Positions 1 through 46,221 of a DNA stretch of 46,221 nucleotides are shown piece after piece. The stretch comes from a virus. The stretch's first letter is position 1, and each line of letters opens with the position of its first letter. The DNA lies in the IMG/VR virus record IMGVR_UViG_3300046171_000260, positions 1 through 46,221 of that record; one strand, given 5' to 3'. A program made the position numbers and the translations under genes. The notes beneath the pieces are model-generated. The model was not told where the DNA came from. It did no database searches and saw only the letters and a list, made by a program, of their open reading frames with translations.

Positions 1-52
1 GAGGCGGCGGCCAGGGGGTTGCTCCGAGACCGAACCAGTAACTATTAATTAC

Positions 53-211
53 CTATTTAGCTGGCTCTACTAAATCGACGAACCACCTACCCCCTTGCGG
101 CTCGGGGACCTGCCCCCACCCCCCACGGTCTACGAACGCCTGGAGTTGGGCGGGGCGGTATCGAATAGCCCGATAGGTCAGCCACAGATCAGCTGGATAC
201 TCGCGACGCAT
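53..211 (-). CDS. Small hypothetical protein between the terminase genes
   Basis: An uninterrupted 52-codon frame runs from ATG at 211 to TAG at 53 on the minus strand, antisense to the packaging genes on either side. A good purine-rich ribosome binding site (AAGGGGGTAGG) lies just upstream of the ATG, which is the main reason for accepting it. The product is basic and rich in Arg, Trp and Pro, starting MRREYPADLWLTYRAI. I recognise no domain. If the genome is circular it is the only gene between the small and large terminase genes. It could be a host-takeover or packaging accessory protein, but that is only a guess from position. The stop codon overlaps a copy of the intergenic element ACCTATTTAGCT (51-62), also seen at 8932-8943. 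Confidence 0.5.
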   Translation of the reverse strand: MRREYPADLWLTYRAIRYRPAQLQAFVDRGGWGQVPEPQGGRWFVDLVEPAK

Positions 212-276
212 GACCTACCCCCTTACCAATCGACCATAGACGCCTTAGGTAACCTGTTAGTAGCTAAATAGTTAAG

Positions 277-1632
277 TTGGGTCTTTTAGATCGCTACGCT
301 CCGGGCCCAGTATTAGAGAAGCCGACCGGAAGCGGTAGCCGATGCACAGAAACGTACGAGAGCCTCGAGGAACGGATCCTCGCCGGCTTACTACCAGCAC
401 AGCGGGAGTTCGTAGAGGATACCGACCACCTACTGCTCGGGTTTTGCGCTGGCTTTGGAGCTGGGAAGACCCGGGGCCTCTGTGCGAAGGTATTAAGCCT
501 CGCAATGCAGAATCCTGGGACCGTTGGGGCAGTCTTTGAGCCCACCCACATCCTTCTGCGCGACGTTTGGATGCGCTCCTTCGACGACTATTTAGAGGAA
601 TATCAAATAGAACACGACTTTCGGGTATCCCCACAACCCGAATATACCCTCCATTTACCTAACGGAACTACCACAATCTTGTGCCGCGCAACTGAAACGT
701 GGAACCGGATTCGAGGGCAGAACCTCAGCTTTTGTTGCGCTGATGAAATTGATACTTCTCCCCAAGATGTTGCACAAAAAGCCTCTGAAATGATCCTCGC
801 CCGTCTACGCGGCGGCCCTAATCCTCAATTTGCAGTTGCATCTACCCCAGAAGGATACAAATGGATGTACAACACGTTCGTAGAGGGAGCAGACAACGAA
901 GATCGACGATTAATCAAGGCAAAGACGACCGACAACCCCTATTTGCCATCCGGATTCGTCGAAAGTCTCTATCAAAACTACGACCCGCAGCTCATCGCCA
1001 GCTACGTGTTGGGGGATTTCACCAACCTCGCTAACACCACTGTTTATCACTCCTTTGATCGCGACCTTCACTGGTGCGACACCGAGATCCGAGATGACGA
1101 CAGGCTTTTCGTCGGCATTGACTTCAACGTAGGCGCCTGTTTCTGCCAAGTCGTTGTCCGTAGAGGGGATGAATTTCATGTAGTGGCGGAGCACTACCCC
1201 AAGGACACGCCGGAGGTCGTGCGGTTCCTCCGGGAGACCTACCCCGCTCAGCTTGAAGCGGAGAACCTCGTCGCTATTCCGGACGCGAGCTCTAGGCAAC
1301 GGACCACCACCAACGCCAAGGAGTCAGATCTATCACTTCTCCGGAAGGGCGGGCTGTCCGTGAAGGCACAATCAGCCAACCCCGCCATCGAAGATCGCAT
1401 CAACAGCATCCAAGTTTTACTATTAGCCAACCGCCTAAAAGTACATCCCAGCTGCAAGTGGTTAATAAAGAGCCTCGAGCAGCAGAGTTACTCAAAGACG
1501 GGCAAACCTGAGAAAGGTATTGGCGGCAAGGACGACATTTCCGGACCGCCCGACGCGCTGGGATACTGCATTAGTTACCTGGCACCATTGCGCCGCTATC
1601 AAACTGGCGGAAGCATGATCAAGGTGTATTGA
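277..1632 (+). CDS. terL: Terminase large subunit (packaging ATPase and nuclease)
   Basis: This is the DNA packaging motor, which pumps DNA through the portal and cuts the concatemer. In its 451 residues the ATPase shows a Walker A loop GFGAGKT (59-65) and a Walker B strand ending CCADEID (143-149). The RNase H-like nuclease follows, with acidic residues in VGIDFNVG (D272), AIPDAS (D326) and a C-terminal PPDALGY motif. Length and domain order are normal for the family. The start is TTG at 277; no in-frame ATG precedes the Walker A region, and there is no clear Shine-Dalgarno sequence. The leader carries the AGCTAAATAG element. The stop overlaps the 3' end of a convergent HNH gene by 14 bases. 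Identification is secure from the two active sites. Confidence 0.95.
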   Translation: MGLLDRYAPGPVLEKPTGSGSRCTETYESLEERILAGLLPAQREFVEDTDHLLLGFCAGFGAGKTRGLCAKVLSLAMQNPGTVGAVFEPTHILLRDVWMRSFDDYLEEYQIEHDFRVSPQPEYTLHLPNGTTTILCRATETWNRIRGQNLSFCCADEIDTSPQDVAQKASEMILARLRGGPNPQFAVASTPEGYKWMYNTFVEGADNEDRRLIKAKTTDNPYLPSGFVESLYQNYDPQLIASYVLGDFTNLANTTVYHSFDRDLHWCDTEIRDDDRLFVGIDFNVGACFCQVVVRRGDEFHVVAEHYPKDTPEVVRFLRETYPAQLEAENLVAIPDASSRQRTTTNAKESDLSLLRKGGLSVKAQSANPAIEDRINSIQVLLLANRLKVHPSCKWLIKSLEQQSYSKTGKPEKGIGGKDDISGPPDALGYCISYLAPLRRYQTGGSMIKVY

Positions 1633-2080
1633 AGTTTTGTCCGGTTCTTGCGGCGCTGACTGTGGTCTGCGCCACGCCGTAGAGCTTCGCTAAACGGGAA
1701 ACGTCTCCCCAGGCAAAATCATGCTGCTGAATAAAAGCAACCTGCTCCTCCGTCAGCAGTCGATTGTGTGCCTTGATCGGTCCCTCTCTATAGCGGTCCC
1801 GCGTGTTCTCTAGCGGTGTGCCATAGCAGAGGTTTTCTATTCGATTGTCTTGCTGACCTCCTGGTCCGTGGCGGGTGACCAGTCCTTTTGGCAGAGGACC
1901 CAGAAACGCACTAGCCACCAGCCTGTGGACCAAGTGCTCTTTGCCGCGGAGCTTGGTTCTGAGATACCCCTGGTTGTTGAGCCACTGGGATAAAACGCGC
2001 CCATGCTTGTTTCTTATACGCCCAAAATTAGATGCGCAAAAGCCGTCCTGGCCCGGAATGGGCTGCCATAATTCCTGCAT
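1619..2080 (-). CDS. HNH homing endonuclease with NUMOD4 domain
   Basis: A 153-residue free-standing homing endonuclease on the strand opposite the head genes. The N-terminus matches the NUMOD4 pattern (W-x-x-IPG-x-x-G-F-x-ASNFGRIRN, about residues 5-24). It is followed by an HNH_3-type core: HRLVASAFLG, then a TRHGPGG loop and DNRIENLCYGT. The C-terminal 45 residues (LTEEQVAFI onward, with VSRLAKLYGVAQTTVSAA) look like a helix-turn-helix that would add DNA-binding specificity. It sits between terL and the portal gene, a common site for such elements, because they cut the same conserved gene in phages that lack them. Its stop overlaps the terL stop. The element is selfish and not needed for the virion. 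Confidence 0.85.
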   Translation of the reverse strand: MQELWQPIPGQDGFCASNFGRIRNKHGRVLSQWLNNQGYLRTKLRGKEHLVHRLVASAFLGPLPKGLVTRHGPGGQQDNRIENLCYGTPLENTRDRYREGPIKAHNRLLTEEQVAFIQQHDFAWGDVSRLAKLYGVAQTTVSAARTGQNFNTP

Positions 2081-2173
2081 CAGCTTGCCTGAACAAGTTG
2101 GTCACGGGGTAGGAGGTAAGAACTCGCTATCCCGCAACTAGATTAGGTCAGATTGTCGGATTAAACTTGGCGT

Positions 2174-3826
2174 ATGGCTCCAGTTTCCGGCAGCACCTAC
2201 CCATATAGGGGTTGGCCCACGACAGGGCCGAAGCTCGTCAATTTTGGCGGCTTGAGCGGCCGGCCTTGGAGCATCACCCCCACTTCAACGGCTCCGGAAG
2301 ACCCGAGTGCAGCCACCAACGCCGTGCTCAAGATGAGCGAGGACTGGTGGCCCATCAACGTCTGTATCGGTGGCACGGCCACTGTTCGTAAATACTCAGA
2401 AGAAATCATCCCTCGCGAGCCTCGTGAGGATGATGCGGCGTATTCACGGAGGGTCTATCACGCTACCCTTCCCCCGTTCCTTCAGCGACTGGCTTCCCAG
2501 GCTGCTGGAACAATCCTCAGAAAAGGCATCCACCTCGAGGGCGGAGACGAGGAGTATTGGAATGAGTGGCGCAAAGATGTCACCGGCGATGGAACTCCGC
2601 TAAACGAGTTTGCCCGTCGTCTACTGGTTGACGCGCTTCTATTTGGCCACACCTCAATGGTCGTGGATTTCCCGAACGAGGAAGCGCCCCGCACCCTTCG
2701 CGAGGAAGTCTTAGCAACCGGCAGAAAGCCATATTTGTGCCTGGTCAATTCGCAGCAAGTTCGCGGCTGGCGCACCACCAACACCAAAGCCCAGGGACAG
2801 TTAGCTCAAGTTCGCTACATGGAGCGGGTGGTGGAGCCCGAAGGCCAATTCGGCGAAGACGTTATCGACCAAGTGCGGGTGCTCACCCCCGGCGGCTACC
2901 AGGTGTGGCGTTACGAGAGCGAAACCAACAGAGAAAACGGCTGGACGCTCCACGAGGAGGGAACAACCAGCCTGGATGAGATTCCCTTCGTCACCGTCTA
3001 TAGCAACAGGGTCGGAACCCTGATGAGTAAGCCGCCACTGCTGGAGGTCGCCAACCTCTGCATCAGCTACTGCCAGCGGTTCGCGGATTACCACCACAGC
3101 ATCCACGTTGGCGCCCAACCCATCCTGGTGCTCAAGGGCTTCGACCCTGAGAACGACAACGAGCTGGGGATGTCGGTCAATACAGCCGTGCTGCTCCCCC
3201 CAGATGGTGACGCCATGTACGTGGAGCCGACCAGCGCGGTCTACGAGAGCCAGTTACGCCTGCTGCAGACGCTGGAGGAGCAGATCAGCTCCCTGGGCAT
3301 CAGCGCCCTGGCCAAGCAGAACATCACCAACACCGCCGCTGAGTCCAAGCGTCTGGACCGGATCGACAGCGACTCGATCATGGCGATCATTAGCCAGGAT
3401 TTGGCCGGCGCCATCACCGACATGCTCCGGATTGCGGGGAAATACGCCGGCAAAGAGCCACCAATGGTGACGATTCCGAAGGACTTCGAGAACCGCCTGC
3501 TGGACGGCAACCAGATCACGGCAATGCTGCAGCTCCAGATGCAGAACCAGATCAGCCAGGAGACTCTGCTGCGGATCCTGGCCGAGGGCGAGATCCTCCC
3601 GCCTTACGTGGAAATCGACGAAGAAATCCTGCGCACCAGAGATGAAATGCACGAAGACCAGCAAAACGAGCTGGAAATGGAAGCCGCTCGCATCGAGGTG
3701 GCAGAGGTGGCAGCAGCTGATGGCGAAAACGAAGGGGGAGTCACCAGCGGTGGAGCTGCAGCAGGAGGCTCAGCCGGAAACAACACGCTGCCCACGCCCT
3801 TGAGGCCGGGTAAGCATGCCGACTGA
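2174..3826 (+). CDS. Portal protein (DUF4055-type)
   Basis: The 550-residue product sits directly after the terminase and before the Mu F-like head protein, the usual portal position. Its sequence resembles the DUF4055 portal family: an N-terminal region with SEDWWPINVCIGGTATVRKY, a middle block with LLVDALLFGHTSMVVDFP, and a helical C-terminal crown. The last 50 residues are low complexity (Glu, Ala, Gly and Ser). The portal forms the twelve-subunit ring at one vertex through which DNA enters and leaves and on which the tail docks. ATG at 2174 is the only reasonable start. The gene overlaps the next one by 11 bases, which suggests coupled translation. The family assignment rests on order and remembered family pattern. 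Confidence 0.85.
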   Translation: MAPVSGSTYPYRGWPTTGPKLVNFGGLSGRPWSITPTSTAPEDPSAATNAVLKMSEDWWPINVCIGGTATVRKYSEEIIPREPREDDAAYSRRVYHATLPPFLQRLASQAAGTILRKGIHLEGGDEEYWNEWRKDVTGDGTPLNEFARRLLVDALLFGHTSMVVDFPNEEAPRTLREEVLATGRKPYLCLVNSQQVRGWRTTNTKAQGQLAQVRYMERVVEPEGQFGEDVIDQVRVLTPGGYQVWRYESETNRENGWTLHEEGTTSLDEIPFVTVYSNRVGTLMSKPPLLEVANLCISYCQRFADYHHSIHVGAQPILVLKGFDPENDNELGMSVNTAVLLPPDGDAMYVEPTSAVYESQLRLLQTLEEQISSLGISALAKQNITNTAAESKRLDRIDSDSIMAIISQDLAGAITDMLRIAGKYAGKEPPMVTIPKDFENRLLDGNQITAMLQLQMQNQISQETLLRILAEGEILPPYVEIDEEILRTRDEMHEDQQNELEMEAARIEVAEVAAADGENEGGVTSGGAAAGGSAGNNTLPTPLRPGKHAD

Positions 3827-4661
3827 GCGAGAGCTCGAGGATGAATGGATGTTGGCCTTGCTGGCCATCGCCATGCGCTTCGAGAACGGGCTAATGAAGG
3901 AGGTGCGGCGGACGGTCTTGCAGGCCAACGCTGACCTACGCAACTTGGTTGCTCAGATGTCCCCATCTGGGTCCTTTCGGATGTTCGAGTGGGCGCGCCT
4001 GCAGCCGGAGCTCTACGAGATCTTCTCCCCGATCGACACCGCGCTGTGGGAAGCATTCCCCGACCAACTATTCGTCTTCCAGAACCAGTCCACTGAGGCT
4101 GCTCGTGACTACATTGGCCAAAGCGTCCCCAGGGATAACCCTTGGAGCCGCGGAGATCTGATGCTGCTCACGGCGGTAGCTGGCGTCAGTCTCCAAAAAT
4201 TGCTGCGGGGCGACCAGAACGCACGTCTCTCCCGGCGCATGGCGAACGACGCCGACAAGCTGGTGCGAACCAAGCTGCTTCGAGACGACCCCACTACCGC
4301 CATCGCCAACAAGGTGATGCGACTGAGCCGGCGCAACGGCAAGAACGTACCGACCAGCCGGGGCGGCACCTTCACCAATCAAATGACCACCCGAGTCAAG
4401 AATTTGATCGCCGGTGCCGTTTGGGATGTCGGCAACAAATCGACGATGCGGGTGTTTGAAAAAACCAAGCCGCAATTGTGGCGCTGGAATGCGGTGCTGG
4501 ACAACCGAACCTGCCCTATTTGCGGACCTTTAGACGGCAAGATTGTTAATAAGCCGACGAGCTTTGTCTCTACTCGTTACGGCGTACAGCAACCACCAGT
4601 CCACGCAAATTGCAGGTGTGTGATCATGCCTGTTCTAGGTACAGTGGGACCGAGCAACTAA
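3816..4661 (+). CDS. Head morphogenesis protein (Mu gpF / SPP1 gp7-like)
   Basis: A 281-residue minor head protein whose C-terminal third has the hallmark of the Mu F family. This is a region of the type WRWNAVLDNRTCPICGPLDG, followed about 40 residues later by PPVHANCRCVIMPV; the paired CPIC and HANCRC cysteines and histidine probably bind a metal. The first two thirds are helical. Family members ride on the portal inside the procapsid and help in assembly or in DNA injection. It starts with ATG inside the portal gene (11-base overlap). Confidence is high for the family and lower for the exact role. Confidence 0.88.
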   Translation: MPTERELEDEWMLALLAIAMRFENGLMKEVRRTVLQANADLRNLVAQMSPSGSFRMFEWARLQPELYEIFSPIDTALWEAFPDQLFVFQNQSTEAARDYIGQSVPRDNPWSRGDLMLLTAVAGVSLQKLLRGDQNARLSRRMANDADKLVRTKLLRDDPTTAIANKVMRLSRRNGKNVPTSRGGTFTNQMTTRVKNLIAGAVWDVGNKSTMRVFEKTKPQLWRWNAVLDNRTCPICGPLDGKIVNKPTSFVSTRYGVQQPPVHANCRCVIMPVLGTVGPSN

Positions 4662-4667
4662 GTCGGT

Positions 4668-4853
4668 ATGTCTATTTGGTGGCCAGGTCCTTGGGGCGTT
4701 GGAATCATTGGAGGCACTCCCGGCAAGCAAACCGTCGCGGAATCACCGCATCAGGCGGCCATTGCTACTCCTGAACCAGAGGAGGAGAAGGAGCCCGTAT
4801 GCCCGATGCCTACACCCAAAGCCCGCGCTCGCAAAACAGCGAAGATCGACTGA
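4668..4853 (+). CDS. Small hypothetical protein overlapping a fibre gene
   Basis: A 61-codon frame starts six bases after the Mu F-like gene and runs 55 bases into the next gene in another frame. The product begins MSIWWPGPWGVGIIGG, then becomes Pro, Glu, Lys and Ala rich. No strong ribosome binding site precedes it, although tight spacing could allow re-initiation. Its last third covers the strong GGAGGAGAAGGAG site that serves the fibre gene at 4799, so the frame may be partly shaped by that site. I recognise no family. It could equally be non-coding leader for the fibre gene. Confidence 0.4.
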   Translation: MSIWWPGPWGVGIIGGTPGKQTVAESPHQAAIATPEPEEEKEPVCPMPTPKARARKTAKID

Positions 4854-6388
4854 TGGCAGGTGTCGCCTCCGCCGCTGTTGTCTCAGGTGAACTGATCATC
4901 GGCTTAGACGATGGTCGGATCATCCGGGCCGGCTATGTCCAGGGTCCTACGGGCAGAACCGGACCCGAAGGCGCTATCGGAGCGACCGGCCAACGCGGCA
5001 TGGATGGCAACACCATCCTCAGCGGTGCGGATAAGCCCAAACCTGACGCCGGCAAAGAAGGCGACTTCTGGATCAACACGCGCGACTGGTACATCTACGG
5101 CCCAAAAACCTCAGGGCAATGGGGAACCGGCACTTACATGCTGGGTCCCAAGCACTACTTAAAAAACAGCCGGGACAACCAGGGTGGTGGCGGAACCGCA
5201 CCGTCTTCGGAGTCTGGTGGCGGTGGCACCGGTTCTGTCTTCTCTAACCAGGTTTTTCTGTCTGGGACCGGCAGAGCAATAACCGCTCCGGGCGGCAACA
5301 TCATCCCCGAGGGCAAAAACCTCTCGGTCCAGAGCAACCTCAACAAGTGGATTGAGAACTCACTCCGCGCTCTCGACACAAAGCTTCCGGTAGCGGTCGT
5401 CGACAGCCTGCCAGGCACCGGCCAATACGAGGGTGATTTAGTCCTATTTGAGGGCAAGCTCTACGTCTGGGCCGGCAGTGATTGGGTAAAAGTCACCTCT
5501 GACGGCGGCGCCCACGTTGCCCCTAACCCGCCAGTACCAGCGGAGGAGGGGCGGCTCTGGTTCTCCAACGACGAAACCGACCTCACCCTCTACATCTATG
5601 ACGGTGCAGTGTGGGTGCCTGCATCACCACCGGTCAGCCTGGATGGCATCAACACCACGATTGCCGGTATTGACGAGGAGTTGATGACGATTAATCGCAA
5701 TGTCGCGATTAACAAGAGTGAAGTTGACGAACAGCTGTTTGATTTCCAAAAAGACCAACAGCGGCAAGATGAGCGTTTGGACGCTCTGGAGAGCAACAGC
5801 GGTGGCGATGACTTTTTACCGACAGCCGGTGGTGAGCTGAAAGGCACGCTGCAAATCAACGGCAGCATGGACAACAAGATTGATCCATTGCTTTGCAGGG
5901 CCGACGGTTACTACATGACCTTTGGCGTTACCAAGACCGGAGAAGTTTTAGCGGGCACCGCACCAGCATTGCCGTTTATGGCTGTTGACGGCTGGCACGT
6001 TGTCACCAAGGGCTATCTAGACAGTCGGGTTCCTGAGCAGGGTCTATTCCATGAGACGTGGTGGACATTTAGAGCGTCTGCTGATCGCAGTGACTGCGAC
6101 AAAGGGGAGTTTTGCGCAGATGACGGCGACTTCTTTATGAGCGACAAAAACGAAGACAACCATTCATGGGGGCCGTCAATTGCCGGTGGCCGTAGCACGC
6201 AAATGTTTGTCACGATCTACTCCTCAGAGGGCAAGCTGTGCCACACATACGAGGTCAACAAAATCCATTTTCACGAGAAGTACACCAAGAAATACGTTAC
6301 TGAATTTGACTGGACTTGGTCACACGTCTCCAATGCCCTAGTTGATGGGGCTAAGTACAAAATCGTCGTCCCAGGCTTCCTTACCTGA
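4799..6388 (+). CDS. Collagen-like fibre protein, first of three paralogs
   Basis: A 529-residue structural protein with a very strong Shine-Dalgarno site (GGAGGAGAAGGAG at about 4779-4791). Residues around 48-70 are a short collagen-type Gly-X-Y run (GPTGRTGPEGAIGATGQRG), known from phage fibres as a trimerising stalk. Two Gly/Ser-rich linkers follow. Later come the module LTLYIYDGAVWVPASPPVSL, a coiled-coil stretch, a LPTAGGELKGTLQI module and a VVTKGYLDSRV motif typical of fibre shafts. The end is a probable receptor-binding head closing with YKIVVPGFLT. The gene lies among head genes ahead of the scaffold, so it may be a head fibre and not a tail fibre. The next two genes are paralogs of its C-terminal half. 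Confidence 0.75.
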   Translation: MPDAYTQSPRSQNSEDRLMAGVASAAVVSGELIIGLDDGRIIRAGYVQGPTGRTGPEGAIGATGQRGMDGNTILSGADKPKPDAGKEGDFWINTRDWYIYGPKTSGQWGTGTYMLGPKHYLKNSRDNQGGGGTAPSSESGGGGTGSVFSNQVFLSGTGRAITAPGGNIIPEGKNLSVQSNLNKWIENSLRALDTKLPVAVVDSLPGTGQYEGDLVLFEGKLYVWAGSDWVKVTSDGGAHVAPNPPVPAEEGRLWFSNDETDLTLYIYDGAVWVPASPPVSLDGINTTIAGIDEELMTINRNVAINKSEVDEQLFDFQKDQQRQDERLDALESNSGGDDFLPTAGGELKGTLQINGSMDNKIDPLLCRADGYYMTFGVTKTGEVLAGTAPALPFMAVDGWHVVTKGYLDSRVPEQGLFHETWWTFRASADRSDCDKGEFCADDGDFFMSDKNEDNHSWGPSIAGGRSTQMFVTIYSSEGKLCHTYEVNKIHFHEKYTKKYVTEFDWTWSHVSNALVDGAKYKIVVPGFLT

Positions 6389-6390
6389 TC

Positions 6391-7878
6391 ATGGCCTTCA
6401 TTTTCCCCGAAGACAAAGCAGACTTCACCGCATCCAACGGCATTGTTTACCACTGGGATGGCACTAAGTGGGTCGTCAAAGCATTCCGCAGCACTGAAGA
6501 CTTTGTTGTTGACATTGGTGATGATCCACCGGACAACCCGAAAGAAGGTGATCTCTGGTATGACACCAAGGCCGATGAGCTAACGCTGTATCTCTACACA
6601 GGTGCGGAGTGGGTGCCTGCTGCACCGCCTGTGAGCCTTGATGGCATTAATGCCACGATTGATGCTGCATTGATTGTTCAGAACGATCTGCTGGACCGTG
6701 TGCAGGCGGGCGAGGCAGAGCAAAACAAACTCAAGCTTGATATTGAGGAGCTATCTATTACAAAGGGCAGCGTTGCCCGGTACAAAATCACGGCCACCAA
6801 CATTGGTGCTGCTGGGCGTAATGGTGAGCTGTACGTCAACAACGCTGTTGCAGCTGACGTGCAGGCAATGAGCTTTGCACCGTTTGACCTAAACGGGCAG
6901 CCAATCAAGCCTTGCAACGTTGGCGACATCGTCGAGCTGGTAGAGGCAGTGGCACTGGCAAACGTCGGTGAGGTCTGCCGTTATCGGATCCTGTCCGGCG
7001 ATTCAAACGCCCTGACTGTTGAGTACCTAAGCGGTACAAATAACTTTGAAGTAGACGAAACCCAAGAGGTTTATATCTACCCGCAGAACGAGGCAGGAGC
7101 AAGCAAAGATTACGTTGACACCCAAGTTCAGCTACTGGACGACAAAAAATTAAGCCTCTCCGGCGGAACGCTTACCAACTCACTGAAGTTCAACAGAGGG
7201 AACAAAGCTAGCCCGCAATTCGGCATCGAACCCAATAGTGGCACTCCAGATACGAACATTTATGTTTTCAATGATGGTCAGCTTCGGCTTCGTTCAACCC
7301 ATACAGTCAGCATTGATGACAGGGTTGGATCTCACATTGTTTTAGACCCAAATGGGGGCGTACCAGAAACTAAGATCTACCACGTTGTCACGCCAACATC
7401 TCCCACGATGGCGGCAAACAAGGCATATGTAGATGCTCAGGTTGGCAGTGGTGGTGGCAGTACATCGGGACTGATTCTGGACCTTTGGACATACAAAGGA
7501 TCCAAAAACAATGGAAATGGTCTAAATGACGGAGAATTTGGATCCAAGAAAATGGCAGGCGATGTCATAGAGCTATACCTATCAAATAAGAATTCTCGGG
7601 GAGTGATTTACCATCCCACCAAACCCAATAGCACTGCTGAGTTTTCCCACCAAATTACGAATTCAGGTCAATCTGGGTCACCGATGACCGTTATGCATCA
7701 AGACGGGAGGTGTTTATGGTATGCAGAGACAAAAAAATTAGTCTTCAACAAAGGCACTGATGGTTATGTAATGATTGAGGCTATAAAATATACGGCCCAA
7801 TTTGATCTTCTGGTCGAAGGAGAACAATACATGTTGAATGTTGCTGGCTTCCTTTCTCCGGTGTCGGGATGGTCCTGA
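6391..7878 (+). CDS. Fibre protein, second paralog
   Basis: A 495-residue paralog of the preceding gene, starting two bases after it. Shared parts are the module LTLYLYTGAEWVPAAPPVSL, the LSLSGGTLTNSLKF shaft module, a KAYVDAQVGSGG motif and a C-terminal strand ending YMLNVAGFLS. It lacks the collagen run and has its own middle domain (about residues 125-215: YKITATNIGAAGRNGELYVNN onward). The 90-residue C-terminal domain differs in sequence from its neighbour, as expected for a receptor-binding region under selection. The ATG is preceded by CCTGATC, the same seven bases that precede the third paralog, which fits a tandem duplication. Confidence 0.72.
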   Translation: MAFIFPEDKADFTASNGIVYHWDGTKWVVKAFRSTEDFVVDIGDDPPDNPKEGDLWYDTKADELTLYLYTGAEWVPAAPPVSLDGINATIDAALIVQNDLLDRVQAGEAEQNKLKLDIEELSITKGSVARYKITATNIGAAGRNGELYVNNAVAADVQAMSFAPFDLNGQPIKPCNVGDIVELVEAVALANVGEVCRYRILSGDSNALTVEYLSGTNNFEVDETQEVYIYPQNEAGASKDYVDTQVQLLDDKKLSLSGGTLTNSLKFNRGNKASPQFGIEPNSGTPDTNIYVFNDGQLRLRSTHTVSIDDRVGSHIVLDPNGGVPETKIYHVVTPTSPTMAANKAYVDAQVGSGGGSTSGLILDLWTYKGSKNNGNGLNDGEFGSKKMAGDVIELYLSNKNSRGVIYHPTKPNSTAEFSHQITNSGQSGSPMTVMHQDGRCLWYAETKKLVFNKGTDGYVMIEAIKYTAQFDLLVEGEQYMLNVAGFLSPVSGWS

Positions 7879-7919
7879 CAATCAGCCACTTTCCATTCCA
7901 CCGTTAACCCATCCTGATC

Positions 7920-8653
7920 ATGCCTTTTACTTTTCCTGATCCCAAGTCACCCCTGAGTTCACCGGAGACAACGGCATCACTTACGCCTGGGATGCTGATG
8001 ACAGTAAGTGGCAGGTGAAAACGATTGAGTCCGAGGGCGCTTATCTGCCACTGACTGGCGGCACCATCGATGGCGATCTACACGTTAAGAAGTCAAAAAA
8101 CGAGAATATCTTTGACGTAACAGCTGATTCAGTTCAGTATCAAAAGCACGTCAGCACCGGTGAGCAACTACATCCCAGAGAGATCATTAACGCGGGCATC
8201 TTGGACAACCTGATGCACGACCCTGGCAAGTATGGTTATCTTGCCCCGTATGCAACCAAGGAATATGTCGACAACAAATTCTCTACGTGGGTATGGAATG
8301 CTGCCAAGCAATCAAATAGTAACTACGAAGAAAAGAACATCCTATGGACTTATATCGATGCTGACACTATCAAGTTGAACATATCGCAAATACCAAAAAA
8401 TGGACAAGCGTGGAGGTATCCGGGCAAGCAACATACAGCCGTTTCATTCCCAATCAACATTCAAGGAATGGCAGCAAATGGAAAACTTGTGCCTGTTCTG
8501 TGCGGCACAACATCGTCAATTCGTTCTTTAGATTTTGGCGGGTCGCCATATTGGCAGGTGTATGTACCAGCTAGCAATCAATTTATATGGACTCCTAATG
8601 CTGTTCCTAATATGACCCAAATCACGCTCACAATTCCTGGCTACTTTGCGTGA
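7920..8653 (+). CDS. Fibre protein, third paralog, broken by a frameshift near its start
   Basis: The N-terminus MPFTFPDPKSP starts at ATG 7920 and matches the start of the second paralog (MAFIFPEDKADF). The rest of the match (EFTGDNGITYAWD) lies in a different frame from about 7955, where a long frame runs to TGA at 8653. The break is at a CCCC run (7950-7953): one extra C, or two fewer bases, restores one frame of about 245 residues. The continuous part has YLPLTGGTIDGDLHV, ATKEYVDNKF and a closing ITLTIPGYFA, so it is the same shaft-plus-tip design. Alternatives are a sequencing error in the C-run, a real null mutation, or initiation at the in-frame GTG at 8015. Its 3' end overlaps the next gene by GTGA. 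Confidence 0.65.
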
Positions 8654-8922
8654 CACAGGCCCGACCAGGGCATGACGGCGTGGCTGGACCCCGGCCCTTT
8701 CGGTCCAAGGTTTTTCTTTACCGGATGTTGGCCGGGATTTTCATTGTCGAAGCTGGGTTTTTGGCATTTGCCTTTGCAAAGTGTGCTCAGAGCATTGAGG
8801 CAACACCTGATGCGACGGTGGCTAGTAAGTGTCCAAAGGTGGGCGATAGGGCGGAAACGCTTTTTGTGGCGGCTATTTCGACGACGCTAAGCCTCTTGAG
8901 TGGCGTCGACAAACCTAATTAG
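8650..8922 (+). CDS. Small membrane protein, holin-like
   Basis: A 90-residue protein that starts with GTG in a GTGA overlap with the fibre gene. It has a clear hydrophobic helix at residues 21-43 and a second hydrophobic segment near residues 69-86, separated by a polar loop with two cysteines. Two helices and a small size would suit a holin, which opens the inner membrane for the endolysin. However, it sits in the head region and far from the endolysin gene at 29251-30441, so the assignment is tentative. It could instead be a small virion or membrane protein. The last codons overlap the perfect palindrome ACCTAATTAGGT (8913-8924). Confidence 0.55.
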   Translation: MTQARPGHDGVAGPRPFRSKVFLYRMLAGIFIVEAGFLAFAFAKCAQSIEATPDATVASKCPKVGDRAETLFVAAISTTLSLLSGVDKPN

Positions 8923-8924
8923 GT
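8913..8924. promoter_or_regulatory. Perfect 12-base palindrome of the intergenic operator family
   Basis: ACCTAATTAGGT is a perfect palindrome at the junction between the membrane protein and the scaffold gene. A second family element, ACCTATTTAGCT, follows at 8932-8943. Both lie within 60 bases of the scaffold start. I see no convincing -35/-10 pair here, so any role in control is inferred from the matching elements elsewhere. Confidence 0.45.
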
Positions 8925-8971
8925 GTTATTGACCTATTTAGCTAAGATTTACGTGCAACCCTTACTCGCTG

Positions 8972-9724
8972 ATGATTTCAGAGCAAACCGCTGAGTCCGT
9001 GACCAGCACCGATGTGCCCGTGGCCATCGATCCTTCGCTCTTAAATGCACCGATCGACCCTCAGGCAGTCAGTGGCGGCAGTGCCGACAACGAACTGCTT
9101 AAGCACAAGCTTGGCCTAGCCAATTCGCACGCGAAGAAAGCAAAGGCGGAGGCCGACGAGGCTCGCCAGCAACTGAGCAGACTCCAATCGGAGTTTGCTG
9201 AGATGAAGGCACTTCAGCAATCCGCAGCGCAGAAATCGCTTGAGGATCAGGGCGCCTACAAGGATTTGTGGACGGAAGCGAAGCGGACCGTGTCCGAACG
9301 CGACGCCACGATTGTCGAGCTCCGTGCCCAGTTGGCCACCACCAACGAAAAGGCCGAGCAAGAGCGACTGAAAGCGGCAGTTACGAGCCAGCTTTCCCGG
9401 GCCAACGCTGTAAACCCGCAACAGCTTTACCAGCTACTTGCGCCGCAGCTGCGTCTGGATGACCAAGGAAATGCCGCAGTGCTCTCCGGGGGCGTTGAGC
9501 AACCTGTCGGCGAATACTTGGCCAACTTAAAGCAAGCTCCGGAATGGCAGCACCACTTCGGTGCGAGCAGCGAAGCCCGAGGAATGGGCTCCACCACCTC
9601 CTCAGTCACTCCTGGCAGAGAAAACCCTTACCGAAACGGCAACCTCACCGAGGCGATCATTTTGGAACGGGACAATCCTGATTTGGCAGCCGCCCTCAAG
9701 AAAGAAGCGCAGCGCGGGGGTTAA
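8972..9724 (+). CDS. Capsid scaffolding protein
   Basis: A 250-residue, highly charged and mostly helical protein lying immediately before the major capsid gene, where phages keep the scaffold. Residues about 40-135 form a long coiled coil (heptads rich in Ala, Glu, Lys and Leu). A short globular part with QLYQLLAPQLRLDDQG follows, then a flexible Ser/Gly/Thr tail and a basic-acidic C-terminal helix (DLAALKKEAQRGG type) that would dock on the capsid protein. It resembles the GP20-type scaffold family. The scaffold directs procapsid assembly and is lost before packaging. The start is ATG at 8972; the leader has no strong Shine-Dalgarno sequence. Confidence 0.82.
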   Translation: MISEQTAESVTSTDVPVAIDPSLLNAPIDPQAVSGGSADNELLKHKLGLANSHAKKAKAEADEARQQLSRLQSEFAEMKALQQSAAQKSLEDQGAYKDLWTEAKRTVSERDATIVELRAQLATTNEKAEQERLKAAVTSQLSRANAVNPQQLYQLLAPQLRLDDQGNAAVLSGGVEQPVGEYLANLKQAPEWQHHFGASSEARGMGSTTSSVTPGRENPYRNGNLTEAIILERDNPDLAAALKKEAQRGG

Positions 9725-9757
9725 TCCACGGTCCAACCCTTTTTCTGGAGGTAAGTC

Positions 9758-10852
9758 ATGGCAGCGACCATGCAAAATTACGCTCGCTCAACATTCCTGA
9801 GCGACATCATCACAGTCCCCGCCTTCACGGATTACGTGAAGGAGGCGATTTTTGAGCGCAGCCTCTTTGTGCAGTCCGGCGCCGTTGTGCGCAACTCTGC
9901 CCTGGATGCTCGTTCCGGTGGCGTCAAGGTGGAAGTTCCCACCTGGAAGCCTCTGAACCCGACCGAAACCGTCATCGAGTCAAACTCGACTTGGGGCGGC
10001 GACGGCACCAACACCGGCTTCCTCGATCCCAAAAAGATCGAAGCCGGTAAGCAGGTGATGCCGATCCTGCACCGTGGCTGGGCCATGGCTGCAGACGACC
10101 TCAGCCGCCTCGGCTCGGGCACTGACCCGATGGCTGCCATCCGCAGCTACACCGCCGACGCCATCAACAAGCAGAAAGAAACTGCTCTGTTGAGCCAGCT
10201 GTCTGGTCTGTATATCGGTGGCGCCGCGCCTCTGGCCGCCCTGACCACCGACGTTGCCGACGCCTCTGCTGGCGATGGCGCAGCTGAGAACTTCCTCACT
10301 GCCGCCAGCGCTGTTGCAGCTCGTTCTGCACTTGGTGAGCGCAGCTCCGTGCTGTCGATCATCATCATGCACTCGGCGATGTATCACTACCTGCTGCAGG
10401 CAGGCATGCTGACCTTCTCCTCTGAGACCCTCGCCACCGGCGAGTCGATCAAGTGGGGCGGTGGCGGCATCGGTCTGACGAATCGCGATGTGGCGTACTT
10501 CGCCGGCATGCGCATCATCGTGACCGACAACATCCAGCCTGTTGCTGGTGGCACCACCGGCGCCCTGAACAAGTACCCCGTCTACATGTGCTCCGAGGGA
10601 GCCATTGCAGAGGGCATTCAGCAGGAGCTCCGCATCGAGGCCGACCGCAACGTGTTGTCTCTTCAGGATGTGATGTCTGTTTCCATGCACTACGGGTATC
10701 ACCTGCAGGGCACCGGTTACAAAGGCGCCGACAACCCCACCAACACCGTGTTGGGCACCAACGGATCTTGGGAGCTCGTCTTCACCGACGCTCGCAACAT
10801 CGAGATGGTTTGCCTCCTGGCAAACAGCCCCTTCGGTGGCAAGTACGTTTGA
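9758..10852 (+). CDS. Major capsid protein
   Basis: A 364-residue protein in the canonical position behind the scaffold and ahead of the connector genes. It begins MAATMQNYARSTFLSDI, with later blocks WKPLNPTETVIES, ILHRGWAMAADDLSRLGSG and MRIIVTDNIQPVAGG. These fit a Gp13-like branch of HK97-fold capsid proteins; the fold is inferred, not seen. A textbook ribosome binding site GGAGGT lies at 9747-9752. A strong intrinsic terminator directly follows. Codons here look strongly biased to common G/C-ending forms, as expected for the most abundant virion protein. I see no separate protease gene, so maturation cleavage is not indicated. Confidence 0.88.
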   Translation: MAATMQNYARSTFLSDIITVPAFTDYVKEAIFERSLFVQSGAVVRNSALDARSGGVKVEVPTWKPLNPTETVIESNSTWGGDGTNTGFLDPKKIEAGKQVMPILHRGWAMAADDLSRLGSGTDPMAAIRSYTADAINKQKETALLSQLSGLYIGGAAPLAALTTDVADASAGDGAAENFLTAASAVAARSALGERSSVLSIIIMHSAMYHYLLQAGMLTFSSETLATGESIKWGGGGIGLTNRDVAYFAGMRIIVTDNIQPVAGGTTGALNKYPVYMCSEGAIAEGIQQELRIEADRNVLSLQDVMSVSMHYGYHLQGTGYKGADNPTNTVLGTNGSWELVFTDARNIEMVCLLANSPFGGKYV

Positions 10853-10882
10853 TTCCTACTTAACTGGAAAAGAGCGCACGTT

Positions 10883-10908
10883 GGCCCCACTTCGGTGGGG
10901 CCTTTTTT
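10883..10908 (+). terminator. Intrinsic terminator after the capsid gene
   Basis: A perfect eight-base stem GGCCCCAC/GTGGGGCC with the stable loop TTCG is followed by six T residues. It lies about 30 bases after the major capsid stop and would limit read-through into the less needed connector genes. Confidence 0.93.
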
Positions 10909-10945
10909 ATTGGGTTAGGTAGCATGGGTTAACAGCCTTACTGGG

Positions 10946-11110
10946 ATGACTGGAATGATTCGGCTCTACTTCGAGCCGCGTCCCGAAACCCCAGTGATGG
11001 ATCTTCTGGATGAAGTTCCGACTGTCATCGACCTACCCCCGTTCGAGGCAAAGCTGATGCAGGACCACTACGAACAACGGGGCTATCAAGTCATCGGAGT
11101 GCCTATCTAA
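10946..11110 (+). CDS. Small hypothetical protein in the head-tail connector operon
   Basis: A 54-codon frame from ATG at 10946 (or 10955) to TAA at 11110. The stop shares one base with the ATG of the next gene (TAATG), which is strong support for a real translated gene. The product is short and acidic, beginning MTGMIRLYFEPRPETPVMDL and ending in a YEQRGYQVIGVPI tail. I recognise no family. Its place, first in the connector operon after the capsid terminator, suggests a small head or connector accessory. Confidence 0.65.
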   Translation: MTGMIRLYFEPRPETPVMDLLDEVPTVIDLPPFEAKLMQDHYEQRGYQVIGVPI

Positions 11111-11703
11111 TGGCGACTTTTGACGCCACGCTGAGCGGAGCTACGGCCACGAGCTACATCAGCGTCGAACGCGCAACAGAGCTAGTTACTGACACTCCAC
11201 AGGCAACCGCGTGGGCTGCCATGACGGAGGCGCAGCAAAAGATCGCCCTCAACGCAGCAACCGGCTGGCTCGAGACTTTGACCTACGGAGGTACGCGCTG
11301 CGGCATCCCCAGCTCTGACGATCCGACCAAACCCCAGGCGTTGTTGTGGCCGCGGTCCGGCATTACTTGCAATGGCTACACCGCTGCCTGCGATCTGATC
11401 CCCTACAAGATCGAATGGGCTGAAGTTCTACTGGCGCTGCAGCTCCACGCCAACCCGAATGCAATTATTCCCGAAGGCGGCGGCGGCTCAACGCAAGCCG
11501 GGGTCTATGTGTCGATGCAGAAGCTCGGCGACCTTCAACAGGAATTTTCTGAGTATTCCAACCCCCAGAGCAGCAGCTGCGACTCGTGTGGGGATCCTCC
11601 GCTCTTACAGACATTCCCCTGGCTTCGCAGCATTTTGGGCTGTTGGTACGAGGGCGACGGGCTGGTTAATGGCAGCGGCCTGATGCTGAGGGTGCGCAGC
11701 TGA
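11110..11703 (+). CDS. Head-tail connector, DnaT-like adaptor family
   Basis: A 197-residue protein. The N-terminal 120 residues follow a pattern common in phage adaptor proteins of the DnaT-like group: ATSYISVERATELV, then a helical repeat with ALNAATGWLETLTYGG and PQALLWPRSGITCNGY, then IPYKIEWAEVLLALQL. Such proteins sit under the portal as the first ring of the connector. The C-terminal 75 residues are unusual: Cys-rich (SSCDSCGDPP, ILGCWYEG), probably a small extra domain. The start overlaps the previous stop by one base and the end overlaps the next start (ATGA). The family call comes from pattern and gene order. Confidence 0.7.
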   Translation: MATFDATLSGATATSYISVERATELVTDTPQATAWAAMTEAQQKIALNAATGWLETLTYGGTRCGIPSSDDPTKPQALLWPRSGITCNGYTAACDLIPYKIEWAEVLLALQLHANPNAIIPEGGGGSTQAGVYVSMQKLGDLQQEFSEYSNPQSSSCDSCGDPPLLQTFPWLRSILGCWYEGDGLVNGSGLMLRVRS

Positions 11704-12071
11704 TGGCCTCGCAGGATCTCTGGGCCAAGCCACTAGCCGATGAGCTGGTCAGCGTTTTTCGCGTTGACTCTTTGATGTACGTGCGGCGGGTGAGCGGTGG
11801 CTACGACCCGAGCACCGGCACTGTCTCAAACACCGAAACCACCTACACCAAGGCGGGCGCCATCACCAAGCGGATGCGCGAGGAAAACCAAGACGGAGAG
11901 GAGCGCTACGACCTCGAGGTTTGGATGGCGCTTTCGGACATCGGAGAGACCTACCCAACCTTCAACGACCATTTCGTCTACGAAGACCGCACCTTCAAAA
12001 TCCAGCAGATCGATCCGATCTACTCGGGCGACACCAAGTACGCGGTGAAATGTCGCGCCCGCGCTAGCTGA
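11703..12071 (+). CDS. Head closure (stopper) protein
   Basis: A 122-residue protein, the second gene of the connector set, with ATGA overlaps at both ends. The stretch FVYEDRTFKIQQIDPIYSGD near the C-terminus matches the pattern of small head closure proteins, in which a beta barrel ends with a description of this sort before a final strand. Its job would be to close the portal channel after packaging and to bind the tail completion protein. Assignment rests on size, order and that motif. Confidence 0.62.
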   Translation: MASQDLWAKPLADELVSVFRVDSLMYVRRVSGGYDPSTGTVSNTETTYTKAGAITKRMREENQDGEERYDLEVWMALSDIGETYPTFNDHFVYEDRTFKIQQIDPIYSGDTKYAVKCRARAS

Positions 12072-12538
12072 TGGCTGGTCTGCTCGACATTGTTCCCGAC
12101 GTTCGCGAGGCGCTGGAAGAAGCGCTGATCGAGACGACGCAGAACATCGCCACCGACCTGCGCACCTACGGCCCGTATTGGGATGGCACCTTCGCCGATA
12201 ACTGGATTGCTCTGCCTGGTAATCGCGCCATCAAACCGTTCATCCCGACATTCCCGAACGTGGCGAAGAACCCCAGGCCGCGCCCCGCGTCTTGGCAAGA
12301 GATTGACCTCACCCCCTCGCAAAACCTGACCGGCTACACGCTGGGCAACCGCACCACCTACCGGCTCTACGCCATGGACCTACTCCCCTCGGGAGTGTGG
12401 GGCGGCATCTACCGCGGCGAAACCCGCCGCCAGACTGCTCCGCTCAAAAAGTTCTGGTACGAGAAATACATCAACAACGGGTTGATGCAGCGCCAGATTG
12501 GTAAGAGCGTGAGTGATGTATTCCGGAGGTACTCATGA
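12071..12538 (+). CDS. Tail completion protein, HK97 gp10-like position
   Basis: A 155-residue protein between the stopper and the tail terminator genes. It opens with a helix (VREALEEALIETTQNIATDL), as gp10-like tail completion proteins often do, followed by a beta-rich region with LYAMDLLPSGVWGGIY. I cannot confirm the family by motif alone; position is the main argument. It overlaps the next gene by four bases (ATGA). Confidence 0.58.
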   Translation: MAGLLDIVPDVREALEEALIETTQNIATDLRTYGPYWDGTFADNWIALPGNRAIKPFIPTFPNVAKNPRPRPASWQEIDLTPSQNLTGYTLGNRTTYRLYAMDLLPSGVWGGIYRGETRRQTAPLKKFWYEKYINNGLMQRQIGKSVSDVFRRYS

Positions 12539-12969
12539 GCCTGCAAGCCGTCCGCGCTCTCTACGAAGTTCCGGTAATGAACGCCTGCGCCACCTACGGC
12601 GTGCCGGTGGTTGCTGAAAACCAGGCTTACACCGGCGGCAGCTCCAGCAAAGAGGAGTGCCGGATGTCGATGAGCTTCGGTGACATCACTGTCCAAACCC
12701 TGGGCGAATCACTGGAGACGCTCAACGGCACCTTCGTGGTGGAGCTATTCACAGTCAAAGGCGAAGGTCCGGGCCGCGCTCAGTTCGTGATCACCGAAAT
12801 CATGAAAGCGCTCAACAACATCAACACGTGCGACCCCCACACCGGCGACACCGATGTGGCCTACGGATACGTTGGGCCGATTGCTGGCCCACTGTTTGAC
12901 CAGCCCGACGATGTCCCGCACTTCTATACGCGGATTTCGTTCCCTTTCCAGGCGACTTACAGAAGTTGA
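12535..12969 (+). CDS. Tail terminator-like protein
   Basis: A 144-residue protein in the place where siphoviruses encode the ring that caps the tail tube. It has the mixed alpha/beta plan of that group: an N-terminal helix (LQAVRALYEVPVMNACATYG), a central strand pair with a charged loop, and a closing strand HFYTRISFPFQATYRS, reminiscent of the DUF4128 pattern. It comes directly before the major tail protein. Family assignment is by order and general pattern. Confidence 0.6.
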   Translation: MSLQAVRALYEVPVMNACATYGVPVVAENQAYTGGSSSKEECRMSMSFGDITVQTLGESLETLNGTFVVELFTVKGEGPGRAQFVITEIMKALNNINTCDPHTGDTDVAYGYVGPIAGPLFDQPDDVPHFYTRISFPFQATYRS

Positions 12970-13105
12970 GTTGACGAATAGACTTGAGTAGAACCTGGCG
13001 CCCCCGACAGGTAACGCCCTCGCTGTTGTCTGTTCCGTCTTTCTGACGGCTGATCCAATCGCGGTTTCATGTTCCAATAGCGTTCTGAGCGGATCCGACG
13101 GCTCG

Positions 13106-13873
13106 GTGTGGTTTAAGCCCGCCGGAACTTCGGTCTGCCTACGCGACTTTTCTGACTTCCCAGCTGGCACTGATGTCAGCCTCCCGGCTTGCCACGGCTT
13201 CCTCGTCGGTGACGAGATCGAGTTTGCTCAAGAGAGTGGCGGCAAGCTAGATGGCGGTATCACCACCGCAATTCCGTTGTCAGGTGAGGTGTCCGGCCCC
13301 TTTGTCATCACTTCGATCGACACAGCTGCCAACACCTTCACCTTCGCAACAAAGGCTGCCCCAGGCACCGGCGTCACCCTCGATGGCGATGGTGGTACAG
13401 GCTCTGCCGACAACCCTCTGCCTGCGCACATCAACGTGCGCCTGGTTGATTACGCGGTGGTCTGCCAGGTTCGCTCTGTGAGCTTGGACCTCTCTCGCGA
13501 AACTCTGGACACGACCAGCCTTCCCTGCGGTACTTCCGCTGTCTCTTGCGAGGCCGCTTTCCGTACCACCCAGCCTGGCTACGCCTCCGGCACTGGGACC
13601 ATGGAAGTGATGTTTAGCTCCGGCCAGGGCTCTCTGGCAAACCGTCTTCTGGCGGACAGCCTCAAGAGCACCCAGGACGGCGCTTACGTGAAGCTCTACC
13701 TGAACACCGTCAACGACGGCTCCGGTGGCGTAGATGAAACAGCCTCGATGTCTATCGCTGGCCCTGTTTCTCTGCTCGGCTTCTCGATCAGTATCACCCC
13801 TGGCGAAGTCACCACCGCAACGGTGAACTTCTCCTTCTCTGGTCAACCCACTATCGACCTCGAAACTGCCTGA
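13106..13873 (+). CDS. Major tail (tube) protein
   Basis: A 255-residue, beta-rich, Gly/Ser/Thr-rich protein between the tail terminator and the tail chaperone, followed by its own strong terminator: the signature position of the tube protein. The central block VSLDLSRETLDTTSLPCG is typical of tube proteins. GTG at 13106 may not be the true start. The same frame stays open back to 12992 and encodes a plausible N-terminus (PPTGNALAVVCSVFLTADP), entered either from CTG at 12995 or, if one C is missing from the CCCCC run at 13001-13005, from TTG at 12984. That extension looks conserved in character, so about 35-40 residues may be missing from the call. Confidence 0.8.
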   Translation: MWFKPAGTSVCLRDFSDFPAGTDVSLPACHGFLVGDEIEFAQESGGKLDGGITTAIPLSGEVSGPFVITSIDTAANTFTFATKAAPGTGVTLDGDGGTGSADNPLPAHINVRLVDYAVVCQVRSVSLDLSRETLDTTSLPCGTSAVSCEAAFRTTQPGYASGTGTMEVMFSSGQGSLANRLLADSLKSTQDGAYVKLYLNTVNDGSGGVDETASMSIAGPVSLLGFSISITPGEVTTATVNFSFSGQPTIDLETA

Positions 13874-13895
13874 TAAGGTCACTTTCGGTCGGACG

Positions 13896-13922
13896 AGCCC
13901 TGCCACTAGGCGGGGCTTTTTT
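13896..13922 (+). terminator. Intrinsic terminator after the major tail gene
   Basis: A nine-base stem AGCCCTGCC/GGCGGGGCT (one T-G pair) with loop ACTA, followed by a run of six T. It separates the abundant tail tube transcript from the chaperone and tape measure genes. Confidence 0.9.
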
Positions 13923-13935
13923 ATGCCTATATACT

Positions 13936-13949
13936 TAACTCAGTTAGGT
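13936..13949. promoter_or_regulatory. Palindromic element TAACTCAGTTA before the tail chaperone
   Basis: TAACTCAGTTA is symmetric about its central C and is followed by GGTGA, which also acts as the ribosome binding site of the next gene. A -10-like TATACT lies just upstream, in the tail of the terminator, but no clear -35 box is visible. Matching copies stand before 39552 and 44702. Confidence 0.45.
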
Positions 13950-13956
13950 GAACTGC

Positions 13957-14319
13957 ATGCCTTCGGCGATCGATATTCTCAAAAAGGCGGCGAACCTTCG
14001 ACCTTCAAAAAGAACCGTCATCTTGAACGACGGAACGGTTTTCACTTTCTTCTGCTCTCCGCTGACAATGCAGGAGCGCGAGCGGGCAAATAAAGAAGCT
14101 CAAAGTGACGATGTCAATCAGTTTGCGATGCGCTTGCTGATCAACAAAGCCACCAACGAGCATGGAGCCCCACTGTTCACCGTGGCTGACCTGCCTGAGC
14201 TGAAGCGCAACTGCCGCGACGAAGACGTGCAGAAACTTCTCCTCGCAGTCATCCAGGAGGATGAGGAAGAAGAGATCACCGATGTAAAAAGCGCTGGTAA
14301 AGGAACTAAAGAAGGATGA
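13957..14319 (+). CDS. Tail assembly chaperone, gpG-like
   Basis: A 120-residue protein between the tube and tape measure genes, the fixed place of the lambda G/T chaperones. It starts MPSAIDILKKAANLRPSKRT and has a central FTFFCSPLTMQERERANKEA region and an acidic C-terminus (IQEDEEEEITDV). I prefer ATG at 13957 to GTG at 13948 because AGGTGA stands at the right distance from the ATG. A second frame continuing past the stop (14288-14467) encodes a gpT-like domain. The long form would therefore be made by ribosomal frameshifting, as in most siphoviruses. Chaperones of this kind coat the tape measure during tail assembly and are absent from the virion. Confidence 0.8.
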   Translation: MPSAIDILKKAANLRPSKRTVILNDGTVFTFFCSPLTMQERERANKEAQSDDVNQFAMRLLINKATNEHGAPLFTVADLPELKRNCRDEDVQKLLLAVIQEDEEEEITDVKSAGKGTKEG

Positions 14320-14467
14320 TTGGCTGCGGCTGAGCTTCGGGGTGGCAAAAGAGCTGGGGATGACCATCCAGCAGCTCCACCAGAACGTCACCCGCCAGGA
14401 ATTGCTGGGCTGGTCGGCTTATTTCTCGATCCTGAACGAGGAGATGGAAAAGGCCAGTCAGAGATAG
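14288..14467 (+). CDS. Frameshifted extension of the tail chaperone (gpT-like)
   Basis: Open frame of about 59 codons in the +1 phase relative to the chaperone, with no good start of its own near its beginning, closed by TAG at 14465-14467. It reads LVKELKKDDWLRLSFGVAKE, then MTIQQLHQNVTRQELLGW and SAYFSILNEEMEKA. This is the helical pattern seen in the downstream half of tail chaperone pairs. A shift must occur between 14288 and the zero-frame stop at 14317. The likely site is the run of five A at 14286-14290: a tRNA on AAA (14287-14289) can move one base forward to AAA (14288-14290) and continue with GCG. A -1 shift leads to a stop within five codons, so the signal would be +1 (or -2), less common than -1. 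Confidence 0.72.
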   Translation, partial: KALVKELKKDDWLRLSFGVAKELGMTIQQLHQNVTRQELLGWSAYFSILNEEMEKASQR

Positions 14468-14491
14468 AATTGGGCATCTGACCTATTTGAG

Positions 14492-17332
14492 TTGGCGACT
14501 TACAACGCTGATATACGAATAGGCGTAGTCGGCAAGGCCCAGCTCAACCAGCTCGAGGCTCAGTTCAAGCGGATAAATAAGCAGGTCAATGAGCTCCAGC
14601 GCTCGGTAAAGCTCAAGGGGCTAAACCAGCGACTGAACTTAGATACTCGAGCGGCACTGACAGCAATCAACCAGCTCGAGCGGAGAATTGCTCGGCTGGG
14701 CCGAACAGTCCGCGTCAACCTTCAGACCACCGAGCAGGCGCGCTCTCGTCAGGGCAGTAGCAGCTCCTTTATTTCGTCTGGCGGTAATGGCAACACTGCT
14801 GCCGCGGCCGCCGCCGCGGTTGCGAAAACCAATGTCGAGCTAGCCAAGTCCGTAGCTACGACGAAGGCGCTTGAAACAGCGACCGATCAATACGCCCAAG
14901 CCGTCACCGAAGCGGTTAGCCAGAACGACAAGATCCGCGACCGCCTGATTGAGCAAGAAAGGCTCAGGAGGCAACTAGCCAGACTCGAAGAAGCCACCAA
15001 CCGGAGGCTGGCCGCCAACTTGTTTGGCGCAGGCACCACTAACGAGGAGGCAATCAAGCGCACCACCAAAGAGCTCAATAACGTCCGCAGCTCTTTGCGC
15101 GCTTTGCAAGGACGGCAGGAGATCTACAACAGGGCTGTCAGGGACGGGGTTGTTGCTCGAAACGAAGAACTCCAGAACCTGGCGCGAATAAACGGCCAGC
15201 TCCGCCGAAACGCTCAACTAGAAGAAGCGGCGCTTCAGCGACGGGTCAAGGGCTTAACCATTGAGGAGCGCATTGCTCGAGTTCAGCGTGGCAATACAAG
15301 AGCTAGGGCTATTCGCCGAGGTGCGAGTGTTGGTGCTGGCGCAGCTCTAACCTCAATTCCCGGGCTTGGTGGTGTTGCTACCGGTGCTTTAGGCGGCGCC
15401 GCAGCAGGTGGTCCTCTCGGCGCTGCTGCAGGTGCTGCGGCAGCTGCGATAACCGAGCTCACAGCGGCTGCGGTTTCTTACGGCAATGAAGCAGCAAAAG
15501 CTGCCATCGAGACTGACCTATTCCGCGCAGCCCTACTTGGAGTTGTTGGCGGCCAGGAGTATTACACCGCTCTGCGGGAGATCGACGGCATCACCCGCGA
15601 TTTCAACGCGAACATTATCGATACCACCCAGAACTTCACCAAGTTGGCGGCAGCTACCCGCGCCAACGGAGTTGATGCTGCGGAGACGGCTGAGGTTTAT
15701 CGAGGTTTGGCGGCAGCTAACACTGCTCTGGGCGGTAACGCTGAACGTCTCAATGGCATCTTGCTGGCAGCGGGTCAGGTCTTCAGTAAGGGCAAGGTCC
15801 AAGCGGAAGAATTGCGGGGCCAGATCGGTGAACGTTTGCCCGGCGCCTTCGCGCTGTTTGCCAAGTCAGTCGGCCTCAGCACCGCCGAGCTGGATAAAGC
15901 TCTGGAGCAGGGCAAGATCAGCACCGAGGACTTCGTCAACTTCACCAAGTTCCTCTACGAGCAGTACAAAGACGATGCCGCGGCAATCGCCAACTCTCCT
16001 GAGGCAGCGGCAGCCCGCTTAGAGGTTTCGCTGAAGGCGCTGCAGATCTCTGTTGGCCAGCTCCTCAAGCCAATCAGAACATCGTGGCTCGAGACGGCCG
16101 ACTTCATTGTTCGCCAGCTGAACAAAATCTCGAATGCCATGAACCGCATGGGGATCCAGCAGCAGGAAGATGCCATTCGGCGTCTCAGGTTGCTGCGTGC
16201 CAGCGCCGTGGACCGCAACGACTTCGAGGGCGCTCAGGCCCTGCAGAAGCGCATCAACGAGGCGCGGGATCTACTCAACCAGCTCAAGTACCCGCTTGAT
16301 GGTGACGGCCAACCACTTGGCCAAAAGCCGACCGCAGCTACGGGAGAAAGCGACGCCGACCGCGAGAAGCGCGAAAAGCGGGAAGCAAGAGCCGAGGAGC
16401 GAAGAAAGCGGGAAGAAGCCCGCCGCCAGAAGCTGATCGATCTGGCCAAGTCAGATCAGATCCTTGCCCAAGGTTTGTTGGAGCTCGAGCAGCGCCGCCA
16501 GTCGCTCACCGAAGACCAGATCGCTAAGAACGAGCTTCTGCTGCAATACCAGTCAGACCGTCGCCGGATCTTTATCAACGTGCTCGACGAGGAGCGCCGC
16601 GCCATCGAGCTGCGCAACCTCGACCTCAAATTGGCTCGCGAGCTCAAAGTTCTGCAGAACGACGAACTCGACCGGCGCAAAGAGATCACCGAAGAAGGGC
16701 GCAAGTATCTCGAGGACATCTACAAGCTGCAGGTGGGCCTCAAAGGCTTCACCGGCGAGCTCCAAAAGTCCAACACTGAGCTGGGCGTTGGCTTGCAGCT
16801 GGCCAATGACTTAGGCAACCAACTAACCCAGACCTTTGGCGATCTGATCACCTCCACCGACAAGTGGACCGACAGCCTGCGCAACGCTTTGGGCCAACTG
16901 GCGTCGTTGCTGCTGAAGGCGGGCTTCAACGCATTGGGCGGTGGAGATGGTCGCGGCCTGTTCTCGTTCCTCTCCGGCAACCTCTCCAACTCGACCGGCG
17001 GTGGATCGATCAACCCCGGCGACTTCCTGCTCCCAGGAGCACAGCGCAACTTTGCCGGCGCGGCCTTCCCAGCTCGAGCCAATGGTGGTCCGGTCAGTCG
17101 CGGGCGCGCCTACCGAGTTGGCGAAGAAGGCCCCGAAATTTTTGTCCCCGGCTCCAACGGCTCTATCCAGCAGGGCGGCAGCCCAGTCGTCTCCAACATC
17201 ACCGTCAACATCACCGGCGATAACGAGGAGACCGACTCCACCCGCTCCTCTGAGCTTGGCCGGATGATCGAAGCTAGCGTCGTGGGTGTAATCAACCGAG
17301 AGCGCCGCCCTGGCGGTCTGTTGACGAGGTAG
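14492..17332 (+). CDS. Tape measure protein
   Basis: At 946 residues this is the length ruler of the tail. Residues 1-270 are long coiled coil with Arg/Gln/Glu-rich heptads. A Gly/Ala-rich hydrophobic region follows (about 278-328, GAGAALTSIPGLGGVATGAL and on), typical of the part that enters the host membrane. A central domain of the tape measure type comes next (about 330-520), then more coiled coil (about 560-760). The C-terminus carries the familiar GRAYRVGEEGPEIFVPGSNG block. The start is TTG (14492) after TGACCTATTTGAG, with no Shine-Dalgarno sequence. At the usual 0.15 nm per residue it would set a tail of about 140 nm; that is an estimate, not a measurement. Confidence 0.92.
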   Translation: MATYNADIRIGVVGKAQLNQLEAQFKRINKQVNELQRSVKLKGLNQRLNLDTRAALTAINQLERRIARLGRTVRVNLQTTEQARSRQGSSSSFISSGGNGNTAAAAAAAVAKTNVELAKSVATTKALETATDQYAQAVTEAVSQNDKIRDRLIEQERLRRQLARLEEATNRRLAANLFGAGTTNEEAIKRTTKELNNVRSSLRALQGRQEIYNRAVRDGVVARNEELQNLARINGQLRRNAQLEEAALQRRVKGLTIEERIARVQRGNTRARAIRRGASVGAGAALTSIPGLGGVATGALGGAAAGGPLGAAAGAAAAAITELTAAAVSYGNEAAKAAIETDLFRAALLGVVGGQEYYTALREIDGITRDFNANIIDTTQNFTKLAAATRANGVDAAETAEVYRGLAAANTALGGNAERLNGILLAAGQVFSKGKVQAEELRGQIGERLPGAFALFAKSVGLSTAELDKALEQGKISTEDFVNFTKFLYEQYKDDAAAIANSPEAAAARLEVSLKALQISVGQLLKPIRTSWLETADFIVRQLNKISNAMNRMGIQQQEDAIRRLRLLRASAVDRNDFEGAQALQKRINEARDLLNQLKYPLDGDGQPLGQKPTAATGESDADREKREKREARAEERRKREEARRQKLIDLAKSDQILAQGLLELEQRRQSLTEDQIAKNELLLQYQSDRRRIFINVLDEERRAIELRNLDLKLARELKVLQNDELDRRKEITEEGRKYLEDIYKLQVGLKGFTGELQKSNTELGVGLQLANDLGNQLTQTFGDLITSTDKWTDSLRNALGQLASLLLKAGFNALGGGDGRGLFSFLSGNLSNSTGGGSINPGDFLLPGAQRNFAGAAFPARANGGPVSRGRAYRVGEEGPEIFVPGSNGSIQQGGSPVVSNITVNITGDNEETDSTRSSELGRMIEASVVGVINRERRPGGLLTR

Positions 17333-17334
17333 CC

Positions 17335-18429
17335 ATGCCAGCCAATTGCCCTCCGATTAACTCGCTGACCAACCTTTGCGTCACCCCTGACAGCAAAAAG
17401 AAGGCGACCTTCCGCACGCTCGAGCAGCAATACGGCGACGGCTACATGGCCCGCCGGCAAGACGGCCTCAACCCAGTCAACGAGATGTGGTCGGTCTCAA
17501 TCCCACCCGACAAGGTGGAGAACATCATCGCCTTTGAGAACGAGCTGATTGCGCTGGGCGTCGGGCACTTTGCCTGGACACCCCCTAACGAGCAGACCAC
17601 CTCACCAGAAAAGCGCTGGGTTCTCGACCCGCCGCAGTGGGACTGGACCTATAAGAGCGCCGATGTCGCGAGCCTGTCCTTCAACCTCAAGCGCTGGTAC
17701 GGGCTCCTAATGGCAGACGATCGGACGTTCGAGTTCAACGCAGACCAGCAGGGTCTAACCGGTGACGCGATCATCGATATGTGGACGCTCGATATGGAGC
17801 CGGTCGGCAATACCGGAGCCAACCGCTTCTTTCACTTCATCAATTGGGTAGCCAGCGACGGCGTCGAGGTGGTCTATGACGGCACCACCTACATCCCAAT
17901 CCCACTACAGGCGACGGGGTTTGAGATCCGCACCGAGGGCGTGCCGCCGAACCCCACGATCCAGGTGAGCAACATCGGCTTGGAGTTCACCGGCTTGGTG
18001 AATGAGTGGAACGATCTGGTGGGCGCCAAGCTGACTCGCCGCCAGGTGCTGGCTCGCCATTTAGATGGAGGCAGCAGCCCAGACCCTGACGCTCACTGGC
18101 CTGATGAGGAGTGGGTGATTCAGCAGAAAGAGACCGAGAACAAGCTGTTTGTCAGCTTTGTACTGAGCACCGCCTTTGACTTGGACGGCTGCACGCTGCC
18201 CAAACGCAGAGCTCTCCGGTACAACTGCGTCTGGGTTTATCGGGGTGAGGGCTGCGGCTACTCCGGCGGTCCGGTGGCAAACGCCAAGGATGAGCCAACG
18301 GCAGTGGCGGCGGAGGATGTCTGCGGCAAGCGACTGGCCAGCTGCCGGCTGCGCTTCCCCGGCACCGGCACCACCGCCAACGAATCCGACCTGCCCTTTG
18401 GCGCATTCCCAGGGCTCGATCTTTCGTGA
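17335..18429 (+). CDS. Minor tail protein, fused gpM-like and gpL-like domains
   Basis: A 364-residue protein just after the tape measure. Residues 1-115 look like lambda gpM/distal tail (a repeated FRTLEQQYGDGYMARRQDGL, ending SLSFNLKRWYGLL). From about 120 to the end the protein looks like gpL: TGFEIRTEGVPPNPTIQVSN, then LVGAKLTRRQVLARHLDGG. It ends with a cysteine cluster (DGCTLPKRR, YNCVWVYRGEGCGY, VCGKRLASC) before PFGAFPGL. Lambda-type gpL binds an iron-sulfur cluster through such cysteines, so a cluster is likely here. Two proteins of lambda thus appear as one chain. It starts two bases after the tape measure stop and overlaps the next gene by four. Confidence 0.8.
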   Translation: MPANCPPINSLTNLCVTPDSKKKATFRTLEQQYGDGYMARRQDGLNPVNEMWSVSIPPDKVENIIAFENELIALGVGHFAWTPPNEQTTSPEKRWVLDPPQWDWTYKSADVASLSFNLKRWYGLLMADDRTFEFNADQQGLTGDAIIDMWTLDMEPVGNTGANRFFHFINWVASDGVEVVYDGTTYIPIPLQATGFEIRTEGVPPNPTIQVSNIGLEFTGLVNEWNDLVGAKLTRRQVLARHLDGGSSPDPDAHWPDEEWVIQQKETENKLFVSFVLSTAFDLDGCTLPKRRALRYNCVWVYRGEGCGYSGGPVANAKDEPTAVAAEDVCGKRLASCRLRFPGTGTTANESDLPFGAFPGLDLS

Positions 18430-19139
18430 AGTGGCTCAGCAAGCGGCAGCGCAGCGAGATCCGCAAGCTGGCGGCGGCATGCCCAGAGCAGGAGGTTTGC
18501 GGGTTCGTCTTTGAAGGCGGCGAGGTGCTGCAGGCTCCCAACGTCGCTGCCGATCCGACCGAGCAGTTTGAGATCTCACCGCTGTTTTATGCCAAGCACG
18601 AGGGCAACGGCATCAAGGGGATTTGGCACACCCACCTGAATCTCGACGGCTTCAGCCCATTGGATCAGCAGGTGATGGCAGCCGACACCTTGCCCTGGGC
18701 GGTCTACTGCTTAGAGAACGACAGCTTCAGCGAGTGCAACCCCACCCAACCGGCTCCGCTGGTGGGGCGCCCGTTTGTATTTGGCGTTTATGACTGCTAT
18801 TCGCTTGTAAGCGACAAGCTCCAGGCCATGGGCGTCGATCTTCCCGACTGGCCGCGGGGTTTGTATGGCGAATGGAACGACAAAACCTTTCGCCCCTTTG
18901 ACGAGCAGGCGCTAATTGTTGGCGAGAAGGTGAGAGGCAAGCACTACCGCGAGGGAGACATCCTGCTGATGAATCTGGGCGACTGCGCCGGCCACACCGA
19001 CCACATCGGAGTGTTCATCAACGGCAAGCAATTTCTGCACCACCCAAGTGAGAGAAGAAGCGTAATTAGCACCTTTGGGAACTGGTGGGAAAGGAGACTT
19101 AGACTGGTTGTACGCCCCCACCAGCTATGCAAGAGCTGA
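18426..19139 (+). CDS. Tail assembly protein, JAB/MPN domain plus NlpC/P60 peptidase
   Basis: A 237-residue gpK-like protein with two hydrolase domains. The N-terminal half is a JAB metallopeptidase: E23 in EQEVCGF, then the zinc motif H68-T-H70 with S77 and D80 in WHTHLNLDGFSPLD. All ligands are present, so it should be active. The C-terminal half is an NlpC/P60 cell-wall peptidase: catalytic C124 in VYDCYSLV and H193 in TDHIGVF. In lambda, gpK acts with gpI and gpJ to build the tail tip, and the peptidase probably opens peptidoglycan during DNA entry. Four-base overlap upstream and 13-base overlap downstream show tight coupling. Confidence 0.9.
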   Translation: MKWLSKRQRSEIRKLAAACPEQEVCGFVFEGGEVLQAPNVAADPTEQFEISPLFYAKHEGNGIKGIWHTHLNLDGFSPLDQQVMAADTLPWAVYCLENDSFSECNPTQPAPLVGRPFVFGVYDCYSLVSDKLQAMGVDLPDWPRGLYGEWNDKTFRPFDEQALIVGEKVRGKHYREGDILLMNLGDCAGHTDHIGVFINGKQFLHHPSERRSVISTFGNWWERRLRLVVRPHQLCKS

Positions 19140-19846
19140 AAACAATTCGCTTGCTTGGTGCAGCAGGCCGCAAGTTTGGGCGGTCTTTCACCCTGGCGGT
19201 GCGCTCTCCAGCAGAAGCGGTGCGAGCACTCGGCGCACTGATGCCGGAGTTCCACGGCTGGATCCTCGACCAGCACAAGCGCGGCGTCGCATGGAAGGTG
19301 ATCACCGACCGCAGTGAGGGCATCGGCGAAGACGAGTTAAGTCGTGAAACCGGAGTAGGTCAGATCATCCTGGCCCCCGTGATTGCTGGCGCTGGTGGTG
19401 GCAGAGGCTTCTCAATCGGCAAGATCATCGCGGGTGTGGCGCTGGTGGCGGTCTCGCTGTTTGTGCCCGCTGCGGCCATCGGCCTGAAGTCGATGTTCGC
19501 CGTTGGCATGATCGGCGCCGGCTTGGCGCTGAGCGGCACGGCTGACCTGCTCACACCAACTCCGCAGCTGAGAGGCCCCAAGGCCACCAGCGGCTCAGGT
19601 GTGGCCACCAGTCGGGTGACGGGCGTTGAGATCAACAAGGGCGCTGACCTCGAATCAAACCTATTCAGCCGGGACCAAGGCACCGGCGCCCAGGGCGAAG
19701 CTGTGCCGGTTCTCTATGGCCGCCGCCGGGTAGCTGGTCCGCGCTTGATCTCGTTTGAGCTGCGGAACATGCCAAGCGAGCGCGACATCTCAACTAACGG
19801 CACTTTGGGTCTGGTGGGTTACGTGAACCAGACCGATCTGACATGA
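19127..19846 (+). CDS. Tail tip assembly protein, gpI-like
   Basis: A 239-residue protein between the gpK-like and gpJ-like genes, the gpI position. The N-terminal 85 residues form a ubiquitin-like region (IRLLGAAGRKFGRSFTLAV, then AVRALGALMPEFHGWI). A Gly/Ala-rich hydrophobic stretch follows at about 100-160 (two or three membrane-like helices), then the conserved block QGEAVPVLYGRRRVAGPRLI near the C-terminus. Lambda gpI helps to assemble the tip but is not found in the finished virion. Overlaps link it to both neighbours (13 bases and ATGA). Confidence 0.85.
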   Translation: MQELKTIRLLGAAGRKFGRSFTLAVRSPAEAVRALGALMPEFHGWILDQHKRGVAWKVITDRSEGIGEDELSRETGVGQIILAPVIAGAGGGRGFSIGKIIAGVALVAVSLFVPAAAIGLKSMFAVGMIGAGLALSGTADLLTPTPQLRGPKATSGSGVATSRVTGVEINKGADLESNLFSRDQGTGAQGEAVPVLYGRRRVAGPRLISFELRNMPSERDISTNGTLGLVGYVNQTDLT

Positions 19847-22800
19847 CCGAGTCAAAGCTGATCTTTGGTGCAGGCGGCGGAGGCCGAAAGCGCCGCCGGA
19901 ATCGCGGCGGTAACTACACACCACCGGCACCGTCTCCAGCACCCACGCCAGCCCCGGCCCCGGTCTACAACCCGACCTACACCGCAGACGATCCCGGTCT
20001 GCGCTCCACCAGCTTTGCCCAGCTGCAGTTTCTGGTGTGCGAGGGCGAGATCTATGGCCCCGACCGGGCTGACCCCACCGGGCCTTGCACTCGCGAGGAT
20101 CTCGAGCGCGCCACTTATTTCGACGACACCCCGCTTCGCACCAGCACCGGGATCAACCCCCAGCCTGAGGATCTGGTGCTGTCTTTCGGCAAGCCCGAAG
20201 ACGAGCAGACCGGCGTGCCGGACTACAACCGCGTCAGCTCCACAGTTGATGTCAGCCAGCAGGTCAACAAAGGCACCCCCGTCACTCAGGCGGTCACCCC
20301 ACCGGCATCACCTGGCGAAGACGGCGACTACCTGGGCAGGGTGCTGCTGCGGTTCCAAGGCTTGGTGCAGCAGACCAACCGCGGCGACGTGTTGGCCACG
20401 ACGGTCAACTACGAGATCAAATATGCCGACGCCGACGGCACCGATCGGGAGATTTTCTCTGGCGATCTGACCGGTAAGTTCTCGGGCCAGTTCCAAAAGG
20501 AATACGAGTTTGAGTTCCAGGGGCCAGGACCTTGGATCATCACCGTCACCCGTAACACCGATGACGACGACACCCGCAACAGCGGCAGCAGTCAATATCA
20601 GTCGACATTCAGCTTCGCCACGGTCGTCATCAGCCTGAACCAGCGGCTGAAGTACCCGTACAGCTCCATCCTGACGACAGCCATCCGCGCTGATCAGTAC
20701 AGCCAGCTGCCGGCGGTCTCCATCGACCTCAAGGGCCTGCTGATCGAGGTGCCGAAAAACTACGACCCCGACACCAGGACCTACGCCACAACCGGCGATG
20801 GCACCACCAATGGCCTGTGGGACGGCACTTTCAAAGTGGCGTACTCCGACAATCCGGCCTGGATTCTGCGGGATCTGATCCTGAACGACCGCTACGGACT
20901 GGGCGAATACGTGAGCGAGGCGCAGGTCGATCCCTGGAACCTCTACTCGATTGCTCAGTATTGCGACGAGGAGGTCAAGGCCAACAACGACGGCACCGAG
21001 ACGGAGCCGCGTTTCACCTGCAACCTAGTGCTGCAGACCTCCGAAGAAGCGTGGAACGTGTTGCAGCAGCTTTCCTCGATCTTCCGGGGGATGCTCTATT
21101 ACGCCGGCGGCAAGATCGTGGCGGTCCAGGATCGCAGCAAAACACCGGTCTTCACTTTCAACGAATCCAACACGGTGGAGAACGTCTCCACCGACGGCAG
21201 GGTCAGCGAGGGCAACTTCACCTACTCCGGCGCTGCCAAGCGGGCTCGCCACACGGTTTGCCTGGTCAGCTGGGACGACCCTGAGGACAACTACCAGCCG
21301 CGGGTGCAGTACGTGGCGGATGAAGCGGGAATCAACCGCTTCGGCTACAAGGCCATGGACCTGCGCCTGCTTGGCGTCACCAGCCGCACCCAGGCCCTTC
21401 GCGCAGCCCGCTGGGCGCTGCTGGCCGAAAGCGAGATCAGCGACACGGTCACCTTCCAAACCAACGAGATCGGCAAAGCGATCCGGCCTGGCGATCTGAT
21501 CGACATCAACGATCCAAACAAAGGCGCCGGCGCTGCCCGCTACGGCGGTCGGATTATGGGTGTCGCTGGCGATGTAGTGACCCTCGATGCCAACTTGCCG
21601 GAGCCGCCCGAGGGCTGGGCGAGCAGCACCTTCTCATTCATGGTGGCGGTGCTTAACGGCGACGAGGCCAACAACCCCAACCGCCGGCAGCAGCCAGCTC
21701 TAGAGCAGCGCGACATTGTCAGCGGCGCCGTGGTGGATGGCGTCACCCAGCTCACCCTCTCAGCAGGCATCACCGCGCCAACTGTCGGCTTTCCGTTCTT
21801 GGTGGAGAGCGACAGCCGCCAAGCGCAAACCTTCCGCTGCCTGACGGTGGAGCAGCAGGAGGCGGGCGTTTATGCCGTTAACGCGCTCCGCTACCAGCCG
21901 AGCATCTACGACTCGGTCGATAACGACACTCCGCTCAACGACGACGAGGACTACCTCTACAAGCCAGTCACCCCAGGCGTTCCCACCTGGCAACGAGCTC
22001 AGGTGATCTGGGACAACAACCAAGCCAAGATGGATTTGGCCTGGATCCCAGCGCCGACCAACGCCGTCATCAATGGCTTTGACCTGACGGTGCGCCAGTA
22101 CCGGATCCAGTGGCAAGCCGGCACCTACGACAAAGACACCGACACCACCACTTGGGATGAGGTGTGGCGCGACGCAATCGACGAAAACGCGGATAACCGC
22201 GAGCAGCTACCCATCGACGAGTTTGTGGCAACCGACCGATTCAAGGCGCGGGTTGCTGCAGTCGATCGCTACGGCGTGCAGAGCGCCTGGTCGGAAGTCA
22301 GGGAGCTCGACGAGATCACCACCTGGCGTCCGATGCCAGATCTCGATGGCGACAACGGCGCGGAGCCCCCAGTCAAAAACGCCACGCTGAGCCACTTCAA
22401 CCAGAGCAGCGGCTCGCAGCTATTCAGCTGGGCGTTCAATGTCGACATTCCGCCCTATGTGAATGGCATTCGGCTGCAGTGCAAACCCAACCGGGCACTG
22501 ACACCGACTGAGGAGAAAGGGATCAACCCGCCTGATGCTGACGGCTGGTACACGATTGCCAATGCCCCTCTGGATGATTACTACGCGGTTGCTTTCCACG
22601 CGCTGACGACATGGTCGGTGAGGTTCAACCTGACCACCGCCATCGAGGGACTGACCGGCGAGACCTACGCCACCGACACGGTGGATATTGCTGAGCTCTA
22701 CCCGCCCATTCCGGATTTGTTTGAGGTGGTGACGCTGCCGCGTAAGCCCTCCACCCCGCAGATGCGGCGCTTCAGCTGGGGCTTCACCAGCGCTCCACCG

Positions 22801-23829
22801 TTCCAAGACAAGTGGCCGCTGGGCGAAGTCACCGACATCGCTTACTTCGACATCCGTTTCAAAGCCGGCAGCAATGTCGACTGGGACCGCGGCTATCCGC
22901 TGTTTGCTGATGGCGTGCCAGGCGACCAGCAGTATTTCGAGACGGAGCTATTCGACTCCGGCACCTGGACCGTGATGATGCGGCCCAAAGACCAGACGGG
23001 CTGGCTTAGCGAAGAGATCCAGTTTGTGATTGTCGGCTTGGCCGATGCAGTCCCCACCAACGTGGTGCAGCGCATCGACCTCAAAGATGTCTGCTTCCCT
23101 GGAGAGTACGAGAACGCGCAGGTGATCAATCGCACCAGCGGGCTGATGTATCCGCCGCCGCTGGACGAGCTGTTTTATCAGGACCCACAAGACGACGAGT
23201 TCTACGAGGGTGCTGCTGGCTGCAACCTGCAGCAGATCGACGTGAGCACCGAAGCCCAATATTTATACCCACTTGCAGTGCAAGACAACGGTGTGGGCCT
23301 GCTGGTGCTGACACAGAGCACCTCCACATACCAGTGGTTCCTGCGGCGGGTCGGCTCGACGGGCAGCGATCTGATGTACCCGGACCCGCAAACCGATCCG
23401 ATGTACCCGCCGCCGCTGACCGACTACTTCTACCGAGATGTCAGCCCGGGCATCACCGGCGAATTTCACCCGCTGGCGCCGTTCGAGAAAGTCGACGCTG
23501 GCTTCTACGAGCTGGGCGTCAGATTCCAAAGCACCGATGGCACGACGTTGGCCGAGATCCAAGACGTGGACATCATCCTCGACTACCCCGACGTGGCCGA
23601 ATCGTTTGAAGACATCGCCATCCCCGCTGGCGGCGCCAGGGTCAACCTGACCACTACGTTCCGCAAGCTGAAGGCGGTCAACATCACGCTGCAGCAAACA
23701 ACCACCACCCCTCAGGCGTCCTCAGTGATCGTTGGTGGCAAGAGCTCCACCGGCTTCAACGTGAGTGGGTTTGATAAAGATGGCAACCCAGTTGCTTGCC
23801 TCATAGATGCTAATTGCGTTGGCTATTAG
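19843..23829 (+). CDS. Central tail tip protein (host specificity, gpJ-like)
   Basis: At 1328 residues this is the gpJ-type hub that forms the tail tip. The first 60 residues are Gly/Arg then Pro-rich (TPAPAPVYNPTYTADDP). The hub region contains PAWILRDLILNDRYGLGEYV (about residue 343), the conserved motif seen in gpJ proteins, followed by a baseplate-hub-like fold with YYAGGKIVAVQDRS and PGDLIDINDPNKGAG. The second half (about 700-1000) looks like fibronectin type III-like repeats (WIPAPTNAVINGFDLTVRQY). The C-terminus has a twice-repeated tyrosine/proline pattern, LMYPPPLDELFYQD and MYPPPLTDYFYRD, probably a short metal-free repeat. The start overlaps gpI-like by ATGA. Confidence 0.9.
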   Translation: MTESKLIFGAGGGGRKRRRNRGGNYTPPAPSPAPTPAPAPVYNPTYTADDPGLRSTSFAQLQFLVCEGEIYGPDRADPTGPCTREDLERATYFDDTPLRTSTGINPQPEDLVLSFGKPEDEQTGVPDYNRVSSTVDVSQQVNKGTPVTQAVTPPASPGEDGDYLGRVLLRFQGLVQQTNRGDVLATTVNYEIKYADADGTDREIFSGDLTGKFSGQFQKEYEFEFQGPGPWIITVTRNTDDDDTRNSGSSQYQSTFSFATVVISLNQRLKYPYSSILTTAIRADQYSQLPAVSIDLKGLLIEVPKNYDPDTRTYATTGDGTTNGLWDGTFKVAYSDNPAWILRDLILNDRYGLGEYVSEAQVDPWNLYSIAQYCDEEVKANNDGTETEPRFTCNLVLQTSEEAWNVLQQLSSIFRGMLYYAGGKIVAVQDRSKTPVFTFNESNTVENVSTDGRVSEGNFTYSGAAKRARHTVCLVSWDDPEDNYQPRVQYVADEAGINRFGYKAMDLRLLGVTSRTQALRAARWALLAESEISDTVTFQTNEIGKAIRPGDLIDINDPNKGAGAARYGGRIMGVAGDVVTLDANLPEPPEGWASSTFSFMVAVLNGDEANNPNRRQQPALEQRDIVSGAVVDGVTQLTLSAGITAPTVGFPFLVESDSRQAQTFRCLTVEQQEAGVYAVNALRYQPSIYDSVDNDTPLNDDEDYLYKPVTPGVPTWQRAQVIWDNNQAKMDLAWIPAPTNAVINGFDLTVRQYRIQWQAGTYDKDTDTTTWDEVWRDAIDENADNREQLPIDEFVATDRFKARVAAVDRYGVQSAWSEVRELDEITTWRPMPDLDGDNGAEPPVKNATLSHFNQSSGSQLFSWAFNVDIPPYVNGIRLQCKPNRALTPTEEKGINPPDADGWYTIANAPLDDYYAVAFHALTTWSVRFNLTTAIEGLTGETYATDTVDIAELYPPIPDLFEVVTLPRKPSTPQMRRFSWGFTSAPPFQDKWPLGEVTDIAYFDIRFKAGSNVDWDRGYPLFADGVPGDQQYFETELFDSGTWTVMMRPKDQTGWLSEEIQFVIVGLADAVPTNVVQRIDLKDVCFPGEYENAQVINRTSGLMYPPPLDELFYQDPQDDEFYEGAAGCNLQQIDVSTEAQYLYPLAVQDNGVGLLVLTQSTSTYQWFLRRVGSTGSDLMYPDPQTDPMYPPPLTDYFYRDVSPGITGEFHPLAPFEKVDAGFYELGVRFQSTDGTTLAEIQDVDIILDYPDVAESFEDIAIPAGGARVNLTTTFRKLKAVNITLQQTTTTPQASSVIVGGKSSTGFNVSGFDKDGNPVACLIDANCVGY

Positions 23830-23852
23830 ACTCGGGCTGAGGAGCTGAAGCT

Positions 23853-24650
23853 ATGGCCGATCTACCGAGCAGCAGTCAGTCCAATTCGATGGACTCTTTA
23901 ACCGTCACTCGGGAAGAGTTCCGGCTTGGAATGAACAGAATGCTTGAGTTTCACGCTCAAGCGCTCGGCAATGTTTCTGGCACCTACACCACCGAAACAG
24001 TCAGCCCGACCAACATCAAGCTGCAGGGAACCCCATCGCTGACCGATGCGGCTAAGCCTTCAGCAGATGACAACAGCCTGAGGATTCCGAGCACCAGCTG
24101 GGTGCGGGCACTTGTTGGAGGTGCTGGGGACATTACCGGCATCGACGCTGGCCCCGGTATTGCGGTCACTGATGGCGACACCGCAACCCCCAAGGTTTCG
24201 GTTGATCTAGATGCCACGCCCGGCCTGTTGTTTGAAGGCGCCGATGACGCCGGCAAGCTGAAGGTCAAGGTCAAAGACTCTGGCGGCATCACCCTGGATG
24301 CGGACGGCCTGAGCATCACCGGCGGCGCCCCAATTCCAGACACCGGCGGCGAGATCACCGGCAGCCTGACCACCCCAATCCGCACGCTGACGGATGCAGC
24401 ATTTGATCTTTCGACCGGGCCTTATTGGGAGTGCGCCGGCGGGTTCCAAGTTCCAAACCCCACAGGTGAAGTGGCGGGTATGTCCGGCCTAATCCGCTTT
24501 GATGCAGCACCAACTGCCTGGTCTGATCAGTTCAAAGGCCCCGGTGGTGACATGACCGCCATTGAGATCAAGGGAAAAGCAATAGTTCCTTTCTTCGTCA
24601 ACGCAGCTGACGACATCTATATCGGTTGGCCCACTAACGAGATCTCCTGA
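23853..24650 (+). CDS. Tail fibre protein
   Basis: A 265-residue protein with a good ribosome binding site (TGAGGAGC) placed directly after the tip gene. The N-terminus is helical (TVTREEFRLGMNRMLEFHAQ), suitable for docking on the tip. The rest is Gly/Thr/Asp-rich beta structure (ITGIDAGPGIAVTDGDTATP, then LDADGLSITGG), as in phage fibre shafts. I recognise no named receptor-binding domain. It overlaps the large adhesin gene by one base (TGATG), so the two probably form one fibre complex. Confidence 0.68.
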   Translation: MADLPSSSQSNSMDSLTVTREEFRLGMNRMLEFHAQALGNVSGTYTTETVSPTNIKLQGTPSLTDAAKPSADDNSLRIPSTSWVRALVGGAGDITGIDAGPGIAVTDGDTATPKVSVDLDATPGLLFEGADDAGKLKVKVKDSGGITLDADGLSITGGAPIPDTGGEITGSLTTPIRTLTDAAFDLSTGPYWECAGGFQVPNPTGEVAGMSGLIRFDAAPTAWSDQFKGPGGDMTAIEIKGKAIVPFFVNAADDIYIGWPTNEIS

Positions 24651-27600
24651 TGAATAGTGCAGCGTGGTGGTGGGCAGCAGGCGCCAGCCCTGATAATCCC
24701 GATGGCCCAAGCCCCGGACCAGGCCCTGGCTTTGATATTCCTAACAGCCTGCGGTTTCGTGATGCCATCACAGGCGGCCAAACACTGCGCAGAACTCAAT
24801 CAGCAGGTTCAACTGAGTACACTGTGTCCTTCTGGTCAAAACACGGTGCAATCGGTAAAGCAGTTGATTGTATTCTTTATCAAACAAATAGTTCTTCGAC
24901 AGGGCCAAGTCTATACATCAATCACAACCCAGCTGCTGGTGCCGCCGCTGCAGTCCTAACCAGTAGTGATGGAACAGTTTCCACTTCTCCACGCAAAATG
25001 CGTGATCCTAGTGCTTGGTATCACATTGTTTACCGGTTTAGCGCAGCAGACGGAAATCGAAACCGTGTTTATGTAAACGGTGAACTATGGGCAGATGTAT
25101 CTGGCAACGACAAGCAAATCGCTGCAGGTACTTTCAGTATTGGAGCAAACGCAGCTGGTCCTCAGCCTCAGTTTGAAGGCTATATGGCTGACTTCTACTT
25201 CATCGATGGTCAAGCCCTAGAGCCCACAGCATTCGGACGGGAGAACGACAACGGTGTGTGGGTGCCACGTGAGGTGGACTTCACACCTGCTGAGATGCGG
25301 TTGAGTGATTTTGTTACTGGCGACTTTGATCCAACCGGAACGACTACGCCCCTTCCAGCCCTAGCTTTTGACGGCAGTACTGATACTCGATTCTTTGGTC
25401 TTCCTGGTGGCACGTGTCAATTTGCACCAGAGCCAGCAATTGAATTCACTGGATTCCGAGTTTTCGGGGCTGGCAACTCCAGTTCTTTCTATACGTTCAA
25501 CGGCACCACAAAAACCGGCACGAGCACCTCAGGGGCTTGGATAGATTTCACCGGTACATCAGGACAGTTTGACGCAGATACGCCACTGATTTTTGGCGCT
25601 AGCAATGGCAGCAATCGCCCTGAGCTAAACGCCATTGAGATCACCGACGCCAACGGGACTCGCATCCTCACCAACCCATTCATCTGGAGCAATAGAGTAT
25701 ATACAACTAGCAAGAGCTCTATTGACTGGAACACCACAAGCATCGCTGGGTTTGCCGTTTCAGACCCTGGCGGCTATGGACGCAAGGAAATGTTCAATGG
25801 TGATGATATTGCTGGTGTTGTTGACGCCGCAGATCTGGCTATGGTCTTTAGACCAGCTGAACCAATTGAGAATATCACTACACTGCAAATTCAAGTTGGT
25901 GGTGGTCAATACGCCTCTACTTCTTTTGATGTTTGTATCAATGGAAGCGACACTGTTGTAGCAACGATCAACAACGCCAACGCAAATCTCAATAGCAATC
26001 CTGCGCTTCCTGTCTCCATCCCTATTGCTGGGGGAACTTTAACTTCCCTGGCATTATATGAAACTTCTGGATCTGGTGATGTGGCAGGTTGGGCTAAGTT
26101 AATTGTTAATGGTCAAGTCTATTTAGATGGCGTCAACAACTCATTCGGCGTCAACGGTTTCCACCTTGACTTTGCTGACCCTGATGACCTTGGCAAGGAC
26201 AGCAGCGGCAACGGCAACGACTTCACGGCGACTGGGTTTAACACTGACCCGGTTGGGGTGTACAGCACCAACTGCTTCTCAGTTGCTAACGGTGGAGCGG
26301 ATAATCCGGATTTGGCGTCTATCTCAACCACAAACACCCTAGAAGGTGTTATATACCCTCCTGCTAATGGATTCGACGGAGGAACAAGTAATGCATTTCT
26401 CGTGCAAGGATCAGGTAGTGACAACACTGGTACTGCTGTTGTGCGTTTTAATCCTCCATTAGAGAACATAACCCAAGTAACAGTTTTCCAATACCCAGGG
26501 CAGAAAGTTGCTATTAACAGCACTCAGATGGGAGGTGTTTCTGGCAGTGGGGATGAAATCTTCTATGACGGCGTCGCCATTACTTTGGAGTCAGTTGCTG
26601 TCTGGAATGTATCCGGTTCCAATGGTGGCTGGTATCGAATTGGCGTAACTCAAAACGGATCACAAAGGTTCCTCGTAAACAACACGGGCACAGACTACGA
26701 CCTGATGCAGGACAGCCCGACGCAGAACTATGCGACGTTGAATGCTATTGATCCCACTGCAGGAACACTTACTAATGCAAACTTAACAACGACATCAGCA
26801 ACAGCACCTTCTGCCCCAACACCGTCTGCAACAATTCTCGGTCTAACGAAAGGCGATTACTATTTTGAATTCACTGGAAACAATGGTAATGCTCAATTTG
26901 ATATTACTACCGGTGATGATTTACTGCCGGTAGGATCCCCACTTGGTGCTGGTCCGCCTGGTGTCTACTTCACCAACAACCTTGTGTTTGGTGGACTAGG
27001 TGGGAACTCGATGGCGTTGACTCCTAGCGTACCCCAGACTGCTAACTGGAATTGGGCAATACGTGTCAACATTGATGATCAAGAAATGTCATTCTGGGCT
27101 AATGGCATTAGTCAAGGTACGTATACTTTCGCAGATCTGGAGACAGCTCTAGGCGGCGGATTGGCTTTACAAAATCAACCACTTAACTTCTTTGGTTGTT
27201 CTGCTACAGGAAATACCAATTATAACTTTGGACAGCAGCCATTTATTCACACCCCACCTGCTGGAACGGTTGCACTGCAAACCCAGAACCTACCAGCGGC
27301 CCCGATTCCTGACGGCAGGGATCACTTCCAGGCGATTACTGGACCAGGGCAGGGTTACCTTGTTTATAACGAAGGTGGAGACTCTAATCCTGATCCTCAG
27401 CAAGCTGCGATCTTAACTGACCTCGTTGGTGCAACACCCACTGGTGCTTTTGCGACTTCTAGTGTCATTTATGACATGGGTGGCCCAGTGACATCTGCTT
27501 TGCCTGGTTTCCAAGGTTCTGCTGGCTATTGGGTTACGAGTGGTACTCCTGCCTATCAACCAATTACGACCCTGGTGTCGCTTGACGGTTCTGCTAACAG

Positions 27601-28621
27601 TTGGACACAGGTTGATGAAGGGACTTACACAGCATCTATTGATCATTTTATTAACATCAGCACAGCAACTCCTTTCCGTTATGTGAGGATGAGAAAGAAT
27701 ACCGTTAACAGTAACCTTGCTCTGGCTGGTAATGGCTTTGGCGGCATATTGGGTACAGCTCAACAAACCTTCCCCAACGGTCTCTGGTGGATCAAGGACA
27801 GGGTAAATACCAATCAGCACCAGCTCGTTGATAGCGTTACAAACGCTATTTTTGGCGGCAATAAAGCCAACACGTTGCCTACCAATAGCCAAGCAATTGA
27901 CTACGTTGCACCTTCAGGTAATTCTGTCGCTTGGTGTTGGAATGCTGCCGATCCTGCTACATCCGGCTTCAACATTGTTCAGTACACAGGCCAAAACCCC
28001 ACGACAACGGCAGTTCCCCATGGACTAGGCAAAGCGCCTGACATGATTTTCACATTTGCTAAAAGTGGCACCACAAGAAACCCTGCTGTTTATTTAAGTG
28101 AAACGGGGCCTAGCAAATACTTCATTTTGTCTAATCCCGATGGCGCAATTTCAGACAGCACCATTTGGGCCAACACTGCGCCTGACGAAACCAATTTTTA
28201 TGTGGGCTCTGCAAACACTACTAACTTCCCAGGAGCTACGTTTGTAGCTTATTGCTGGACTGCCATCCCCGGCTATTCCGCATTCGGCAGCTATACGGGC
28301 AATGGTGATCCGAACGGCCCCGTAATTGTGACCGGCTTCCGTCCTGCCTTCATCCTGACCAAGCGCGCCACTGCTGATGAAGACTGGTCAATTGTTGACA
28401 CTACAAGGAGCATCGATAACCCAGCTTTCCAAAACCTGAGACCCAATCAAACCAACGGAGAAGGTGGTGGCATTGGAAGTAATGACATTGATATTTTGAG
28501 CAATGGTTTCAAATTGAGAAATAACACCGATCGTTTTAACAGTACAGGCACTTATGTATATGCCTGTTTCGCCGAGAACCCCTTCGGGGCGAGTAACACT
28601 TCACCGGCTACAGCCCGGTAA
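24650..28621 (+). CDS. Large LamG-type adhesin with DUF7483-like repeats
   Basis: A 1323-residue fibre or adhesin, lower in GC than its surroundings. Residues about 37-200 form a LamG/concanavalin A-like jelly roll (YTVSFWSKHGAIGKAV, AWYHIVYRFSA, RVYVNGELW, FYFIDGQALEPTAFGREND). The middle holds two surface domains with SSGNGNDFTATG and a SPRY-like block (LTKGDYYFEFTGNN and MSFWANGISQGTY). The last 320 residues follow the pattern of DUF7483: GLGKAPDMIFTFAKSG, YCWTAIPGYSAFGSYTGNGD, FRPAFILTKRATADEDW, and the end YVYACFAENPFGAS. Such proteins bind surface sugars and determine host range. The one-base overlap with the fibre gene and the lower GC suggest a part exchanged between phages. Confidence 0.82.
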   Translation: MNSAAWWWAAGASPDNPDGPSPGPGPGFDIPNSLRFRDAITGGQTLRRTQSAGSTEYTVSFWSKHGAIGKAVDCILYQTNSSSTGPSLYINHNPAAGAAAAVLTSSDGTVSTSPRKMRDPSAWYHIVYRFSAADGNRNRVYVNGELWADVSGNDKQIAAGTFSIGANAAGPQPQFEGYMADFYFIDGQALEPTAFGRENDNGVWVPREVDFTPAEMRLSDFVTGDFDPTGTTTPLPALAFDGSTDTRFFGLPGGTCQFAPEPAIEFTGFRVFGAGNSSSFYTFNGTTKTGTSTSGAWIDFTGTSGQFDADTPLIFGASNGSNRPELNAIEITDANGTRILTNPFIWSNRVYTTSKSSIDWNTTSIAGFAVSDPGGYGRKEMFNGDDIAGVVDAADLAMVFRPAEPIENITTLQIQVGGGQYASTSFDVCINGSDTVVATINNANANLNSNPALPVSIPIAGGTLTSLALYETSGSGDVAGWAKLIVNGQVYLDGVNNSFGVNGFHLDFADPDDLGKDSSGNGNDFTATGFNTDPVGVYSTNCFSVANGGADNPDLASISTTNTLEGVIYPPANGFDGGTSNAFLVQGSGSDNTGTAVVRFNPPLENITQVTVFQYPGQKVAINSTQMGGVSGSGDEIFYDGVAITLESVAVWNVSGSNGGWYRIGVTQNGSQRFLVNNTGTDYDLMQDSPTQNYATLNAIDPTAGTLTNANLTTTSATAPSAPTPSATILGLTKGDYYFEFTGNNGNAQFDITTGDDLLPVGSPLGAGPPGVYFTNNLVFGGLGGNSMALTPSVPQTANWNWAIRVNIDDQEMSFWANGISQGTYTFADLETALGGGLALQNQPLNFFGCSATGNTNYNFGQQPFIHTPPAGTVALQTQNLPAAPIPDGRDHFQAITGPGQGYLVYNEGGDSNPDPQQAAILTDLVGATPTGAFATSSVIYDMGGPVTSALPGFQGSAGYWVTSGTPAYQPITTLVSLDGSANSWTQVDEGTYTASIDHFINISTATPFRYVRMRKNTVNSNLALAGNGFGGILGTAQQTFPNGLWWIKDRVNTNQHQLVDSVTNAIFGGNKANTLPTNSQAIDYVAPSGNSVAWCWNAADPATSGFNIVQYTGQNPTTTAVPHGLGKAPDMIFTFAKSGTTRNPAVYLSETGPSKYFILSNPDGAISDSTIWANTAPDETNFYVGSANTTNFPGATFVAYCWTAIPGYSAFGSYTGNGDPNGPVIVTGFRPAFILTKRATADEDWSIVDTTRSIDNPAFQNLRPNQTNGEGGGIGSNDIDILSNGFKLRNNTDRFNSTGTYVYACFAENPFGASNTSPATAR

Positions 28622-28639
28622 TTTTCACCCCACGTAGCC

Positions 28640-29254
28640 ATGTTCTATTTGGATCCGGAGACCCTGAAGCATTTTCGCATCGGCACTCCTTTTGTTTACG
28701 ACGGCATCACCTACACCTCCACCGGTGCGAGCCACAACACCTTCATGAGTCTGGGTTTTCAGCAGGTGATTCCTGCACCGCGCCCTGACGATCGTTTTTA
28801 CATTGTCAATTCGCCCTGCAATCCAGATGGCAGCTGGAGCTACTCAGAGCGCGACCTAGCTGATGTGCAAACCGGCTTCTGCGATCAGCAGGTGGCTGCT
28901 GCCAACGGCAATCTGAAGGCCACCGACTATCTGTACGCCAGGGCAGCCGAGTCCACCCGTTCAGCTGATGAGGCCGTGACGGCCCCAGCGGCGCTGCTTA
29001 CTCAACGCGATGAGGTGCGCGCCTACTGCGCCGCCAACTGCGCCTTGATCCTGGGCACCAAGTCCATCGAGGAGCTGGAGAAACTGATCAAGGCCCCGGC
29101 AACTGTCTTTGAGGAGCCCGGCAACCCTGACTCAGAAGTAATCCCCAACCCGGAACCGCACCTGGAGCAGTTACCCACCTTCGATGAGCGCGAATACCTG
29201 AAGGCCACCTTCATGGCGCCAGCAACCGCCGACAAGAAAAAGGCCAAGCGCTAG
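28640..29254 (+). CDS. Tail fibre accessory protein
   Basis: A 204-residue protein directly behind the adhesin gene. The N-terminal 55 residues (MFYLDPETLKHFRIGTPFVY and SLGFQQVIPAPRPDDRFY) look like a small beta domain. The middle (NLKATDYLYARAAESTRSAD, then LTQRDEVRAYCAANC) resembles fibre assembly proteins with a DUF4376-like helical part. It is therefore a probable fibre chaperone or a small virion component. The TAG stop lies in a CTAG that also gives the stop of the convergent endolysin gene (four-base overlap 29251-29254). Confidence 0.6.
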   Translation: MFYLDPETLKHFRIGTPFVYDGITYTSTGASHNTFMSLGFQQVIPAPRPDDRFYIVNSPCNPDGSWSYSERDLADVQTGFCDQQVAAANGNLKATDYLYARAAESTRSADEAVTAPAALLTQRDEVRAYCAANCALILGTKSIEELEKLIKAPATVFEEPGNPDSEVIPNPEPHLEQLPTFDEREYLKATFMAPATADKKKAKR

Positions 29255-30441
29255 GGGTACTGCTTTTGGTTGGCCAGCTTGACCTCAGCATCACGGCGCC
29301 GAACTAGACCAGGCATTCCTCCAGAGGTCCAGCGGGGCAGTTCCTCGGCAAAGACCTTTGGCTTTGGTTCTCCGCCATTAAGGCGACGGCGGAGAGTGCT
29401 ATCAGCAAGAGCACCCGCGCCACAGTTGTAAGTAAACGAGACCGTCGCATCAAACTCCTCCTGATCAAGGGGGACAGTGATCAAGTCGCAGACCGACTTC
29501 TCAAAGCGGGCGAGATCATCACGCAACAACTGCTGGGCCACCGCTTTGGTGATGGTCTGGCCCCGGTGAACATCCGGGCCGGTGTGGCCGTAGCCGATAG
29601 TCAGCACACCAGCGGGGCAGACATAGGCGGTGAGCTCACAACCCTCAAAGTCTTGAATCAGCTGCTGGCCCTTCGCACCAGTCTTGGTGGGAGTGGCGGC
29701 AGGCGACTCGACAGAACCCTCAGGCTTGGGGGCAGCTTGACCGGGATGCCAGATGTCAAGACCCCAGCCGTCGTGATCATTCGCCACGCTCCACCGGGGT
29801 GCCCAATTCTTCCACGAGTAACGAATCTCTTTGCCATAGGTGCCTCCGGTTTTGGGGTAGCCGCCATTGACGACATCCAGCTCCCCGTAAGGGTCATGAG
29901 CAATGAGGTGGGTGTCGGTGTAGCCGATGGCGAGGATGTAATGCCCACCACCTGATGGAGCGGAGACGGTGCCGTGGTGCAGGAAGCCCACCGGCGCTGG
30001 CCGCCCCCGATCGATCTGAGCTTTCAGCTTCTCGATGCTGCCCACCTGCACAAAGCGGGCTTGGAGCCCGAAGCTCTGCAGGCAGCGGATCTGGGCGGAG
30101 GGGTCGGTGCTGTCCCCGAAGCTGGGCCGCTTGCGGTGATATTCGTTGGGCTCTTTGATGACGCCCCAGTACATGGCAGCCATGGCGCAACTAGAGCTGA
30201 AGCACTCGCGCCAACCATCACCGCTCGGGTTGTCCAGCTGGCAGTCATAAGGAACCGTCAGCGGATTGGTGCCACCGGTCGGAACCTCGGGCTCAACAAC
30301 GGTGCGATAGATCCGAGCGAACTCCGACACCACCGGCGCGGAGACCTCCTGTTGGAGGTACTCCCACGCTGCGATCTGATGTGGTTCTTCGGCGTAGAAC
30401 TTTGCCGCATCCGTGAACTGAATGGTGTCGGCCACGGTCAC
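29251..30441 (-). CDS. Two-domain endolysin: C39-like peptidase plus GH24 lysozyme
   Basis: A 396-residue lytic enzyme. Residues about 60-235 look like a papain-fold C39-type peptidase: likely catalytic C85 in CFSSSCAMAAMYWG, H167 in GGGHYILAIGY and D183 in AHDPYGEL. After a Pro/Ala/Thr linker (about 236-255), residues 257-396 form a GH24 lysozyme with E266, C275 and T281 in FEGCELTAYVCPAGVLTIGY. This is the E-x8-C-x5-T variant, in which Cys replaces the usual Asp, and it is known among active family members. No signal peptide or anchor is visible, so a holin is needed. GTG start; the leader holds the elements TTGCTAAATAG and TAACTCAATTAAG. Confidence 0.9.
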   Translation of the reverse strand: MTVADTIQFTDAAKFYAEEPHQIAAWEYLQQEVSAPVVSEFARIYRTVVEPEVPTGGTNPLTVPYDCQLDNPSGDGWRECFSSSCAMAAMYWGVIKEPNEYHRKRPSFGDSTDPSAQIRCLQSFGLQARFVQVGSIEKLKAQIDRGRPAPVGFLHHGTVSAPSGGGHYILAIGYTDTHLIAHDPYGELDVVNGGYPKTGGTYGKEIRYSWKNWAPRWSVANDHDGWGLDIWHPGQAAPKPEGSVESPAATPTKTGAKGQQLIQDFEGCELTAYVCPAGVLTIGYGHTGPDVHRGQTITKAVAQQLLRDDLARFEKSVCDLITVPLDQEEFDATVSFTYNCGAGALADSTLRRRLNGGEPKPKVFAEELPRWTSGGMPGLVRRRDAEVKLANQKQYP

Positions 30442-30461
30442 TTAATTGAGTTATTCACCCT

Positions 30462-30704
30462 CTATTTAGCAACTGGGTAAGCAATCTTCTGCTTTCGCTC
30501 TAATTCAGACAGCAGAAGCGCCCTCAAGGCCATGAGGTTGTTGGTCCAAGCGCGAGCCTTGGTCAGATCATCCTCGTGATTTGTTGCGTGATCTGACAGC
30601 TGCGCGAGGGCATCACGAATGTCTTGAGCGACCAGCTCTGCGGTGGAGAGGGTGTCCAGGACTGGGTTTTCTGTGGTGGGCACTGTAATAACCTGTGTTG
30701 ACAT
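30462..30704 (-). CDS. Small helical protein next to the endolysin
   Basis: An 80-residue, mostly helical protein with ATG at 30704, beginning MSTQVITVPTTENPV and continuing with LVAQDIRDALAQLSDHATNH. No membrane helix, so it is not a holin. It lies upstream of the endolysin in the same direction, with only 20 bases between, and is divergent from the serine recombinase. It may be co-transcribed with the endolysin. I recognise no family. Confidence 0.6.
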   Translation of the reverse strand: MSTQVITVPTTENPVLDTLSTAELVAQDIRDALAQLSDHATNHEDDLTKARAWTNNLMALRALLLSELERKQKIAYPVAK

Positions 30705-30725
30705 ACCCAGATAAACAGGTAACTA
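30698..30725 (+). promoter_or_regulatory. Candidate promoter for the serine recombinase
   Basis: A consensus -35 box TTGACA (30698-30703) is followed after 16 bases by TAACTA (30720-30725), a weak -10 box that is part of the element AGGTAACTAGGG. The ATG at 30735 would be close to the transcript start. The -35 box overlaps the first codons of the divergent small gene. Confidence 0.4.
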
Positions 30726-30734
30726 GGGTTATTG

Positions 30735-32045
30735 ATGTTCACGGCGCTACCAAACTTGGGTATTTCTCCCCAGCGGATCGGTTATTGCCGGGTGAGCACC
30801 GCCAGCGGCGAGCAACTCAGCGCCTTGGAGCACCAGATCTCGCGCATCGAAGCCGCGGGGGTGGACCGCGTCATCACCGATGTGGAGTCAGGAATGAACT
30901 CCGACCGCCCGGGCCTGCTCGAGCTGATGGACCTAATCGACACCCGCAAAGTGTCGGAGGTGGTGGCCACCCGCGTCGATCGTTTAGGCCGCGACGCCAC
31001 CGCCACTGATTCGCTGATTGTCCTGGCGGGCAAGCGCGGGGTGAGGATCACCACGCTCGACGGCGGAGAGATCGAAGCCCAAACCCCCACCGGCTTTTTG
31101 ATGGCGAGGCTCAGCACCAGCCTGGCGGAGATGGAGAGCAAGATGCTCAGCATGCGGATCCGCCGCGGGCTGGAAGCCCGGCGGGCCAAGCGCATGCCAG
31201 CTCGAGGCAAAGCCCCCTGGGGCTACAGGATCAGCGCCGACAAAACCAAGATCGAGCCAGACCCCGAGCAGTGGGAATACGCAACAGCATTTTTAAGAAC
31301 ATTGCAGTTATGCAAATGGCGCATGAATACGGCCCTAGACAGGTATCAAGGGGACATCCCCCTGAGCACCTGCCGCGGCGTCAGAGCCTGGCTGGTTAAC
31401 CCCATCCTCAGGGGCGGAATCGGCTATGGCCAGCGCGCTAACCACGTTTTTGATGAGATCTACTGGAACCAACACCAAGCGCTTATCGACCCGGAGGTCT
31501 GGCCAGAGATTGAGTTGCAGCTTTCCGAGAACCGCAGGCGCTGGGGCAGCAACGTGAACCTGGAACCCAACCTGCTCAGTGGCCTCTGCTGGTGCCCCAA
31601 TTGTGAGAATCGTGTCGGCTATGCCGGCGGTCGCACGCACCCCGCAGTGATTTGCCGCACTCGCAGCTGCATCTCTCAGTACAAGGGCACCCGGGAAGAC
31701 TTCATCAGCTCCGAACTCAACCGGGCACTCTCAGCTCGAGCCGAGGATTTAGTCAGTCGCACCGACCAGGCCAACCCAGAGGCTGACGATTTAGAGAAAC
31801 AGATCGCCAAGCTCAGCGAGTTTCACGACCCGGACTTAGAGCCAGTTCTTGAGGCCAAGCGAGAGAAGCTCAGGCAACTCAGAACAGCGCGCACCCCCAA
31901 AGAGGAGCTGATGATCAAGGCGCTAAGCGATCCGCGCTGCTGGGACGAGGCTGAGAAAAGCGAGCTAAGAAGCGTTTACTTAAACGCTGTTTCGCGCGTT
32001 TGGGTTGATCGGGGGCAGGTGGTTCGGATTGATCTAAAGATCTGA
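30735..32045 (+). CDS. Large serine recombinase (putative integrase)
   Basis: The N-terminal resolvase domain has the catalytic serine in GYCRVSTASGEQ (S21 from this ATG), ESGMNSDRPGLLELMDLID, and the VVATRVDRLGRD motif with its arginines. The E helix follows (LAEMESKMLSMRIRRGLEAR). Then comes the recombinase domain (GKAPWGYRI, LVNPILRGGIGYG), a zinc ribbon (CWCPNC with CRTRSC 30 residues later), and a coiled coil near the end. At 436 residues it is short for the class but no part is missing. Such enzymes integrate phage DNA at attP without needing host factors; the cyanobacterial XisF excisionase is of this type. I could not define attP, which would normally flank this gene. I preferred ATG 30735 to TTG 30732. 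Confidence 0.88.
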   Translation: MFTALPNLGISPQRIGYCRVSTASGEQLSALEHQISRIEAAGVDRVITDVESGMNSDRPGLLELMDLIDTRKVSEVVATRVDRLGRDATATDSLIVLAGKRGVRITTLDGGEIEAQTPTGFLMARLSTSLAEMESKMLSMRIRRGLEARRAKRMPARGKAPWGYRISADKTKIEPDPEQWEYATAFLRTLQLCKWRMNTALDRYQGDIPLSTCRGVRAWLVNPILRGGIGYGQRANHVFDEIYWNQHQALIDPEVWPEIELQLSENRRRWGSNVNLEPNLLSGLCWCPNCENRVGYAGGRTHPAVICRTRSCISQYKGTREDFISSELNRALSARAEDLVSRTDQANPEADDLEKQIAKLSEFHDPDLEPVLEAKREKLRQLRTARTPKEELMIKALSDPRCWDEAEKSELRSVYLNAVSRVWVDRGQVVRIDLKI

Positions 32046-32084
32046 CATAACGCTCAACCATCCGATCAATGGCATCGTCGTAAT

Positions 32085-32405
32085 TCACTGCCCACCCCCT
32101 CGGACCTGCTGGGTGAGGACGCGACCTTTCCTCCTGAGATCATGCTTTCCGACCCGAACTTCTCTCGCAAAGGCTAGAAATTCTACGGCTCTGTGTATCT
32201 CCCCAGCGGTGGCTTGAGATACAGCTAACCGCAACTTGTTAATCACTTCTGAGCGAATATCCATCACTTCTTTTTGGCGGTTTTGGCCTGCCCGCTTGAA
32301 GTCCGCGTCGGAAGGAGCGCCCTTGGCGCCTTTGCGCCTGGGCTTTTTGCCGGCCTTCCGCTTCGCTGCAATATTTGCGTACAGCCCCTTCTTTTTGCCG
32401 GCCAT
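32085..32405 (-). CDS. Small basic protein, DUF6321-like N-terminus
   Basis: A 106-residue, very basic protein. The first 40 residues (MAGKKKGLYANIAAKRKAGK, then KGAKGAPSDADFKRA) match the pattern of a short phage protein annotated as DUF6321 and of unknown function. In those the chain normally ends near this point; here about 60 further residues follow. It is the last gene of the minus-strand replication operon. The charge suggests nucleic acid binding. The leader carries an AACTGAGTAAC element. Function unknown. Confidence 0.7.
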   Translation of the reverse strand: MAGKKKGLYANIAAKRKAGKKPRRKGAKGAPSDADFKRAGQNRQKEVMDIRSEVINKLRLAVSQATAGEIHRAVEFLAFAREVRVGKHDLRRKGRVLTQQVRGGGQ

Positions 32406-32431
32406 GGCGAAGGTAGGTAAGTAACCACATG

Positions 32432-32644
32432 TTACTCAGTTCGGGAGTCAATCAACCAACTCAGGTAGACGTTGGCTTTGTGCAGGTCCTCGAGTCCGTT
32501 CTTGAACTGGTAGCGCCACACGTATTTGAGGCAGTTACCAGCGCAATAGGACTCGAAACCCTCTTTACCCAGCGCCGCCCTGATGGCGTCGATCGTTTCG
32601 ATCTCGCCCTGGCGGTAGTGATCGGGGGAGACAGCGTCGCTCAT
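32432..32644 (-). CDS. DUF3310 (nucleotide kinase-like) protein
   Basis: A 70-residue protein. The stretches SPDHYRQGEIETIDAI and YCAGNCLKYVWRYQFKNGLE with KANVYLSWLI are the DUF3310 pattern, found in many phages next to DNA polymerase genes and sometimes named nucleotide kinase, though activity is not established. ATG at 32644 forms an ATGA overlap with the polymerase stop and has AAGG close upstream, so I chose it over an upstream TTG. Confidence 0.85.
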   Translation of the reverse strand: MSDAVSPDHYRQGEIETIDAIRAALGKEGFESYCAGNCLKYVWRYQFKNGLEDLHKANVYLSWLIDSRTE

Positions 32645-34503
32645 CCTTTGCAAGCCCCCCAGCTGTCACCGACTCCACCCTCGGCCTCGAGCAGGATCTC
32701 GTCTCCGAAGATCTCTTTACCAGCCTCAACCATTGCCTTCTCTGCCATCTCCAAGATGGTGCCCGCCTGATCAGCGTCGCACTCGATCAGCACCTCGTCA
32801 TGGATGACCCCGACCAGCCGAGCGGTTTTGTCGATCTTGGGCAGTCGCTCGTAGATGGCGTAGAGGGCCAGCTTCATGGCGCTGGCGCAGGAGCCTTGCA
32901 CGATGTTGTTGGCCATGGTGGTGTGCTTGCGGGCCTCACCAACCAGGAAGCGCCGGCGCCCATCAACCATCTGCACAGGTTGGTCTGACTCAACCCAGTT
33001 GCGGCAGTCTTGGTGCCACTTGGCGATGTTTGGGTAAGCCTTGAGCCAGGCATCACGGAAGGCCGAGCCCTCCTCCAGCGAGATGGTCTGGCCGATCGAC
33101 TGGAAGTAGTTGACCAACCCACCGGCGCCGGAGCCATAAGCGAGGCCGAAGTTGGTGGCCTTGGCTTGGCGGCGCTCCTCATCAGTGATGTCGTCGGGGT
33201 CGACGCCAAACATCAGCGAGGCGGTGTAACGGTGGACATCCCGACCGTCATTGAAGGCATCCCTCATTCGCGGTTCATCGGCGATGCGCGGGGAACATAG
33301 TGCGCGAAGCTCCATGCCGCCGTAGTCCAAATCCACCAGAGCACGACCCTCAGGCGCTTGGAAGCAATAGCGCATTGCACCGCGAGGGATGTTCTGGAGG
33401 TTGGGGCTGCTGCTGGAGTAACGCCCAGTGAAGGTGCCGGTTTGGTTGAAGCGGGCATAGATCCGACCGTCATCGCGCTGAGCATCGATCAGGGTCTGAC
33501 ACATCTGCAGATGTTTGTCTGCTCGCTTCCACGTCAGGTAGGTATCAACCACCGTCCGGTGTTTGAAGGCGGTCAGGTATTTCTTATCGCAGCTGGGTTT
33601 GCCGGTTGGATCAGCCGGAGTGACATCGATGTCGGCAAAGCGCTTCAGCAGCTGGGTGCTGGAGCCCGGGTTGAAACCTGCATAAACCTTGGTGCCCAGC
33701 CGGACTGAGCCCCTGGTTACCTTATTTAGGTTGAAGGACCCGTCATCAAGGCGGGGAAGCGGCTCGGCACCGAATGACTGCAGTTCGGCGTCAAGTTCCT
33801 CAATGAAGGATCCCAACGAAGAATCGCGCGTTTCGGTGAGTTCCGCAACCTGCTCATCAATCTCGGCGCGGTCCATATAAAGGCCGGTCGATTCCATCTG
33901 AATCGTTGGCGCCAGGGCCTTCAGCTCCACCTCGTAAGCGATGCCGAGCCCCTGCTCGAGCACCTTCGGGTGCAGCTTGTGGAAGGCTTCGTAGGTGACC
34001 TGAGCGTCTTGGGTGGCGTAACGGATGAGCTCGTTGTTGAGCTCGACGTTCATCCAATCGGACTTCTGCGCCGACTTATCTAGGGCAACCCCCAGCTCGC
34101 GGCGGGCGATGGCCTCGAGCGAGTTGCTGACTCCGGGCATGCCGTTGTTCAGCAACCAGCTCAGCAGCATGGTGTCGTGGATGGTGCCGCGCAGCTGAAT
34201 GTCGCAGCCCGCCAGCACCCGGATGTCGAAGGCCGCGTTCTGGAAGATGATCTCGAGCTCCGGCATTTCCAGCCAGAACTTCAGCTCCGCCCAGTCCTGG
34301 TCAGTGAATTCCTTGAGGTCAAACCAGAAGGAGTGGTTCTCGTTGTAAGCCTGGAACAGGCGGACACAGTCCCGACCCTCGAAGGCTTTGGGCGCCATCG
34401 CCGTCTCGGTGTCAGCGCTGAAGCAGGGACCCAGCATCTCGAAATGCTGGGAGATCGATAGGCCGTTCATCTTGTAGCCGCGTTTGACGTTGGTGGTGGT
34501 CAT
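32641..34503 (-). CDS. polA: DNA polymerase, family A, with 3'-5' exonuclease domain
   Basis: A 620-residue replicative polymerase. The proofreading domain shows D31-T-E33 in FSADTETA, NAAFDIRV, and YATQDAQVTYEAF. The polymerase domain has motif A VDLDYGGMELRALC (D393), motif B RRQAKATNFGLAYG and motif C VIHDEVLIE (H568, D569, E570), so both activities should be intact; there is no 5' nuclease. In motif B the position equal to E. coli F762 is Phe (residue 452). Published surveys link Phe or Tyr here mostly to lytic, and Leu to temperate, phages. It sits in a minus-strand operon with ATGA overlaps on both sides. The partner primase-helicase lies on the opposite strand at 37034. Confidence 0.96.
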   Translation of the reverse strand: MTTTNVKRGYKMNGLSISQHFEMLGPCFSADTETAMAPKAFEGRDCVRLFQAYNENHSFWFDLKEFTDQDWAELKFWLEMPELEIIFQNAAFDIRVLAGCDIQLRGTIHDTMLLSWLLNNGMPGVSNSLEAIARRELGVALDKSAQKSDWMNVELNNELIRYATQDAQVTYEAFHKLHPKVLEQGLGIAYEVELKALAPTIQMESTGLYMDRAEIDEQVAELTETRDSSLGSFIEELDAELQSFGAEPLPRLDDGSFNLNKVTRGSVRLGTKVYAGFNPGSSTQLLKRFADIDVTPADPTGKPSCDKKYLTAFKHRTVVDTYLTWKRADKHLQMCQTLIDAQRDDGRIYARFNQTGTFTGRYSSSSPNLQNIPRGAMRYCFQAPEGRALVDLDYGGMELRALCSPRIADEPRMRDAFNDGRDVHRYTASLMFGVDPDDITDEERRQAKATNFGLAYGSGAGGLVNYFQSIGQTISLEEGSAFRDAWLKAYPNIAKWHQDCRNWVESDQPVQMVDGRRRFLVGEARKHTTMANNIVQGSCASAMKLALYAIYERLPKIDKTARLVGVIHDEVLIECDADQAGTILEMAEKAMVEAGKEIFGDEILLEAEGGVGDSWGACKG

Positions 34504-34721
34504 TTGCCGTTGTTGATGATCACAAGCAGGTGGTCGAGGGCCTCAACCGCACCGTCAAATTTGGTGATGTGGCTGGCCAGCTTTTCGTCCTTGGGTCTGT
34601 ACTCCAAGGCAGTGAAGGTGTCGTCTCTGACGACTACATAGTTGCGGCGCAACTCTTTGATGGCCCAGACGATGTTGTCGACTCGGACCTGGTGATAGGG
34701 CTTAGTCACAGGATCGACCAC
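34500..34721 (-). CDS. Small hypothetical protein upstream of polA
   Basis: A 73-residue protein that starts with GTG (34721) inside the preceding gene and ends in an ATGA overlap with polA. It begins MVDPVTKPYHQVRVDNIVWA and ends LDHLLVIINNGK; a compact alpha/beta fold seems likely. I recognise no family. Tight coupling suggests a replication accessory, but nothing shows a function. Confidence 0.6.
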   Translation of the reverse strand: MVDPVTKPYHQVRVDNIVWAIKELRRNYVVVRDDTFTALEYRPKDEKLASHITKFDGAVEALDHLLVIINNGK

Positions 34722-35329
34722 ACCTTCAAGGTTTTGTTGTAGGCGACGCGGGTGTTGCGCTCATCCTGCAAAGCCGACTGGGCAGTGACGCGCCAGCGGG
34801 GCGCATTGGCCTCGCCCTTCTCCAAGTCTTCGGGGTGCCACTCATGCTCACCACCAAGCCACTGGCTTTCGACGAAGTCGCAGAAGAACTTGAACTGAAA
34901 GCGGCGCTGATTTTCGCGCTCGCACTTATCAACCCAGAGGGCAACAAGACCGCGAGCGGTTTGGCGAGGCAGCACCGGCTTGGTGGGTTTGGCGGCCCGC
35001 TTGAGTTCGAGCATCACCGGCGGCTCGCGGTGAAAGTCCTGCTTCGCGTCGGCATTGTTTTTGGCCAGCTTTTGGCGGCGGATCAGCTCAGCTTTATCGA
35101 AAGCGACTTTGATACGCGTCTGACCAACAGCGCGCGCGAAGTCGTTGAGCAGCAGGCTCATCTCTTTCTCCACGTCGCTCTGATCCTTGAGCGGCATCTG
35201 ATGGAGCTGGGATCGAACGCCCATCAGGGCGCGGATGAGGGCATCACAACCAACTCGGTTGGTGAGCAGGTCGGTGAGGCTGAGGGGCGATAGGCATTCA
35301 GCCTGGGTTTCGGTCAGGGGCATGGTCAT
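34706..35329 (-). CDS. Hypothetical protein of the replication operon
   Basis: A 207-residue, charged protein with ATG at 35329 or 35323. The first 100 residues are helical (LTDLLTNRVGCDALIRALMG, then LLLNDFARAVGQTRIKVAF). The second half has a basic patch (LELKRAAKPTKPVLP) and WHPEDLEKGEANAPRW. No catalytic motif is visible. It overlaps the next gene by 16 bases. It could bind DNA or the polymerase; no evidence decides. Confidence 0.65.
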   Translation of the reverse strand: MTMPLTETQAECLSPLSLTDLLTNRVGCDALIRALMGVRSQLHQMPLKDQSDVEKEMSLLLNDFARAVGQTRIKVAFDKAELIRRQKLAKNNADAKQDFHREPPVMLELKRAAKPTKPVLPRQTARGLVALWVDKCERENQRRFQFKFFCDFVESQWLGGEHEWHPEDLEKGEANAPRWRVTAQSALQDERNTRVAYNKTLKVWSIL

Positions 35330-35347
35330 TGGTGATTAGGAAGCGGA

Positions 35348-35599
35348 TCAACCGCCGGGAGTGGTCACGTATTCGGAGTTCGGCTGACAGATAGGAGGTG
35401 GCAGCTGAACGGGTTGCGGCCCGTACATGTAGGGCTGAGGCTGCGGCGGGTACGGCACGTAGACGTACTGGACCTGCGGCTGCGGATAGGCATTGATCGG
35501 CCCGCTCCGCTGATATTGCGAGCTGTAGGGAAGCTGCTGGGCGTTAGCCCCGGGCGCCATCAAACCGAACAGGGCGACGGCGAGGAATGAACGGCTCAC
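35348..35599 (-). CDS. Secreted Pro/Tyr/Gln-rich small protein
   Basis: An 83-residue protein starting with GTG in a GTGA overlap with the previous gene. Residues 1-20 (MSRSFLAVALFGLMAPGANA) are a clear signal peptide with a cleavage site after ANA. The mature part is almost entirely Pro, Tyr, Gln and Val (QVQYVYVPYPPQPQPYMYGP), an extended chain and not a fold. An o-spanin would be Pro-rich and periplasmic too, but there is no lipobox cysteine. Its place among replication genes is odd for a lysis protein, so it may act in the periplasm during infection. Function unknown. Confidence 0.62.
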   Translation of the reverse strand: MSRSFLAVALFGLMAPGANAQQLPYSSQYQRSGPINAYPQPQVQYVYVPYPPQPQPYMYGPQPVQLPPPICQPNSEYVTTPGG

Positions 35600-35826
35600 A
35601 CCAACCCACCTTTGGCGAGGCGGTAGCTGAGAGTGTCGAGCAGCTCGCGGGCACACTCGTGCATGACCTTCGGATAGCCATCCTTGGTGGCGTACCTAGG
35701 GTCTTTCTCTGCTAGCAACTCAGTCAGGTAGCAGAAGGCGCGATCAAGATCGTCGTCGGCCTTTGAGATCTCCCGTTCGTGGAGAGCGGTCTCGGAGTCT
35801 TCGGCCCAGCGGTAAAGAGCAGTCAC
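35596..35826 (-). CDS. Small acidic hypothetical protein, first after an operator-promoter
   Basis: A 76-residue helical protein (MTALYRWAEDSETALHEREI, ending LLDTLSYRLAKGGLV). GTG start at 35826. A good promoter with a palindrome in its spacer lies 30-60 bases upstream (35856-35885), so it heads a transcript that runs into the secreted protein gene and polA. I recognise no family. Confidence 0.62.
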   Translation of the reverse strand: MTALYRWAEDSETALHEREISKADDDLDRAFCYLTELLAEKDPRYATKDGYPKVMHECARELLDTLSYRLAKGGLV

Positions 35827-35855
35827 TTGTGAGTAGGTGTCGTGTTGACTGCGTC

Positions 35856-35885
35856 AAGTTAGCAACCTAACTAGGTAGCTGTCAA
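35856..35885 (-). promoter_or_regulatory. Promoter with palindromic operator in its spacer
   Basis: On the minus strand: -35 TTGACA (35885-35880), 18-base spacer, -10 TAACTT (35861-35856). The spacer holds ACCTAGTTAGGT (plus strand ACCTAACTAGGT at 35865-35876), an almost perfect palindrome placed where a bound repressor would block RNA polymerase. It points toward the polA operon. Confidence 0.72.
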
Positions 35886-36205
35886 CCACGAAAAAGCGGC
35901 GCGGGCGTTTTTGTGAAGATCAGAGGCTCGGTATCGGTCTTGAGCTTGCGCAGCTCAAAGAACCCGGCGAAGTCGTCGGGCTCCTCGTTCATGAGCTTCC
36001 GCGCCATGCGACTGACGTGGTTGTTGTTGAGCTTGTAATCCTTCACCGAGTTGGTGGTGTTGATCGCCAGCTCGTAGCGCAGCACCTCCCAGATGGCCTT
36101 GGCCCCCCACCGGTCAAACCCCTTGGCCTTGAGCTTCACCGCCAGCATGCGGAACTGCTCGAAGACCTCAGGGGTTTTCAGCGCAGAAAGTGTCAAAGGA
36201 AGCAT
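35882..36205 (-). CDS. Conserved phage protein of unknown function
   Basis: A 107-residue protein. The blocks FEQFRMLAVKLKAKGFDRWG, AKAIWEVLRYELAI and YKLNNNHVSRMARKLMNEEP recur in many phages as a conserved hypothetical family; the conserved tail is DDFAGFFELRKLK. The Asn-rich and Arg-rich centre suggests DNA binding, but this is inference. It lies between an HNH gene and the polA operon promoter. Confidence 0.72.
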   Translation of the reverse strand: MLPLTLSALKTPEVFEQFRMLAVKLKAKGFDRWGAKAIWEVLRYELAINTTNSVKDYKLNNNHVSRMARKLMNEEPDDFAGFFELRKLKTDTEPLIFTKTPAPLFRG

Positions 36206-36232
36206 CCAATTGCAGCGCTCTATTTGGATGGT

Positions 36233-36793
36233 TCATGCCACCCCCAGTGCACGCTCGTGCGACCAGCCACGCTTTATCCGCCCACAGACAGTGCTTGGGT
36301 TCAATCCCAACTCTTCACACCACTGGTTTTGCGTCTTGGTAACTCCTTTAACGGTGAGCAGCTTGCTGTTTGTGTAAGCAAGCGCTTCCTTCATCGACAG
36401 CTCCATCTCGGTGACGCGGTGCCAGAGGGTCGGGGTAGGAATTTTGTACTCCTCGGCCCAGTCTTGGAGGCACTTAGTTACGCCATCTACGTCAAATAAG
36501 CGGTTATCCCGCTTGTTACGGGCGTTTTCGGCAGGCAGCACCCACCGGCAGTTTTCCCGGCAGTAAGGCCCGTCATTATCTATCCGGTCCAGCTCGTGCT
36601 CATCGCTTGGCCGGTTGCCCATATCTTTCAAGAAAGACAGCAGGCTGTCGTTCCACTCTGAGCAGATCGTTATCCCCCGACCGCCGTAGTTTCTGTAGGC
36701 GCTGTTATTGGGGTTATTGCATCGCGCACGCATGCCGTTCCAAACGTGATAGATCGGGGTCCCGGTCATCCCGTGAAATTCTTTCTCTTTCAC
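36233..36793 (-). CDS. HNH-type homing endonuclease with tandem HTH repeats
   Basis: A 186-residue nuclease. The core has the pattern VWNGMRARCNNPNNSAYRNY, GGRGITICSEW and then HELDRIDNDGPYCRENCRWV, ending ENARNKRDN; the cysteines probably hold a zinc. Two related helix-turn-helix repeats follow (DVDGVTKCLQDWAEEYKIPT and TVKGVTKTQNQWCEELGLNP), likely used for target recognition. GTG start at 36793 lies in a GTGA overlap with the upstream RHH gene, so the nuclease rides on that transcript. It is selfish DNA of the homing type. Confidence 0.85.
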   Translation of the reverse strand: MKEKEFHGMTGTPIYHVWNGMRARCNNPNNSAYRNYGGRGITICSEWNDSLLSFLKDMGNRPSDEHELDRIDNDGPYCRENCRWVLPAENARNKRDNRLFDVDGVTKCLQDWAEEYKIPTPTLWHRVTEMELSMKEALAYTNSKLLTVKGVTKTQNQWCEELGLNPSTVCGRIKRGWSHERALGVA

Positions 36794-36942
36794 AGCGCCT
36801 CCTCAGCTTTGATGCCGAGCGCTATCAGATGCTCGACTTCACGGGAGACGGGGCGCCGACCTTCCTTAGCGCGATCTAAAACGATCTTGGCTAGTTCAGG
36901 TTCAAGTAGGCCCTGAACTCGTACTTTTAGGTGCGATGTCAT
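36790..36942 (-). CDS. Ribbon-helix-helix DNA-binding protein
   Basis: A 50-residue protein with ATG at 36942. The sequence follows the Arc/CopG ribbon-helix-helix plan exactly: a beta strand (HLKVRVQGLL), helix one (PELAKIVLDRAKEG), a turn with RRPVS, and helix two (REVEHLIALGI). These proteins bind short palindromes as dimers of dimers. It is transcribed away from the primase-helicase gene, and the 90-base space between them carries two divergent promoters and copies of the palindrome family. That is the arrangement of a phage repressor gene, such as P22 arc/mnt. Repressor function is inference from layout. Confidence 0.78.
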   Translation of the reverse strand: MTSHLKVRVQGLLEPELAKIVLDRAKEGRRPVSREVEHLIALGIKAEEAL

Positions 36943-36964
36943 GGCATTGCTGTAGCACTGGTAG

Positions 36965-36994
36965 AGCATACCTAACTAAGGGTTGCTCTGGCAA
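36965..36994 (-). promoter_or_regulatory. Promoter for the RHH gene, overlapping a palindrome
   Basis: On the minus strand: -35 TTGCCA (36994-36989), 18-base spacer, -10 TATGCT (36970-36965). The spacer contains CCTTAGTTAGG (36971-36981), one member of the palindrome family. The -35 box is shared with the spacer of the opposite promoter. Confidence 0.62.
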
Positions 36995-37011
36995 GGTTAC
37001 TCAGCTAAGTT
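36983..37011 (+). promoter_or_regulatory. Promoter for the primase-helicase gene, overlapping a palindrome
   Basis: -35 TTGCTC (36983-36988), 17-base spacer, -10 TAAGTT (37006-37011). The element TTACTCAGCTAAG covers the end of the spacer and the -10 box. It faces away from the RHH promoter and its start point would lie about 15 bases before the primase-helicase ATG. Confidence 0.55.
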
Positions 37012-37033
37012 CAAACTCGGTAATTAGAAAGAG

Positions 37034-39322
37034 ATGCCAAACGGGTTGAACGGCAAGCACCATGCTGCTTTTAAGGGCTTGCCTGAGGGACCGCACTACT
37101 GCTGGGTCCAGGACAAGGCACCGAAATATACGGGCTGGAATCAGCCGGGCAACCTGAAGACACCGCAGGAAATACTTGAGGCAACACCTCCTAGTGGCTT
37201 GCGCCCCAACGGGTTTGGGATGGTGAGCGGTCGATGGTCAGGTGTGATGGCGGTGGACTTCGACGCCAATCCCGACGATCTAGAGCAGACCGAGCGCACC
37301 TTCCGCGCCGTGACGGGCAGGCCAAGTGACGACCTACCTCCCTCCGCCACCGTGATCAGCGGCAGGCCGGGCCGGCGCCGAGTTTTGCTGCGCATCGACC
37401 CGCAATGGAACTCGCTGCTTTCGGGTTGGAGCGCAAAGTTGCAGGACTTGGAGTTCAGGTGGGAGTGCGGCTGGGATGAAGAGGGCGGCCCCAACCCCAA
37501 ACCGATTCAATCAGTGATCTGCGGCGAGCATCCCAAGAGTTCTGATTGGCACTTCCGGTGGATGGAGGGTGCCAGCGCGGAGCAGGTCGGAATTGCTGAG
37601 GCACCAACGTGGTTGATCGGCGCAATGATCCGCCAGTTTGGCGTTGATCAGGGCTTTGAAGAGGGCAAGCTCGAGGGCGGCGGGGGCCAGAAGCAGGAAG
37701 GCCCGCAGCCAATCGACAGCTGCTCAACCAAGCGGCGGATCCGATTAGTGCAAGAAATGTCGGCGTATTGGCCATGCCGAGGCGGCGCCAAAGGCACTCG
37801 ATTCCAGGCCAGCTACGAGGTGGACGGCTATCGGTCACTGTTGGCCGCGCTTTGGCACGAGTTCGGTGAGGACGCGGTGCCGATCCTGGAGCCCACCGAC
37901 TGGTTCAAAAACAGTGAGGACTTTGGCTGCAGCGGCGACCTGCTCAAGGCCATGAAGTCGGTCGCTAAATCAAAGAAGCGCAAGGGAGCCCAAGCCAACA
38001 TGGGCACCCTCGTTCACCTGGCGCGCCGTACTGAAGTAAGCGACGGGGTTACAACAGTCAAATTCGACGAGCCACCGTGGCCCTTCCCCAAGGATCTGCT
38101 GCCACCTACCGAGATTGAGGTGAAAGAGGTGGCCAAAGAGGTCACCCACACCCTCACCCAGCTCAAGGAAAACCTGCAGTACATCGATGAGCTGGAGCAA
38201 CCGGCTGCGCGGGAGGTTGCCTATCAGCGGCTGCAGAAGAAACTGGGGTGTACGGAGCGAGAGATGAAGACGTTGCTGCGCCACCTGGATCAGGAGAACG
38301 ACCCCGCCGTTGGCGGCAAGTGGAGCGATGTGGTCAAGAACGCCAAGCCGATCATCCCGGCGATCGAGCGATTGCTACCGGCCAACTGCGTGACGATGGT
38401 GGCTAGCGATGGCGGTGTGGGCAAATCGGTGCTGATCTACCGGATTGCCGAAGCCGCGGCCTACGGGCGCAAGGTATTTGGGCAGCTGCAGGCCAATAAA
38501 GGCAATGTTTTGATCGTTCAGACCGACGAAAGCGACAGCAACCTGCAGCAGAAAAGCAAAAAGATGGATTTTGCCGACCCCGGCGGCCATATCCATGTGG
38601 AGTTTGCCTTCAACGCGGGGATGTTCCCCGATCTGCGCAACTGGATCCGCAACCACCAGGCGAAATACGTGCTGATGGACAGCTTCGGGTCGCTGTTTGC
38701 CGGTGGTGCTGAGCTGTCGGACAGCGAAGCGGGGATGTACCTCTACAAGCTCAACAAGATCGCGGCGGAGGAGGGGTGCGCCATCTTGATCACCCACCAC
38801 CTGCGGAAGCAGGACAAAAGCAAGAACGGGGTGCGGGATCGCGTCACCATGGGCGATCTCTACGGCAGCGCCTACATCGTTAATGGCTGCTCTGATGTCT
38901 GGGGCATCACGGTGGGAGAGGACGACCAGTTCAGCCTGACCATCCTCAAGGATCGGTCTGGTGTGAGCCAGCGGGGCGACACCTTCGCGCTGGCGGGCAG
39001 CAAAGAGGATTTGAGCTTTGAGCTGAGTGGGATGAACGCCGATGAGAAGGGCGTCGAGACCCTGAAAAAGACTGAAAAAGCCGTGCTCAAAGCGCTGCAA
39101 TCTCGTGGGCCTGAAGGTGCCCTAACTCAGTCAGAATTGGCAGCTCACTTAGGCAAGTCACAGCAAACAGTGGCCAGGGTGCTGGCGGAGCTGTACGTGG
39201 GGAGCTGGGGGATAGAGCGCAAGAGGAGGGAGAGCACCGGCGGTAAGCCCCCTTGGGAGTATTGGGGAGGGGGGTATGGAGGGAAAGTGAGTGGAAGTGG
39301 GAAGAACCCAGTGAGGGACTAG
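37034..39322 (+). CDS. Primase-polymerase fused to a RecA-like replicative helicase
   Basis: A 762-residue replication protein. Residues about 1-200 resemble a PrimPol primase, with the metal-binding D75-F-D77 in GVMAVDFDANP, then TVISGRPGRRRVLLRID and SVICGEHPKSSDWHF. The centre (210-430) is a helical linker. From 440 on is a RepA/KaiC-like ATPase: Walker A MVASDGGVGKS (K464), Walker B YVLMDSFGSL (D549), and a sensor-like LITHHLRKQDKSKNG. The C-terminus has a winged helix (LTQSELAAHLGKSQQTVARV). It should prime and unwind DNA for the family A polymerase. A preceding AAAGAGATG gives a fair ribosome binding site. Repeats right behind it may be its origin. Confidence 0.9.
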   Translation: MPNGLNGKHHAAFKGLPEGPHYCWVQDKAPKYTGWNQPGNLKTPQEILEATPPSGLRPNGFGMVSGRWSGVMAVDFDANPDDLEQTERTFRAVTGRPSDDLPPSATVISGRPGRRRVLLRIDPQWNSLLSGWSAKLQDLEFRWECGWDEEGGPNPKPIQSVICGEHPKSSDWHFRWMEGASAEQVGIAEAPTWLIGAMIRQFGVDQGFEEGKLEGGGGQKQEGPQPIDSCSTKRRIRLVQEMSAYWPCRGGAKGTRFQASYEVDGYRSLLAALWHEFGEDAVPILEPTDWFKNSEDFGCSGDLLKAMKSVAKSKKRKGAQANMGTLVHLARRTEVSDGVTTVKFDEPPWPFPKDLLPPTEIEVKEVAKEVTHTLTQLKENLQYIDELEQPAAREVAYQRLQKKLGCTEREMKTLLRHLDQENDPAVGGKWSDVVKNAKPIIPAIERLLPANCVTMVASDGGVGKSVLIYRIAEAAAYGRKVFGQLQANKGNVLIVQTDESDSNLQQKSKKMDFADPGGHIHVEFAFNAGMFPDLRNWIRNHQAKYVLMDSFGSLFAGGAELSDSEAGMYLYKLNKIAAEEGCAILITHHLRKQDKSKNGVRDRVTMGDLYGSAYIVNGCSDVWGITVGEDDQFSLTILKDRSGVSQRGDTFALAGSKEDLSFELSGMNADEKGVETLKKTEKAVLKALQSRGPEGALTQSELAAHLGKSQQTVARVLAELYVGSWGIERKRRESTGGKPPWEYWGGGYGGKVSGSGKNPVRD

Positions 39323-39326
39323 GAAC

Positions 39327-39454
39327 CTTTTACTCAAGGGGTGGTCTTTTACTCACGGGGGTTAGATCTTTCACTCATTTTCTAGTTTTACTTATTGGAC
39401 TTTTACTCGTAGGTAGATCGTAGTGAGGGCAGTGGGTTTAATGACTTTTACCCA
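39327..39454 (+). repeat. Cluster of CTTTTACTCA repeats, candidate replication origin
   Basis: Six copies of a ten-base unit on one strand: CTTTTACTCA at 39327 and 39346, CTTTCACTCA at 39368, GTTTTACTTA at 39385, CTTTTACTCG at 39400 and CTTTTACCCA at 39445. Spacings are 19, 22, 17, 15 and 45 bases. The stretch is non-coding and directly follows the primase-helicase gene. It resembles the iterons at which phage and plasmid initiator helicases open DNA. A C-rich run and a T-run close it (39456-39486). Confidence 0.65.
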
Positions 39455-39510
39455 AAAACCCCCCACCCCCACCCCTCTGTTTTTTAACTCAGTTGATGGC
39501 GGAGCCACGA

Positions 39511-39544
39511 TTGAGGGATATGGTGGCTATGTACATAACTAGGT
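39511..39544 (+). promoter_or_regulatory. Promoter-like site with palindrome before the 39552 gene
   Basis: TTGAGG (39511-39516), 17 bases, then CATAAC (39534-39539), inside the element ACATAACTAGGT (39533-39544). The start point would be almost at the ATG (39552), giving a leaderless or very short-leader transcript. TAACTCAGTTG (39485-39495) is a second element 25 bases upstream. Confidence 0.42.
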
Positions 39545-39551
39545 GCCCCTA

Positions 39552-40295
39552 ATGCCTACGATCCTGACCGGCGAGCCAAAGGCCCCAGGTACTGATCGGA
39601 CCCTCGATGAAACGATGCTCTACGGGCGGGAGCAGTGGCAGGCAGTGTGGAAAGCGTGGGCTCGGCAGTGGAGCCAGCCCGAGCTAATCAAGCTGGCGGA
39701 GCAGACCCTCCAGTGTCGCTGCGTCCACAGCTCACAAATCCACGGCTTCGCCACCGGCAAGCTGAGAGACCCAGCCCCCAAGCTTCTGGTGGCTATCGGC
39801 CAACTCAACCTGGCCATTGCGAGGAGTCAGGGTAAGAAGGTGAAGGAGAAGGGACCCAAATGCCCAGGCACCCTCAAGAAGCTGTGGGAGCACGCCGACC
39901 TACTCACATATCCAACAACAACAGCCAACAGCCGCATCACCTCCGGTGATGCCCCGGACGGTGTGATGGGACCGGTGGAGGTGTTCAGCGCTGTAGCGGG
40001 GCTGCTCGACCTGGGTGTGGATACGAGTCGGGAGATACCGGTGGAGCTCGAGCAGGAGGTGGCAAAAGCTCTGGGCAAGCACCTACGGATGGCGTTTGCT
40101 ACCGGCGGCATTGATTGGATGGACGAGCTGCCCGAGCTTCGGGGGATGTGCAAATCGATGGAGCCCCTGCTGATGGGTAAGAAGGTGGTGGGCGCTCAGC
40201 TGATCAAGGACCTACCAGCTATTGCTGAGGCAGTGGCCACCAGCGAGGAGGATCTGTGGCTGACAGCTATCGCCCCGGTGCTAAACCTCAGATAA
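39552..40295 (+). CDS. Conserved hypothetical protein with HTH-like region
   Basis: A 247-residue protein; ATG at 39552 is preferred to GTG at 39543 because AGGTG stands at the right distance. Residues around 45-75 (ELIKLAEQTLQCRCVHSSQI, then HGFATGKLRDPAPKLL) look like a Cro-type helix-turn-helix that checks a DNA site. The rest is helical and acidic. Two regions recur nearby: TANSRITSGDA reappears in the next gene, and its last 25 codons are duplicated beyond the terminator. It may be a transcription or replication regulator, but no function can be shown. I do not recognise a named family. Confidence 0.65.
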   Translation: MPTILTGEPKAPGTDRTLDETMLYGREQWQAVWKAWARQWSQPELIKLAEQTLQCRCVHSSQIHGFATGKLRDPAPKLLVAIGQLNLAIARSQGKKVKEKGPKCPGTLKKLWEHADLLTYPTTTANSRITSGDAPDGVMGPVEVFSAVAGLLDLGVDTSREIPVELEQEVAKALGKHLRMAFATGGIDWMDELPELRGMCKSMEPLLMGKKVVGAQLIKDLPAIAEAVATSEEDLWLTAIAPVLNLR

Positions 40296-40424
40296 TTAGG
40301 TAGGATGTGGGAGCTAAAAGAGGGCACCTCCGGGGGGAGGTGCTTTTTTATTGCCGAGGCAGTGACCACCAGCGAGGAGGATCTGTGGCTCAGCGCTATA
40401 GCCCCGATGTTGAACATGAGGTAA
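40221..40424 (+). repeat. Duplicated gene end flanking a terminator
   Basis: The last 75 bases of the 39552 gene, stop included (40221-40295), recur at 40350-40424. The two copies match at 63 of 75 positions and stay in frame, the second encoding IAEAVTTSEEDLWLSAIAPM and ending NMR-stop. The strong terminator (40324-40349) lies between them. The second copy has no start codon, so it is a remnant. It suggests that a cassette was inserted, or a duplicated gene was deleted, by recombination at this end. Confidence 0.85.
40324..40349 (+). terminator. Intrinsic terminator after the 39552 gene
   Basis: Eight-base stem GCACCTCC/GGAGGTGC with loop GGGG and six T residues. It stands between the gene and the duplicated fragment of its 3' end. 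Confidence 0.92.
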
Positions 40425-40436
40425 GGTTGCTTGAGT

Positions 40437-40448
40437 ACCTAACTAGGT
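40437..40448. promoter_or_regulatory. Palindromic element before the second RHH gene
   Basis: ACCTAACTAGGT, identical to the operator copy at 35865-35876, ends six bases before the ATG of the RHH gene at 40454. Its AGGTGATC also serves as a ribosome binding site. If an RHH protein binds it, this gene could be autoregulated. Confidence 0.55.
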
Positions 40449-40453
40449 GATCA

Positions 40454-40717
40454 ATGTCGGAAGAAACAGCCAACAGCCGCATCGCCTGCGGCGCTGCTAT
40501 CCGAGATAGGCCCAGCGGAGGCACTCAACGTCGCAACCACTGGAATAGCGATAAGCGCACCCGCAATTTGAGCCTGACCGACGCTGCCTGGGATTCGCTC
40601 GACGCCATCGCTCAGCACTGGGGGATGAACCGGAGCGAGGTCTGCGAGGTGGTGGTGCGGTACGCACAGACCAAGCAGCTCGACCTGCCGGAAGAACGGA
40701 TGGCCCTCCTTAATTAA
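40454..40717 (+). CDS. Second ribbon-helix-helix DNA-binding protein
   Basis: An 87-residue protein. The C-terminal half is a CopG-like RHH fold: strand (TRNLSLT), helix one (AAWDSLDAIAQHWG), turn (MNRS) and helix two (EVCEVVVRYAQTKQ). The N-terminal 35 residues are basic and flexible. An exact 18-base stretch near its start (ACAGCCAACAGCCGCATC at 40466) also occurs inside the gene at 39552 (39921), pointing to exchange between the two. It lies between two palindrome elements, one 5' (40437) and one 3' (40726), so it is a second candidate regulator of that element family. Confidence 0.75.
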   Translation: MSEETANSRIACGAAIRDRPSGGTQRRNHWNSDKRTRNLSLTDAAWDSLDAIAQHWGMNRSEVCEVVVRYAQTKQLDLPEERMALLN

Positions 40718-40718
40718 G

Positions 40719-40747
40719 TTGACAGGTAGCTAGCTACTTAGTAGAGT
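40719..40747 (+). promoter_or_regulatory. Promoter with perfect palindrome in its spacer
   Basis: -35 TTGACA (40719-40724), 17-base spacer, -10 TAGAGT (40742-40747). The spacer contains GTAGCTAGCTAC (40726-40737), a perfect 12-base palindrome. It drives the frame-broken gene at 40773. The layout matches the polA-side promoter at 35856-35885. Confidence 0.75.
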
Positions 40748-40772
40748 TGCGAGGCACAACGGCAACAACGCC

Positions 40773-41369
40773 ATGCCTCTCCTTAGCTCCACCGTCAAAG
40801 AAGCCTTCGAGGCTCGCAAGTCTGCGTCCAGCGGTGGAAACTACCTGAATCCAAGCTCCGTGAGCGAGGGTGACAAACTGCGCATCACCTTCTTGGGTGA
40901 TGACAGCCTCGCCGGCTGGCAGTGCTGGGCCAGTAAGGCTCGACGGGGGACGCATCCCTCTCCGCTTTGCTTCTGAGCCCACACCTGCTGACATCAAGAC
41001 CCGCGCTGCTGAAGAAGGCGCCACCGCCGATCCCTCCGAATGCAAGGCGTTCTATGCCTTCGCGGTGTGGAACTACGACGATGAGCGCGTCCAGGTCTTC
41101 CAGTTCCACCAGACCGGCATTGCAGCACCGATCATCGAAGCTCTGAGCGACGAGGAGATCGAAGCTGAGCCCGGCGCCTACGACTTCGTTCTGCAGCGCC
41201 TCAGGCACCTGGCATGGATAAGCGCTACAGCGTCACCCCCATGCCCGGTAAGCGCCGTCAGCCCAAGATCGAATCCCAAGTCGACGCTGCCTGGCAAAAG
41301 GTGGTGGAAGCCGGCTTTGACCTCAAGGCTCTCCTAATGGGTGGAGATCCTTTCAAACCCGCTTTCTGA
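40773..41369 (+). CDS. Probable DNA-binding protein, reading frame broken twice
   Basis: The protein starts MPLLSSTVKEAFEARKSASS and continues with GDKLRITFLGDDSLAGWQCW in one frame up to about 40930. The rest of a coherent sequence lies one frame on (IPLRFASEPTPADIKT, ECKAFYAFAVWNYDDERVQV, IEALSDEEIEAEPGAYDFVL). From about 41200 it returns to the first frame (APQAPGMDKRYSVTPMPGKR, then GFDLKALLMGGDPFKPAF, stop 41369). Removing one base near GGCTCGAC (40937-40944) and adding one near 41195 gives a single chain of about 198 residues. Such proteins beside phage replication genes may bind single-stranded DNA, but I cannot name the family. The breaks may be sequencing errors or true mutations. 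Confidence 0.6.
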
Positions 41370-41419
41370 CCACTCAACTGAGCTAAGTAGGGGTGTGTCT
41401 CACGGCGAGACTCACCTCT

Positions 41420-41917
41420 ATGACAGCACTTATGGCAAAACGTATTCCAATGCCTCCCCTATGGGAGCTCCACCAGCTGTTGCAATACAACCCCAACAGC
41501 GGCCACCTACGGCACAGGGCTTGGAAGCGTCGCATTGGTTGGGTCAAAAACGGCGATAAGCCTCACCGCCGGGTTCGGGTCTCCAACGAGGAGTTCTCAG
41601 AACATCGGGTCATCTGGTTTATGCAAACCGGTGTTGATCCCCAGCGGGGCGCCATCGTTCATATCAATGGCGACGCCACCGACAACCATTGGGACAACCT
41701 CAAGTTTGTGCCGAACCATCTCGATAGCTACGTCAAACAGGAATGTTCTCCACCACTTATCGAACACCCGTGCGCTACTACCTTCGCAACGAACAAGGTC
41801 ACTTCTTTCGGCATCCTAGAAGTCACTCGGACAGCGAGTGGGACCCTGATATTCACTCCGCGCACCCGTGGGTGGATAGCGAAATGTGCGCAGCAGCCGC
41901 AAAGGCTTTCCGCCTGA
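41420..41917 (+). CDS. HNH endonuclease, C-terminus uncertain
   Basis: The HNH_3-type core is EHRVIWFMQTGVDPQRG, then IVHINGDATDNHWDNLKFVP. The N-terminal part (ELHQLLQYNPNSGHLRHRAW) is the usual leader of this class. Starts at GTG 41393 or ATG 41420, 41432 and 41450 share the frame; none has a strong ribosome binding site. After about 110 residues (SYVKQECSPP) the sequence loses character, while the overlapping frame at 41743 looks like a real gene. The true nuclease therefore probably ended near 41745 and the rest is read-through into the next gene. Confidence 0.72.
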   Translation: MTALMAKRIPMPPLWELHQLLQYNPNSGHLRHRAWKRRIGWVKNGDKPHRRVRVSNEEFSEHRVIWFMQTGVDPQRGAIVHINGDATDNHWDNLKFVPNHLDSYVKQECSPPLIEHPCATTFATNKVTSFGILEVTRTASGTLIFTPRTRGWIAKCAQQPQRLSA

Positions 41918-41967
41918 TCCACGGGATCAACCTCACCGTCGTCAACTCACAAGGGAGGAGGGTCTGA
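41743..41967 (+). CDS. Small hypothetical protein after the HNH gene
   Basis: A 74-residue protein with normal composition (MFSTTYRTPVRYYLRNEQGH, then HPWVDSEMCAAAAKAFRLIH and INLTVVNSQGRRV). It is preferred over the overlapping HNH frame for that reason and because its TGA shares bases with the ATG of the next gene (TGATG). It begins AGGAATG, a weak ribosome binding site. I recognise no family. Confidence 0.6.
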   Translation: MFSTTYRTPVRYYLRNEQGHFFRHPRSHSDSEWDPDIHSAHPWVDSEMCAAAAKAFRLIHGINLTVVNSQGRRV

Positions 41968-42152
41968 TGGCCAAGAAAGAATCTTGGTACGAGGTCCTCA
42001 TCCGAGTTAGGGACCAGCGACCTCTTAGGCAGGTCATGAAAGGCAAAAGCTTTGCCGACGTTCGGGATAAAGCCCACCGACGCTACGGAGAGTCATGCCT
42101 GGTGCAGGTAGTGACAGGCGACAACGTCCGCTTGCTCAATAGCTACCGATGA
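41967..42152 (+). CDS. Small hypothetical protein
   Basis: A 61-residue protein, MAKKESWYEVLIRVRDQRPL and so on, ending LVQVVTGDNVRLLNSYR. ATG at 41967 has a strong Shine-Dalgarno sequence (GGGAGGAGGG, 41953-41962), which decides the start against an earlier in-frame one. An alpha/beta fold of about 60 residues is likely. It overlaps the following HNH gene by ATGA. No family recognised. Confidence 0.72.
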   Translation: MAKKESWYEVLIRVRDQRPLRQVMKGKSFADVRDKAHRRYGESCLVQVVTGDNVRLLNSYR

Positions 42153-42601
42153 TCACCGCTGCAGACGTTTGGGAATGGTTTGAGTACGACCCAATCACCG
42201 GCGAGCTGATCGCCAAGACCGGGCGTAGAAAAGGCCAAAGCGTTGGAGACACCCACGTAAGAGGTCACCGCAGGCTCTCTATCGATGGCCAGAAGTACTG
42301 GTTTCATCGGGTGGTGTGGCTCTGGATGACGGGCTCTTGGCCTGATGGACAGATTGACCACATCAATCGAGTTCGGGATGACAATCGCTGGTTCAACCTG
42401 CGCCTGAGTACACCCACGCTCAACAGCGAAAACAAGGTCGGTCACGGAGCTATCGAGCTTCCCAACGGGAAGTTTGGAGCAAAGATCGTCATCCGTAAAA
42501 AGCATGTGTGGCTAGGCACCTTCAACACGGAGGAAGAAGCCCGCCACGCCTACCTTGAAGCCAAACGCCAACACCACCCAGGGGCTTTCGATGCGGCTTA
42601 G
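42149..42601 (+). CDS. HNH endonuclease with AP2 DNA-binding domain
   Basis: A 150-residue homing endonuclease with both typical parts. The HNH core is FHRVVWLWMTGSWPDGQIDH and DDNRWFNLRLSTPTLNSENK; the C-terminus (YELPNGKFGAKIVIRKKHVW-like strands, then LGTFNTEEEARHAYLEAKRQ) is an AP2 domain used for target recognition. ATGA links it to the gene before, and its last 11 bases overlap the exonuclease gene. Confidence 0.9.
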   Translation: MITAADVWEWFEYDPITGELIAKTGRRKGQSVGDTHVRGHRRLSIDGQKYWFHRVVWLWMTGSWPDGQIDHINRVRDDNRWFNLRLSTPTLNSENKVGHGAIELPNGKFGAKIVIRKKHVWLGTFNTEEEARHAYLEAKRQHHPGAFDAA

Positions 42602-43283
42602 CTTCCCCGAGCTCGATCCACACGTTGAGCGCAGGGAGGACAGACGCGGTTACGAGACGCCAGCAGGGACGCTGCCAAGCGTTACGACGATTCTCGGCGA
42701 GACCTCACCCCCAGAGACCAAGGCGAGGCTCCAGGCGTGGCTAGAGCGGCCAGGAGCGGCTCAAGAGAGCGCCCGGGCATGTAAGCGAGGTAGCTGGGTC
42801 CACGAGCAGCTGGAGAACCATCTGAGCGGGCAGGAGGTGAAACGCCACCTGGCCTTCAATGGCTACCTGAACTCGATGATGCCCTGGGTTGAGGCCAATG
42901 TGGTCGAGCCCCTCGCCATGGAGAAGCCGGTGTGGCATCCAGGCATCGGCGGGATCTGCGGATTTAGTGGCACCTTCGACCTGCTGGCCTACTGCGCCGA
43001 TTGGCCGGAGGTCACTCTCATCGATTGGAAGACCAGTAAGCGCCACCGCACTGCCGACCTGGTGGATAACTACCTGGACCAGCTTGGGGCCTACTCGCTA
43101 GCCCTATCTCACACCTACTCCGTTACCCCCTCGGCGGCCTGCCTGGTCATCGGTCGGCCCGTGGGTAATAAGCCAGATGTGTGGCGAATTGATGCTGAAG
43201 AACTGGCTTTTAGAGAGCAGAAGTTTCTAAAGAGGGCTCAGCACTACCACCGTCAACTTGCACAGCTCACAGCATGCGCCTGA
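42591..43283 (+). CDS. PD-(D/E)XK exonuclease (Cas4/RecB-like, MGME1-type)
   Basis: A 230-residue nuclease. The motifs are in order: SVTTILGETSPPETK, H71 in RGSWVHEQLE, E111, D130 in GFSGTFDLLA, D145-W-K147 in LIDWKTSKRH, and Q164 with Y168 in DQLGAYSLAL. That is the RecB-family core with all catalytic residues present. ATG at 42591 is chosen over an upstream in-frame codon because the earlier part is in the HNH gene. It lacks the iron-sulfur cysteines of Cas4. Phage enzymes of this kind are thought to process DNA ends in recombination or replication. It follows the DNA-binding protein and HNH genes, a usual recombination cluster. Confidence 0.85.
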   Translation: MRLSFPELDPHVERREDRRGYETPAGTLPSVTTILGETSPPETKARLQAWLERPGAAQESARACKRGSWVHEQLENHLSGQEVKRHLAFNGYLNSMMPWVEANVVEPLAMEKPVWHPGIGGICGFSGTFDLLAYCADWPEVTLIDWKTSKRHRTADLVDNYLDQLGAYSLALSHTYSVTPSAACLVIGRPVGNKPDVWRIDAEELAFREQKFLKRAQHYHRQLAQLTACA

Positions 43284-43606
43284 TCCTCTTACTACGGCTA
43301 GTGTTAATGAAATGGAAACTGCGCGGCCTATTGGCTCTCCAGCGTGTCATGAAGCGGGATAAAGCTCACTTGGAACACGAGTACCCGCACACCACGATCT
43401 GCATCGACACGGAAGATCAGAACTATGAGTATCACTACGCATCCGTGCTGACGGAGGTTCAGCTAAATCTGAAATTGCGCGCGATTCTTGCGGAGCTGAT
43501 GTGTAAGGGCATTTTTAACAACGAGGTCACCGTCTATCGGTGGGTAGAGCAGGGCCATATCGAGCAGGCGATCCTGCAGTTCACGGTCAGCGACGACTCG
43601 GGTTAG
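43274..43606 (+). CDS. Hypothetical protein after the exonuclease
   Basis: A 110-residue protein; ATG at 43274 overlaps the exonuclease by 10 bases. The first 30 residues are hydrophobic and basic (MRLILLLRLVLMKWKLRGLL), then comes a central acidic stretch (IDTEDQNYEYHYASVL) and helical LKLRAILAELMCKGIF. The true start may be a later ATG (43306). It ends just before the repeats at 43605. No family recognised. Confidence 0.58.
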   Translation: MRLILLLRLVLMKWKLRGLLALQRVMKRDKAHLEHEYPHTTICIDTEDQNYEYHYASVLTEVQLNLKLRAILAELMCKGIFNNEVTVYRWVEQGHIEQAILQFTVSDDSG

Positions 43607-43693
43607 GTCTCGAGCGAAAACGGCTACGCGGCGGGGCGGAAATTTTCAGATCTCGAGCGGAAACGGCTATAGATCTCGAGCGAAATCGGCTAT
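43605..43693 (+). repeat. Three 23-base direct repeats, iteron-like
   Basis: Three copies of a unit with core TCTCGAGCG, a short A-run and CGGCTA: 43605-43627, 43648-43670 and 43671-43693. The last two are directly tandem and the first is 20 bases away, giving offsets of 43 and 23 bases. The spacer and the sequence behind (43713-43729) share GAAATTTT. An AT-rich stretch follows to 43817. The region is non-coding. It could be an origin, a regulator array or a site for a DNA-binding protein; three copies is low for an origin. Confidence 0.7.
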
Positions 43694-43817
43694 AGATATA
43701 CGCCCGATTCGCGGTTTGAAATTTTGAATCACCGGCCCTGAGAAAAACGGGCAGTTTATATCTCTGAAAAATGCAATCGTTATTTGTAACTAATCCCAAC
43801 TGTCGGAGAAATTACTA

Positions 43818-43988
43818 ATGCAAACTGACAAAATAATTATCAACAACGGGCGAGGCATCAGCGCAAAATTTGGCCGTCTGCCTGATGGCACCCTGACGGC
43901 CACCTGCGGCGAAAATCAATGGGTCAATTGCGATATGGCCGGGCTTATGGCGTCGCTCTATCTATATATGGGCCAAGCGCAGGGCTAG
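43818..43988 (+). CDS. Small hypothetical protein
   Basis: A 56-codon frame with a fair Shine-Dalgarno sequence (GGAGAA) ten bases before the ATG. The product begins MQTDKIIINNGRGISAKFGR and continues ATCGENQWVNCDMAGLMA. Balanced composition and the site before the start make it credible. It follows the repeat region. No family recognised. Confidence 0.55.
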   Translation: MQTDKIIINNGRGISAKFGRLPDGTLTATCGENQWVNCDMAGLMASLYLYMGQAQG

Positions 43989-44014
43989 GCCAATTGGCTA
44001 AGCGTCCTTAACTT

Positions 44015-44026
44015 ACCTAGTTAGGT
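44015..44026. promoter_or_regulatory. Palindromic element, exact reverse copy of the operator
   Basis: ACCTAGTTAGGT is the reverse complement of the copies at 35865 and 40437. It is followed by TAGGTAGGGACTAGG, which repeats the TAGG half twice more. No clear promoter boxes are seen in the direction of the next gene. Confidence 0.5.
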
Positions 44027-44069
44027 GGCTAGGTAGGGACTAGGTTGACGTCAGTCAAGCCAAACGGCC

Positions 44070-44255
44070 ATGCGCAACGCTCTCCTGACCATCGCCATCA
44101 GCTGCTCCGTCATCGGCGCCGCTTGCGGTATCTCCGCCGTCACCGACGCTGCCCGCGGTAACTCCGACGGCGTCGCTGGCAAATGGGCCGCCGGTTTTGT
44201 GCTCTGCCACGCTGCGGTCCTGCCGCTGATGGCTGCTGATAAAGCCGCCGCTTGA
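44070..44255 (+). CDS. Small membrane or exported protein
   Basis: A 61-residue protein whose first 22 residues (MRNALLTIAISCSVIGAACG) form a hydrophobic helix that may be a signal peptide, with GAACG a possible but poor lipobox. A second hydrophobic stretch (WAAGFVLCHAAVLPLMAA) follows. The start has no Shine-Dalgarno sequence. It may be an envelope protein of the infected cell. No family recognised. Confidence 0.5.
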   Translation: MRNALLTIAISCSVIGAACGISAVTDAARGNSDGVAGKWAAGFVLCHAAVLPLMAADKAAA

Positions 44256-44267
44256 CCTAGCCCAGTT
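44255..44267 (+). repeat. Gene-end boundary repeat, first copy
   Basis: ACCTAGCCCAGTT occurs here, starting at the stop of the 44070 gene, and again at 45475-45487 across the stop of the 45130 gene. The two 13-base copies are identical. Confidence 0.7.
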
Positions 44268-44292
44268 ACTAACCACAAACCACCTAACCACG

Positions 44293-44664
44293 ATGCGAGC
44301 CACCAAAAAAGAGCGCCAAGAATCGCTTGATTACCTGCGCGAGATCCTCAAGCCAGGCCAAGAGATCTATACACAGTGCCAGCACGTATCCAAAAGCGGG
44401 ATGACCCGCTGGCTTGATCTCTACGTGATGCGCGACAATCGCCCGCACCGCATCACTTGGGATGTTTGCGCCGCTGCTGATTTTGTTTTTTGCGATCGCC
44501 GGGGCCAGCTGAAAATCGAAGGCTGCGGGATGGATATGGGTTTTCAGGCTGTCTATTGCCTTGGCCATGCCATTTGGCCTGACGGCACGCCGGAGCCGCA
44601 CGGCACCCGCAACGGCGAGCCTGACACCAACGGCGGCTACGCGCTAACTCAGCGCTGGCTCTGA
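44293..44664 (+). CDS. Conserved phage protein of unknown function
   Basis: A 123-residue protein. The blocks YLREILKPGQEIYTQCQHVS, KSGMTRWLDLYVM and CGMDMGFQAVYCLGHAIWP are recurrent in many phages and related elements as a family of unknown function. It is one of a row of small genes with shared boundaries. The ATG follows ACCACCTAACCACG and has no Shine-Dalgarno sequence. Confidence 0.78.
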   Translation: MRATKKERQESLDYLREILKPGQEIYTQCQHVSKSGMTRWLDLYVMRDNRPHRITWDVCAAADFVFCDRRGQLKIEGCGMDMGFQAVYCLGHAIWPDGTPEPHGTRNGEPDTNGGYALTQRWL

Positions 44665-44665
44665 C

Positions 44666-44678
44666 TTAACTCAGTTAA
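44666..44678. promoter_or_regulatory. Palindromic element TTAACTCAGTTAA
   Basis: A 13-base palindrome perfect about the central C, right after the stop of the 44293 gene and 24 bases before the next ATG. It is the most symmetric copy of the TAACTCAGTTA group. Confidence 0.5.
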
Positions 44679-44684
44679 TCCAAC

Positions 44685-44700
44685 CACCTATTCACAAAAC
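44685..44700 (+). repeat. Start-proximal leader repeat, first copy
   Basis: CACCTATTCACAAAAC occurs here, one base before the ATG at 44702, and again, identical over 16 bases, at 45113-45128, one base before the ATG at 45130. Neither has a Shine-Dalgarno sequence, so the repeat may act as a translation leader or as a boundary for cassette exchange. Confidence 0.75.
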
Positions 44701-44701
44701 C

Positions 44702-45094
44702 ATGGCGACCATTTCAATCCAAACCTCCACCGGCTGCCGCGATATTGAGGTTCGCTGGCGCGGCGCTTTCCTGGCGGTTCACTCTCCAAACGGCAATGAG
44801 CCAGTTCGCGGCCTTTGGAGCATCACCTTTATGCCGGCGGGAATGAAAGCCGCAAGCGTGGCTACTAACTTGAAGGCGGCAATAGCGCTTGCCAAAGCGT
44901 GGGATAGCCGCTTTGCCTCGCTGGATCCAAAAGATGCCAAAGCGTGGCCAGATCGAGAGGAGTGGGCTCAAGCGATCCGCGAGACGGAAACGCCGGCGAT
45001 TGCGCAACGGTTAGCCCGCGAGAAAACGAAAGCATGGCTCGATAAAGAATTCACTCCGGGTGCTGCCGCTTACCTGCGAAAAGTTGGCCTTTAA
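44702..45094 (+). CDS. Small hypothetical protein, cassette gene
   Basis: A 130-residue protein. The N-terminal half (VRWRGAFLAVHSPNGNEPVR, then ATNLKAAIALAKAWD) looks like a small alpha/beta fold; the C-terminal half is a charged helical tail (EEWAQAIRETETPAIAQRLA). No family recognised. The leader shares 16 bases with the gene at 45130. Confidence 0.62.
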   Translation: MATISIQTSTGCRDIEVRWRGAFLAVHSPNGNEPVRGLWSITFMPAGMKAASVATNLKAAIALAKAWDSRFASLDPKDAKAWPDREEWAQAIRETETPAIAQRLAREKTKAWLDKEFTPGAAAYLRKVGL

Positions 45095-45112
45095 GCCGCT
45101 GCAACTCCTAAT

Positions 45113-45128
45113 CACCTATTCACAAAAC
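45113..45128 (+). repeat. Start-proximal leader repeat, second copy
   Basis: Second identical copy of CACCTATTCACAAAAC, see 44685-44700. It ends one base before the ATG at 45130. Confidence 0.75.
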
Positions 45129-45129
45129 A

Positions 45130-45480
45130 ATGATCCCGACTCTCTACGGCCAAACCATCACCGTCTCATTCCGTGGCGCCACCGCTCTGCATGGCGCGCG
45201 CTACACAGCCACCGCCGTTAATCCAAAAACGGGTAATTACAACTGGCGCTCTGTGCCGCAACAACTAGACCGCGGCATTGTCGATCTGATCACTGACGCC
45301 GCGCTGGCGTGGCTTGATCACTGCCAGCCCGATCCTTGGACCATCGTTGGCGTGGCGCAAAACGGCACCGACCGCGACAGTTGGCACGTTTTCACCGTGC
45401 CGCTTTATATGGGCTACGGCCTGCGGCAGATTGGTCAAAATGCCATCGACGCCGGCAAGGTAATGGCCGCTGCCACCTAG
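45130..45480 (+). CDS. Small hypothetical protein, cassette gene
   Basis: A 116-residue protein with a beta-rich N-terminus (GQTITVSFRGATALHGARYT) and a C-terminal part with DLITDAALAWLDHCQPDPW and FTVPLYMGYGLRQIGQNAID. It follows the same leader as the 44702 gene and ends in the boundary repeat also found at 44255. A terminator stands behind it. No family recognised. Confidence 0.62.
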   Translation: MIPTLYGQTITVSFRGATALHGARYTATAVNPKTGNYNWRSVPQQLDRGIVDLITDAALAWLDHCQPDPWTIVGVAQNGTDRDSWHVFTVPLYMGYGLRQIGQNAIDAGKVMAAAT

Positions 45481-45487
45481 CCCAGTT
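45475..45487 (+). repeat. Gene-end boundary repeat, second copy
   Basis: Identical second copy of ACCTAGCCCAGTT, covering the stop codon of the 45130 gene. See 44255-44267. Confidence 0.7.
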
Positions 45488-45511
45488 GCCACCGCCAAAC
45501 CCGATTAATTG

Positions 45512-45535
45512 CCCGGCCATAGCGCCGGGTTTTTT
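45512..45535 (+). terminator. Intrinsic terminator before the small terminase
   Basis: A six-base stem CCCGGC/GCCGGG around CATAGC, followed by TTTTTT. It closes the small-gene row and separates it from the packaging genes. Confidence 0.82.
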
Positions 45536-45584
45536 ATTGGCTTGAATCGGCGGCTATATTTAAGGCAGTTATTGCCGGCGAGCC

Positions 45585-45938
45585 TTGGCTAAGAAAGGCC
45601 AAAAAGAAAGCGGCAGCACTGCGCTTGAAATAGCAGAACAGATTACCTACTGCGTAGAGCAGTTAATCAATTTCAAGAACGCGTTTCAGATTAGGCAGAA
45701 TCTGGCAGAGCTCTGGGGGCTGTCTGAGCGCACTGCAGACCGCCGTATACAGGCAGCCCGGGAGCAGATTAGGCGCGACGCCAATGGCGCAGACAGGCAG
45801 GAGATCGTCGCAACGATGATGGCGCAGTGCCTGAAAATCGCCACGGAAGCGAGCGAAACGCGGCAGCTCAGCAACGCGATTGGCGCGATGCGGCTTTATG
45901 GCGAGCTGATCGGCGTCAGCGGCAACGGCAGGAATTAG
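45585..45938 (+). CDS. terS: Terminase small subunit
   Basis: A 117-residue protein of the terminase small subunit type: short, charged and helical. The helix-turn-helix is FQIRQNLAELWGLSERTADR, a DNA-binding start as expected for the subunit that finds the packaging site, followed by a coiled coil (IATEASETRQLSNAI). The start is TTG at 45585 after a leader with a good -10 box (TATATT at 45555) but a weak -35. It faces terL across the ends of the window. The family call is by pattern and position. Confidence 0.7.
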   Translation: MAKKGQKESGSTALEIAEQITYCVEQLINFKNAFQIRQNLAELWGLSERTADRRIQAAREQIRRDANGADRQEIVATMMAQCLKIATEASETRQLSNAIGAMRLYGELIGVSGNGRN

Positions 45939-46221
45939 GCCGGCAGCAGCGACCGGGTAGCAGCGTCACCGGCTTAGCGCTCTGCGGATCGATTGGATTG
46001 TGGTCTCTCATCAATCGCGCCCCCTGGGCACTCCTAAGCGCGCGCAGGGGCTGAATGTAGCTAACTGTTTAGGTGTTAATTGATAGCGACAGGGCCGATT
46101 AGCTGGCCAAAGTGTTGGACAGCGCAGATCGATTGCGGCGCAGTTTGTCCAGCATTGCGTAACTGTGTGATGGACAGATGCGCAGGCCATGGCCCACCCC
46201 GGGGGAAGCGATTTGCGCGGC
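45939..46221. other. Non-coding end region with TGGACA repeats
   Basis: No convincing gene on either strand; if the genome is circular, the gap to the 53-211 gene is about 335 bases. TGGACA occurs at 46116 and 46171 and inverted (TGTCCA) at 46146, with GCGCAGATCG and ATGCGCAGG nearby. A GTAGCTAACTGTTTAGG element lies near 46056-46073. It is a candidate site for terminase recognition and cutting. The small plus and minus frames here lack good starts and a normal composition. Confidence 0.45.

Follow-up and report, generated by a model that had tools for sequence, protein, structure and literature searches.

The 91-bp gap between the gene of a 50-amino-acid (aa) ribbon-helix-helix (RHH) protein, RHH50, and a primase-helicase gene of an uncultivated phage carries two putative interlocked promoters and a pair of operator-like palindromes. 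We put the chance at about even that this gap is a local autoregulated control region at which RHH50 would repress both replication operons. Sequence and comparison establish the genes, the promoter geometry, the paired palindromes, and the placement of RHH50 opposite either of two helicase families. The outcome is a regulatory map that can be tested, for a phage group that is uncultivated and looks related to marine picocyanobacterial siphoviruses; in those viruses, understanding of early gene control and of lysogeny is poor.

Gene order around the RHH50 gap

The window analyzed here is the whole stretch of DNA, which comprises one virus record (IMGVR_UViG_3300046171_000260; 46,221 bp). The virus looks cyanophage-like and appears to represent an uncultivated group that is kin to marine picocyanobacterial siphoviruses: the large terminases of this virus and of the Synechococcus siphovirus KBS-S-2A share 44% identity, and other head genes are also related. 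No DNA-level match to the polA-helicase region was found among 50,697 isolate phage records, and close relatives of the helicase were not found in viral contigs. RHH50 leads a leftward operon, and the helicase gene is the first of a rightward operon with the order helicase-o250-o87-SSB-exonuclease; membership in both operons was assigned from strand and gene order. The features of the control region are as follows.

36790-36942, minus strand: RHH50, 50-aa Arc/CopG-like RHH gene, leading the leftward operon that includes polA
36943-37033, no strand: divergent control region of 91 bp between RHH50 and the helicase gene
36965-36994, minus strand: putative RHH-facing promoter TTGCCA-18-TATGCT, with the geometry found again in L002, L006, and L054
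36970-36981, no strand: operator-like site 1, ACCTAACTAAGG, one mismatch to ACYTANNTARGT, in the RHH-facing spacer and abutting the RHH-facing -10
36983-37011, plus strand: putative helicase-facing promoter TTGCTC-17-TAAGTT, of weak consensus, with equivalents in L002 and L054
36999-37010, no strand: operator-like site 2, ACTCAGCTAAGT, one mismatch to ACYTANNTARGT, overlapping the helicase-facing -10
37034-39322, plus strand: primase-helicase gene with Prim-Pol (PF09250, E value of 4e-5) and AAA_25 (PF13481, E value of 7.4e-21) matches in Pfam

Other features of the region were recorded in passing. Directly downstream of the helicase gene, five CTTTTACTCA-like repeats (at most one mismatch) lie within 128 bp (39327-39454) and possibly represent iterons or an origin. 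The SSB-like gene (40773-41337) is apparently split over two frames near 40870, by a sequencing error or a real break; its orthologue in L002 is a single 199-aa frame. Repeated GATCTCGAGCGAAANCGGCTATAG-like units occupy an intergenic stretch at 43607-43817.

RHH50 is a predicted DNA-binding protein with three orthologues

RHH50 orthologues were detected in three metagenomic relatives: those of L002 and L006 are 41% and 51% identical to the window protein, and that of L054 is 60% identical to that of L006. The L006 (24.9) and L054 (22.9) proteins exceed the Pfam RHH_1 gathering score of 20.5. The window protein alone had no match in Pfam, PHROG, or NCBIfam and is placed in the RHH family because it is orthologous to the L002 and L006 proteins (41 to 51%). 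By the curated-model match of two orthologues, RHH50 thus qualifies as an RHH (Arc/MetJ/CopG) protein, and DNA binding is predicted. Residues K6, R8, and Q10, in the presumed DNA-contacting strand, are invariant among the orthologues, and the 50-aa start is favored over a 59-aa start, since the alignment of the orthologues begins at its Met. In a low-confidence AlphaFold model (pLDDT of 64), helices 15-26 and 34-49 fit the RHH fold, while the strand is absent from the model; a fold search with this model was uninformative. Profiles of RHH50 and of o87 found nothing convincing among PDB sequences, and no profile similarity was seen between RHH50 and o87, a second RHH protein of the window. No further relatives of RHH50 were found among isolate phages, and other scans leave the total at four phages.

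Two putative interlocked promoters and two operator-like sites share the gap

The putative RHH-facing promoter consists of a -35 hexamer TTGCCA (36994-36989), an 18-nt spacer, and a -10 hexamer TATGCT (36970-36965), with the ATG (36942) 22 nt further on, and it clears a 9-of-12 consensus scan. Its helicase-facing counterpart (TTGCTC at 36983-36988, a 17-nt spacer, TAAGTT at 37006-37011, and the ATG at 37034 again 22 nt on) has 6 of the 12 consensus bases and falls below that threshold. The two are interlocked, each -35 lying inside the spacer of the other. Hexamer pairs of the form TTGNNN-16/18-TANNNT placed 14 to 30 nt from both starts occurred jointly in 0.04% of Markov shuffles of the gap, and two ACYTANNTARGT-family sites within 91 bp have a chance of 0.0005; both values are optimistic, since the motif and geometry classes were chosen after the sequences had been viewed. 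Four marine relatives were examined afterwards for the motif (L047, L048, L050, and L051), and one, L054, for the geometry. Both copies in the window gap are imperfect, with one mismatch each, and the gap holds no perfect palindrome with 5-bp arms.

An earlier note on this DNA had described a 50-residue RHH gene diverging from the helicase gene, overlapping divergent promoters, and palindrome members in both spacers. The open reading frames with their start codons, both hexamer pairs, and the two palindrome members (36970-36981 and 36999-37010) were all found in place, and recurrence in the gaps of relatives strengthens the promoters and the palindromes.

The arrangement recurs opposite a different helicase family

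RHH50 diverges from a helicase gene in all four phages (the window, L002, L006, and L054). The helicase family differs, being AAA_25-type with Prim-Pol in the window and DUF3987-type in the other three. That RHH50 keeps its place despite this change suggests that the control unit, not the enzyme, is held by selection. The RHH-facing geometry (TTG, spacer of 17 to 18 nt, TANNNT, 21 to 23 nt to the start) is present in 4/4 gaps and the helicase-facing geometry in 3/4; L054 was found only after the geometry had been defined. The hexamers, spacers, and distances to the start in the relatives are listed below.

L002 gap: RHH-facing TTGCGT-17-TAGAGT-21; helicase-facing TTGACG-16-TAAGTT-18
L006 gap: RHH-facing TTGTCA-17-TACGGT-23; helicase-facing, none by the geometry rule
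L054 gap: RHH-facing TTGACA-17-TAGGTT-22; helicase-facing TTGCAA-17-TAGGTT-24

The L002 gap likewise contains exactly two family sites, and the counterpart of site 2 (at 6336) likewise overlaps TAAGTT. The L054 record (49,434 bp) contains only two perfect CAACC-N6-GGTTG palindromes, both in the RHH50 gap and 27 bp apart. One covers the helicase-facing -10 and the start of the RHH-facing -35, and the other covers the RHH-facing -10 and part of the helicase-facing -35, mirroring the window, where the sites are 29 bp apart. In contrast, the record of L055, which encodes this type of helicase but no RHH50, contains no perfect CAACC-N6-GGTTG copy. This contrast is our best evidence that operators at the gap would go together with RHH50. 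The L054 record has an extra ACCTTCGTAGGT copy, which falls within a coding frame and was taken as chance. A private RHH50 half-site, CAACYY/RRGTTG, gave P values of 0.11 with three gaps and 0.003 with four; it overlaps the conserved TTG of the -35 and is therefore not claimed.

Among marine relatives without RHH50, the helicase gene is preceded by TTGNNN-17-TANTAT-24 in 5/6 gaps examined. A leftward TTGAC promoter was identified by the geometry rule in four of six such gaps, and a fifth (L014; TTGACG-17-TATGTT) was read by eye on a longer sequence. Most relatives are contig fragments, and the absence of a gene from a short record is weak evidence.

The gene after RHH50 varies

The gene that follows RHH50 overlaps it by 4 nt in the window, L002, and L006; in the window its product is an HNH nuclease, in L006 an endonuclease-like protein. 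These features would suit an antitoxin-like repressor paired with a translationally coupled nuclease gene. However, the downstream genes are mutually unrelated, none matches a toxin family, and in L054 RHH50 is directly followed by o107, with the nuclease absent. The nucleases therefore look like insertions, and the conserved partner expected of a type II toxin-antitoxin system was not found. The L054 order in particular weakens this explanation, which we consider very improbable. The slot itself (HNH nuclease at 36233-36793 in the window, unassigned 222-aa protein at 6561-7229 in L002, endonuclease-like gene at 5000-5476 in L006, empty in L054) looks like a nuclease insertion spot.

The palindrome family extends beyond the gap

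In the whole window, ACYTANNTARGT has 22 matches with at most one mismatch, compared to 1.3 expected; 13 of them are intergenic, compared to 0.33 expected for 4,719 bases of intergenic-like sequence. The related ACCTANNTAGGT has 4 perfect copies and, with up to two mismatches, 28 (8.3 expected), a number reached by 0/100 shuffles. Members outside the gap, and the o87 gene, are listed below.

8913-8943, no strand: two family members, ACCTAATTAGGT and ACCTATTTAGCT, at a junction within the structural gene cluster
35865-35876, no strand: perfect copy of the family, ACCTAACTAGGT, intergenic between the leftward genes 35882-36205 and 35348-35656
39533-39544, no strand: family member ACATAACTAGGT, immediately upstream of the likely o250 ATG (39552)
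40437-40448, no strand: perfect family member ACCTAACTAGGT, immediately upstream of the o87 RHH gene
40454-40717, plus strand: o87, second RHH protein, with an 8-member alignment and present in all relatives covering the region
40708-40747, plus strand: family member CCTTAATTAAGT, followed by TTGACA-17-TAGAGT as putative promoter of the SSB-like gene
44015-44026, no strand: perfect family member ACCTAGTTAGGT, intergenic

Among the features that count against the RHH50 model, the window sites are imperfect, the family occurs at many other promoters, and some relatives carry the family without RHH50. The reader of the palindromes, here and genome-wide, could instead be some other regulator of the phage, o87 being the likeliest (or its neighbor o250); RHH50 would then have a different or minor role, and the gap would be one node of a phage-wide regulon. 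Both o87 and o250 are kept throughout the phage group, and the AlphaFold core of o87 resembles CopG, Arc, and other RHH chains (about 0.8 Å on CopG, with weak Foldseek E values). Marine relatives that lack RHH50 show an excess of the family: 42 sites in G006 compared to 5 in the reversed control, and 23 compared to 2 in G007. G006 (48.1 kb; the record of locus L008) has no RHH50, and its sites must therefore have a different reader. It is thus unlikely that RHH50 generally reads the whole family. Across genomes, sites lie upstream of the SSB-like gene in 7/8, o106 in 6/8, o87 in 5/8, and in the helicase gap in 5/8, while polA (0/8) and the exonuclease gene (0/6) have none; 6% of random 150-mers contain a site. 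In the later-found marine relatives L047, L048, L050, and L051, sites flank o87 on both sides in all. The control KBS-S-2A, which has structural genes in common and lacks o87 and o250, showed 1 site compared to 1.9 expected. On the other side, the GC-rich relatives L043, L044, L045, L054, and L055 have o87 and o250 with no clear enrichment of the family, and the paired palindromes of L054 are confined to the RHH50 gap. We regard a regulon read by o87 or o250 as a serious explanation, though one that we would not favor. In the window, RHH50, o87, and o250 are all candidate readers. A broader scheme is unlikely. In it, the uncultivated cyanosiphovirus-like group would have a phage-wide regulon of palindromic operators read by a conserved small RHH protein; this regulon would govern the replication operons and perhaps the choice between lysis and lysogeny, and RHH50 would be a second repressor, specific to its lineage, that has taken over the node at the helicase promoter.

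In place of the ACYTANNTARGT family, the five GC-rich relatives carry some ACGTAG-type repeats in their SSB-promoter spacers, around o87 and the SSB-like gene; an excess of ACGTA was seen in L044, L054, and L055. As a shifted operator of these relatives, ACGTANNTACGT is suggestive at best, with 0 to 3 matches per locus. A different RHH-like gene lies further along the leftward operon of the marine relatives L008 (6712-6927), L009 (6287-6619), L013 (7101-7340), and L014 (4704-4907); those of L008 and L014 are recognized by Pfam models of RHH proteins.

Lysogeny

The earlier note had read the gap as a possible genetic switch that, with the serine recombinase, suggests a lysogeny decision of a new kind. 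On that reading, RHH50 would be a prophage repressor that silences early replication and acts together with the serine integrase. The window does encode a large-serine-recombinase-like protein (PHROG integrase, E value of 2e-45), and the gap has the layout that such a switch would have: the repressor-like gene points away from an early replication gene, and each promoter carries an operator-like site. However, five other records (G002, G006, G014, G015, and G016) contain the recombinase while RHH50 was not detected in them by profile search, although two of the five, G002 and G016, are plainly fragments. RHH50 itself turned up in four phages only. The integrase and RHH50 thus do not co-occur across the group: the recombinase is found in records with and without RHH50. 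A polA profile run against 84,980 species genomes of bacteria and archaea returned distant relatives only and no prophage of the group, an absence that is not proof. These results speak against a lysogeny decision at the gap, which we consider improbable. The cyanosiphovirus KBS-S-2A was reported to be without integration elements (PMC3751600); in the related cyanosiphovirus S-LBS1 an integrase is present and lysogeny was proposed from it, not demonstrated (PMC6157547).

Proposed regulation and comparison with known systems

Regulation of both promoters by RHH50 is plausible from the arrangement described above. Two sigma-70-type promoters would lie back to back, and RNA polymerase could probably fit on only one at once. 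The two putative palindromic operators, spaced 29 bp in the window and 27 bp in L054, each lie on one -10 and beside or on the -35 of the other promoter, and both would be bound by an RHH dimer, in the simplest case that of RHH50 itself. As this protein accumulates, it would shut both promoters and act as a negative-feedback brake or timer on expression of the helicase and the polymerase. Activity of the two promoters, RHH50 as the protein bound there, repression on binding, and the role in timing are our inferences.

The cyanosiphovirus KBS-S-2A has terminase and other head genes related to those of the window but lacks RHH50, o87, o250, the window-type polA, and the palindromes. As a mechanism, autorepression by a small RHH protein at divergent promoters is of a familiar type. 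Arc and Mnt of phage P22 (immI) are phage-encoded RHH repressors of about 50 aa that act at divergent promoters, and RHH50 is likewise a phage-encoded RHH protein of about 50 aa at divergent promoters. Sequence kinship with them is undetectable beyond the RHH family, the partner is an antirepressor gene in P22 and a replication helicase gene here, and evidence for lysogeny was not found for the window phage group. In plasmid copy control, the small RHH protein CopG represses its own gene and keeps a replication gene in check, and two RHH50 orthologues match Pfam RHH_1, the CopG family. There, copG shares an operon with repB, whereas RHH50 and the helicase gene diverge from interlocked promoters.
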